Below, one piece after another: positions 1 through 64,000 of a stretch of DNA of 64,000 nucleotides. Every line of letters begins with the position of its first letter. Position 1 is the stretch's first letter. The DNA comes from Mansonella perstans (Eukaryota > Nematoda > Chromadorea > Rhabditida > Onchocercidae): assembly GCA_037074765.1 (NCBI GenBank), contig JBAMDO010000095.1:62001-126000 (forward strand), read 5' to 3'. The notes below the pieces were generated by a model. The model saw only the letters and a list, made by a program, of their open reading frames with translations, was not told the origin of the DNA and did not search any database. Both the position numbers and the translations under genes were made by a program.

Positions 1-3000
1 TCTTCAGCTCGTACCAACATTTCTTTAATCGAATTCGATCGTTCTGCTATCATTGCAGATAATCGATCACGCATTATATACATTTCATGTAACTGATAAA
101 AAAAAAAGCAGTTTGCACCAAAACTTTTCAAACAATATTTGCTATAATATAATATTAGGTCATATTTGAATATACAACTCTCATTTGATTGAAATAATTA
201 ATTTTTTAATTAGCAAGCAAATTATCCATCATTGAATTTATGATTCAAAAATAAAATAAAAAGTAATTCATTTATCTCTCGGTTCACTTGTCAAATATTA
301 CTATACGATCTCATTAAAATTATCCAAAACGAGTAATTTTTTAATTTAAATTGTATAAATTCTATCTCGTAAATACCTCGTAGAAATACCCGAGGGTGAG
401 GTAGTTTAAATAATTTTCTTTTTTTTTTTTTTTTGTAGCTACCATTGATAAAAACAAACTAATTCATTCCACTCTATTATATTGTTATCAAAATTTATCC
501 CAAAGAAAATTTCATTAAAATATCCCGTAGAAATTCCTGAGCGCTTGCATTAGTTTGTTACCTTTTCTGTAATATCGTTAAGTTTGATAATTTCACGTGG
601 AAATTGCGCCGTTGTTTGTATTTCAGTAATTTCAAAATTTTCAGCAATTGACTGAATGATATTACCAACTAATTCTATATCGTTGCATTGAATTGTTACC
701 TGAAAAAAAAAAATTTTTTTTTATAAAATTTTTTGAAATGCTATCAAAAAAATACAATAGTAATCGAACGTGCAATTTTAAATGGCATTTTTTTCTTTTC
801 GATTTCAAAAATTAATTCAATTTTTTTTAGATATTTGGGGCAATTTTTTTAAGAATTTCAAAACAATTAGTTGATTTTTTTTTTTTTTAGATGCTTAAAG
901 CTCAGTGATTCATATCCCTTCCGTTCCCAACCTGTATTTAACTAATAATTTTAATTTAAAAAGAAGATATGTGGTTAATTTCAAGTATGCTATTAACAAT
1001 TATATTTCTCATTTGTTCCAATGCCATATTTATTTTGGAATATATAAATTAGTTTTAATTAGAACGAAAATTAAAATAAGAAAGATAGCAAAAAAATTTA
1101 AAGAAGTAAAGAAATGGAAAAGTAAGTGAGAGTCAATAATAATGCAGAAGAGATATGGAGAGAGCGCGCGCCTATTCTAACATTATCGATAAGCTTCAAA
1201 TTAAGTTGTTATATTCATTATCATAAATTTAATGATAAAATATTCGATAAAAAAAAACCATTGTTGCATGTTGTTGCATGCTATTATCAAGATTTTTCCG
1301 CTTAATACATTTTTTCCTGATTTATCAAAGATACTTTATTTCATAGAGCCTTGAAAAAATTACTTAAGAAATGCAAATATTGCTCTTTTCGGTGTTTTTT
1401 AAGAAATTTTACCAGATATGCAACCAAAAAAAAAATGACTGCAATCATTTGATAACCTTTCCATTTCCATTCATTTCAATAATCAGTGGTTCTTTTGTTC
1501 GTAAACTGATAAAATTAACAGTTAAATCCGAATCATTTTCACAAATAATTTCATTGGTTAATAGAAAATTGTTGTTAATCCAAAATGCTAACTGAAACAA
1601 TTTTATTTCAAAAAAAAAAATTTTTTTTTACTATTATTTTTATTAATTTCAATTTCAATTAATTAGTTTTCGAAAATTTTTCCTTTAGTAAATTTTTTCA
1701 TTAATTTTATTTAAAAGATCAATGCGTTATGATAGGAGTAATTATTACACGTGGTAGTCGTTCGTTGATATGAAATGTAGCATTTCCCTCCGGTTGTACG
1801 GTATTTTCCGTATTCAGTGCATACATTACAAAACGTGGAATGCTACGAGTTACTTCAAATACGCATAATTTGGTGCTGAAACTGATTACATTATATTTTA
1901 GCAAAGATTGCTTTCAAATATTTCATACAATTTTGTTTTTGTTTTTTCTTTTCTTCAGGAATGACATAAGAAAATTCAAGAAGTATTTTAGCCAGGAATT
2001 TTGCAAGACATTACCGCCGTAAGATTTGTGATAATTGTAATACTTTGAAATACCGAGATAAAAAGTCCTTTTTTTTAACACGTTAAAAATTATTCATCAA
2101 AAACTATTTCCTATTAACCAAAATGACAAATGATAACTCCTGAAATACCCTCACCCATTCATTGCCCTGAAATAATCTTCATCCATTCTCTGCCCTGAAA
2201 TAACCCTCACCCATTCCATGCCCGAAATAACCCTCACCTATTCCCTATCCTGAAATAATCTTCACTCATTCCCTGCCCTAAATAACCCTCACCCATTCCC
2301 TGCCCCGAAATAACCCTCATCCATTTCCTGCCCGTAAATTCTAGATAAATATTCATCACACAAACCTTTTGACATATCCAATGAGAGCTTTAATGTGAAT
2401 ATTAACTGCTATATCTTTAGCAGGTTGAAGAGGAATTGTAAGAGACGGCGAGTAATTTTCGGTTGGATGTCTGAAAATTTAATTTTTCCCTAAAATATTA
2501 TTTCATTTTGTTTTCTTTTTAAAAATTCTGAAAAAATTATTTTGGGTAAAATTAATATTACAAAAATGGAAAAAAACAATATCATGAAATCACTGTAAGA
2601 TCAGTAAGATTTTTTTCTGCATCAAACTTGAAAGAAAAAAGTCTTACACGACATATGATTCACCATTGAAGATACCTTCAGCAAATAAAATAACTGCTCG
2701 AATGATAGCATCACTGGAAAGGGTCAGTTGCAATTCAACAGATGGTTCATTCGATTGATGATTTACTGTTAGTGAGGTTTCCAAAATAGTATCAACCTTG
2801 AAATTGAAATCATGATCACAAAAAGTTAAAATGTTGTCAATGATGAAAATATCTTCAACGAATAAGATTTGACCGTTATCACTGGTAGTCTATGGTCTCT
2901 CATTGGCCATCTTATTAGTTATCGCTAATTATGCTTTGTTCAATTGTAAAACAAGAAGCATTAGTACAAAAAAGCATAAAGAAAAAGCATGAAAAAATTA

Positions 3001-6000
3001 GCGCAATGATCATTTGACATTTTAACAGATAGCAATGGTATATGTATGATCTTCTCTCAATTGTAATTCATTGAACGAATTCACGTACCTCAAAGTTAGG
3101 ACAGCAATGATGAAACGTAAACTTGCAACTTGTTAATGCATCGAAAAAAACAAAGTTGGCCTCATGTTTTTTTTTACACACATAAATTATAAGTGACAAA
3201 AATTTTAAAAACTTTTAAAAACGGAATGAAACATACACATGCTAGGGTAATTGATTCTTCATTACCATCAATTTCATTTGATATTTCATTTTTACACTGT
3301 TCATAATTTTGTAATTCTACCTGCAATTAATGAAATATATTAAAATTAATGAATGATGGAGTGCAATCAATAACAATCAATAATTTAAAAAATAATTTAC
3401 TATTGATCAAAAAAAAATTATTTTAAAAGATTTTTTTTTTAGCAAATGATAAAAATTAGGTATGTAAGTCACCGCAAATCTTTATCTTCATTTTTTCTCT
3501 AAAAAGCCGTGAGATAAACTTCTCTTAACTTTTAGATCAGTAAACATAAAAAACAAGTGAAATTTACTTTACTTAAGTTATTTATTTTACTTTACGTCTT
3601 TACTTTATGCGTACAGCTAATATTCTTCTTCAGAATATTTGACTTCGTAATTAAAAAGACTGATGTTTACTCGTAAAAAAATTGTTATCCAAAATAATTT
3701 TTCTACGAGTAAATAGGAAAAAAAGTTAGGAAAAGCTTACCTTATGCATATTAATTAATAAATTTTCTTCTAAATAATTCCCTTTTTATTCTTTTGTGTT
3801 TTTTTTTCACATTTTCCAACAAATACAACGTATTATGTTTACGTACGTACTGTAAGAGCAGCAGAAATAGCAAGTAAAATTGCTGAAAGCAATGTGACGC
3901 GCTTCATATCGTATCATGTATGTTGCAAACCATCACTACTACGCATCACGAAGTTAATCAAAGTAAAATGACACGCATTTCATAAGTAACTTTAGAATTA
4001 GCTCGCAAAAAAAAAGAATGATACTACGCGGAAAATATCCGAATATTTTAAATACTAATTTTAAAATTATATACTCACCATTAACTTGAATTTTTTTTGA
4101 TTAAGTTCATTTAACAAATTTTTTCCATCGTTACTTTCATTCTGTCTCTTATCAACTGTAAAACCATGAACTAAAAAAGATCAAAGTTCAACAATGAAAT
4201 AAACGGTTTCTTTTTTTTAATTATTATTATAAAATGTAATCGAGTTAGAATGATTTTTTAATTTATTTTTTAATTTGAGTACTTTTAGTAATTTAGACGA
4301 TAATTAAATATTATCTAGTATGATGAAGTTTCAATTAATTTTACATATACTTAAATTTATATGTAGTTGAAGTTATGCTAAATCTTAAAATCTTTTTCTG
4401 ATCAGATGTGTCCTGGTATTATCGTATATAATAACGATATTGAATAAGCACAAACCATTGCCATCGGTTGAAACAACAACTAATTGATCACCGGTAATAA
4501 ATGCAGTAGCAATTTGCCGATTAATTGATTCTTTTAGCATTACTTCACCCGTTGTTAAATCTCTCATGTCTACCTGAACATATTCATATCTCTTTTTTCA
4601 ACAAAAAAAAGTGTTACAGAAATTACCGTGATTTTCACTGTACTTATGAAAAGTTACCGTAATCTCTTAACATTTTATTTATTTTAATCGAAAATTTTGC
4701 TAATTAAACTATTGCTACGCAAATCAGTATCGATCACAAAATTCGAAAGAACTTAATTTAATTAACGATGGAAAGAAATAAGTGATTAAAAGAGAATTAC
4801 AGCACCTGAATGATGTTACCTGGATTTAGTTTAATAGATTCAAACTTTCTGACTTTTTTTGGCTGATTAATTTTTTAATTTTGCTTACCTTACCATGAAT
4901 CCATGCACATATCAAAACTTTCGGATCCGGAAATTGTATCAATGCAACAGCTTGACTCTTACTTTTAATCCTCCATAAGCGTATTTTTCCATTGTATACA
5001 CCTATGGTACCATTCATAAGTGCATATGCAAATAGACCATTACCCAAGTCGCATAAACCGGTTACGGCATCTGTTTCGGTCATTTCATAAATTAGCAAAT
5101 CATTCTTGAAAATACGAATGTCAAAACTTTCGGAACCAACAATAAGCTGAAAAAAAATTTTGCAATGTTTTACATTTATCTTGATTTGTTTTAATAATCA
5201 ATTAAATCAGCAATCTGTACTCCAACTCTATTACCTGAATTTAATCTAATTAATTTTGAAAAAAAATAAACGATTAAAAGAGAATTATAGTATATGAAAT
5301 TATATCAGCTGAATTTAATTTAATTAATGATGGAAATAAATGATTAAAGGAGAATTACAGTACACAAAATCGTATAACGTGAATTAATTTAATTAATGAT
5401 TAAAAGTTAATTAAGTATGTGAAATCAATTTCATAAAATTTTCCACATCACCTCATTTGTACCATCGTTATCAATATCCGATAAACATAACGATAAGACA
5501 TTATCACCAGTAACAGTCCAGAAAGCATCCTTTCCATCAATATCTATTCCCCAAATAGCACAATTACCGCCACAAAAGATAATTTTATCAAAACTGTTAA
5601 ATTTTCCAATCTTAAAATTTTTAACTTTCATTTTCTATTCAGATTCCATTCGAATTAAATTTTATGAAAAAATTAAATGGAAAAAAAGCATTGTTAAAAA
5701 AATTTTTGATTCTAATTGAAGCGATAAATAACTTTAATTTAAATATGATTTCAAAATTTTAATTTTCAACAATGTTCAAAAGTTCAAAAAAATTATAGTT
5801 ATTATTTGACAATATTTTCAAATAATATTTTCTTAGTTTTTTTTTTATTTTTCCATTTTTGATTTTATGTTCTGTTATAATTCTTGAATCATTTCAAAAA
5901 ACCATTTCTCTTCATATCATCTCTTCCCGTTAAGTAATTTAAAATTTTTTTTTTCACCTGTATACAATTAACACCATCGATAATTTCACGTTGAATTAAT

Positions 6001-6589
6001 GTTATATTATTGAATGGATCATAAATAAGAATTCCGGCTACTGTACCAACAATAATCACATCATGCTGTGTCTTATCAAATGTTGTTATTTCTAATGCAC
6101 GAATTTTTTCATTGATATTAAGAACCGTTTCGGAATCTTCATGAATTATAATCTGAAATTAAAAATTTTTACTAAATTGAGTTTTGTCGAAAATTTTTGA
6201 AAAAATTGAAATATTTCACGAAAAAAAAATTAATGAATGAATAAAATCATAAATGAGGAATTTCGGGATACTGTACCAACAATAATGCTGTACCATCGTA
6301 TTTTATTTTATGAGTTACCGTAATTTCTAACGTATGAATTTTTTCATTGATATATTACGAAAATATATAATATCAACATGATTGTGACTTTGCTGTTACA
6401 GTATCCGAAATTTATAGCATTTGATAATATGAATAAATTAAAAAAAAATTATTTTTCATTAACCTTATTTGTTGTTGTTGCAACAATAAGCTGTAATTGT
6501 CCCGTATCATCGATTGCACCAAATCGTGCACATCCCGGTACAATATGATGTGATATTCCATAGCTAAACTCTGACCGAATAGTTGGCAT
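1..6589 (-). CDS. bbs-2: BBS2, BBSome subunit (C-terminus beyond left edge)
   Basis: This gene encodes Bardet-Biedl syndrome protein 2, a core subunit of the BBSome coat that moves membrane cargo in cilia. I resolve 13 exons, all phase-consistent: 6464-6589, 5958-6152, 5452-5610, 4889-5146, 4456-4573, 4079-4170, 3237-3320, 2648-2796, 2366-2470, 1749-1875, 1457-1591, 562-699 and 1-92 (open at the edge). They give about 592 residues of an expected ~720. Diagnostic stretches match human BBS2 in order: GGNCAIWG then FWTVTGDNV (exon 3), MTETDAVTGLCD and WRIKSK (exon 4), IIRAVILFAEGIFNGES (exon 8), FEVTRSIPRFVMYAL (exon 10) and RDRLSAMIAERSNSI (exon 13). The N-terminal part is the beta-propeller; later exons cover the GAE-like and platform regions. 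In animals with few ciliated cells, BBS genes are switched on by RFX factors, which fits the X-box upstream. Identity is secure; exact exon edges are inferred. Confidence 0.95.
2139..2333. repeat. Minisatellite, about 28-bp unit x7, in BBS2 intron 9
   Basis: Seven imperfect head-to-tail units of 27-28 bp follow the pattern CCTGAAATAACCCTCACCCA plus TTCCCTGC. The array is cytosine-rich on the plus strand, which stands out in this AT-rich window. It lies wholly within the intron between exons 9 and 10 of BBS2. No coding function is suggested. Confidence 0.85.
4745..5420. repeat. AT-rich repeat unit in BBS2 introns 3 and 4
   Basis: A unit of roughly 50-60 bp, resembling AATTTAATTAATGATGGAAA followed by TAAATGATTAAAAGAGAATT, occurs near 4751-4805 in intron 4 and about three times between 5235 and 5420 in intron 3. 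The intervening exon 4 is not part of the repeat. This is probably local duplication of intronic sequence. Confidence 0.55.
6247..6354 (-). pseudogene. Decayed copy of BBS2 exon 2 inside intron 1
   Basis: About 108 bases in BBS2 intron 1 are strongly similar to 6018-6122 within exon 2, in the same orientation. Shared blocks include ACTGTACCAACAATAAT and GAATTTTTTCATTGATAT. On the minus strand the copy starts like the real exon (NINEKI) but loses frame in the middle through small deletions and reaches a stop. This looks like an old tandem duplication that includes part of an exon and is no longer usable. Confidence 0.8.
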
Positions 6590-6661
6590 TTAGAGAGGTG
6601 CTAACAGCACATTAAAATATTTCAAAATGAGCCAAATTGAAATCAATAGAAAAATTTTTCA

Positions 6662-6676
6662 GTTGCCAATAGCAAC
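6662..6676 (-). promoter_or_regulatory. X-box (RFX/DAF-19 site) upstream of BBS2
   Basis: The 15 bases GTTGCCAATAGCAAC form two inverted half-sites, GTTGCC and AGCAAC, separated by three bases. This fits the RFX X-box pattern GTYNCC-N(1-3)-RGNAAC with no mismatch. It lies 73 bp upstream of the BBS2 ATG. In Caenorhabditis, DAF-19 X-boxes that drive bbs genes sit about 60-150 bp before the start codon. The match is seen in the sequence; binding is inferred. Confidence 0.75.
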
Positions 6677-8032
6677 CGTATATGATAATACAATGGAATT
6701 TTGTTGAATAGATGATGATGGAATAAATACGCCTTAATAATACAGCTAGCATATATTTTAATGAAACTGAACATTTTCATTATGATTATTAGATAATGCC
6801 TAATAATTTGTGCCTGGTATTTTTTATTGCATAGGTTGCTTTTTTAACTCTTTAAACTTAATAATTGCCATTGATGCAAATTTTAGGTGGCACTTTAAAT
6901 GACAGAGAAAAGAAAAAAATTATTTGTGTTGAAAAAGAAAGAAAAAAACAAAAGACATGATAAAATGATTGTTGTTTCTTGAATTCATCCAAAAGTATCA
7001 TTGAATTTTTAAAATGATGAATGAATGAATTATTCATTAGCTTTTTTGATTTTGAAAATTTCTATTAATTTCGTTTTTTTTGGATTTTAAGCTTAATCTT
7101 TTGCTTTCTTAAAATAGCTCAGTTTTAACTGCTAATAACTGTAAGGGTAATAAAAAAAGTTCAACTACATAATATTTTTATATGTAAATTTCAAATTTAC
7201 AATTAAAAAATTGTCTATGAAGTAAAAATTAAAATTAAAAATACAAAACTTGGCACTTTTTTAAATTTCCAGTTTTTTTGGACTGGTTTTGTTTTTTAAT
7301 TTCTTTTTTTGTTCCTGAAGTATTTTGCAATTATCTTTTGTGACATGAAATGAATCAATCTCAAGTGCTAATAATGTCGCATAAAATAAGCAAGTCATTT
7401 ATGACATTAAGTCAATCAATTTCAAGTACTAATGTCGGATAAAATAAGCATATAATTTATAAGTCATATGAACCAATCTTAAGCGTTAGTGTCACATAAA
7501 ATTTTTCAAGCAATTGACATTTTTTGCATATATTTCAAAATTCTATTCGAAATTTTTTAAAAATTTCCCAAACGACTGAAATTAAAATAAAAGTGTAACA
7601 TGAATTCAGGAATGGATCATTTTATTAATTGTACACCAGTGCGAAAGGTTATCTGATTCAAAAAATCAATCTCTTGTACACCAGTGCGAAAGGTTATCTG
7701 ATTCAAAAAATCAATCTCGCCGTTCTTTTCTATACACTGATGGTTAGCGTTAATTAATTGCTTTTTCGAAAAATTTTCAATTTCAAATTTTATTTGAACT
7801 ATCTTTTCCAATTTTTTGGTTTCAAATTACAATTTAAACTATCTCTCTTAATTTTTCAATTTCAAATTTCGACTTGAGCAATCATTTTTAGTTTTTCAGT
7901 TTCAAACTTTAATTTAAACTATTTTTTTAAATTTTTCTGTTTTTTGCTTTATCACAACAATGAAATGAAAAATAAAAATTGAAATTAATTTGCTCGAAGT
8001 TATATATGACAAAAGCGATGCATTGAGGAAAA
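6677..8032. other. Divergent intergenic region between BBS2 and TSSK
   Basis: I see no gene in these 1.36 kb. The region separates two divergently transcribed genes and so should hold both promoters. It contains three sets of short local repeats: about 7343-7500 (three units of roughly 60-70 bp around AAATGAATCAATCTCAAGTG), 7630-7720 (two 45-bp units) and about 7780-7935 (four units around CAATTTCAAATTTTATTTGA). The reading frame crossing 7617-7811 on the minus strand simply encodes the 45-bp repeat twice and is not a convincing gene. Confidence 0.6.
7630..7720. repeat. Two-copy 45-bp direct repeat
   Basis: Two almost identical adjacent 45-bp units share GTACACCAGTGCGAAAGGTT and ATCTGATTCAAAAAATCAAT. 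The length is a multiple of three and both copies stay open on the minus strand (IDFLNQITFRTGVQ repeated), but there is no other sign of coding. Confidence 0.8.
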
Positions 8033-11000
8033 ATGGCGCTGGAATCAGAATCTGATAATAAACCCGAAAATGTCGCATCAAATGAAAACATTTTAAAATA
8101 TTTGAGTAAAAGAGGAATTTACCACAAAAAAATTATAGGTTAAAATATTTTCAAAATTTTTTTATTAATTGATAATGAAAAGTTGAATTTTGAAATAACT
8201 GGAATTTGAAAAAAAAATTTTAACTCACCAACTTTATTACTACTTCGTAGAAGGATTTAATTTAACAAAAAAAAAAAAATTTTCTTTTTTTATACCCTAA
8301 AAATTTAGCAATAAAAAATATTTGAATTTCGACTGTATCTGTCGGGTATTGTTCAGGTAACAGCTTAAATCTTATGATTTAATTTGCGATTAATAGTAAT
8401 TAATTATTTTTGAATAATTGAGTAAAAAGTTCGCGTTAAAAAATGGAAGTATAAATTTATACTTTATAAAAATTAATTAATTTGCAAACTGCCATATAAT
8501 CAGAAAAATTTCTGAGTACTTAGGTTAATAAATAGTGATACATTGGGAATGATTAATTCAATGATAGAATATTGTAATTTCGACTATGTTTGTTGATAGT
8601 AGTTGGGTAAAGTTCAGATAACAGCTAATTCTGAGTATATGATTTCGACTGTATTTATTGATAGTAAAATAGTAGTTGGTGTAGTTCGGGTGACAGCTTA
8701 TTTCGGTCTTTTTTTTTTTTTTTGGCAAATTATGCCTTTTTAGAGATGTTAAAGTAGCAATATGACAAACTGGAGAGCAATGAATTCAGTGCGCATGAAA
8801 AAAGAAGTTTATTTTTCAGGTAAAGGAACATTTTCAGTGGTTCGATGCGCATGGCATAAAGGAATGCAACGTGTTGTTGCACTTAAAATTATTAACACAA
8901 GATATGGTTTTTCCTACAAATTAATTCATTAATTCTTTTATTAATTATTAATTAATTAAATTTTTTCTGCAAATTTATTAATTTCTTTTTTAAGACAAAT
9001 TAACAAAAATATTTATTCATTCAAAACTGCTCTCTTCTACCATTTGCTATTTTTTAGCTCAAAATCTGATTTCATCATACATTTCCTACCACGTGAAAAA
9101 ATTATCGTCCAAAAACTTAATCATGCAAATATTATCAAAAATTTCGACGTAAGTTATTCGATGGAAAAATCTTTAAATTTTTTTTAAGAATTAATTTTTT
9201 TAACAAGTGCTTTTATTATTATTGTAGAAGCGTGTAACTAAAGTATCTTACAAATGCTAAATTAAAAAATTTGATTAATAATATTGCTGTTGTCGCCGTT
9301 ATTACTGTTATTTTTATTTTTGTTGTTGTTACTGTTATTGTTGTTATTGTTGTTATTGTTGCTGTTGTGCATTATTTTGCAAACAATTGATGGCATTTAA
9401 CTGATAATAAATGAAGGGCAAATTTCATGAAAAATTATACAAACTAAAATTAAACTTGGAAGAGATAAAATTGATACAATGATGATTTACCGGCGGGTGT
9501 TACATGAATGGTAATATTTTAACAAATATAAAAAAAAATGATCAAATAAATTAAGGATAAAGCTGATATAATCAATAGATAGCACATAGAATATTATAAA
9601 TGGAAAAAAAAATTTAATTTTGACTTTTTTCTTTACCAGTTCCATATGAAATGCGATATTATTATATGCGTACAATTAAATGGAATATAAAATGATATAC
9701 TTAGATCAATAAAATGGTATTATAATTTAGATTATAAATGTGGAACCATATGTGTGCTTTGTTCAAGAATATGCCATGAATGGTGATCTGTTGCAACGAA
9801 TTAAGAAAAATTATCGGATCGATGAAGATGAGGGTCGATTCTTTTTCCGACAGCTTATTGAAGCACTTGTGGTATTATTAATATACAAATAATTGTTTCT
9901 ATTAATTATCGTTGCAAATTGAAATGACGGAGAAAAAGAAATGCATATGTATAAATATAAGTAATTAACTTTTAATTTTGCCAATCGAGTTAGATATACC
10001 TGAATTATTAACTTTAGATTACATTACATTATAATTGTCTGATCGAATTGAAGTTTGCTTTTTAATTATATTTGTAAATATTTTTAATTATACTTATTAT
10101 TTTAATTACACCTATCTTTGAAAATATATATATATGTATGCATATTTATGAAAATATATATATATATATATATGCATAAGTAACTAGTTTTTAATTCTGC
10201 TAATCGAATTAGATTTATTTGAGTTATTAACTTAAGATTGCATTACATTAAGATTGTTTGATCGAACTGAAGTTTGCTTTTTAATTTTTGATTACACCTA
10301 TAAATATTATCTTTGCATTCGATAAAATTTCAGTTAACTTGTAATTTAATATTAATAATAGGGATAAAACATGAAATTTTGCTTAAATTAAAAGCTTACG
10401 TAAATTTACGTAACTTACGTATATTTATTCTAAATTCATTTATTCATTACAAATTTATTCATTATAAAATTCATTTATTCATTGCAAATTACAAAAAAAA
10501 ACAAAAACAAAATTCATTACGAATTTTTCATTTTAAAAATCCTAATCAGTTTAAAATAAATTCAGTATCTGAAATCAATCAATGTAGTACATCGTGATAT
10601 AAAATGTGAAAATGTATTGTTGGACAAATGTGATAATGTTAAACTTGGTGATTTTGGCTTTGCACGGTTTATGGAAGCTGACGAAAAGTCGAATACGTTT
10701 TGTGGATCACGTGCTTACGTTGCACCGGAATTATTGTTGTAATAGATAAATGTTTTAAAGCAGACGAGATTTTATTTTGATGATTCAAACTTTTTTTCAA
10801 ATTTTAATTTTGAAAACTTTAAATCGTCTATACTTAGATCATATCCGTATAACGGTTTCCTCGCAGATATCTGGAGTGCAGGTATATTGTTGTATGTTAT
10901 GGTAACTGGATTTATGCCATATGATGATCAAAACGTTAATAAAATGGTCGAGAAGCAAATGCAACATCGGTAATGTAGCCTTTAAACAATCTATGATCAA

Positions 11001-11378
11001 TAATTTGACTAAAATATTTTAGCTAATCAATTCTTATTTAAACACTGATTGTTAATCGATAATTTATTTTTATATACATTAAAATAATTATTAGATGATT
11101 TTAATGATGACACATTGTGAAATGATTTGAATGAAAATAGTAAATTTTTTTCTCTTTTTTCCTTTTCTGATATCAAATTCGCAAATTGCAGAATTACATT
11201 TCCACGAAATCGTAATTTGAGTGCTGAAGTGAAAGAACTCATTTATGCTATGGTACATCCAGAACCATTAAAACGTCGTACATACCATGAAATTATCAAA
11301 TCTTCATGGCTTGCTGATACGAAGTATGAACTTCGATCAAAGCCATTCTCACATATGTCTGAACAATTCACATCTTAA
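8033..11378 (+). CDS. Testis-specific serine/threonine kinase (TSSK-like)
   Basis: A CAMK-group protein kinase of the TSSK family; in animals these act late in sperm formation. Exons: 8033-8138, 8820-8906, 9058-9148, 9731-9871, 10566-10738, 10838-10969 and 11192-11378, about 305 residues. The order is the leader LSKRGIYHKKI, glycine loop GKGTFSVV, VALKII with the ATP-binding Lys, FLPREK, catalytic VVHRDIKCEN, DFGFAR, the activation loop TFCGSRAYVAPE, DIWSAGILLYVM and a C-terminal FPRNRNLS region. The HRDIKCEN and FCGS..Y.APE signatures fit TSSK closely. Exon 1 joins exon 2 perfectly to build the glycine loop, so the ATG at 8033 is favoured over the ATG at 8762. One problem: exon 2 ends in phase 1, but exon 3 needs phase 2, and the intron contains no other GT. 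All later junctions agree. The gene may carry a one-base assembly error or a real inactivating frameshift. Confidence 0.88.
8326..8700. repeat. Three diverged repeats in TSSK intron 1
   Basis: Three copies of a unit beginning ATTTCGACTGTATTTGTTGA and ending near TTCAGGTAACAGCTTA lie at about 8326-8368, 8576-8626 and 8642-8700. Their lengths range from 43 to 59 bp and they differ by small insertions. They are confined to the first TSSK intron and carry no coding signal. Confidence 0.6.
9284..9369. repeat. Interrupted TTG/TTA triplet repeat
   Basis: About 85 bp consist mostly of GTT and ATT triplets (for example TTGTTATTGTTGTTATTGTT) in TSSK intron 3. This is a simple-sequence tract. Confidence 0.85.
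9950..10287. repeat. Direct duplication of about 115 bp around an AT microsatellite
   Basis: The segments at about 9950-10063 and 10174-10287 are homologous in direct orientation. Both contain TTTTTAATT, an AATCGAATTAGAT-like block, GATTACATTACATT-like sequence and GAAGTTTGCTTTTTAATT. Between them are ATATAT tracts. The pair lies in TSSK intron 4. Confidence 0.8.
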
Positions 11379-12058
11379 AACAAAATTAAACGATTGCAAA
11401 ATAGTGATGATGATGATCAATATAATTACATAATGCAAATATAAACTCTTGCTTTCACTGATTTGATTTGCAAAAAAAAGTTGGATTTATTGACTGAGTC
11501 ACAGTCAAGTCAATTCCATCGATTTGACTATACAGCAGTTAAATCTGTTAATTTAATCAAGGATAATTTAAATTTATTGATTGATTTGATTAATCATATT
11601 GAATAAGTTCAATTTAATTATTCAAACCTGCAAATAATCAAAATTCATATTTTGAATTCAAATTTGTTTCTGCAAATAATTTCGCTCATCTTTGTTTTCA
11701 TCAGAATTTAGCAATGCGTAAATTTGCTCCCTTAAAATGCCAAATAGTTTTATTCTATCCAAATTCAATAAGCCAATTTAATAATTGATTAAAATTTTGG
11801 AAAAAATGATGGATAAATTACGGCAAATGATGAATAAATTATGGTAGATGGTGAATAAATTACTATATGCGTCATTTTAAATCAGCCAAACTCGAAACAT
11901 ATCACATTCATTTTTTCAACTTTAAAACTTACTGAACTGAATTTGTAAAATTTTGTAAAAGCATTATTTGACGGACTAAAAATTGCTGCGCGTAAAATAA
12001 AGTAAAAAATAAACTTTAACATAAAGATTGTTCAATTAGAAAATAAATATCGACAATA
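11379..12058. other. Intergenic, with a 21-bp triplicate
   Basis: No gene is visible between the TSSK stop and the BEL/Pao fragment. The only structure I see is three tandem 21-bp units at 11804-11866 built on AAATGATGAATAAATTATGG. Confidence 0.6.
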
Positions 12059-13421
12059 ATGACTCAAACAAATGCAGTAACTAAGAAACACGGTAAGAAA
12101 ACCTTGCTGCTATCTAAGGAGATAACTTCATGTAATCCATTACTACCAAAACGAAAAGAAGAAGCTTTAGTCCTATTTCACATGGGTCACAATTTTCCTT
12201 TATATCAAAAGATTAATTTAGCGACTAGATTTAACAGAAATGCTGAACAAGAACTAAAATTAGCTCCTTCCTGTATTAGAAACTCTAAGTCATACCACTC
12301 AAGCGTAGCTCATTATAAGAATTCATGGAGATTATCGAAATACATGCTAATGTAATCGAATCTGACCAATGAATTACTATATGGTGTTAAAATACCAAAT
12401 GATGGATTTAAAAAATTATTGGCAACGACACGATATTATAATTGGAGCAGATCATTTCTTCAAATTTGTAGAATGAATATGATCGAAGAACTAAAATCCG
12501 GATTCTCATTACTTCATACGAAAGTTGGACCAATGATTGTTGGAAGTAGCGGCATGAATCAACTTTATCAAACAGATACAGCAGCAGTTGCAATACAATC
12601 TGTGTAGCCACCTTAAACTCTGCGTCAGAAATAGAAAATTTTTGGAAGTTAGAAATTATGGAAACACAGAAAAGACCTAATACTGACGACGATGACGAGA
12701 CATTGAAACAGTTTGGAAGATTCATGACAAAATCTAGCAAAAAAATCGAATTACAAATCAAAAAAAAAATGAAAGAATCAAAGGATAAATTAGGTAGCAA
12801 TTTTGGACTATACTTAGAAAGTCTAAAAAATCTTGTCAAACGACTGCAATAGGAATCAATTCTTAACTTTTATGATAACATAACCAAAGAATAAAAACAG
12901 TTAGACAAAACGAAATGAGTGGACTCCAATGAGAAGATGGATGAGGTAATAATTCTAATAAAAACTCTGCTAAACTAAGAATCAAATATGACGCTTCAGC
13001 GTGCCTTCAAGGAAAGAAGATTTTTCTTTCCCTAAAGGTGTGCTGCGTCATACACGATTCTTAGTTTAGTAGTGTACTTATGGGTGTTGATACGCCATGA
13101 TGCGGTAAATAACGTACAACACCCATCTTTACATTGAAGACCGTACTTCGATTGTGTCTAATTATTTTTGTCCCTTGATCATATTGTCATATAGGTTGAG
13201 AATTGATTCCTGTTGTAATCGTTTGAGCAAATTCGTTAGACGTCCCAAGCACAGTCCAAAATTGTTGCTCAATTTAGCCTTTGATTCTTTCCATGGCCAT
13301 CTCATTCTTATGAATCCTTTAAGCTGTTTCAGTGCCTCGTCATCATCGTCGATATTAGGTCCTTCCTGTATTCCTATGGTTTCTAGCTACCAAAGATTTT
13401 TATTTCTAACCCGGAGTTAAG
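12059..13421 (+). mobile_element. BEL/Pao retrotransposon fragments in a fold-back arrangement
   Basis: The plus strand from 12059 shows, across several frames, a BEL/Pao pol order. First comes a retroviral-type aspartic protease region (LLLSKEI, then FHMGH where an active enzyme has F-D-x-G-S; then [20 protein letters not shown]). The pre-RT spacer follows (DDDDETLKQF, SKDKLGSNFGLYL, LKNLVKRLQ), and then the start of reverse transcriptase (KYDASACLQG). From 13421 back to about 13027 the minus strand repeats the last part (DDDDEALKQL, RWPWKESKAKLSNNFGL, RIVYDAAHL). The two arms, about 12608-13026 and 13027-13421, are roughly 75% alike and meet at a short palindrome (GGAAAGAAG / CTTTCC). Both are broken by stops and frameshifts, and the protease aspartate is lost. 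No LTRs were recognised. Confidence 0.8.
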
Positions 13422-13488
13422 GTACTATGCAAACTATATTAGAAGCATGTGTCGTATTTGTTTGGAAAAGTTGGTTTATTTACAGTAC

Positions 13489-14509
13489 GAAATTATTCAT
13501 TCCGATTACCGTATTTAGCTTTTTTTTTCTTATCCCTTGCATAGCACAGGATATAAATAATTTCCCAAATATCAAATTGATAGCTAAAGTTTTTCAATTT
13601 GCAAAATGCGAACGATGAAAATTTGAATGGTAAACGAACAAACATTCGTTTACCATTCAAATTTATTTAGTTCATTAGCTTTAAAAAAGCTCGAGGAAGC
13701 AAAAGTGGAAGTTGGAAAAAGTATTATTTGTATATATTTAAGATGATGAATATAAATGTGTTTTTTTTTCCGGAAAATGATCGGATTCATAATCCGTTAC
13801 GATGAAATATGATTAAGCAAATTAGTTTGCTGTATAAGTTAAAGTAAAACTAAAAATCATAGCAAAGAAAGAAAAGGGATGAAAATGAATCGAAAATTCA
13901 TAAAGTACAAAGATCTAAGAACAAACAATTAACGCTGTTAGCATTTCATAAAATTAAACTTATCCTTCGTACAACATACAGAAGAAGCGCAATTGTCAAG
14001 CGCAATGAAAAAGAAACAAACGAGCAATAACAAAAATCCAAATCAACGAAACTGCTGCAGCAATTAGTGAAAAATATGCGACAAATGCAAATTCATCAGA
14101 ATATTACTCGGAAAAATGAACCGCTACAGCAAAAAAGCACACAAAGGTGAACATTATTAGAATGCAATTTTTTATGCCAATTCCGGGTATTAATTCCGGA
14201 ATTTTTTCAAATTATTATTCCCTATTCAATTTTGGTCATTTCAATATTATTCTCTTTTTGTTTTACTCAAATCATTTTCTTTATTTCATTCAAAAATTTG
14301 GAAATATTTTATTTTAACCACCAATTAATTCATTTTAATAATATGTTCATTTCGTAAATTTTACTTTCATTATTTTCCAAGATTACTTGGAAAAATATTA
14401 AAAGAGTTTTATTAAAATATTTCAAAATATGCAAGTTTCTAAAATGGATGACAAAACGCAACATGATGATCCTATTGCTGAAAATAACAGTGATGATGAC
14501 AAAACGCAA
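13489..14509 (+). repeat. Dispersed duplicated gene fragment, copy 1 (degenerate)
   Basis: About 1 kb is closely similar (same strand) to 45473-46703. It starts at a shared TTACAGTACGAAAT and ends at AAAACGCAA. Compared with copy 2 it has a palindromic insertion at 13619-13664, small deletions near 14010-14040 that break an otherwise open frame, and it lacks 208 bp present in copy 2 at 46417-46624. Beyond the homology, an open frame from the ATG at 14429 runs to a stop at 14600 and ends SYVKMNTAFVAWKEPHC; I do not recognise it. Copy 1 looks like a decayed copy of a gene segment, not a classical transposon. Confidence 0.8.
13619..13664. repeat. Perfect 20-bp palindrome with 6-base loop
   Basis: The arms AAATTTGAATGGTAAACGAA (13619-13638) and its exact reverse complement (13645-13664) are separated by CAAACA. 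The matching place in copy 2 of the duplicated fragment has only a single arm-like sequence, so the second arm was probably templated from the first. Confidence 0.9.
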
Positions 14510-15730
14510 GTAAAAGAAGAAATAGAAGCTTCAAAATGTGGGCTCAGTTATGTTAAAATGAATACAGCATTTGTTGCTTGGAAAGAGCCACATTGTTAGA
14601 ATTATTAATGAGATAAAATAAAAATAATCACTGCACTAATCAATAAAACTATTTCCAATCACTGTTTATCTTTCGAACATTTGCAGTAATAATTATCTTA
14701 AGGATTTCCTTAAATGATCGCTTGAGGTGTTTAATTTTTTAATTCTTACCAAAAAATTCTTTCTAATACATTTATTGCCATTTTTTACTCTTATTTATTG
14801 GGATTATCGCCTATTTGATCATATGTAGCTCGCAGATAATTCTCAATTATTGCACAAATGCTTATTAGTGAAATTGATAGTTATAAGTATCCTTTACTAC
14901 AATTTAATTAACTTTAAATTCTCTATGTACCAGATGTGTTGTTCAATTAATATTAGTAATTTGAAGATATCGAAAAAAAATTAGGGTTTGAGGAAAAAAA
15001 TCAATAAATTTGTCGGAATTTGATCAAAAATTGAAAATTATGTTATCTTCAAATTGGCGATAATCCCAATAAATAAAAGCAAGGAAATGTTTTCTTTCAG
15101 GACTGTCTAAGAGAATTGTCCATCAAAGATTGTGCGTTTTGTAGCCTAAATTCAGCTTCGTTTCATTTTTTATCGGATTAAAATAGGTATAAATTCCTGA
15201 GAAATCAAAACGGATGCCTGGATTACCTTTTTTCCTTCTTTTTTTTTTTTGAACTTATCAATAGTTTCAAGAGTTTTACGCTAAGAGATTGCAGATAATT
15301 CCAGTCTAAGCATGCCGTGTGAGCCATTTAGCAACTGTGGTAGTCATATAGCCAGAAATGGCCAACCGATTAGTCTTGGCTTATCGTTTCAAGTGATACC
15401 AACCAAACGTTGTGCAACAGTTGTCGGACGGGAACAGCGGTGTTAATTGCTGTTAATAATTGATACGATTTAGCACCGTATTTTTCGATTCAAAATTGTA
15501 ATTTTTTCGTTTTATTATGTTTGAAATTCGAAATATTGATAGCAGAAATCATCAATTAATATTATAGTTCGCTTGCCAGAAGCTTTCTTACACAATAAGC
15601 ATAAAAATAATAAAACTTTTATATGCGTAATTAACGCACAATTTGAAAATTAAATTTAAGAATGAATGTGGAAGCGAACGAAAGATTTGATGAATTCGTT
15701 CAACATATTAAATCAATAAAAGATTAAAGT
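14510..15730. other. Intergenic; one short unrecognised frame
   Basis: No secure gene. After the stop at 14600 the sequence is AT-rich. A less AT-rich patch near 15312-15455 holds a 47-codon frame starting MPCEPFSNCGSHIARNGQPI and ending VVGREQRC. It has no visible splice context or homologue I can name. It could be a remnant of something inserted. Confidence 0.4.
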
Positions 15731-16318
15731 ATTGCAATTTTCCCTTCTCGCTAATATATTTTTTAAATAATTTCATAACGTCAAATTTAGAGGTTTGGAA
15801 AAATTGAAGTGAAATGAAATTTCGAAATTGTACAAAAAATGTTTTGCATAAATTATTTTTTAACAATGCAGTATAACAACAGTATAACAACTGAAATGAA
15901 ATATTCAGTATAAAGGATTAAAAATTGACAGACTATTGTTATATTATCACATATGAAAATGGATTATAAATACACAGGGTGTACCATTTCAATTTGGGTG
16001 TGCATTTATAGATAGAATCCTTAACAATTCCTAAATGATTCAGTGATCTCTGTTAAACTCTGTCTACTAATATCATTTAGTATGTTTTATTTCATTTATT
16101 TCTATAAAAAATGTCAGCTGTCGATTCATAAACGTACAACAGTCTTTTTCTAACAAAATTATTTATTAAACTCTTTGGTCATGCAATCTGTATAAAGTTT
16201 GCTTTGCAACGATTGGATCTATTCGATTAAGTGGGAGATGAAGATAATGTATTAGCAATGAATGTTCGACTGTTCTTTTTTTGTTGGAAGGAAATTTTCC
16301 ATTTTTCAGAATTGACTT
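15731..16318 (+). repeat. Dispersed repeat, copy A (inverted partner at 38735-39142)
   Basis: This segment matches the reverse complement of 38735-39142. Shared landmarks include TTGCAATTTTCC, GGTTTGGAAAAATTGA, GCATAAATTATTTTTTAACA, GTACCATTTCAATTTGGGT, and a CACTTAATCGAACAGATCCA-type block read on the opposite strand. Copy A has about 105 extra bases near 16033-16138. The shared block at 16170-16250 is open on the minus strand in A and on the plus strand in B, giving related peptides (YLHLPLNRIDPIVAKQTLYR in A). Homology continues to a CCATTTTTCAG acceptor-like site at 16300-16310, just before the zinc-finger frame. Confidence 0.75.
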
Positions 16319-16388
16319 TAACAGTGACAAAAAAACATATTGGACCTCTAGTTCACCAGTGTATGCAGTGAATGAGAAACAAATAAGA

Positions 16389-16868
16389 ATGATGGGTATG
16401 AACGAAATGAACTCAACAACCCAAGAAAAGAATGCTAAACAGAAAGGTACGAGGAAAATGGCGGGTAAGGTATGCCAAAAGAAAGTAACAAATATGTGCA
16501 AATATATGAAAACTCATACGAGCGAGAGGCCTTACCCTTGTCTTACATGCAACGAAAGTTTTTCGAATTCAAGCAGTCTGAAAATCCATGAGAAAATTCA
16601 TATCGGTTCGAAGCCCTATTCTTGTCGTACATGCAACAAAAGTTTTTCTCAGTCAAACAATTTGAAAATCCATGAGAGAATTCATATCGGTTTGAAGCCC
16701 TATTCTTGTTGTACATGCAACAAAAGTTTTTCTCGGTCAAACAATTTGAGACGCCATAAGAGAATTCACACCAGCGAGAGGCCTTACCTTTGTAAGACAT
16801 GCAATAATAATTTTTCTAGGCTAGACAATTTTAAAATCCATGAGAAAACTCATAACCGTATTTTTTGA
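16389..16868 (+). CDS. C2H2 zinc-finger protein, four fingers
   Basis: An uninterrupted frame, open from at least 16281, first ATG at 16389, gives 159 residues from that ATG. It contains four classical C-x2-C-x12-H-x3-H fingers in a row: [33 protein letters not shown] and [11 protein letters not shown] with their HEKIH, HERIH, HKRIH and HEKTH halves. Linkers are IGSKPY, IGLKPY and TSERPY, close to the canonical TGEKPY. A preceding [13 protein letters not shown] looks like the back half of an eroded fifth finger. Such proteins usually bind DNA in the nucleus. An acceptor-like TTTTTCAG at 16303-16310 means upstream exons may exist, but that stretch is part of a dispersed repeat. The gene is short and may be a fragment of a larger family member. 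Confidence 0.75.
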
Positions 16869-18237
16869 TGGATTCGTGGATTTCTTCATTGTTTCGTGTA
16901 TTTTAGTGAATAAAAATTCTTCTCTCATGTTTTACTACACGCTTATTACACGTTTTGATTGTCGGTAAAACTATAATCCGCGTTGCTTGTCGGCGATTTA
17001 GATTGTTTGCACTCATAAAATACAATAATAAAGATAGAGAAAAGTCAGGAGATTTATCTTCTGATTGACGCGATAGTAGAGTGCGTAAAGGACCGAACGT
17101 CTGAGGCATGTTTGATGGCAAAAAATGATTGTGTAGGATTTTTTTCATACATACATATCCAGATTATAGACAGACTTTGATTTTTGGCTCATCATTTTTC
17201 GTTTAGAAAGTGATAGCTTTTAAAAAAACAAAAACAAATTCTATGGATAAAAGTTTATATTACTCAATAGGATTTATACGATAAAGAATATAATGAAAAA
17301 TCAACAAATTAAATGAATATCTTTTAATGAGATGGAAATTTGTTAACGAATGATAGAATTATTTGATAAGTTTGATATGATAATAATGTTTTTGTAACAA
17401 TTAAATTAACTTTTTCATAATGAAATTTACTTTTCTGACATATTTTAAGCTAATTAATTATATTTTCACAACTTATTGCATTTGCAATGATTTCTTTTTT
17501 AACTTATCAGTCATATGTGTTTAGACAAATTTAACATGTTGAAACCATTTGATGATTATAAGTGCAAAAAAAAGGATTGAACAAAAGAGAACGCTAGAGA
17601 GAGTTCCAGAATGATCTTTGGGCATCAGGCATAATAGATTTAATCGATATGTGGCAGAGATGTTTTTGCGCGAACATACTAGAAAATTCCGATTGAAAGA
17701 CTATATAAACAGAGGCTGTCATTTTTTAGTTTTAATATATCGGCAGAAACGGGCCTGTGGGTTACCTAATATTTGTTTGTTGATACTTTTACTACTATTA
17801 CTGTTATTTTACTTGTTCAATACCACATGGAATGGACAGTCCACTTGAATGCTTTTCGTAGATTTTGTCTATTTTTATTTTTCAATTACTTCATAAGGAT
17901 AAACAAATTGATAATCATTCGAAATGAGGCCACCACATTTTCCATTAACTTGGATTGTAGGAAAAAGTAAATCTTAAGATGAGTATTCTGACATTTTGGC
18001 ATTTTAAGCGGGTAATTTGTTTCGTTCCATTTCATTAGCTGAATTTATCAGGTAATCATACCAATAAATTCATTCTTTCGCACTAAGCGAGCAGGACTAG
18101 CACAGTATTCTTTACATTATTAGTCATATTTGGAATAATTCATCATTATGCAATTGCGACTTTTTCGAAAGTTTTTCAAATTTTGATTATGATGTCTTTA
18201 AATATTTCTGAATTTAGAAGAATTTGGCAATCTTTTA
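16869..18237. other. Intergenic between zinc finger and small HSP
   Basis: No gene seen. A TATA-like CTATATAAACAG lies at 17700-17711, about 540 bp before the small-HSP ATG, which is far for its promoter. I looked for alternating GAA/TTC heat-shock elements in 18000-18237 and found none with correct spacing. Confidence 0.5.
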
Positions 18238-18882
18238 ATGAATTCAACAATGTCACTTTTCCACTACAATCCTCGTGATTATTTCTACACTTCACCGATG
18301 GAACGTTTTATGGTAAATCTTCTTGACAATGCATTGGACGACAGATCATATCGACCGCTGCAAAGTGTTGCACCATATTGGCTACATCAACCGGTGCTGA
18401 ATGAGTGTAATATCGGAAATGCGGTTGGCGAAGTAATTGTAACTTTCCGCTTACCATTTGCTATATTTTTAAGTTAAATACGTACATAATTTGAACTTAG
18501 TCAAACGCATGATAAATTTCAGATAGTGGATGAAAAAGATAAATTTGCAGTCAAAGTTGATGTCTCTCACTTTCATCCCAAAGAACTTTCGGTATCGGTT
18601 CGCGAACATGAACTGATTATTGAGGGTCATCACCAAGAGCGTACCGATCAGGCAGGACGTGGTAGTGTTGAACGTCACTTCGTTCGAAAATATATCATGC
18701 CAGAAGAAGTGCAACCTGATACCATCGAATCACATTTATCCGATAAAGGAGTGTTGACAATTTGCGCGGCCAAAAAAATTTTGGGATCATCTGCAACACG
18801 AAACATTCCTATTCGAGCATCCCCGAAAGAACCGGCAGCAGATGATAAATCAGCGTCAAATAACACAGAACAGTCGAAGTGA
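18238..18882 (+). CDS. Small heat-shock protein (HSP20/alpha-crystallin family)
   Basis: Two exons, 18238-18432 and 18523-18882, join in phase 0 to give 184 residues. The N-terminal part (PRDYFYTSPMERFMVNLLDN) and the crystallin domain resemble filarial small HSPs of the OV25 type. The alpha-crystallin domain runs from about residue 67 to 148: DKFAVKVDVSHFHPKEL, a loop HHQERTDQAGRGSVERHF, then YIMPEEVQPDTIESHLSDKG and GVLTI. The C-terminal tail has the I-x-I anchor (NIPIRA) used for oligomer assembly. These proteins are ATP-independent holdases in the cytosol that keep unfolding clients soluble. A second ATG at residue 5 could also start translation. The intron is 90 bp with a GTAATT donor and a TTTCAG acceptor. 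I see nothing bro­ken. Confidence 0.95.
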
Positions 18883-19152
18883 AAATTTTTGCTATGATAT
18901 AGGAAGATCTTGAATATTGCCTATTTTTTTTCACACTTGCATTTGTAAATAATGGGTATAATTTAATTTTTGTTTTTGTTTTAACTATTTTATCAAACAC
19001 TTTCTTGAATTATTTTATTTCATTGGAAAAGCATTTAGCCTTTTTTTGAATTATTTCACATTAATTCGTTTTGTTGTGTATAAATGCATCATAAATGAAT
19101 TATTTTATGCGCATCCTTTCATATATAATAAATTAAAAGGAATGTATCTTAT
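18883..19152. other. Spacer between small HSP and BEL/Pao remnant
   Basis: AT-rich non-coding sequence. It probably holds the small-HSP 3' UTR, but no canonical AATAAA signal was picked out. Confidence 0.4.
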
Positions 19153-20844
19153 TTATTTGGTAGGAATTGGAATGCTTTCAATTTCGAATTTGCTAACTGT
19201 ACCTGCTTTGAATTCGACTCTTTTCCAATCAGACTTATTAACATTACAAGGTGCTATATATAACTTATTATCAACTCTATTAGCTATAATATCACTTCTT
19301 TGGAGTAATAATTTAGCTGCCAAGGTTGGGTTACTAGTAGATAACCATTCTATTAGAAGTAATAAGTTATTTCTATTTTCACAACTTCGTCGTTGCGTCT
19401 CAACTAATTGTTGCTTAAATTGTAAGTTTACAACATCAAAAATGTATTGGAGTTTAATATTCGCTGGGTCAAATTTACTTGACTTGTTTTTTTCTTCGTC
19501 GTTTAATTCCTTCATAATTAATTGGTCCTTGGAATCTAAGTTCATTGTATTTTTTGATCGCTATTGATCGACTCCTTCATCGATGATTATATCTCCATTC
19601 ATGAGATGAGGGTTAGAAAATTTACAAGTCGTGTCTTGTACCTTCTCATTTTTTTTTAAAAGAATGATGTTTGCAATTCATCTATAATAACATGCTTCTC
19701 GTATATCTGGGCATTATATTTCCCAATTCTTTTATAAAGACATTTACTTGTTACTTGGGTATTGTTCCATAGTATGATACTTGTTTCTAATACACATTTA
19801 CCACTTTATGTACTGCAGTGATTGGTATCATCAAGATCCGATAATAATCCCTTACCATCATAAAGGAGGAGTGATCCCTTTTCTAGTATGAAATTAGTGG
19901 TTGATTGACATCTTATTCCTAACCAACCGTATGAATATTGCATATTGTTGTTCGTTTCCATTTATTCTGTTTAATTCTTTTTAACGGTGATCCATTTAAT
20001 TCCTTCTGATTGTGCAAAATTATGCATAAATGGGAAGATATAGCAGAAATGATAGTTTCGTCTGAAACTGCTGACAAAGATAGTCTCAAAAAGGCCTTAG
20101 TACACACTGTCCGAGTAATATTACTACATTTGATTGCAGGTATCCGAACGTGAGTCCGAGTATAAACTGTGACTTGTGTCAATGTGACATTTTGATGAGT
20201 AATTTCATTACAATTCCATTTTTGTGGCATATTATTCTATTTTTGTGGCATATTAAAAGAAGTACCTGATATCCATTTACAATCTTGCTTAGAGTTTCTC
20301 TTAACTGCGGTTATGAGAATCAGTGGCATTAAATATAAACAATTCGTTATTGACTTAGAAATTGATCGGGTTTCATTTCGTATCCGTGTGGCCGCTCTGG
20401 TTCTCGTGCAATTGGTTTCTCCGGTTCTGAATTTTGAATTGGGGTTTCCGGAGTTGGTTGTTGAATAGTTTCGTTGTCTTCAACTTCTAGAGGATATAAC
20501 ATATTCACTAGCCTATTGAATAGCTTTCCATGTGGCATTTCTATCATAGCACTTCTTATTTCCCCATCTCGCCCTCTTTTGATTTCCTTTATTTTTGGTA
20601 ATTTCCACATTCCCCGGGGAATTTCAGGTTCGTTAACTAATACAATTTCTTGCTCCGAAGGTTCCCTTATATTAACTAATCTTGGGGAGATGTGATTTCT
20701 TTGAGTTCGTTCCTTTAAACTATTTAAGTATTCTCGTTTCCATAATTTCCAAAATTGATCTAACGCCTTATTTGTATGTGACCAATAAAAATCATGTAAA
20801 ATCATGTAACATATACTAGTACCATGCTCTCTCATTACATACAA
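19153..20844 (-). mobile_element. BEL/Pao retrotransposon 3' remnant (integrase C-terminus, env-like)
   Basis: On the minus strand, 20844-20347 encodes the region after the BEL/Pao integrase core, the DUF5641-type domain: FWKLWKREYLNSLKER, then GMWKLPKIKEI, GRDGEIRSAMI, and RLVNMLYPLEVED, ending with a proline- and glutamate-rich tail and a stop. Further 3', the frames at 20230-19919 and 19545-19153 are cysteine-containing and Leu/Gln-rich. They sit where nematode BEL elements carry an envelope-like glycoprotein; I call them env-like by position and weak resemblance only. Stops and frameshifts separate the pieces, and neither the RT nor LTRs are present here, so the copy is dead. It is a different part of the element from the fragments at 12059-13421. 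Confidence 0.75.
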
Positions 20845-21936
20845 TACATTCGAATTTGAGCAGGATTTTCTTTTTGTTTTAAAGCTATTATTTTCAATTA
20901 TTTCACTACTATTTTATCAATGTTTTATGGAAGTTGAGGAAAAGACTAAAAAACTTAACTAAAAGAAGGTAAAATTTTAGAATTCAAAAACTCTGTAAGT
21001 TTTATTTCAGATCAACTCTTTATGAGTATTCGGTTAAAGCGCTGCAAATTTCAGCATTTATATTAAAGCAAACAAAAGGATTACTATATTCGGAATAACA
21101 TATCGATTAAGTACCATTCTATAAAGTACAGCGCAGGCTTTTCAAAATTTTACCGCCAAAAAAAGTCATGTGACAGAAAACGATAGAATGCAGAAAAGTG
21201 AGAGTAAAGAAGGATTATGTGCAAAAAAGATAAAAGTTTGGAGAAGAGTACTGAGAAGTAGTTGGTGATTATCTTTTAGTTTGTCGCGTATTTGAACTTA
21301 TTGAACTATTGGGCGGCATAGATTTTCAAATGTTTTTGTCTTTTTTTCCTGAATTGTCACTTTTCATTATCCTGGAATTCGTTACTATTGATTATGGATG
21401 TGATATTTCACCTTAAAAGATACCTTGTTATTCTGAATATTAGGATAATAGAAAAGGATGGAATGGATTTCTTAAATGTTGCTTTAAAATTAACATTTGA
21501 AACGTGCAATTTGGTGAGTAAGAATACGAGAAATCCTTGTAGATGAAACTTGCTTAAAGTGATATTATGATGATATTTACAAAATATCAGTTCTTCTTTC
21601 AGATAAGATTGATCTAAAGTTACGAATTTTGAGTGGCGAGAAAAATTTTTGCTTTTTTGCGGTAAGTGATTGATCAACTGACTGATTGACTGATACTTTC
21701 TTATTTCACTTCCAATTAGCGCGGATTTATATTCTTGCGAAAAAACTTTTGATTTTTACAGGATGAAAGTAGCAGTGTAGCACTTGATTAAAGTTTTCTG
21801 AGAATTTGTCTGTTCATATTTTTGCAGCACATTTGTTTCTTATTTTAAAACGAGATAAAAGTAAATTTTATAGGTGAAAAAGGACAAAGATAACGATCTA
21901 GTTACTAATTTAGTGATTTCATTCAAAAAATTTATT
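20845..21936. other. Intergenic upstream of helicase-RBR gene
   Basis: No gene seen. Similarity to BEL/Pao stops near 20860. The rest should include the promoter of the next gene. Upstream exons cannot be excluded; for example there is an acceptor-like TTTTTACAG near 21752. Confidence 0.45.
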
Positions 21937-21961
21937 TCTAAAACAGTTTTATCCGCCATTT
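21937..21961 (+). promoter_or_regulatory. Probable trans-splice acceptor before the helicase-RBR ATG
   Basis: A pyrimidine/A-rich tract ending AAAACAG at 21946 lies 15 bases before the ATG at 21962. No good upstream exon with matching phase was found. In filarial nematodes this spacing is typical of SL1 spliced-leader addition. The site is seen; its use for trans-splicing is inferred, and it could instead be an ordinary cis acceptor. Confidence 0.5.
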
Positions 21962-24900
21962 ATGGAAGAGCAAAAACGCAAGTGGGCTGCTGATATTGGG
22001 AACATGGATGAATTTGTGGAGCAGGTTGCGTAATTGAATACTTTTCGATCTTCTTTCAAATACTTCAATTTGACCTGATAAAAAATGTTGTGGTAGTTAA
22101 ACTTGTTTTTTTATTAATCTTATTTTTTCATTGGTCTTGTACGATTTTTTTTCCCATATTTCTTAGAAATAGTTTTATTTGTTACTTTTATTAGTCAAAG
22201 AATTAGTCAAAAAAAAAAGTGTTTTTTATTATTTAGTTTTATGTGTTGTGTTTTATTAATATTATATGTTATAATTTATCATTGTAAGAATGGAGTTTTG
22301 CTGTTGAATAACCTATACATATGCAGTCACTGCGTTTGGAAAACTCTTAGGAGATCTATGCCTAAAGTATTATTCCACAAAAGACATTGAGTAAAACAGA
22401 TTCTTAATACTTTACTTCAGGAAACATTGAGCAATGAAGTTTGGAATTTCCTTGTGAAAGCTGATTTGTTGCTGTGCAGTTTTTCTCAAAAGTAGTATAA
22501 GTGATATTCTGATATTCAATCTTTGATTTTATTGCATACAATGTTGCATTAGCGAGTTTGAATATTTATTTCAGATTACAAAATGTTCCGTTCCTCCAAT
22601 ACGTATAGAGCACAGAAATGAAGCTATGGAAGCCCAATCTTGTTTACCTGAAGAGAAAGGTTGGCTATATCTTGTACTTCAAATCTAAGTAAATGAATAT
22701 AAGTGTGCATTAAGGAATTCAAAAATAATTGTCCATTAACTTGGTTTTTTATCAACAGTTGTGAAGTTTAGATTTTTGATGTCATAAATGCGAACATTAA
22801 AAGGAAGATTTGGTTTGATTTTTTTGTCGGTTTCTAATTTTCTGTTTCTAATTTCTTGCATTGTAGTGTGCGGTAAACTTTCGGTATTGACGCATGACAT
22901 TTTTTCTACGAAATATTTGAATCTAATATTTGGCAATCAGGTTTTCACAACAAACAACGCTAGTAAGTATTTTTCTGGAAATGAAAAAAATCATTTGTTA
23001 GAATTTCTTCATTTTATGTTATTTATTGTAGCACCCATATAAATTGAAATAATTATATACGTATATTATATATTATATTATATATATATATATACCTTGT
23101 CATTTTCAACAGCGAAATATAGGAACAATTAGTAAAAAAAGAAAAATTCAAAGCTTGATATATATACACTGAATTCATATACGTGATGTATATATATATA
23201 TGATGTTAAGTAGCAAAGTAGATTCAATGTTTTTGCTGGTTTTTCATTTTGCAGGTTCTCGACTTTTTCTTTCAGGGGCAAATAATGAATTATGTGATAA
23301 AAACGATCACCATCAGAAATCGGTTCGTATTTTTAATTTTTCTCTGGTTACCAGGTACACGTGAGAGTTTGCTTATTTCATTGATTGCAGACTCCATATC
23401 ATGTTCACTCTCCACCGTGGCAAAACTTATTACGTCGTATTCGTGGTCGATTTGTTTGCGACACGGGAAGGCTGAAAAAAACTATTGAGGAACGAGAATT
23501 TAAAAACGTTGATGATTGTTATTTTTTGAAGGATGAAGTAATTTTCTTATAATTTGTTTTTTTCTAATGCTTCCATATTAATTTATCTTTTTCTATACTG
23601 AACTCCTATAAATTTCATGTGCCGTTTTGTGATTTTCATTTTTTTTTTCTTTGAGTTTGAAAAATCAGATGACTAATCAGAAGTATTCAGATCGTAAAAC
23701 GAGAATGCAGACTGGAAATTCTAGATGAGATAAACGCGAAACATATGGAAATGTTGCAAAAATTGCCGGATGCTGAAGGATTAATTACCGAGTTAGTAGT
23801 AGTAGATTATAGAATGAATCTTTTGCAGCTAATCGATTTTTTTTTTAAAGATCTGATGATTGATGGAAAGATTTTTTATAGATTTGAAATGCATTATTTA
23901 TAGGGCTTTACCCGTTATTCTCATGTTTATGTTGTTATTCTTCTGACAAAATTTGAATTACAGATGAAATTAGATTTTGTATTTATAAGGTTTATATTGA
24001 ATTGACGAAACTCTTTTGTAGTTTTCCTTACAATTTTTTTTTTTTTATTTGTAATTTTTGGATTTAATGGTTTAAAACAGTGCGCTAAATGAATATTAAT
24101 GGTTTAGGCTTATGAACCGCGAAATAGAACGTTTTGCATGCGGGTTGCCAGTGTATAATATCAGGAAAGAAATTAAAAATATTCTTTGCAATCAGGTTGT
24201 GTTTTTCTCTTTTCTTTTGTGATTTTATTTGATTTTTAATTTAAAAACTTTATTACTGCTGAGACTAATGTATGTTACTTGAATTTGGTCGTAAAAATTT
24301 TCTTTGGTTTTTTAAATTGAAAATACTGAGGATGTTGTTACTAGTCACCATGATTTTTTCTTTCATTTGTTTTAAATTGCAAATTTAGGCGAGAGTACTG
24401 CTTGTTGTAGCAGGTACTGGTTCAGGTAAAAGTACACAAATCCCGCAATATTTAGTACTCGATGGTATCATTGAATCCTCGAAGAAAGTTTTGTGCAGTC
24501 AACCGCGGAAGGTTTCTCTTTTAGCATTATTTGTTAGGGATTATGTAATGTAAATGAAATTGCAATAGAAGGAAATACAAATATTGTTTTAGGTTGCCGC
24601 GTGCGAACTGGCCATGAGAGTGGCGAAAGAGACATCGATGGGTAATTTCTGTTTGGTTAACGATCCCGTATATAAAGATGCGTAAGCTTTCACATTTTTT
24701 GGGATGAAATAATTGATTAAAGCTTTTGAGTAGTGTCTATAGTTCAGAGGTTCATGATATATGCTCTAAATACTTGCTATGTGTTTCAAAATTCGGACAT
24801 TTGTATTATGAATTATTTCTCTTTTGTTTTCATGCTTGTTATCTGCATTCAGTGTATTTTAGGAGGAAACATAATCTGAATGCAGCAATAAATTTTGTAA

Positions 24901-27900
24901 CAGAAAAGCACCTCTTGGACTGTATAAAAGAAGATCGTAAATTGTCGCGATTTGGATGCGTTATGATTGATGAAGTTCACGAAAGGACTGTGAATACAGA
25001 TATATGTTTAGGAATGATGAAAGCAATACTTAGATTGCGGCCGGATATGAAATTAGTCAGTTTTGTTGCAAAATTTGTTTTCAAACGAGTGATTAAAATT
25101 TTTAAACTATTCTATTTTTAAACCCTAATTTATTGAACGACCTTATTTTAGGTAATATCTTCCGCAACACTAGATTCAGAGATACTATTAAATTATTTCT
25201 CAGAGTTCCAAGTAAAGAAACTGGAAGTTCCAGGGCGTCAATATCCTATCAGAATTTGTTACGAGCCACCAATTCCTGAATGCAAGGGGTTCGTTAAAGA
25301 TTTTCCCCATAAATTACAAAATTTGATTTGTACTCTAAATTAAAAAAAAAAAGGAAATATACATTTCACAGGCAGGACATTGACATTTTTTCTATGTGTT
25401 TTTTCTTTACAATCAATGCATAATTTCTAAATTATCCTTACAAGCATTCCACAAGCAGGGCATGAACACTGGGTAAAGATGTAACTGTCTGGCTAACATC
25501 AGACATGTTAGATTAACATAGAAAGATTGACAGGTTTTACATTTTTCGGAATGAAATAATTGGTTGCAACTTTTGATTAATGTATATAGTCGAGAGGTTA
25601 ATATTGACATATGCTATTTAGAATGTGCTGTATTTTATATCAATATATATGTATAAACCAAAAGGAATATATATGCATATATATGTATACATATATATAT
25701 ATTCTGGAACAGAATAATATATATATATAATGTGGTAATTATATATATATACATTCTTCTGTTCCTTACGATATATTCTACTGTTCCTCAGTCACAAACA
25801 TAGCTAATCATTCATCTCATAGCAAGACTTTTTTTAGTAATTTGTTTCAAGATTTTACCATTTTGTTGGCCTGTTTTTGCGAATTATTGCTTTTGTTTCC
25901 AGAAGAAGCCTGATGCTGGATTATATTGATCGAACAGTGGAAAAAGTAATTAGTATTTGTGAGATTGAAGCTAAAAAACAACCCTTTGATGACATTTTTT
26001 GGGAAGACGGCTTGGAAACTCATGCAGCGCACATTATGGCTTTTTTATCAAAGTATGACAATTACTATTGGAGCAAATTATCAATATCGTTTGTTTAACT
26101 TTAAATACTTTGGATGATCATTATTTACTAGTTGGTATGTAAAAGCTGATAGTTGCAACTGAAATGTTTGACATATGCATTCGAAGCTATTTTATTTGAT
26201 TCGAAAGTAAAAATTTCAAGAAACAGATGTTTTGTGTTCGCATCGTGCCTAAAAACTCGTTCCAGTTTTTTCTTTTTTTTTGCATTTATTATATTTCTTT
26301 GTTTATTTTTACTGCAGTTCTTTCAGAAAATAATTTTTAGCCCTAATGAAACGCTGATAGCTGAAGAACTTCTGTCCAATCGACTAATAAAAATTAAACA
26401 TAGCGTGAATGTGAAAATCGTGGTATTATATGGTAATATGCCGGTTGAAGATCGAAATGAAGTTTTTGCTCCTTTGAAACCTGAATATCACCATAAGGTC
26501 GTTGAGTTTGCAAATTTCCTTGTTTCATTGTTATTGTTATCTTACAGGCGCATCGTTTTCATTTTTAAAATTTCGTTGCAGGTTATCTTTGCGACAAATA
26601 TTGGTGAAACTTCGATTACTATCCCAGGTGTTCGGTACGTTATAGATTGCGGCTTGGCAAAGGTATGTCCGTTCTTATTTCCTTCAAAAATTTAGATATT
26701 TGCAACTCAGAAAAGAAAAGGAGAAGGAAAACGATTGTTTCGGCTTCCAATATGCTTGTCCTTGGAAATGGTTACTTTTATCCAGGTGAAAAAATTTGAT
26801 GCTGCTAAAAGAAAAAATTTCGTAGAACTGGATTTTATATCGAAATCCGCAGCAAAACAACGAGCTGGAAGAGCAGGAAGAACAGCACCAGGTTTAAAAG
26901 ATTTTTCTAGTAAGAAATGATTCGGCGATACTGGCATTATCTCAAATAATCCAAACACTGAAGTCGAATTAAGAGTTGTGATATGTCCATCGTATGGTAA
27001 GCGTTTAAGGTGGGAAAAAAATGAAGCAAAAGAAAAGTAATTTGAAAATTAGCTTATTAATTGATGAAGTTCGACTAATTTGTGCAAGAGATGGAAGCGA
27101 CTGGTTTTATTCTACTTGGCTCATGGTGATAAAGATGTAATACTTAATTTTCTTATGAACACCTGCTGTATTGGTTAGGGCAATGATTGAATTTTGTTTA
27201 GGTATTTGTTATCGTCTTTACTCGGAAGAACAGTATGAGAAAATGGAATCTACAAATGTGCCAGACATTCTTCTTACCAACCTTACTGGAGTAATGTTGT
27301 ACATGATAGCAGCAGGTGTAAATCTTTCAGAGTTTGATTTCATTGAGAAACCAGATTCAAACGTCCTGATACATTCGGAGGCACTTTTGAGGTAATTCTT
27401 TTTTAAAGAATGCTTTTGTAAGCTTTCGTTCCCAGTTTTGAAGAAATGCATTGTTTAATGAAATATTGCAGATCACTCAAAGCCATTGAGTTTCGCGAAT
27501 CTACGCTAGTTCTAACCCAATTAGGTAAAGAGATGCAACAGTTACCCGTGGAACCATGTTTAGCAAAAATGATTCTGGATTCAGTGCAGTACGATTTAGT
27601 GGCTGAAGTAGCGGTTGTCTGCGCATGCGTTCATGTTGGATCACTTTTCAATCGCAGAAATAAGCAAAATGTAATACTTTGAGGTATTCAAGTAGAAAAT
27701 GACTTTATCATCTGTCATTTTCACTTTTGATTTTTTAAATTACCTTGCAACTATAATATTTTAATTTATATTAATATCGTTTGTGCTTGTAGTATGAATC
27801 GGGATGAGAAAAACAGAGAAAGTAGGTGATAGATTTATCCTTATATGCTTGTATGCTCGCTACAGAAAAATTCAACGTGTCTTTCCTATTCTTTCATTTC

Positions 27901-30900
27901 CTTTTCAATTATTATTGCTTCATTAGTATTAAAATTAATATTAAAAAAAATTAGTATTAAAGTGTAGCGTGACATTTAATTCTTAACTTTTCTCCTGTTT
28001 ATGTTAGTGGAGCGTTTAATTCATATCTTGAAAGCATTGTCACTTATTGACTCTGACACTGACAAAAAGTAATAATTTCTGCGTATTACTGAGATTTTGT
28101 CAGGCAGCGGTGGAATCTTACATTTTTAGTGTGTGAGATATATGCATTTTATTGTGAGATGAATTATCAAATTTTTCATTTCAGAAATTCATTTTAGTAG
28201 ACCAAAAAATACTATCATTTTGTGAAGAAAGTGGTGATCCAATGACATTTTTAATGGTAAGTTTAGTTTTTTATGTGAAGTAGTGGATTAGTTTAACGAA
28301 CTTTAAAAAAGATCTAGATTTTATTGAGTTGCTATAATCTCTTTTTGTTGAGTTCACTTTCATTAATTTTCCTTTTTTACTGCATTAGTACTACTAGTAT
28401 TTACCCGCTACTATTCAGGAAAAGACATAAGAAAACTGTTTATTGCAGTATGTTGACATACTAACAGCTTTATTAGCTTGTTGCAGTCAGTGTTGTGAAT
28501 GGCGGTTCGTTTTATTTTAAATGTAAGTTATTCTTTAGGTATTCCTGCAGTATATAAGAACACCAAAACATCGATCCAGGCATTGGTGTTTTGAGAATTA
28601 TGTAAATTTGAAGCGCATGAAATCTGTGTTTTATATTGCGGACAAGATCTGCAAAATTATGTCTCATCTTACGGTGAGTATGCATTCACATCTTTTATTC
28701 TGTTTTTTTTTTTTTTTTTTTTATTCTGCGAATTATCATTAACTTTGATTTTATTGATTGGTGCTTTATTTTTTTTTTTTTTTTTTGTATCTGTATATTT
28801 TTACGCAGTATTTTTATCAGATTAGTTAATTTAGGGTGTTAATGCGGACATTAACAACATTGATATTTCAAAATCACGGACAATTATTCCTAATCTTTAC
28901 TGTCGATCTTTTGAAAGCAATCTGGCAATATATTCTGGCCTACCAGAACGTGGATATTATGATTTTAATGAGAAAAAATACGTCTTTGTATGTTGCTAGA
29001 TATATTTCAGAAATGATCAAAGTCCAAACAAGTTTGGAATTAACAGTAGGAATTGTAGAAGTCATGAATCTCTATCACTTCTGACCATATGGAATTCTTT
29101 TGAATATTGTTCTATTTTAAGTCTGTATTATGAAATGAACGTCTAAAAACAATCTCAAGACGGTGGACGTGTTCCTTTAGCTTATGATAAGTAGCTCTAA
29201 TCTTGCAGATTCATCCGTCATCAGCTCTAAAATACAGCGATGAAACTCCGGAATTTCTTGTTTATGAATGTTCGATCCGTACATCAAATGATTTTGTATT
29301 GAATGTGTGCGCTGCGGATCCTTCTTGGTTGCAGGAAACTGATCATAATATGTTGGAAGAAGAAAGAAAGGTATGCTTACTGTTATTTTCATCGAATACA
29401 CAAATTTCTATCATGTGAACACAAAAAGCTAGAAAAAAAAAAGAACAAGTATTTTTAAATTATTTTTGGTTTATTCTTTTTCTATTTTTTTTTCTGATTA
29501 AAAAGTAAATGATATCAAAAATCTTTTATTGCTTCAGTAGCTCCTGTAAATTGCATTGATCAAACTTGTAAGTATTTCATAGTACCATATTTCATATTAT
29601 CTTAGGCTACGGGGCGAATTTTTGTAATGCAGTTTCATTGTCGAATATTTGAAATTTATTGCAGAACAGGTTAGTGCCATATAATGTTAGATGTGGAACT
29701 GCTACGAAGAGATGGATTTTGGCACATATGAATATTCTTCAACAGGAGGTATATCATGTATTTAAATGTTTTGCTTCAATAAAGTTCAAGGAGCTTTACA
29801 TGCATTTCCATCTTTCATCTGAAATGGAAGTTGATAGATAAAATATTTTTTTTGCTTATTTATTGTTAAAGGGAGCACAAAAGATACTCGTGTTTGGGTT
29901 TTAGGATTAGAATGGAGTTGGAATTAGGGGTTGATTTAATCATTAATAGAAGTCTTCGCGTTGTATAAATTTTGTTCAGGTTGGAATGGAATGCATTGCA
30001 AAGAAGAGATCTGATGATCCATACCACAGACTTCAGATTTATGTTTCAGTTAAAAATCTTCCGAAGGTATGAAATTTTTTTTCGGTAGATGAAATATTTT
30101 TATTCGATGACTATGGTGCAAACGTCCCGTTGTAATCTGGGAAATAATACTTGGAAGTATAAGTTTTTGTTCTGAGAAATCGGAATGTGGACATTTATTG
30201 ATCTATCAGGATGTTTTTGATTGTGCCTGTATTTTTTAGTTGAAGACATTTGTTGAACGGATTACAGAAGAAAAAGCGGATTTACTACGCAGAAAAACGA
30301 GGGAAGTGCCAATAATGCATGCAGATTATGTAGTCAGTGTTACTTTTTTTGCTCATAGCTGTTGAAATTGACCTTAAGAAGAAACATCGTCACTACATAT
30401 GATCATGGTTGACAGGGAATTTTCTGAATTTTTCTTTTGCCACAATTTTGCATTTCGTGACACTTTCAACTGTAAGTAAAAAATAAATTGCACAAATTCT
30501 CAATTCTAGTTGCACATGTCTGGTAGCGGTACACCACTGGAGATTCTAATCCCCGGTGAATTCTGCAGTATGTATGTTGGAAGAAGCGGAATTAATTGGA
30601 AAGATGATGCTGCATATAGAATTAAGCTAGAAGACTACTTCAGCAAGGTTTATTTTTCAATTAATTGGACAGAGTTTGCTTTATTCTTAACTGCAATAGA
30701 TAATATGACTTAAATAAAACATGTTGATTTATTAAAAAAATTTGGTCAGGAAGAATGCTGCCTTAATGAGCACTGATTCTGGGATAATATTTTAATGGTT
30801 TGGAGAAGATATGTAGATATGCGTTCTCTGTATTCATTTTGATAGCTGCGATGTTCGTTTTTTATACTTATTATTTGCCTATAATAAAATTCATTTTGCA

Positions 30901-33900
30901 GTTTGGAAAAATCACAGAATTCGTAACATTTGGTGAAGAATATCAGAAGCAAATTGGACATTCGTGCTTAATTAGGATGGAAAACAAAGAAGTTGCAAAA
31001 CGTGCATTTATATATAACAATGAAAATCATTGCAATTTCAATATTGAAGTTTGTTTCTACTTGCTCACTTTTCAGACTTTTGTAATTTCAGTATTATTTT
31101 GTTGTTATTCGATAAGATCATTGTTCATGAACTGTTACCAAGCCCCCTTAATATGCTGCGACGCATTTTCACTAGTTAATTGAAATTTGTATTTCAGCCT
31201 CGTCTTGGAAGAAAATATCTAAGCCGAGTAAATAGATATCATCCATCTGCTTATCGATTACTGATTAGATGGTGGCGTAGACCCAGCTATGGTTATGGTG
31301 TAGTAAAGGTTACTTGCTTATTAATGCTGTTGTCCCTAGCTGCAGCCATAATTTAATAAATAATTTAAGTAGCTTATCAATTTCGGCTCGAATCCACTAT
31401 ATTTATTTCCGGTATTTGAAATGAAGGCAATATTTTGGCATCCCTCTTGAATCCTTTTCCTTTAAGTTGATTGGAAAAAATAATTAAAGTGTAATTGTAC
31501 CAAGTAGATTTAAAGTAATAGCTGATGGAACTTACTACTCTTTGCACTTTTTTCAGTTGAAATCTCGTAATTTCACTCAAAGGTTGTACGCTTTCAGCGT
31601 GATTGCAGAACGTTTCGGGCATTTTCAACCTTCATTATTGCCGGAAGATTTGATGGTATCTTTGTCTTTTCTATTTTCTTCATGCATTGATCGTTTATCC
31701 AATAATTACTATTTTTATAGGCAAGAGATCCGGATATAAGTGTCGATGATTTGTTCAAGGTATGTTTTTAATTAAAGAATATTTGTAATTTTATTGTTTC
31801 TGTTGCATGAAAGCAGTATTCTTTGGAATGCTGTTTTATATGATTGCTGAAATTGTTTAATAAAATTATAAAATTACAATATAAAATTTTAGGTGAAACT
31901 GCACTCTCTTCCGCTGGATGTTGACAGTGAACGGTTGCTTGATGATTTGGTGCCGGTGCTAAATGCATATGGTATAGAATTCGATGAAATATATGTGGTT
32001 CGAAAAAAGAAGTATCCTGTTGAAGACAAGAAGTATGCTTCATTCAACTACTACAGTTATGCAATTTCGTTAGTGTTTTCTTAAGATTTTTCGAGGGTAG
32101 AGTTTTTTTCAGAGATTTGGAGGAGCATTCCGGGCGAATTTCTGACTATATCAGAAAGGTGGCGAAGAATTCAGGTATCGCTGTGACGTTTTTTTTGAAT
32201 AGACTGAAATCTGACGTTTTATTGTTTTTTGTAATGCATGCTAATTTTTCGTGAGCATTCGTAATTGAATAATTATCGCTGGAATAGTAATTATTAATTT
32301 CCAGTGGGCAGTAATGGTTGTCCATTCGAGGTTAAGGTGCGCGTGCCAAGACATAGCGGCGAAATTGAATTTATAGCAATGGTTCTCTTCCGTGATATGA
32401 ACATCGGAATAAATGTGGGTAAGGCATTGAAAGAAGCAGCGGAAAATGGCACAACTTTGCAAATGGGGCCAGTAAATTATATGCATGATGTTCGCTTTCT
32501 CAATTTTTTTCTGTATCTTTTTTTCACAAATATTCTGCGGTTCAGTTATTTTAGTCGCTAAAACCTCAGTGCAGTAATTTGCATGTTTTTAAGGTATGAA
32601 TTCGTCAAAAATAATCTTCGAGTAGGGAATGTCACAGCTTTATAAGATAATCACGCATTTTAGAATTTTTGGTCAACAGTATTTGTGTTAAACTGAATAT
32701 GTTGACGGATTCACCATTCAATTGTTTCAGGCCGATGTGAAGCAGATGTTTCATTACCAGATGAAAATTCCGCTAATTCTCTTCAACATGATTTTCTATG
32801 ATTTAAAAGCTATTTATGATATAATCGATCACGAGCTTATTGATTTTAATTATCACAGCGATACTAATCGCAAATTATACTATGTTTTCGTTTCTGGGGA
32901 AAATTTCAAGCAAGTTCCTATTTTTTCTGATGTTGTGACGGCGTTTATCTGAGATAAATGTTTACTTGTGCAAAATTGCGCTGCATGCGAAAATTTATTT
33001 ATTTCAGTTCTGTAAACGAAGTTAAAGCTGTCATTGATACAGTAATCAACGGATATACGATTAAATGTAGAGATGGAGAGGAAATTGACGGCACTGAATT
33101 ACCGTGTCATCGACTGCTTACAAAGTAACTACCATATATTTGTCTTCACTGAACTAAAAAGTAATGTTGACGTAGTTTACCGAAATCAGAGTGCTATCCT
33201 TTACATTAGTACAAGAAACATTTTACATCAGTACAAGTTTTGAATAACATGCATTTTGATATGAACTGTTAAGAAAGCAGTGATATTCTGATTAGTCCGT
33301 AATCGAAAATTTTGAGATTTCGTTCACTATAATCTTTTAGAATTGGTCGGTATTTTATGCACGATTTATCCCAAAGATATGCTGTTCTTATGAACACATC
33401 GCCTTATAAGATGGAAGTGAAGATCCAAGGAAGTGTTTCGAATGTTGAAAAAGCTAAAATAGAAATCAAGCGTTTCTTACAAGAATGGTAATCAATTTTT
33501 AACTTATTGTGCTTTTTCTTGCTTCGACTAAATATCTTTTATGATCCTGCAACAGAGTAGTATTACAGAAGTTAAAATTGGAATACTGGTCTCTGGAAAT
33601 GATTGTTCATGTGGGATTTCGTGTAAATGATTACCAACTGTTATAGTTCTCCAAATCGTATTTGATAACTTGTTCCTTGCTGATTTTGATTATATAGGTT
33701 GGATGCAGACATTAATCAGATTTTGATTCTTCAACCACCGACTTATCAACCAGGAACACTGAAAGCTCTTTTCGCTCAAAACAATTATGATCTTTATCTG
33801 CTGGAGAAGCAGCTGGGGCGTGGCCTACATTTAGATGCTAACATTACCAGACGTGAACTACAATTTATTGGCAAAGAAGTCCAATTTCAAGAGCTTTTAG

Positions 33901-36900
33901 TTAGTTTGAAAAATTCATATCCTCACAAAAGAAACTTTTTATACAGTGAGCAGAATTGTTTGAATCTAGAAGTTTGAAATGCTGATATATTCATTTTCGT
34001 GAAACTGTCAAATTTGAGAGTAAATTTATTTTTGATTTTGTGTTTTTGATCTCTTCTACGAAGATCCAATTTACTTGCTGGTATTCAACCTCCTGTTCGA
34101 AGAAAAAGCTCATCATGTGAAAATGTGATAATCTATTATAATACAAAATGTTGATTACACTGAATTTTTCTTATTTTAAATAGTTTCGCATGTCGGTAAT
34201 TGGCCTATTGTCGTTATGTCATTTCAGAAGATATTGCGTTCCATTTCCGACAGCATTCAGTCGAGAAATTCATCGGAAACTACTTTCAATGAAATCGGCG
34301 TACCACAATGTGTTGTTTGCCTTTGTGCTGCAGATTTGGAAAATTATTGTCTGGAGACGTGTGGGCATTATGCTTGCAGGTCATGTTTAAATATTCAGGT
34401 AAATTACTTTTGCAATATTTTGAAGTTAATTCTTCGTAATACACCCCTTGATTTTTGGAATATGTTTTCTCGGTCTTAACTGTGAAAAATAACAGTAGAG
34501 TATTGTTATTTAGTATTTTGAATATTTCGTCGTGTTGTCGTATCTTACAATAACGATTATTGTTACTTTCATCAAGCGTGATAATTATTATCATTAGGAG
34601 TAGTATTTTGAATCTTTGTTTATTATCATTGCACAGGGTTTCCTGTGAAAGATTGCTGCATTTCGTTTACTGTGTTTTTATATGCTCAAATATTTCAGTT
34701 GAAAACATCAATTGAAACGCGTAACTTTCCGATTGTTTGCGTTGCTTGTGAGGAACCATTCACATGGTTAGATTTGGAAGTTCTTATGCTTGGAGACTTA
34801 GTTCGCAATAAGGATGAAGACCCTCAGAAATTGCAGTCATTATCAGACGCTTCTCTAGCTTGTTTCATTGAACGTCACGGTGATCTCTACAAGCAATGTC
34901 TGACGCCTGATTGTCGAGGATTGCACTCTGTTAGCTATCAATACTTTTGTTAGCTATTAATACATACTTTTGGTGACAAACTGTTAGCTATTAACATAGT
35001 TTTGGTGACATACTAAATTTTTTAAATTATTTTAACATTTATTCCCATTAATTTTTGATACAAATGTATAAGGTCACAATCGATGCTCGTTTGAGTCCGT
35101 GTAGATTGTGTGCTCGTATACAATGCACTAAATGCGGAAATGAGGAACACGAGTCAATGGCATGTGAGGAATACGCAAGACTAAGAGTTAATGCAGATGA
35201 ATCAGTGACGAAATGGATACGGTAAGTTCCATTTGCTTTGTTCACTCTGATTTTGTGGATTTCATGGATAACACTTATCAGTTTAGAGTGGAAATATGAC
35301 TTCGGGATATTAAGCATGTTTTAACATGTTTCGTTAAACATGGTTGGAGATGAGTATTAAAAATGAAATTATGAAGTATTACTGTCAAGTATGGCAAAGA
35401 AACTTGGCTGGAAATGGTACACTAACAGAACGGGAAAAAGTAGTAGCATTTGCAACAACTTGATGAACGGTGATTAAATAAAATCTCGCAGCTAACGTTA
35501 CGACGAGCTTCTTTTTAGAGACCAATGCTTAATCTTTCCCATTGCACAGCTTTTGGGTTATCGCCTGACTCTTCTAGTACTGTGATGGCTTGCAGTAGAA
35601 ATCTTGTGATATAATCGTTCTATATGCATTTATGTGAGACATTTATTGCCCATGCTTAGTATTACGAGATCCGAAATAATTCATAACATAGAAATTATCA
35701 AGATAACTAAAGTGTTTTGGAAATGTCTTCGACCAAGTGAAGTAAATTTACAAAAATAGAAAAATGGAGGTGTAAAAAAGGCAGTATTATTCTTATTTGA
35801 ATAGTTATTTATGCATAGAAAGGTCAGTCGGTATACTGTTGTGAGTATGAGATATTGTAAATAATTTTTAGTGTAAGTTATTATGAATGTCAGTTCGTTA
35901 GCAAATTATACAGATGTTAAATATAATATGCGAGGTCGTCGACACGTTGTAAATGATTCTTAAAGATGTAACATCCTGTTAATCACCTTTGATTAACTTA
36001 AATGTTTGAGGTTGTTGTGAGACCGTTGAATTGTGTTAAGCAAACTTCCACTATGTAAGTGGTTCGAACAAGATTCAACTTAATTAGATTCAATTCAACC
36101 AAATTGGTTGTTCGGTCCGTCTCAGTACAATCCTTCAATAACCAAGGATGTTAACCTTTTGTGTTCTCTGTTAACTGTATTGTCCGCTGTCCACCAGTAA
36201 AATTGCATTGCAAATCATTCGTTAATGTAAACAAAAAAAATGACTTCATCTCAAGTTTAACTTTGAAAACTTTCATAACGCAGTGCTCAGAACGATTCCT
36301 ATAGCCAATGATATATCAATTCAGAGACGATCAGAGAAGACGAGGAAAATGTCCAAATATAAATTGCCAAGCCGTTATTGAAAAGTTGGGGGGATGCAAT
36401 CACATGCAGTGTTCGCGTTGCAAACAACACTTTTGCTGGATTTGCATGTTTTCTGTGAGTTGCCGCATGCTTATATGCGTTTATTGTTCGAAAATACATT
36501 TGTTCTTTATTTGGTTCTCTCTATATATTCCAAATATTATAGGCTAAAAAAGATCGTGAGATTTATGCTCATATGGATTTGGAGCACGGTGGATCAGGAG
36601 CTGATATATATGAATTGGCAGAAATGGAAAATGATCCGTTTATTCATGAATTTATTGAGAGACAAGAAATGGAGCTGTTGGTAAAATTTCTTCAAGAACT
36701 AATTCTGTGTAGCATTATTTTTTGAGGGGATTCATCTTGACCAAAATGTATCTTTATGTCTCTTATTTCCAAATATTCATTAGATAACTTTGACGGAAAT
36801 AATTAATGACTGGTTGCATACGCCCAACGAATTAAGATCAGCTGTGATTCTTATTCTTTCAGTTGGGTCCACAATTCAACGCGGGCGAGGAAGCGGAATT

Positions 36901-36949
36901 TTGGGTAGTGCCTGATGAAAATGCTGATGATGAGGCGCAAGCATGGTAG
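21962..36949 (+). CDS. DExH-box RNA helicase fused to an RBR (RING-IBR-RING) E3 ubiquitin ligase
   Basis: One frame through 42 exons gives about 1763 residues and all phases agree. Exons begin at 21962, 22575, 23276, 23391, 23691, 24108, 24389, 24593, 24863, 25152, 25903, 26341, 26582, 26786, 27202, 27472, 28185, 28539, 28835, 29209, 29665, 29980, 30240, 30510, 30902, 31198, 31557, 31721, 31893, 32113, 32305, 32731, 33008, 33341, 33698, 34064, 34228, 34699, 35073, 36325, 36543 and 36863. The stop is TAG at 36947. Residues about 150-690 form an SF2 helicase core with winged-helix/ratchet-like C-terminal parts. About 1100-1460 has no motif I can name. About 1490-1690 is an RBR ligase with the catalytic cysteine. 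The overall order matches plant DEAH11/DEAH12-type proteins. Likely it couples RNA binding or unwinding to ubiquitin transfer, but substrates are unknown. Exon 32 appears to end at a GC donor; exons 29 and 36 have ambiguous donors. The first exon could be internal. Confidence 0.9.
23035..23215. repeat. AT microsatellites in the helicase-RBR intron 2
   Basis: Two TATATA tracts, about 23043-23096 and 23157-23204, lie within the intron between the exons ending 22659 and starting 23276. Confidence 0.8.
24108..27670 (+). other. Helicase core domain of the fusion gene
   Basis: The motifs appear in order. Motif I is AGTGSGKST, with Lys at about residue 191 (exon at 24389). Motif II is DEVH at about 284-287 (exon at 24863). 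Motif III is SSATLD at about 315 (exon at 25152). Motif V lies in [20 protein letters not shown] (exon at 26582), and motif VI is [12 protein letters not shown] at about 512 (exon at 26786). The next exons ([37 protein letters not shown]) continue into the helicase-associated HA2-like region. All residues needed for NTP binding and hydrolysis look present. Motif II reads DEVH where the DEAH family name expects Ala. Confidence 0.92.
25620..25780. repeat. AT/GT-type microsatellite and short inverted repeats
   Basis: ATATAT-rich sequence with GCATATATATGTATACATAT-type palindromes lies in the intron between the exons ending 25288 and starting 25903. A TTCTGGAACAGAATA motif interrupts it. Confidence 0.8.
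34228..36454 (+). other. RBR ubiquitin-ligase module of the fusion gene
   Basis: RING1 begins at about residue 1490 ([12 protein letters not shown], then [15 protein letters not shown], then [12 protein letters not shown]). The IBR follows ([14 protein letters not shown], then [19 protein letters not shown] and MACEEY). RING2 is in the exon 36325-36454: [20 protein letters not shown] then [15 protein letters not shown]. By comparison with parkin and other RBRs, the cysteine in GGCNHM (about residue 1670) is the acceptor that forms the thioester with ubiquitin. The first RING2 pair has spacing C-x4-C, where C-x2-C is commonest. A 1.1-kb intron (35222-36324) splits IBR from RING2. Confidence 0.92.
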
Positions 36950-37086
36950 ACGGTGACGGAATTCAAAATTTTTTTGAATTAGAGCAAGGATTGAATGGAT
37001 TTATTACTGAAGAAATGCATAAGCCAGATGTTGGCTTCGAAGTTCATAACGATTTTGAAGCGAAAGTGGATGAGGATGCAGTGTGA
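36943..37086 (+). other. Overlapping 47-codon frame at the helicase-RBR stop
   Basis: An ATG overlaps the last sense codons of the fusion gene and opens a different frame for 47 codons. It is rich in Asp, Glu and Phe ([15 protein letters not shown] to DEDAV). The annotated C-terminus is also acidic (NADDEAQAW). This may be the true C-terminus displaced by a small frameshift, or chance. No splice solution that joins the two was found. Confidence 0.35.
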
Positions 37087-38734
37087 ACTAGTTGATTTTT
37101 ATTTTTAAATCACAACGGTATCGAATTACTGATTTTCAATTCAGTCTTGTTACTCTAATATATGGTTAGGAAATTACAACGCCAGTACAAGGCAAGTAAT
37201 GCATTTTTCAGGTATATTAATGATCTATATGCTTTAAGAAAAGCAATGGTGTATACCTCATAAGTAAAACTTATCTTTAATTCTGTTCTACTTATCTTTA
37301 ATTTATCCAGATAGATGTTTTTTTCATATTACTTTTTTATATAGTAACTTTTTAATTTGGTTTCGATAATTTGAATTCTAGAACGTCAGCGTTAATTTAT
37401 TGTCGCCTGTAAAATGTGTTTAAATAACTTTAGAAGTCAAACTTCTGCCATAAATCGCTCACTTTTTTGTAAGAATCTGTTAGAATGTTATTGTTAGTCC
37501 ATTTTGGAAACATTATTTTCCACCTATGTAGGTTTATATGTTACTGTATCTCGTGATCTCGTCGATTTTAGCTTTAAGAATACATTCCTTCCAAATATGA
37601 TTTCATTTTTTAATACTTTTTGTTCTTCCAACTTATTTGTTATACCTGTTAATATTTTTTTTTATCCATTTGTTATTTGTTATTTGAAAATTTCACAATT
37701 TGTTGAATCTCACGAACTCATGGTGTTTCTGCTTGAATATTAAAATATTAAAACTGCTAAATAATTTTAAAATAAATTTCAGAATAGTTTCATGAGATTC
37801 GTTGGAAATTTTGTATGGACTGCAAGATTTTCCACCAAAACTACTGTAGTTGTTTATGGCTTGCAGGGACTTACTGCTATACTTGTGATTCACTATCGGC
37901 TTTAAATTCGATGAGTACATCATTCACAAACAAAAAATAATGCCATAGTCGAAGAGTGTTTATTTTGCAAAGTTAGGACGAATGCTGATGTCTCGGTGGT
38001 CACGTCCGGTCATTTAAAGACTTGTTTGATTTATTTAATAATCAGCAATGTACTCAAGTTTCGAAGTGAAGGAAAAAATCCATTATGGAGGTAGGAAAAC
38101 TTACAGCTTTCGGTATTTCCCCAGGAAGTTGTATTTGTTGCAAAGACTGAATAATTGGAATTATAGCTGGTTCAGCAATCTAGGTGCGGAAATTGATCTC
38201 CTACTTGCCGGACCAGATTTCTTCAACAGGAGCTATTCACTTGTTGCGCAGTGCTATTAGGCATCATAGTTTGGTGTTAGATGTCACGGATATCTGTTTG
38301 ATTGATGTGTTCGAAGGACTTTTCGCAGTTTTGATGTACTCTCTCATTGTTACAGTACTTATCAACGCGAGATGCATGTTTTGTGAGGATTTCGTGCATA
38401 TTAAATTTTGAAAAGGAAATTCAATGATTTCGATTTTTATTCGGAAGTATTAGGGCACGCGCAAGCGTGTTAATATTCACGCAACCATCATAGAAGTACT
38501 ACTGTACGAATCCGGGCAAATGGAACTCGATTAGCCCCGCAAAGGCATTCATAAAAGGGAAGGACACTCTGAGCAAAATTTACGGTTTGAGGATCTTACT
38601 TTTACTCTCCAAGCTTGCTAGGCCGTGATAGATGAATCTCTGAAGTAAAGAATAGAGATAGTTCGCGCACGCTGTATCTTGAAAAATTCACTGCGCAGGA
38701 TCAATTAATATATACCGATCACAACAATTCCTTT
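37087..38734. other. Intergenic, no supported gene
   Basis: Several frames of 60-80 codons exist, but none has splice context or a family I recognise. A more GC-rich stretch at about 38180-38720 differs in composition from its surroundings and may be an old insertion. It contains AEIDLLLAGPDFF at about 38188, vaguely like a BEL/Pao protease segment, which I do not consider sufficient. Confidence 0.4.
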
Positions 38735-39142
38735 GCCAACTCTGAAAAATGGAAAAATAAAAAAAGAACGGTCGCACATTAATGCTGATATGTTATCTTC
38801 ATCTCCCACTTAATCGAACAGATCCAATCGTTGCAAAGCAAACTTTGTACAAATTGCATAGTTTAATAGATAATTTTGTTGGAAAAAGACTGTCATTTCT
38901 GTTAGGAATTGTTAAGTATTCGGTCTATAAATGCATACCCAAATTGAAATGGTACACCTGTGTATTGATAATCCATTTTCATATGTGATAATATAACAAT
39001 AGTCTGTCAATTTTTAATCCTTTATACTGAATAATTTCATTTCAGTTGTTATACTGCATTGTTAAAAAATAATTTATGCAAAGCTCAATTTTTCCAAACC
39101 ATTGAAATTAAGCTGATATTAGCGAGAAAGGAAAATTGCATT
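38735..39142 (-). repeat. Dispersed repeat, copy B (inverted partner of 15731-16318)
   Basis: The reverse complement of this segment matches copy A from TTGCAATTTTCC through the CCATTTTTCAG-like end, without the ~105-base extra segment of copy A. It is not followed by zinc-finger sequence. The copies are about 22.5 kb apart and inverted, enclosing the small HSP, a BEL/Pao remnant and the helicase-RBR gene. Confidence 0.75.
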
Positions 39143-41522
39143 GTTTTCATCTTCTATTTTCATGCGTAATGTATTTAGATATAGAATGTCCGAACGAACG
39201 TATTGAAGATATGATAAATCAGTTCCTGAATTGTTGCTCGAAAAGCTTTCAAATATTAATTTTTTACTGTTTTTACTGAGTTGCCATGCCATAGTCAATT
39301 TGTTGGTTATTCGAATGACAGGCTGATTGCTATATCAGCTTGCTGATCAGTGAGTAAATAAATCTGGGAAATTAATTAACTGAAATTCATATAAAGTATT
39401 TTCCGTCAAATATCGAATGGTAAATTAATCAGTTAGCATGCTCAACGAACAGAGGCTAAATTTTTCAAAAAACCATCGAATAGCCGTTTCATTTGCTGCT
39501 AAAGTATTTTAAAAAGTCAAAAAAGTGAAAAGGAAGGAAATTGAAAATGTAACGAAAAGGAAGAATTTACTATTTGGGAAGGCTTATCGAAGAGACATAA
39601 ATGAAATAATCTTCCAGTATATCATAATAGACTCAACAGGTTCACAGAGAGCAAGTACCTACAGATTGATTTTTTTAAAGAATTATTTGCATCCATTTTA
39701 ATCCGATAAAAGACAAAAAACAACCAAATTAAGGCTGTAAAATACTCGCCTCTAAGAAATATTGGATGACCGTTCAGATCATCGCGAAGGTTTAGATGGC
39801 CATTAGCATGGCGTTTGTGGTTAAGCTTATTTCTTATTTGTCGCCGTAACAGTGTTTATTAATCAAGTAGAATACAGATAATGTTTGTTTATTAATTAGC
39901 AGGAATGGACTGCAATTGTTTTTCCAGTCCCGAGAATTGATTTAAGATGAATTAATATAAGGAATCTATTGTTTAATCAAATTCCAACAAATTTATTGAT
40001 TCCTGTTACCACTAATCTCTAAAAAATACTTACAATTGGAATCAATTTTTGAGCCTTTTTTAATTTTTTCTAAGAATTCCCCGTCCTCATATTCACACTA
40101 TTTCGCATTCACCTTTTACAGTACGAAATTATTCATTCTGATTATCGTATTCAGCTTTTTTTCCTATCCCAAAAATCATGAGGAAATAATGCGATCGGGA
40201 TGTCCTCTTAGCAAGCTGTTAAGTTTACATGCGATGGAATTTTTGATTATGAAGCCAACTCCTGAAAGATGTCGTCCAATTTTAGGCTTACTTGACTAGT
40301 AAAATACGTAACCGACAGTAAGTTCTTTAAAGTTGCCTTTTCCGCGAAGACTATTTTTGCTGTCAATGATTATGTCAATACTGAGTCGGATGCAATTGTA
40401 ACAGAACGATGTTCTGGATGCCACTGTCCACGCTGTACAATTTCTTTATTTGTTGTGATAAAATTTGTCATTTGAAAATTTATTGAAATTAAATTGAAAT
40501 GTTTTGAAGTAATGATAATAGTAATAGCAGTAGTAGCAGTAAAATTGTAATTAATCAAATATACGTTAAGATAAATACTGATAAAGCCTATAATAAGGAA
40601 GACTGAAAATGTGACATTTGTGACAAAAAATAAAAAACGAATAAGTAATTAAACTAAAATTACTCACTAAATTGATTTCCTATTATAATCAGTTGAAAAT
40701 TATCAAAATGTGAAAGTTTGATATTTTCTAAAAGTTTATCTCCAGATATATTCAATGTTTAGTTTTTTCCTTCAGTCTTATCACATATCACTCATCCATC
40801 AATCCATAAAAAAAGAAAAAAATTTACATATTTTCAAATATATGTATATAAATTGCTAAATTTTTGCTTAATGTTTTATTTTGATTATAAAATTCTTGCA
40901 AACAATAATTTTTGCGCAATCACTTTGTCAGTTATGGTTAACCCATCTCGTATGCCTAGAATTTTTTTTTTGATTTATTTAAAATTTAATAGTTAGTACT
41001 AATGATCACTGAAGAATGATCAAAGTTTTTATTTGTAACAAGCGTCATGAAGGGTTCAAAAATAAATATCTAACTTCTATTAATCGAAGAGTAAATTTTA
41101 ATCAAAACTTTTAATGTATTAATTAAGAAGAAAATAGCCCATGCCTATTTTTCACTTTATGGCTTTGTCATTCTGTTCGAACCAAATTTTAGTTTTCGCG
41201 GACCATTATTTAAAAACACTAGATTCTAAGAAATAGAGAAGATTTGCTTCATATTAAAAAATTCACTTATGCATGAGCAGTTTATTGATTCTCACTATAT
41301 TTTTCTTACTGAATTTAATTAAATGACAAAGTTTATTAATCATAATTAGTTTAAAATTGTTAACTTCGAAATAACTAATGTTTAAAGAGTTTCATCGCAA
41401 AAAAACATGCCATTTTGATAAGACAGAGGCTATTTATTGTGCAGTGCTTATTTACTCATTTATCACATTTTAAATTCACTTATCAAATTTCAAATGAAAT
41501 TTGAATAAAAATTGGAAATTAG
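39143..41522. other. Intergenic upstream of the serpin
   Basis: No gene recognised. A short third copy of the duplicated gene fragment lies at 40097-40170. The first exon of the serpin, possibly with a signal peptide, should be here or just inside 41000-41522, but I could not identify it with a matching splice phase. Confidence 0.45.
40097..40170 (+). repeat. Dispersed duplicated gene fragment, copy 3 (short)
   Basis: About 74 bp match the 5' end of copy 2 (45455-45530), including CTATTTC, CACCTTTTACAGTACGAAAT and CTGATTATCGTA. Homology stops abruptly at TTCCTATCCC. Confidence 0.75.
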
Positions 41523-44500
41523 ACCGATGGGAATGTTTGCCATTAATCGATTTTGGCATTAAACTGTTGAATGAAATTCCATCAAAACGTCTTAATTTGG
41601 AATATTTACCATCGAACGAAAAGGTATGTGTAATTTTAAAATTTCAATTTTAATTTATTTTTTTTTTTTGGGAAAATTTTATGATGACATACATATATGC
41701 AATTACTGCATTCAATGATTACATCCGCACATGTCTATGTACATGACATAAATTATGCACTATAAAAATAGGAAAGGGACGATTTAAATAAGTAAGCATG
41801 AGTTTTAATTTTCTTGTTTTACTAATTAGTAAAGTCATATTTCAACTAAAAAAAATTTGTCAATTTATTGATCACAATCATTCGGATGAGTCAACCCGAC
41901 TGATCTATTTATCATATTTGGATGAAATAAAGAATGAAATTACAGATGACTGAGGCCGAATTATTTTATAGGGAGTTGAAATGTTTTTCTGATCAATCTA
42001 ATTGGTTCTTGCACATCCTTTACAACAGATCCTTGCAGTACAATCTCTTGGGTAACGGGATAAACTGAGCTGTTCGCATTTTTTTCATTCAATCTCTCGA
42101 GTGGACAGAGTTAACCGAATACTGCTCTATTGCTCATTTCCTGAATTTTAGAAAAATTTACGCATAACATATGAAGAATGGAATCTTGCCATTTCACCGT
42201 TGCAAATTGTTCGTGGATTTGCAGCGTTGCATATATTAGCTGATGGCAAATGCAAAATTAAACTTGCTAAATTGATTTCAAAAGGTCTGTGATGATTTTT
42301 TTTTATTTAGAACTCATGCTTGAGATTATATCAAGCGGTCAAAATATGCATAATTATAAAAAAAAATTAGTTATGTATAAAAGAAAATACTACAAATGTA
42401 CTGGTCATTTACAAAGAAATGTAACAAAAAAAAGTCAGCCACTTATAAGCAAATATAATACAGAGGAACTGGTCACTTATAAGGAAATGTGCCATAAATA
42501 ATTGGTCACTTATAAAAAGAACTGCTGCATGAAATTATTCGAATTATAAGATTGCATGAATGAAAGAAATTTAAGAGAAACTAAGGAAAGCCATTGGTCC
42601 ACTCAGGGAAATTATACAAAAAGTATCTAGACAAACTATAGTATCGTATCGCAAAATTAGCTTCTATATAATTATATGGATTATTTGACTATTACAGTAT
42701 CCAAATCATATGCAACATTCATCGAATTTTCATAGAAAATAGTAAAATAAATTGTAAGAGGTTCGAACCGTTGAAATGAAATATCAACAAAGATATCAAT
42801 TCTTTCCCTGTTCAGAAAAGCCTCTATAGTTATTAAATTTTTTTTGCAGTTCTTTTCGAAGTAACTGAACCTGCCCAAAGAGACATCCATGAAATTTTAA
42901 ATTATCTTTGCATCGATTATTTACGATCATTATCAAAAGGAGCAGCAATACAGATATACTTTGAAGAAAATCATTTATTAAAATTTGACAAAGAATTAGT
43001 GAAATATATAGAAAAGTATTACGGTACAAAGGTTAGTTAATTAGTTCATAACTAATTTTAAAGTTTTTTTATTGCAATTTCTGTTTCCTTTTTTCCTTTT
43101 TTTTTTGCAGTCTCCTCCAGAATCGGAAATGGCAGTTTTTGAAGTGGATGAAAGATCGAAAGTTTTACAAACAATTTGCTTTCAAATGAATCCAAATGGA
43201 CAAACACTCATAAATGAAATGAACAAAAATATTAAAGTAATTAATTAATTCATTATTTGATTATGATATAATTTAAATTTAAAATATTTATTTTCATCCT
43301 AATAATTATCATCTTCATACGCATTTTTTTAATGCAGTGTTATGTAGACTTATTGATTTCTCTTTTCAGGAATCAACTCAAGGTCTCATGGAATATGTTG
43401 TACGGTATGATTTAAAACCTAAACAAGTAACACGTTTAGCACTTATAACATCATTCAATTCAACATTCTATTGGAAAGCACCTAATCATATAACTGAAGT
43501 GTTGATAAATTTTTATGGAAATTACGAAAAAGTGGCGCATACACGTAGCATGGTGAATAATTTTACATTATTTAAGAATTTAGAATTTGTAAAAAATGTT
43601 AAACAATTTTACGGGAAAAAAAATTTAATGTTAAAATACAGTTTCGTCAAAATATTTCAGATAAAAGGATACCGTTGTGATGGTTTATTTCGTGTATGTC
43701 TTGCCAATGATGGTACACGTGTACTGGAATTAGATTCCGAAATTGATAACTTCAAAATGTAAAAAAAAATTAAAAGTTGAATTTTGAAACGAATAATGGA
43801 AAATAAACTAAACAAATTAATTTTGAATGAATTATTTAATTAAAGAAAAATTTTTCATTTTAATTATTTTTATTTGAGTTTTTAGGTATCTTTTTCAACC
43901 TCAGAAGCTTTTTTCAACAGATTTCCTGAAATTACTAAATGCTGAAAAGTTGCAGAAGTATATCAGTGAAATAAGCCTAGAGCCAATAAGAACATCGGTT
44001 AGTCTCATCGTTTAAATCCTATCGTATTACGTTACGTAGATTAAATGCTTTCAAAATTGCCCAATTCAATTTTAGGTTATTATTTTTTTACCTTGAATTG
44101 ATTAAATGTTGTCTCACCTTTAATAAGTAAAAATTCAAAAATGGTGATATGAAAAAAAGTTTCTAATTAATCAATTGGCACTAATTGTCTTCGTTGCCAC
44201 ATTCATTCAATTGAAATTACATCCTAAATTAATATTTTTGTTTTAAAAATTTGAAATATTTAGGAATTATTTTATATTTAGGAAATATTTAGGAATTTTG
44301 TTCATGTTAAAGATTATGGTAGGAAGAGAAGGAATTTGAGCATTCCTCATAGGAAAACAATATTCCTTCTGAAGCACACGGTATTATTTCATTTGTAGGG
44401 TGAATTGTATCATTAATGCAGTCTAAATAATTTTTTGAATAATTTATTCTTTTTATGTTTATTTAATTTCAGGTTATAATTCCATGCTTTTCGATAAATT

Positions 44501-47500
44501 CACCGATTGGTTTACGATCAGTATTTGCAGCATGCAAACCATTCTATCATTTTGCCTTCAAAAATAAACATCCACAATTTCCGTATCCGTGTATTGCACG
44601 AATATTTTCACCGCATAAGGCTGAATTTGGTAAAATATATGGAAAGGAAGCAACACAAGAAAATTTCGGCTCAAATCATATTTATCCACTTTGGGACTAT
44701 TATCATAAAACTAAAATGGTTGTATGTTTTAATGAAAATTTGAATTTAAATTCAAAATGCGGAAAATTTTCGAATCATTTTGTTCACTTGCATGTAATAT
44801 TTAATTTCTCATTAAAACAATCTTGTAAAATAAAATGCCCGAGATCATTGCCGGAAATTTTCTTCAATCGTTCTTTCTACTTTTTTTTAAAAATTATTTT
44901 CGATTTAAATACCAAATGAATTCTTTTATCTAACATCATTTTCTCCTTTGCATCATTTTTATGATTTCAGTTTAAAATTTTAATCTTGTAATAAAAATTA
45001 AAATTTAAACAATACCCCATTATACATTCTGTAGCTAAAAATTGGACAACCGAAATTGACGAAAGGAATTGATGATGAAAAACGAATTGTAGCATTCTCT
45101 GCAAAAAGTGATTGCTTTATTTTTTTTTTTTTGTATTTCTCTCAAAATTAATTTCGGATTTTTTTTCGGGAAACGGAAAATATTACCCAAAATGATAAAT
45201 GATACAGTATATTGATTGATTTTTTCTTGTTTTTTAAAGAAAGCAAAAAAAGTTTTTTTTTTATCTAAGCAATGAAAGATGAAATGGTGGAAAAACAGAA
45301 TCAGAAATTGGTAACTGTAACCGGGAAAATGATGATCATCGAAGGTCAGGTTGGAATTGATCGGAAGCATTATATGATTGGAATTCTCGAGGTTTGTTTT
45401 GTTTTGTTTCTATCATTATTTCACATTCTTTTTAAGTATAATCATGAAGATATGCTATTTCACATCCACCTTTTACAGTACGAAATCATTTATTCTGATT
45501 ATCGTACTCAGCTTTTTTCCCTATTCCTTGCATAGCACGGAATATAAATAATCTCCCAAATATCAAATTGATAGCTTAAGTTTTTCAATTTGCAGAATGC
45601 GAACGATGAAAATTCGAATGTTAAACGAATATTTAGTTCATTAGCTTTAAAAAAGCTCGAGGGAAGCAAAAGTGAAAATTGGAAAAAGTATTATTTGTAT
45701 ATATTAAGATGACGAATATAAATATCTGCTTTTCCGGAAAATGATCGGATTCATAATCCGTTACGATGAAATATGCTTAAGCAAATTAGTTGTGCTGTAT
45801 AAGTTAAAGTAAAACTAAAAATCATAGCAAAGAAAGAAAAGGGATGAAAATGAATCGAAAATTCATAAAGTACAAAGATCTAAGAACAAACAATTAACGC
45901 TGTTAGCATTTCATAAAATTAAACTTATCCTTCGTACAACATACAGAAGAAGCGCAATTGTCAAGCGCAGTGATTCAATAAGTAAAAAGAAACAAATGAG
46001 CGATAACAGAAATCAACAAAAATCCAAATCAACGACACCGCTGCAGCAATTAATGAAAAATATGCGACAAATGCAAATTCATCAGAATATTACTCGGAAA
46101 AATGAACCGCTACAGCAAAAAAGCACACAAAGGTGAACATTATTAGAATGCAACTTTTTATGCCAATTCCGGGTATTAATTCCGGAATTTTTTCAAATTA
46201 TTATTCCCTATTCAATTTTGGTCATTTCAATATTATTCTCTTTTTGTTTCACTCAAATCATTTTCTTTATTTCATTCAAAAATTTGGAAATATTTTATTT
46301 TAACCATCAATTAATTCATTTTAATAATATGTTTATTTCGTAAATTTTACTTTCATTATTTTCCAAGATTACTTGGAAAAATATTAAAAGGGTTTTATTA
46401 AAATATTTCAAAATATAGGCCAAATATCATTCGATAAGTGTTGTGTTTATAATTAATCAAATTTTCAACAAATCCATTTTCGTTATTTTTTTTGTTGCCC
46501 TTAATTTTTTTCTGGCTGTTACAACATTTGAAAAATATTTCACGAATGAAATTCAAATATTTAATAAAAGGATAAAAAGTTCAATTAAATCATCAGTTTT
46601 GCAATCCACTAGAACAATTAATATGCAAGTTTCTAAAACGGATAACAAAACGCAACATGATGATCTTATTGCTGAAAATAACAGTGATGATAACAAAACG
46701 CAATTTTCGGTGATTTTTTTTTTTTTTTTTCATCGCTAAAACAATGAAAGAATATGATAACAATAGATGCAATAGATAATTTTGATTTTAAACTTAACCG
46801 GTTAATTCTCGATCAAATGATTTCGATAGATTTAATTTAAGCATAGGTTGATTTTCCATCAACAAATTTCGATAATTTCGATTTTAGTTTTAGGCTTTAG
46901 CTGAACCTCTATCAAATAATCTTGGTAGGATTGCTTTTAAAAAATTAAAAAATCAAAAGTCAGCAATTAATTACAAAATGTGCGATATACTATGTGTTAG
47001 AAGAAAGAGGAAAATTTTTTTTTGTTTGATTTAAAAAATTGCATTTTAGCAACGTTTCGCAGCGGGCGCAGAAAATGAGAGAAAGAATTTAGCAGTAAAT
47101 TTTTTTACTTATAATCATTTGACATAACAATTTTTATTTTATCGTTATCATCTTCATCATTATTACTTCTCCTATCAATATTATGATATTTAATATCATT
47201 CTGCTTAAGTAATTTTCAGCTACATACACTAGACATACATACATCTTACAAACACACATACACATGCACACATACACATATATACACACTACACATACAT
47301 ATATACGTTTTCATCATTATCGAAAATAAAAGATAAAAATAATGATTAGCATCGAGATATGGGACAATGATAAAGATGGTGATAAGACTGGTGGAACTGT
47401 ATCCGCTTAAGATTCATGCAATCAAAATAGCTTGAAAAGTGAAACTTTATTTTTTGTACTACTTAAGTTTCTGCCAAAAAAAAAAAAAAAAAAAAAAACA

Positions 47501-49052
47501 CCTCCAGCTTTATGCTGTAACTTTATATCGTAACTATTAAATTAAAAATATGTGAATTTTTTGATATTTCATAATGTCTCGTAATTTATCAACCCTCTAC
47601 AACACAGTTCAATTTACGGCTTTCACATACTTCCTCCTCCTTATCTGCTCCTTGCTCTCCTGAACTTCTCCGGCTTTCCTACCGTAACCAATAAGCTTTT
47701 AATGTCTGAAATTCTGATATTTCATAGCTACTTGATTTCAATTACAATGATATTTGGACTGTTTGTTTGACGAGAAGCATTAATTTCAATTTTGCTTTTT
47801 AAGATAAGTGTTGGCGAAAGTTCACACAAAAAAGCAAACAGCAAAGGGAAAGTGACAACTTCAGAAAGTATCATTTTAATTTATTCAATTATTTTTTTTG
47901 GCTATTTCTATTAGCAAATTAAAATTTGTCGAATACTCCGTTACGTTATTGATTTTTTTTTTGAGAACAATCAATAAAGCGTCTTTTGAAAGTACCTGAA
48001 ATAGCACTTGCTGACAAATTAGATACCATTATGGTAGATCGGGATGAAGAGCCTGCAATCAAAGCATACTTTGAGGTGAAATCAAAAGAAAGACAAGTTA
48101 AAGGTTACATCTACATGATATGATGACATAGTATTTCAAAATAATGTCAATTTGCTACTATTATAAAATTATTGATTAAAATTCAAAATTAACATCGGTA
48201 TAAATTATTGATTTAGATTAAAAATTAAAATCATTACAAAATTATTAATTCGAATTCAAATGTTTTAGTTAATATTGAAAATATTAATATTGAAATTTAT
48301 TACAATTAAAAAATATCAAAAAAATATCATAAAAATGATGGGTGGATAAGTGTGGTAAGGGTAAAATCTTCGATGATAAATGTTGTTATTGAAAATGTAA
48401 GCTTTTTAAATTCATTATTTGTTAATCAAAACAGAAGAAGAAGAAAAGAAACAAAAGGAAGCGATTAAGTTACACTTAATTAACCTAATAAATCGATCAA
48501 TTGTTTGTTTAAGCTCAAAATTTTGCATGGTAAAATAAACAATTTTTAAATGTGTTAAATTTAAAATATCAAATGGAATGCTTTCAAACATGGATAAATT
48601 ATTTTTTCAAGATATACAAGCTGATATCATTTTTGATACACCATTCCTCTATATGATTGTTAGCAAGTCAAAAGCTGGACGATATCTTGTTGTAAGCATG
48701 GGAAGATTTGTTAGTTTTTTTCGTTTCTTTTTTGAAAATTTTTATGATTTTTCAATTTCAAATTTACTGGAATTGAAGAAATTTTTAAAGTATTGACTTA
48801 GTAATTCTGCATTTAATTGTTTAGGTATTTGCTCAAATTATTTAGTGAATAATTAACAGATAATTTTAATATATCCTATTTCATTGTTAACTTTTACTTT
48901 AGTTTATTTTTTCTTTTTTTGTATTTTATGTTAATTTAAAATAATGAAATGTTTTTAATGCAGATAATTTACAGACAAATATACCAGAAATAAATCCTCT
49001 AGAAAATATGCGTGAGCTAGCAACAGCTGATAATAATAATAATAATAATTGA
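41523..49052 (+). CDS. Divergent serpin with a long insertion (5' end unresolved)
   Basis: Serpin-fold protein; classical serpins trap proteases through a reactive-centre loop. Exons: 41523-41623, 42152-42284, 42850-43031, 43111-43236, 43370-43588, 43661-43758, 43886-43997, 44473-44721, 45035-45107, 45270-45391, 47980-48103, 48435-48506, 48612-48713 and 48964-49052. They give about 600 residues, against the usual 370-400. Serpin landmarks in order: PLIDFGIKLLNE; ISPLQIVRGFAALHILADGK (helix B); ALITSFNSTFYWKAP (strand 3A region); TRVLELDSEIDNFKMYLF; FLKLLNAEKLQKYI (helix I region); VIIPCFSINSPIGLRSVF; and C-terminal FDTPFLYMI then MGRFVN. Between LWDYYHKTKMV and IQADIIFDTPFLYMI lie about 130 residues (exons 45035-48506), about 100 more than normal, charged and lysine/glutamate-rich. 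No canonical hinge is visible. The intron 45392-47979 carries the duplicated gene fragment. A signal peptide was not found. Donors at 48506 and 48713 are weak choices. Confidence 0.75.
42398..42510. repeat. Tandem unit in a serpin intron
   Basis: Three loosely related units around CTGGTCACTTATAAGGAAAT occur in the intron between the second and third serpin exons. Their presence makes a 70-codon frame here, which I treat as non-coding. Confidence 0.55.
45473..46703 (+). repeat. Dispersed duplicated gene fragment, copy 2 (more intact), in serpin intron
   Basis: Homologous to 13489-14509 over about 1 kb. Copy 2 keeps a 101-codon open frame flanked by splice-like sites (see 45828-46132), has 208 extra bases at 46417-46624, and lacks the palindrome seen in copy 1. 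It lies in the sense orientation inside the 2.6-kb serpin intron. Confidence 0.8.
45828..46132 (+). CDS. Possible nested exon, Lys/Gln-rich, unrecognised
   Basis: Between an acceptor-like AAAATCATAG and a donor-like CACAAAG/GTGAAC is a 305-base stretch open in one frame and ending in phase 2. It encodes a basic, Gln/Lys-rich peptide (LTLLAFHKIKLILRTTYRR early; LQQLMKNMRQMQIHQNITRK late). In copy 1 the same frame is broken by two small deletions. I do not recognise the family. It could be an exon of a gene captured by duplication or a chance frame in a repeat. Confidence 0.35.
47219..47498. repeat. CA/TACA microsatellite and poly-A tract
   Basis: TACATACA/CACATACA repeats run from about 47219 to 47307. 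A run of about 23 adenines occupies 47476-47498. Both are in the large serpin intron. Confidence 0.85.
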
Positions 49053-51154
49053 TATATGTATGAAATAATGAAAAATCAGTAAATGAATATTTTATCAAAG
49101 TTGAAAATAAAATTGCTATAATTTGACTGGTAAGAGCTGAAAAATTATTGTTTTCACTATTTCGATCCTTTTTTCTTCTCTCATTTTATATTGCCTTATT
49201 TAGTAATTTTAATAAAATGTTCGTTTATATTTTTAATTCAAGAATCAATATAATACATAATTAATGGATATAAATAGTGATGAAAGAAAACAAAATCGAA
49301 ATTGCATCAATTGCCCTTAGAAAAAAAGAATATTTTTTTTACAATAAATTCTTATAAAACGTGATATTATTTGCTTTAATACAATAACATTGCGCTCACT
49401 TATTTGTTATTCGAAATCGAATTACAGTATAAAATTGCAATATATTTATATTAAAATGATAATATTTCTATTAAATGTAAAAAATAATTTTTTATCAAAT
49501 TTTAGAAGCGAATAATTGAAATTACTTAAATTGCTAATAGTTCGAATAATGAATTATTAAATAGTATTTATTAATATAAGAAATAATGTAACAGAAAATA
49601 ACATGGAAAATGAAAAAAAAAAGACGAAAAAGAAGAAATGCTGTAAATCGAAAATGTAAAATGGTCCATGGATTTTATATAAGTAGCAACTAAGCATTGC
49701 TATACAATTACAGTACTTTATAAAGATGGGAAAGTATAGTATGATGTATGATCATGAAAGATTGATCATTATTGATCATTGCTGAAAAATTTTTCTAAAT
49801 AATACATATTTGATAAGAATTATCATTTGGAATCGTCAAGTTAACGATTGCGATCAATTAGACATTTTTGTATAAAATCCATCCATAGAATCACACTAAA
49901 AATGCTATTACTGTATATAAATGTTAATATAAGTATCGATACGGTAATTCCAACTTTTTAAACTGTAATTGGTCAGTGAAAATTAAAAAGTTGAGTAGAA
50001 TAATGGAATAATGATTTATGTAATTGATAATGATAACGCACTTCCAATCTTTACCTTTTAAAGACATAAGTCTATTGCATAACGTACCTGGATTTAGGCG
50101 ATGCTGGTTTGTTTGGTTTCCTATACCATTGCAGCATTCATTGAAAGTTCTATGGGATGGAGGAATTTGTTGGGAATAAAGATAAGTTGAAGGAATGGAA
50201 GGTCAAGTTAGGTCAAGTTAGTCGATTTAGGATTGGATAAGTTTTATTAGTTGTAATGGATTTCTTTCCAAAGTTTCCTTCCTCCATACATTTAAGGCAA
50301 AAATAGATATGTTAATTCGCCCGCGATCGATCCTAAGATTTGTTTTTTTTTTTTCTCTAAATTACTCATTGTAAATTTTCATTCATTCATATAACTTATC
50401 AAATCGCAGTTCTAAAATACAATGGTGATAAGTGGAATTTTTAAATTGATAAAATGTGAACTGATAATATTGATCTCTTATGATGGGTCGTAGATGATAT
50501 CAATAAAAAGAATTATCATATTATTTGCTAAAATGTAAGCGTCGGAGCAGAACGAATAGTTTTCGGCATTTGAAAGGCTTTCCTAAAAACTTCTCTGTTA
50601 TAGTGCAATTGAATTTATCTATGATTTTCTAAACGTTTTCCACTGTTTTCATTCTCAAATTGAAAAATCATCGCGATTTCTTGATCATTTTAAAATTCTT
50701 CCAAATTCAGAATTGTGAAGCTTTTAAAATTTATGGCAAATGTACGAAACGAAAAGCAACTTACATTTGAAATTATGAAATAAAAAAGTTCCATAAACTT
50801 GATTATCCATAGAATGTGTTATTTCTGACTAGTTCTTCTATTCTTTATGCAAGTAATTGAGTAGTAAAGGACATAGATGTACGTGTATTGAAATATAGGT
50901 GAAAATGATTCCATTACATAAAATAGAGAAGAAAAGTTGTAGGACATATGTGCGGGAAGAAGAAAAGAATCATAGATATTTAATGTTTTCATGTTTTAAA
51001 TGTTTATGTTTGAAGTATATTTAAATGTTGATGTTTATATTTAAATCACTTTCAAGAATTATCGATTTCTTCTTAATTAGGTAGTGTTTTTCAACCATCA
51101 CTTAGCGGTTTTCACAAGGATCAAACAGGAGTGGTGTTGCCGCGATACGGCAAA
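49053..51154. other. Intergenic between serpin and XPO7
   Basis: No gene seen in 2.1 kb. Features are several TGATCATTATTGATCATT-type short repeats near 49749-49783 and a tandem 10-mer at 50200-50219 that forms a DR4-like motif. The XPO7 promoter should be here. Confidence 0.5.
50200..50215 (+). promoter_or_regulatory. DR4-like nuclear receptor motif (tandem AGGTCA)
   Basis: Two perfect AGGTCA half-sites are spaced by AGTT, about 940 bp upstream of the XPO7 ATG. This fits a DR4 nuclear hormone receptor element. It may simply be a tandem duplication of the 10-mer AGGTCAAGTT; function is unproven. Confidence 0.3.
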
Positions 51155-54100
51155 ATGGATACTGAAATACGGGTATCTTTTCTGCTTAATAAATTACGTA
51201 AATAAACTTAAAATTTTGGTGAAATTCTGTTTGCAGCATGAGATGTTTTACCATCACTTTGTTGAAACTTCATTTATAGCTAGGTTGTATTTTAATAATA
51301 ATATAGCATCAAAGAAAATAAGTTTCTTTTGAAGGGTACTTGTGCAGGAGTTGAATCTTCCAAAGAACATTGCTATTAACGGTACTAACATTCGCTATTA
51401 GCATGATAATTGTGAAAAAAACATTCGGATAATTATGGGAAGAATATTCATAAATTCAATTAGATTAAAATTACACTCAAGAAAAATGAACATTGCATTC
51501 ATCTATTTATATGAAATATTAATTTGGTAAATCAAAGAAGGTTTTTTATAGGCGCTTGACAATTTATGTAAGATATTGTATGAAAGTATTGACGGTACGA
51601 GAAGACTTGAAGCCGAACAAAATTTAGCCGAACTGACGTCCTCTCCCGATTGCTTGAGACGATGTATGTTACTCCTTCAAAGCGGAACTGTACGTTATAT
51701 TTATTTTAATTTAAAAGTAGCATAATGAGCTTAAAGCGTAAATTGAATTCTGTGTTTTCTCAAAGACGAAACGGTTTCCTGTTTGCACAAAATTTTTGAT
51801 ACAGAGGAAAGCTTTTCTGAAAATATAAATCCCAATAAGATGTAAAATTCTTTCCTCTAACCTTTCAATCTTAAGTTCTTTACTGTTATTCAAGTTTTGC
51901 AATTTTGATTTAACTTTTTATTTATAATGGGTTTTTATTTACATGTTCATTAGGATTTGAATGAAGACTCTCATTTTATTTGTTGCCCTTTATCGTGTCA
52001 TTTGTTTTGTTCCTTAGTTTTATCATTTTATTATTAATTTACGTTTTGATTATTGAAACCACTGTTTCAGGCACCGTTCGCTCATATGGTTGCCAGCAAT
52101 ACACTGATGAAGTTACTTAGTTCAAAGATTGGCGTGTCTTTGCAGCAGCGATTAGAATTGAGTAGATTTTTCGTCACATGATTTTAAAAATTTAATCTTC
52201 AGATGGATAGTTTAATCTTCAAGTGGGAGGAACAGTATTGTTTCTTTCATAATATCTTATTTTGAGATTCAATCAATCCGAACTATGCATCACTCCCAAT
52301 TGAAAACTGCTGTAACTAGCAGATGATAAAATAAGAAATATCGTATTGTAAAATAAACGAGATTTTCACTAATATGTTTGGGTTTCCTTAAAAATCCTCA
52401 CAATATTTATATACTTGTCACCCACACCACTTTTGCCGTATTTTAGTTAGAGTTCGGGTACAATTCATGGAAAAGATTGACGAATGTTGGTTTCTAATGT
52501 CTCCAAACTTAAGAAAGTGCATTTCACTTTTGACTGTGTCTGTTATTTCACGATTTTAGATACATATTTGCTTCATTATTTGGATGAACGGTCAGCGGCA
52601 TTGCCACCATTTGTGCTTTCTTCGCTCTATCAGCTGTTTGCCAGAATAACAAAGCTCGGTTGGCATGATTATGATATGGACAGCCAAACTTTTCCATTCC
52701 GTGAACCAGTTTCCACAATCATTAAACTTGCAGAAGTAGGTATTAGCTCAATTTTTCTCGTGCAATAATATCTTTCCTACTTCTGTTTATTAGAGAAAAT
52801 CTGAGTATTTGTAGCCGAAAAGGAAATAAACTAAGCGACTGTTTGAAAGCATGATATAAGCTAACAAGCTGCAGTTTTTTGTTTGAGCATATTTTGTTTA
52901 AGAATGATGTGAAAAGTATTCTGTTTTTTCAGAAGAATTCAGATAAGGGTTTGTTGGCCGTTCAATTATTGGCAGTGTTAGTATCAGACATCAATTCGGT
53001 GAGTTTTCCTAAAGTTCGAACATTTATATCATTACAAATTGTTTCAGGAAGTTTCGAGACTAAATGCCCTCTCTAATTCTAACTGTAGATGTTATCAATG
53101 AGCTATGAAACGGTACTTAGCATAAATTTGCCAGAAGTTGTAAATCGACATAATTTTTTAAATGATTAGTCTAGTAAGAAGTAATGTTTTAAAGCATTCA
53201 TTTTCAGGCCACTGGTTTTGAAACAATCACGAAGCAGAGAAAGACTGCGTCAAGTTTCCGTGATGGATACTTATTCGACATATTTGAATTGTCAACATCA
53301 ATGCTTCGAAAAACTGTGAGTAGTGGTAGGACAGGTGAGAGAGAGGTATGTAATTATTAAATTAATACAACAAAATTTAAATTTACCACTTTAAAAATGA
53401 CCCAGTTCTTGTAGCTTAATATTAGCGAGATGAATTGATAGTAGTTATATTATTACTAATTATATTGTTAATTATAATATCAGCTGAACTGTATTATTTT
53501 GCGAATTTGTTCGATGCTTTTTATGTGCGTATCTCATTTCCTACTCATAGCAAAATAATTTATCATTTAATCTAATCTGAGAACTCAAATAATTGAACTT
53601 CAAGGTTACGAGGTTAATTTTTCAAATTCACTCCTTTTTTTAGCTTTCAACAGTTAATAGCTTGTTGCAACTTTCTCTGAATTGCCTTTCTTTTGATTTC
53701 ATCGGTAGCTTAGCGGATGAAACAAATGATGATAATGCAACCGTTCAAGTACCGACGCTATGGAGGCTAGGTAATTTTTCGTATTACTCGACATAAAAAA
53801 ATTATAATGAGAATTATTCTATCTTGACTGCCTCTCTCCCCTTAATTTTCTAGGCTTCAGTAAGGCTTATAACGATTGTTAGCATATTCATATTTCTTCC
53901 GACTGTAATATGCTTCTCCTTTGATTTTCCATATAGCTATATCCTAAGAGATTGTTGGGCACTGTTTTTTTTTTTTTTTTTTTTTTTTTTGAAAAAACTT
54001 TATTTTTTTAAAAGTGTATTGCCCTTCATAAAAGAAGCAACATTCACTATTTTAGCATTTACGGATGGTGAATTAATAACAATGTTTTTTCGCTTGTACA

Positions 54101-57100
54101 ACGAATTACCCATTGAATTGACAACACGCGTGTTGCAAAATATTGTTCAATTGAGCTCCCTTCGACGAACTTTGTTTTCAAATCCAGAACGACAGACATA
54201 TTTGACGCACATTGTCAAAGGTGTTAAAGGAATCATGGAACAGCCAGATAAACTTCGACAACAGGTATTGTTGAGAAATGTTGCATACTTTAATCGTAAT
54301 TGCATTCGATCATTGTTAATGACCATGTATTTAGTCCTGTATGGGCAATGTATTTTTAACATTTTAATTTTGTTATTATTGAGTCATCAAACTATCTTTG
54401 TTAATATCCAAGATCTCACATGAATAAATCTTTTGATTAGTCTTCGGTTATTTTTATAGTCTTTGGTTATTTTTTTTAGTTTTTGGTTATATATATTTTC
54501 AGGAAAGTTTCCACGAATTTTGCCGCATTGTATCGCGCTTGAAAGGTAATTATCAGTTGATTGAGCTGATGAAAGTTGAGGAATATCCTACAGTTATCGC
54601 GCTTTTGGCGGATTTCACTGAGCAAAGTTTGCGGGTAAGTTTTGATATCCTGTATTTATGCTCCCCGATACACTTTTATTTTGATTCACTGATTACGTGG
54701 CAGTAACTTTTATAAATTTTCGGAAATTTCCACCTGCGGTAATTTAAAGCTGTGTACCGGAGAATGTACTTTGTGTCCTGTCAGAAAATCAAGCAATTCG
54801 GAATAATTTCACTATCTCGATCGAAAGTTCAGTGTGTTCAGTAAGCTTCTATAAGCTTCAAAAAAAATTTTCATTTCAGGCTTATGAATTCTCAGCAAAT
54901 AGTACCTACTACTTATTATCGTTTTGGCAACGTATGGTTTCATCGGTACCGTATGTGAAAGCTGCGGATCCACACCTGCTCAATTTGTACTGTCCTAAAA
55001 TTACTGCTACTTACGTGGAAAGTCGTTTGCAATATGCGCGAGCTGTGGCAAGGTTCATTTATCTGTTTTTTCATTAGCCTAGTGTAAACTTATTTAATGC
55101 GCGTTTTGATTAGCACTGCATAACGGCATTGAATAAGGTGCCCTTCTTTGATTAAACTCTTTTTTTAAAAAAGGATTAGGATCGGTGAATAGTGGGGAAG
55201 AGAAAGCAGGTGGTTTTCAAATTGAAGAAGAACATGGCTTAGTTCAAAAAATAGAAGTGTTTTTGCAATAGCTATGACTTTCAAGAGAGAAACTGAAGCT
55301 GGTTGTATAAATAGTTCAGTTTTATTGCTTTTTGATTCCATTGCTTCATGTGTTTTTTTATCAAGAAAATTTTTGATAGGGTTTCTGACACTTAAGTTTT
55401 CAATAAATCTCGTTTTTAATTCCAAAAGATCTTGTTCTAAGTCATCTATTATTGTTGTATCATTTTTAGATGTATAAGATGTATAAACTTCTCTATATTT
55501 TTGAATATTTACAGGGGTGATATAGGTGACGATCCTTTAGATGACCAAGGTGCTATACAGCAAGTTATGGAACAAATTGCTATCATTTGTCGTTGTGAAT
55601 ATGAAAAATCAGCAGAATTAATTATACGCTTATTTGATCATGACTATACAATATACGAGCGTTCAGCCAGTAATCCGCCGGTATGATTTATGTAAAATTC
55701 AATTTCGAAACTATTATGAAATTAGTAAGTTTATGAAATTTTACTGAATTTTCAAATTTAGCTAAAACTTAAATTAAAATCAGCAAATTTAACTTCGATT
55801 ATGTTTATATGTTTGACGGTATGCTCTGGATATCTTTTTCAAATAAAAGGTAAAGCGTTCAGCGAGAGCATCGCTATGGAAAATAAGATGCTTTTAATTT
55901 TAGTCAGCTGAAGCACGTGAGTCAGTAGCTTGTTTGACGTGGTTAGTAATGATAATTGGAGCATCAATTCAAGGTCGAGCATCATACAGTAACTGCGAAG
56001 AGCATGACGTCGTTGATGGAAATCTGATTTGCAGGCTAGTCCTTTGCGTCCGTTTTTTTAGCTGTTGATTTTTTTGGATATGCACTGTTCACTATAAATT
56101 AGCAATGATTCTTTACTTGGGCAGAAATTCGGAAGTTGCGAAAAACTATTGGAGTTTCTTCCTTACAGAGCGGACAAAAAACAAATAACTGACTTCTTCT
56201 GTGTTGACGTTATGTTTTTCTGATCTTCACTCTGCAGATCTTCTTTGTTTCAGTGCTTTAGAAATTAATTTAAACAAAACCTTCGTAAGGGTGAAATTTC
56301 GGGTAACTTTCATTTCTTACAAAATTTTCTTTAGGGTATTGAAACTTATGGAATTATCGGATTCACGACTTTCAGCTGGCATGCCAGGGAATTTTAAGCT
56401 TGAGGTGGCTTATTTGTATATGTTAGATCAATTTCGAAAGATTTATGTTAGTGATCAGATCCAGAAAATTAGTAAAGTGTACGATCAACTCGAGAAGAAT
56501 CTCGGTTTACAAGATGAAACTGCTGTAATTACTATATATGCTCGTAAAATGTAAGTTTTTTATGTATTAAAATTGTTGATTAGAGAAAAGCTTAAAACGG
56601 AAGTCATTATTTGAAGTTAATTGTTTTGCGAAACTTCCATGCAGTTTTTTGTAGTGCCTTTATCGCCATTAATGCTACCTCATTTGACAAAACCCTGTGC
56701 TTTCCTCCTTCCCTCCCTCCATGCTATGAAAGAAACTCATTCGAACCATTCAATTGATTTTCTGTTTTTTCCCATGTTTTAAATGCTCGATATCATCTTA
56801 TTCATTTCAGTATATATATTATTATTTTATTTCATCTAAGTATGTAATTAAATGTTAAGCAACATTCCATACTAATGAATAAGCAATAAAATTGCAATTA
56901 TTGCAGTATCACGAATCTGAAATATTGGGGAGCAGAGGAGAAGCTTGTAGACGACAGTTTAGTGCTGCTTAACGAACTTTCACTCGGTTTTTCAGCTGGT
57001 CGTCGCTTGATGCGATTACCTGACATACAATTACTGTTAAATAATCATTCGGTTTGTGTTATTTTCTGCTTTGATTGACTTTTTAATAAGTTTGATAAAG

Positions 57101-60100
57101 GATGCTAAAAAGGAAGATTTTGTGTTTCATAGATTTTAATTTGCTAATTGAAATGCGATGCGAATAAATGAAGCTGGATAGCACATGTTTATACATAAGA
57201 CAGGTAATGTAGTCGTAGTGACAAAAGATAAGGAATAGCTTGAACTAAGCAAACCAAAGTTAGCATAATAATTTATCGGTGCGAAATATAATTTTAAATA
57301 TGTGACCGATTTTTGTGCCGGTAATTTTAATTTTTTACATAATCTCCGGTCAAAAATTGTTACTTTATTTCATAAGCTTCAATCAGTTTCATTCTTTAGT
57401 GTGAGCATTTCTCATTTTTGTCCTCGGAAGCCGATCTGATGACAATGCGATCACGGACAACATTTTATGCTTCGTTAATGCGATTGTTATGCTTGGATTT
57501 AAATGACAACGATACAACGTTTTATTCATTCATGCAACCTTTAACAGGTTCCTTTCCTTTGTTTTTGCCTAGTTAGAGGAGTGTATGATTATTTGTAAAC
57601 CATCGATTTTTGAAATAAAATTTTATTTTGTGAAGTATGATAACTGAAATAATAAATGTGTGTCATGACAAAAAACTTTGGATAAGTACAGAAGTCTTTT
57701 TTTCCAATATAACAATTTTAAAATAGAGTTCTGAATTGAAGTTTACTGAACTTGAAACGATGTAGTATTTTTGTTTACTTAAAACAATAATCCTTTCATT
57801 TCGTTGCAAATCATATGACTTCTTTCACTATACAGCTATTACTTAATGCAAGCAGAGATAATAAATCATTTTAATATACACCAGTTTATCACGTGATGTT
57901 TTCTAGAACTCTCTACTACCATTATTTGCTATTAGAGTGTGTTAACAGTTTGCTAAAGTTTTGGAAAATTAAATAAAAACTGCATAATAAAGATTTCTGA
58001 AGTTTTGGCGAATTGAATAAATCGAATAATGGTGATGTAATTTCAAAATGTTTAATTAACATCTTGTTGATATTTTTTTGTCATAGCTTTGAGGCTTATA
58101 GTTTAACCTAACATCTTAATAAAAGGCTTATTCTTAGAATACAGATGAGCATTATTATCGAATATTCTTATTTTACTCGTTAATAAATTGGATTTTAGAT
58201 GTTGTACGCGAAATTTATGATGTTTTTGCGATGAGTGCACCAACGGTTGATCAGGAACGTGTTAAGGTGTGTTTAATTTAATGTGCATTAAATTTTTAGT
58301 CGACAAGAGTGAAGCTTTTCCAAAGATATGTTCTTATGTAATTTTGCTCGTTTTGCATTCCTGACATAGTATTGTGGGAGTGAAAGCTATAGAATAGATT
58401 CAAACCTTCGAGAAGTCAGCATTAGAATCGATTAAGTTACAAAGTTCTTATGGATTGTCTATTATCGGAATATAGATTTGTTCATTATGATTTCCTCATG
58501 ACATTTTGTAGCGTGCTGTTGTTGGTCTTTGTCGGGATCTTCGAGGAATTTCGACAGCATGTCATACGAAATATGTTTTTTCAATGTTATTCGACTGGAT
58601 GTAAGTTTCAAATGTAATTTGTAGTTTCTGAATGATAACCAAAGTGCAGTAGAGATACGGCAGTCTGAAAAATCATTGTTTATCAAATAGAGTAATATGT
58701 GAGGCATTTTGTCACATTCTTAATCGTAAAAAGTGTCGCAGGAGCTATGAAAGCGAAATTGTGATAATCCAATTTTTGCATTATTAAATTCAGAGAAAAG
58801 GGTTCAGACATCTTATTCTTCATAATAAGATATGCGAATAAGCATAACTTATTCTTTATCAACTCAGAACTTTTCCGCTTTAATTTTAATAAAAAGCATA
58901 GTTAATTGATGACATAAATGCGGAAAAAAAGTAATGAACGGAAATTATTTCTGAAAGCTAAGAGAAATAATTAAGCTTGTGTGAGTGTAATTTTTTAGTG
59001 TTCACATGCAAACAATAAAAAATTCGAGTAAGCGTACATAGATAGAACAGACTGAAAATATCTTTGATTAAAGTTTATTCCTCAGTTTGAAACTGCAAAA
59101 ATCAGTTTCCTTGATTGATTTCATGCCATAGCTTCTCTTATTTTTTAGGCTATTTGAAGACATGAGATGCAGTGATTCAGAAATTTCAGGTACCCAAATG
59201 TCTTTTCAATTTTGCTTCAATCAGTGGATGTTTGGGCGGATTGCACGGAAGTAGTCAGTCCAATACTAAAATTGCTAGTTGAATTATGCCAAAATCGTCA
59301 ACAGCGATTACAGTTTGAGATGTCATCATGTAGTGCTGTATTGTTATTTCGGGAAGTATCAAAAATCATTTGCACATACGGTTAGTAGATTTTAAGGTGC
59401 ACGAAGTTTCCAATATTGTCTTGAACACAAATTAAATCTTTTTCTTTTTAACAATTTCATAGATGGATTGCATGGCCTCTGATATCTGGAACTTTTTTTT
59501 CGCGTACTGAATTGAAATGAATGTTCACGATATAATCTCTTTTTACCATTTGTTCTTTAGGTACAAGGATGCTAGCACTGCCGAAAGTAGTTTCTGAAAA
59601 TGCTTATAAGCAAAGATATAAAAATATTAGTACCATTTTTGCTGTACTGAAAATGGCTTTAAGCGGCTCGTATATTCCATTTGGTGTATTCCGATTATAT
59701 GGTGACACATGTCTCCAAGATGCTTTAGCGATGTTTGTGAAGCTTCTCGTGTATATACCAGAGGACGAATTTCATGTAAGTCTTGTGAGAAATACTGAAC
59801 TTCTTCAATTTAGTTTCTACGTCCAATGGTTGGCTACAAATACTTTTTGCCAACACTTGATACAAATAGTTTTGTTTTGATGGAAAGCTTATGGAAAATA
59901 TAAATTTGTGATCAAATATTCATCGAGAAATTGTGCGCTCATTAAAAATATTCTTCAAAATGGTTTTTAGACCAATTTATTGGAAAACAGAACTGTTTTA
60001 GACTATTTCATTGGAAAGCATAAGCCTTTTGAAGATTACTTTAACTTGTTGTTGGCGTTCCATTCGTTTGATTTTCCTTTTAATTGATTTTCCCCTTAAT

Positions 60101-61980
60101 TGTTGTTTTTATTTTTTCAGTCTTACCCGAAAATAATTCAGAATTTCCATTCGTTATTAGAATCTATTGCGCAGGACAATATGTGCTTTTTGTCGAATAT
60201 TAAACCAGAAGTATTTACGCTTTTGATGCGATATATCGAGCAGGCAATTATTTCATTAGATGCTGTTGTTGTAAGTTTTTTCTTTTTTCCGAGTTAGCAC
60301 TTACTGTTCCTTTTCAAATTATTTCACTGTTCCTTTATAACTGCGAATGTCAATCAAAATTTTTACTTTCGATTTTTTGAACAAAAGTTATTGGTCCAGA
60401 AATAAACCCGAAACACAAAGAAAAAAAATCAAAATTCAGTAGAAGATATAGTTTGTAATTGAATTCGATTTCATCATAGATCATTTCACTTGTTTTTCTT
60501 TAAATTCCTTCGTAATTGAGATTATAATTTTCTAAAATTATTTGCTTCAGGTGACAGCATCATGTTCAACCCTGGATCTAATATTGAATTATTTATACCG
60601 TCGCTTAACACGTGCAACTCCACCTCGAGCTCATGTTGGTGCCGAAGCAGAGGGAGAAAACTGTATACGTGCTCTTGAGGGTCAACCATCTTTGCTACCT
60701 CAGGTTAATTAGCCTTCTACCAAAGCGCTGAAATCTACTAAATAGGTTAATTAAAAAAGTGAAATTAAGTAAATCGTGCTTGCTTAATGAGTATTTTCTC
60801 ACCAAAGCTACTTTTGTTCCGTGGTCATCTTCTTTTCATAAAAATTTGTATTTTTGTATTTTCACAATATTAACTGTTCTCGTAAGTGTCACTTTTGTCA
60901 TCTCATTAATGAAGTGAGGTAAACATGTTAGATGAACTAAAACCAATGAAATTGTACTATTCTGTGCAAGCTCGCTGATAATATCGATCAGTTTCTGTTA
61001 AAAATTCTATTTTAAAGTTGCATTTTAAGATGTTATCAACGATATTGAATGCTTCACTGTTCGAGGATGTCAAATGTCAATGGTCACTGTCCAGGCCATT
61101 GCTTGGCTTGATTTTGCTGCAAGAAGAATGTTTTCAGCAATGGAAAATGGAATTATTAGCAAATCAACCGCAAGATAAACGCGCAGCATTTGAAGAAGTA
61201 CGGCTTTCTTTGTACAGTAGTTCTTGATGCTATCCAGTAATTATAAAAATTGATATCGATTTCTTGACATCGGACTGGAATTAGCATAAAATGGGATGAG
61301 ATATGCTTGAATCTATATATAATAGATACGTCGATTATGTTTCAACAGAATAATGGGAGAATATTTAATAATAGTTCATTAGGAATATTTCTGTTTGGTT
61401 ATGGTCATTTGGTTGTTTTTGTTTTAATTTAACGTTAGTCATGGCTTACTACTATCACTAATATTTTCGTTATTTATAGAATTCCATCTTTTAAGGCTTT
61501 TACATCTCTAATGGACAGTGTAGAAAGGAATGTAAGCACTCGAAACAAGGATACATTTACTCAAAACATGAATATGTTTCGAAAGACGGTAAATTCCATG
61601 TACTTCCCTTCTTTTGTTAGCCCGCCGTGTTGAAGCAGCTTAATGAAAGCTAGGCTATGTCTAGGAAGATTTTTTAATAGGTTAGATTAGTTAGCCAAGT
61701 GAAGTTTCAATCAAACTCATTTGTTTATCTTTTTTTTTTCAAATGGTATCCTTAATTTTGAACAGACAGATATAAATAAGAGGTACTATTTTATATTAAC
61801 TTCACGATTTTGTTAATTTACTTCGATCGATTTAGTATGATTTTTTGATTTACTTGAAAGTTTTCTATTTTTATTCGCATCGTGCCAAATCAACCATTAT
61901 AAATTTAGGTCCAGGAAATTATCAAAGGTGAAGTTATGTCAGCAGTGCAACCACTTCCAGTTGCTGATATGATGTCGTAG
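51155..61980 (+). CDS. xpo-7: Exportin-7 (RanBP16), importin-beta family nuclear transport receptor
   Basis: A complete 24-exon model gives 1090 residues (human 1087). Exons start at 51155, 51552, 52071, 52560, 52933, 53208, 53644, 54056, 54503, 54880, 55515, 55904, 56335, 56907, 57400, 58199, 58512, 59190, 59561, 60121, 60551, 61030, 61496 and 61909. The first coding exon is only 18 bases (MDTEIR). Matches to human XPO7 run end to end: [132 protein letters not shown], and the C-terminal DMMS. It carries cargo across nuclear pores with RanGTP. The exon ending 56034 uses an apparent GC donor. Exon 53208-53345 contains an earlier in-frame GTGAGT at 53314, an alternative donor. Nothing suggests a defect. 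Confidence 0.96.
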
Positions 61981-64000
61981 GAATTTCAAAATTTCAATTT
62001 TCATTGCACTTTTATCATTCCTGCATTTTGGTGCTGTGCTTTCGGATAAGTAAAAGAAATGAGAATTTTGCTTATTTGTGTTAATATCTGCTCTAAAATG
62101 ATGTGTTTTATATCTTTTTCAGTGGATATCTTTTAAGTGATGTTCATGCTTCTCATCTATTTTTATCCAGTGATTGTGCTGTTTTAAAAATGATTGAATA
62201 ATACTATTTCAATTTGTAAACCTAAATGTTGTAGTTGTTAATTGAACAGAATTTGTAAAAAACGAATTTTCGAATTAATTTGAAAATGCCTTACTATTAC
62301 TTTTGTTGTATGATGATTTTTCAGGTATATCGATAATTTTTCGGAATATTCCATAAAAGTTGAAAAATTTTTTTTTCAAAGATTTCTATGCTCTAAGTGT
62401 CATGAAATTTCCTAAGCAGAAGAAAATTTATTTAGTGCTTGCTTTGTACGGGTTACCTTTTTTTTGAAATGTGCATTTTGAATTTGCATATTTTTCTTGT
62501 ACTCTTTTTTTTTTTTATTGCTTCAGAATTACCTATTAAAATTGGATACACTTTTTTTTTGTTTTTTCGTTATTTTCATTGTAACATTTCTTTGATGATA
62601 TAAAATATATAAAATGAAGTATCAGATATCAACTTGTGTTGTTTCCCTTATCAAACGATGTAATGGCGTATTTATCGAAATGTTTTAAAAATATGGCATG
62701 TATACATTAGAGAATTTATTGATTTTTATTTGTTTAAGCAACAATATATATATATCAGGAAATATCGGAAAAGAAAGGAAAAAAAACAAACGAAACTTCT
62801 TTAAAATTGCTTTTTGCTTTTTTATTATAGTATTTTTTTTTTTTTTTTGCTGTAAATATTCTTTTTAATTCTTTTGTACAAAGGGAGAAAAAATTTTTAT
62901 GCTTATTTAATTTGTAGACAGTAAATACGTTTAATTTGTAGACAAAATAATTAATCATATTAGGTATGAATTTTTATTATCAAAATTTAAGCCTAATATA
63001 CAGGAAATATTTTGAGCTGAAACAATGTATACGTTTATATTTTTACTGTATTTTTAGATTTTATAATAATTTTCGGTTTTCGGCAATGATCACTGATTAG
63101 CGCTTTATCAGTTGCATTCCATTTATGATCATGTGCTTTTTTTTTTTTTTGTTTGACCTCTATGTAAAATTGCTCAAAACTTTGCTGAAGTTTTTCTTAG
63201 TGAGAATTTATGGTTGATTACTGGTAATAATGATAGAATAATAATTATGTATTTGCTTTTTGTCTAAACAGGAACTTTTTTTTTGCTATGCAATTAATTA
63301 ATTGCAAAAAATAATTGTTAACAAAAAATTATTATTAAATACAAATTGTATGAACAGAAATATCATTTAATGCATTAATTTCAATTTTCAATTTTTTTCT
63401 TCTTAATTGTAAATACATTTTGCGCCACTAAAAATGTTTTAGTGGCGCAAAATGTAATGAATGCAATTTTCTGGATGCGCAAAAATATAATCCTGAAATC
63501 CATTATTATGAGTAAATACATTAAATGCAGTAAGATAAGTATGTATGCTAGTAAATTTAGTTTTATTGAATCCATTAAAAACTCTGATGCAAATTTTATC
63601 ATTCTTAAATTTATTTTATATACCATTTAAGTAAATTAATAATGGATGCCTTAATTTAAAATTTTCAATTTTGAAAAAACTGTTTATTTTTTTCTATTTT
63701 CTTTTACATTCCTTATTGTTTACGTATGTGTATATCGTTTCTGTATACAGTACTCATTTGCTTTATATTTCCTACGTTCAATTAATTTTTGTTTTTTTGA
63801 ATTTGTTTGTTTATTTTATAGTATTAAAATTTTTTAAACATAATCTTACAATGATGTTGTTTGAGCATTTTAATTGATAAAAATTATTGGCATTTGAGAT
63901 TTCCATTGAATCTCAAAAAAGAAAAAAAAACAGTTAAATAACTCCAATATGGGCAGGAATTGATAGTGAACATTCGATACCAATGGACTAAGTTCCATTT
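61981..64000. other. Downstream of XPO7; no gene seen
   Basis: AT-rich sequence with many homopolymer tracts and a TATATATA at 62746-62755. Frames at 62755-62958, 63381-63626 and 63671-63877 are low-complexity and unsupported. A strong hairpin lies at 63414-63456. Confidence 0.5.
63414..63456. repeat. Perfect 20-bp inverted repeat with 3-base loop
   Basis: The arm TACATTTTGCGCCACTAAAA at 63414-63433 is followed by the loop ATG and then its exact reverse complement at 63437-63456. The GCGCCAC core is far richer in GC than the surroundings. Confidence 0.95.

What the first reader, a model, noticed from the sequence alone, without database searches (positions are those of the whole stretch)
21962..36949. 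Helicase and RBR ubiquitin ligase encoded as one nematode gene
The sequence shows 42 phase-consistent exons linking motifs I-VI of a DExH helicase to a full RING1-IBR-RING2 with the catalytic GGCNHM cysteine. From established knowledge, this order is known mainly from plant DEAH11/DEAH12 and some invertebrate predicted proteins. The well-studied animal RBRs (parkin, ARIH, HOIP) lack a helicase. An enzyme that could tie RNA engagement directly to ubiquitin transfer is poorly characterised, and its presence in a parasitic nematode is notable. The function is inference.
Basis: partly seen in the sequence, partly recalled or inferred. Interest (0 to 1): 0.8.

Follow-up and report, generated by a model that had tools for sequence, protein, structure and literature searches.

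The report
Nematode helicase–ubiquitin-ligase fusion gene
A filarial worm gene really does encode one large protein that joins an RNA helicase to an RBR ubiquitin ligase, but it belongs to an old family already annotated in other worms, molluscs, starfish, plants and amoebae, so the gene itself is ordinary, although I could not find its role described.

Summary
Guided by orthologues, I find 42 exons from 21962 to 36949 encoding 1776 aa in one open frame: a complete DExH core, HA2 and OB folds, an RNA-binding middle, and RING1-IBR-RING2 with the catalytic cysteine at C1683. It is very probably one gene: nine other spirurid species and Toxocara have proteins with both halves. The one model cut near the middle, in Loa, reads through the place of a GC-AG intron. 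The architecture is not new. It is the Helicase (Plant I, DEAH11/DEAH12) subfamily of RBR ligases, described as ancient and repeatedly lost in animals (PMC2904391 passages). Of 65 relatives, 65 keep the helicase lysine and 63 the RING2 cysteine.

New here: the same genome holds decayed partial copies of the gene on five contigs, and the gene's conserved acidic tail lies in another frame around and beyond the called stop.

Most likely it is an RNA-engaging ubiquitin ligase: the helicase half handles RNA or RNP, and the RBR half passes ubiquitin through C1683. The coupling is inferred; I found no functional study in the held library.

The parts
21962..36949 (+). Whole gene, 42 exons, 1776 aa up to the called stop
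24108..25288 (+). Exons 7-11: helicase RecA1 (motif I with K230, motif II DEVH at 323-326, motif III SAT)
   Evidence: Pfam DEAD 209-361
25903..27391 (+). Exons 12-16: helicase RecA2, motif [10 protein letters not shown] at 551-558
   Evidence: Pfam Helicase_C 462-559
27472..29370 (+). Exons 17-21: HA2 ratchet and OB fold
30240..32032 (+). Exons 24-30: RNA-binding region matching RBD_DEAH11 (943-1047) and RRM_DEAH11 (1075-1168) of the liverwort relative P0040
   Evidence: mapping; profile comparison; controls; RRM_1 below its cut-off
32731..34398 (+). Exons 33-37: three KH-type segments (1272-1333, 1335-1409, 1416-1484) by mapping from the liverwort relative P0040
   Evidence: KH_DEAH11 scores below Pfam's cut-off here (13.4 against 27)
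32910..33007 (+). GC-AG intron; the Loa gene model P0010 reads through the equivalent place and ends soon after
34228..34929 (+). Exons 37-38: RING1 (C1503 to C1549)
34699..35221 (+). Exons 38-39: IBR (C1599 to C1640)
36325..36680 (+). Exons 40-41: RING2 (C1668 to H1717)
36395..36397 (+). Codon of catalytic Cys1683 in GGCNHM
   Evidence: C in 63 of 65 relatives, gap in 2
36943..37080 (+). Conserved acidic C-terminal tail, in a frame other than that of exon 42

Best explanation
The gene is the filarial orthologue of the Helicase (Plant I, DEAH11/DEAH12) RBR ubiquitin ligases (the confidence below is for this identity). Shown from sequence: a DExH core nearest to DHX8/Prp22 among solved structures, with the catalytic residues that I checked intact; HA2 and OB folds; an RBD/RRM and KH array homologous to that of DEAH11-type proteins; and an RBR with the zinc ligands and RING2 cysteine that I checked. 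Inferred: the helicase and KH/RRM half binds and moves along RNA or an RNP; RING1 recruits a charged E2; ubiquitin passes to Cys1683 and then to a lysine on a protein held on that RNA, or on the enzyme itself. Since no Ariadne domain follows RING2 here, any off-switch probably lies in the helicase/KH half, so that RNA or ATP state gates ligase activity (weakest step). Likely setting: RNA or translation quality control, or RNA defence (inference).
For: One frame over 42 exons. Full-length orthologues with both halves. A search with the RBR part of Thelazia P0011, limited to proteins about as long as P0011, returned 11 proteins (the query included), all with helicase and IBR domains. Motif I lysine and motif II Asp in 65 of 65 relatives, RING2 Cys in 63 of 65, each RING1/IBR ligand in 55-65 of 65. 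Middle region: filarial against non-nematode profiles E 7e-14, 3.8e-10 and 1e-14, with 12 off-target and 4 reversed controls no better than 0.0076. Helicase-RBRs are separated from DHX8 by a branch with support 100. Constraint: where gene and decayed copies differ, orthologues side with the gene at 101 sites and with the copy at 40, 89 uninformative. The RBR thioester mechanism is general (PMC3305615 passages).
Against: No transcript, biochemistry or structure. KH_DEAH11 and RRM_1 are below Pfam's cut-offs in this protein. No paper that I opened shows ligase or helicase activity for a member (searches). The acidic tail is out of frame here. The gene's own coding changes are not few (40 against 101), so constraint is moderate.
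Confidence: 0.9

Rival explanations
1. Two adjacent genes, a DHX8-like helicase and an Ariadne-like RBR, wrongly joined.
For: The Loa model P0010 (1209 aa, named DHX8) ends before the RBR. Sequence search of solved structures puts the two halves nearest to DHX8 and ARIH1 separately.
Against: The 12 other filarial, Thelazia and Toxocara proteins (P0001-P0009, P0011-P0013) carry helicase and IBR domains together. The Loa model reads through the place of the GC-AG intron. A search with the C-terminal 691 aa, limited by length and to the 7991 candidates sharing most words, found no free-standing RBR protein, only P0010.
Confidence: 0.03
2. The window copy is itself a decaying gene: its tail is out of frame, and the genome holds several degenerate fragments of it.
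For: Displaced tail; decayed fragments on five contigs.
Against: All other exons are open, and the catalytic and zinc residues that I checked are intact. Orthologues side with it 101 to 40 against the fragments.
Confidence: 0.08
3. The helicase or the ligase is a scaffold only, so the protein works as one enzyme, not two.
For: Some relatives depart at motif II (E replaced in 3 of 65, H in 2 of 65).
Against: The window protein and nearly all of the 65 relatives keep both active sites.
Confidence: 0.12

Closest known systems
Filarial orthologues (Dirofilaria 'DEAH12', Brugia Bm6894, Onchocerca, Litomosoides, others)
   Same: Same length class and domain order; 68-78% identity over aligned residues (the 78 is the partial Loa protein), 62-74% in the listing
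   Different: This copy's tail is out of frame and it lacks the longer N-terminus of some models
Helicase / Plant I RBR subfamily (DEAH11/DEAH12 of plants, mollusc, starfish, Trichoplax and Naegleria relatives)
   Same: DExH, OB, RBD/RRM, KH array and RBR in one chain; separated from DHX8 on helicase columns
   Different: About 24-35% identity over the aligned parts; KH_DEAH11 and RRM_1 profiles fall below cut-off in this protein
DHX8/Prp22 helicases
   Same: Nearest solved helicase core
   Different: No RBR; the 5 DHX8 rows sit outside the helicase-RBR group
Ariadne RBRs (ARIH1/ARIH2)
   Same: Nearest solved RBR, GGCNHM motif
   Different: No helicase. RING2 here ends in a His-His pair (H1712, H1717; His in 61 and 56 of 65 relatives), where parkin's second zinc site is given C446, C449, C457 and H461 (PMC3305615 passages)

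Membership tests
Helicase (Plant I) RBR subfamily | SF2 DExH core with motifs I, II, III and VI | tested here: met
Helicase (Plant I) RBR subfamily | Complete RING1-IBR-RING2 with catalytic Cys, C-terminal to the helicase in the same reading frame | tested here: met
Helicase (Plant I) RBR subfamily | DEAH11-type RBD/RRM and KH array between the two | tested here: met
   Profile-profile E 7e-14, 3.8e-10 and 1e-14 with controls; the single-sequence Pfam KH_DEAH11 score is below cut-off
Helicase (Plant I) RBR subfamily | Groups with helicase-RBRs, not with DHX8 | tested here: met
   quick method, SH-aLRT only, 33 rows chosen by name, helicase columns only; order among phyla unresolved
Helicase (Plant I) RBR subfamily | One mRNA across both halves | not testable with these tools
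   No RNA data; indirect support
Helicase (Plant I) RBR subfamily | Ubiquitin ligase and RNA helicase activity | not testable with these tools
   Active-site residues only
Ariadne RBR | Ariadne domain after RING2 | tested here: not met
   No such Pfam match at E up to 1; 59 aa follow H1717 in the model

The most novel reading that the evidence does not exclude
The protein is an RNA-gated ubiquitin ligase whose own helicase and KH half is the off-switch: with no Ariadne domain or parkin-type tail (recalled) to cover RING2, RNA binding and ATP turnover expose Cys1683, so that proteins are ubiquitinated only where they sit on a particular RNA. A further, much less likely twist: the inverted-repeat helicase fragment on contig C142, whose stretch shares 18 sense and 14 antisense 22-mers with the coding sequence, could make double-stranded RNA that tunes this gene.
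Probability: 0.25. Interest if true: 0.7.

Novelty: new member of a known kind. Interest (0 to 1): 0.27.

Why it matters
It supports that the fusion in filariae is real and conserved, and that a split annotation (Loa) probably stems from a GC-AG intron. The family spans animals, plants and Heterolobosea. I found no functional study of a member, and none of the molecule names shown for solved structures (60 of 75, 30 of 30) is of this family. It is a candidate in which RNA engagement and ubiquitin transfer lie in one chain. Human relevance looks limited, as the well-studied human RBRs lack the helicase (recalled).

Tried and rejected
A self-training exon finder diverged into about 100 mini-exons and was dropped; exons were then set by hand and corrected by orthologues. 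Two places of the first hand model were wrong: a spurious exon at 28449 and an exon end at 32471. A strict pattern for the RING2 cysteine found 24 of 65; it was the pattern that failed, and the alignment gave 63 of 65. A horizontal origin from plants was considered: nematodes form one clade (support 100), but the order of phyla is unresolved and long branches meet, so it is neither supported nor excluded. Rfam gave no match at gathering thresholds in the window. No structure was predicted: the full-length relatives exceed the 1200 aa limit, and neither the spliced window protein nor cut pieces clearly met that tool's stated condition, so none was sent. On checking, I corrected my own note, which says that both C170 and C22 have the tail in one frame: that holds for C170 only.

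Full report
Observation. The window holds a plus-strand gene from 21962 to 36949. My first hand model had 43 exons and 1775 aa; orthologous proteins corrected two places, giving 42 exons and 1776 aa with one terminal stop. Forty introns are GT-AG and one is GC-AG. Joining the same exons with random trims of 0-2 bases gave 0 open frames in 2000.

Domains. Pfam finds DEAD, Helicase_C, HA2_C, OB_NTP_bind, IBR and IBR_1 above their cut-offs; HA2_N, IBR_2, RRM_1 and KH_DEAH11 are below them. The liverwort relative P0040 carries RBD_DEAH11, RRM_DEAH11 and three KH families, which map by alignment to 943-1047, 1075-1168, 1272-1333, 1335-1409 and 1416-1484 of the window protein. Profiles of 9 nematode proteins (window included) and 14 non-nematode proteins, picked by me from the 65 relatives, match segment by segment at E 7e-14 (RBD/RRM), 3.8e-10 (middle), 1e-14 (KH) and 3.1e-58 (RBR); the 12 off-target pairs and 4 reversed controls gave 0.0076 or worse. 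A first run with one option more and no controls gave 1.3e-15, 2.7e-12, 1.1e-15 and 4.7e-68. The segments were cut at columns of a joint alignment, which favours matching pairs somewhat.

Relatives. Of 960 proteins at E up to 0.001 among the 7991 candidates scored, 120 were listed. By their precomputed domains, 64 of these 120 carry both a helicase and an IBR-type domain; the other 56 show no IBR-type domain and are mostly DHX8-like. With Trichoplax P0121 that makes 65. In the alignment of these 65, the motif I lysine, motif II aspartate and the motif VI Gln and two Arg are kept in 65; motif II Glu in 62 and His in 63; RING1 and IBR zinc ligands in 55 to 65 each (the low one is a Cys/His exchange); the RING2 catalytic cysteine in 63, with gaps in Setaria P0007 and P0056. 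The last RING2 pair is His in 61 and 56 of 65.

One gene or two. The Loa model P0010 does end there, but it reads through the place of the GC-AG intron. A search with the C-terminal 691 aa, limited to proteins of 0.55-1.75 times that length and to the 7991 candidates sharing most words, returned only P0010. A search with the RBR region of Thelazia P0011, limited to proteins of 0.55-1.75 times P0011's length, returned 11 proteins out of 977 candidates, the query included, all with both domains. Neither search alone covers all lengths. No RNA evidence was available.

Evolution. On helicase columns of 33 rows chosen by name (28 helicase-RBRs, 5 DHX8), helicase-RBRs separate from DHX8 with support 100, and the 11 nematode rows form one clade with support 100. 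Relations among phyla are open, long branches (Toxocara, Adineta, Trichoplax, Stegodyphus) and odd letter make-up (Willaertia, Toxocara) are flagged, and the quick method gives SH-aLRT only. Marin (PMC2904391, passages) describes the Helicase or Plant I subfamily as one of three found in unikonts and bikonts, often lost in animals; I did not see his 2009 animal paper. A C. elegans paper (PMC6288150, passages) says that the worm has 11 predicted RBRs and names homologues among them; no helicase type is named and the word helicase does not occur, but its list is not given as complete. Searches of the held open-licence library led me to no functional study of a member. DEAH12 appears as a marker gene in a clam paper (PMC8765752, passages); one more paper with DEAH12 (PMC6770048), one with DEAH11 (PMC12849586) and a soybean RBR survey (PMC3904995) I saw only in the listings.

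Decayed copies. Searching the window's own genome with three pieces and reading 13 stretches shows partial copies on C22, C170, C12, C142 and C84. They align through introns at about 77-91% identity. In 8 blocks compared (two C142 blocks overlap in the window; C84 was not included), exon divergence is near intron divergence in 7, there is no steady third-position excess, and each block has exon indels that are not multiples of three; stops were counted in 6 of 7 blocks. In one C142 block the exons differ more than the introns (0.23 against 0.08), with a 41-base gap there. They are most simply unprocessed pseudogene pieces. Among amino-acid differences, orthologues agree with the window gene 101 times, with a fragment 40 times, and 89 are uninformative; some sites count more than once because C22 and C170 overlap. 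Flanks tested at three of the five places occur elsewhere in the genome, nearly whole for C142 and C170 and in pieces for C12, so these lie in duplicated DNA.

Tail and start. The tail of orthologues lies at 36943-37080 in another frame. The C170 copy has it in one frame with the preceding codons; the C22 copy has its own break a few codons earlier. At the displaced spot the window differs from both by a length that is not a multiple of three. Error or mutation cannot be told apart. Upstream, a DUF5641 match lies at 20347-20844 on the minus strand (that DUF5641 marks BEL/Pao elements is recalled), and only a weak match (E 0.003) to the extra N-terminus of one orthologue remains at 21456-21533.

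Mechanism. Shown: intact active-site residues on both halves and a conserved middle homologous to RNA-binding domains. From established knowledge: RBR ligases form an obligate thioester on a RING2 cysteine (PMC3305615, passages). Inferred: that RNA engagement places or gates the ligase, and that substrates are RNP proteins. My odds: identity 0.9 or better, two working enzymes about 0.85, RNA gating about 0.25.

Verdict. Real, correctly read in the main, and a new member of a known family whose role I could not find described.

Noticed in passing
G000 contigs C22:323081-327284, C170:102172-104952, C12:376110-377460, C142:133154-138723, C84:73941-74107: Decayed, intron-bearing partial copies of this gene scattered in the same genome, most with frameshifts and stops.
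   Followed up: yes
G000 C142:129850-142376: Large inverted repeat (3.6 kb outer arms at 97%, inner arms at 95%) running to the contig end and holding helicase fragments on both strands; real palindrome or assembly fold-back.
   Followed up: partly
window 36943-37080: Conserved acidic tail in another frame than the called last exon.
   Followed up: partly
window 32910-33007: GC-AG intron; orthologue gene models handle the equivalent place differently (residues kept, skipped, or read through), a likely source of split annotation.
   Followed up: yes
window 20347-20844, minus strand: DUF5641 match, probably part of a BEL/Pao retroelement (recalled), about 1.1 kb upstream of the gene start.
   Followed up: no
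window 18526-18882 and 16281-16868, plus strand: HSP20 small heat-shock protein reading frame and a C2H2 zinc-finger array.
   Followed up: no
window 56201-56554, plus strand: Exportin-7-like TPR match.
   Followed up: no
G000 C521:603988-604140, C123:76710-77550, C78:83483-83605: Other IBR-domain exons in this genome, over Pfam's cut-off, probably further RBR genes.
   Followed up: no
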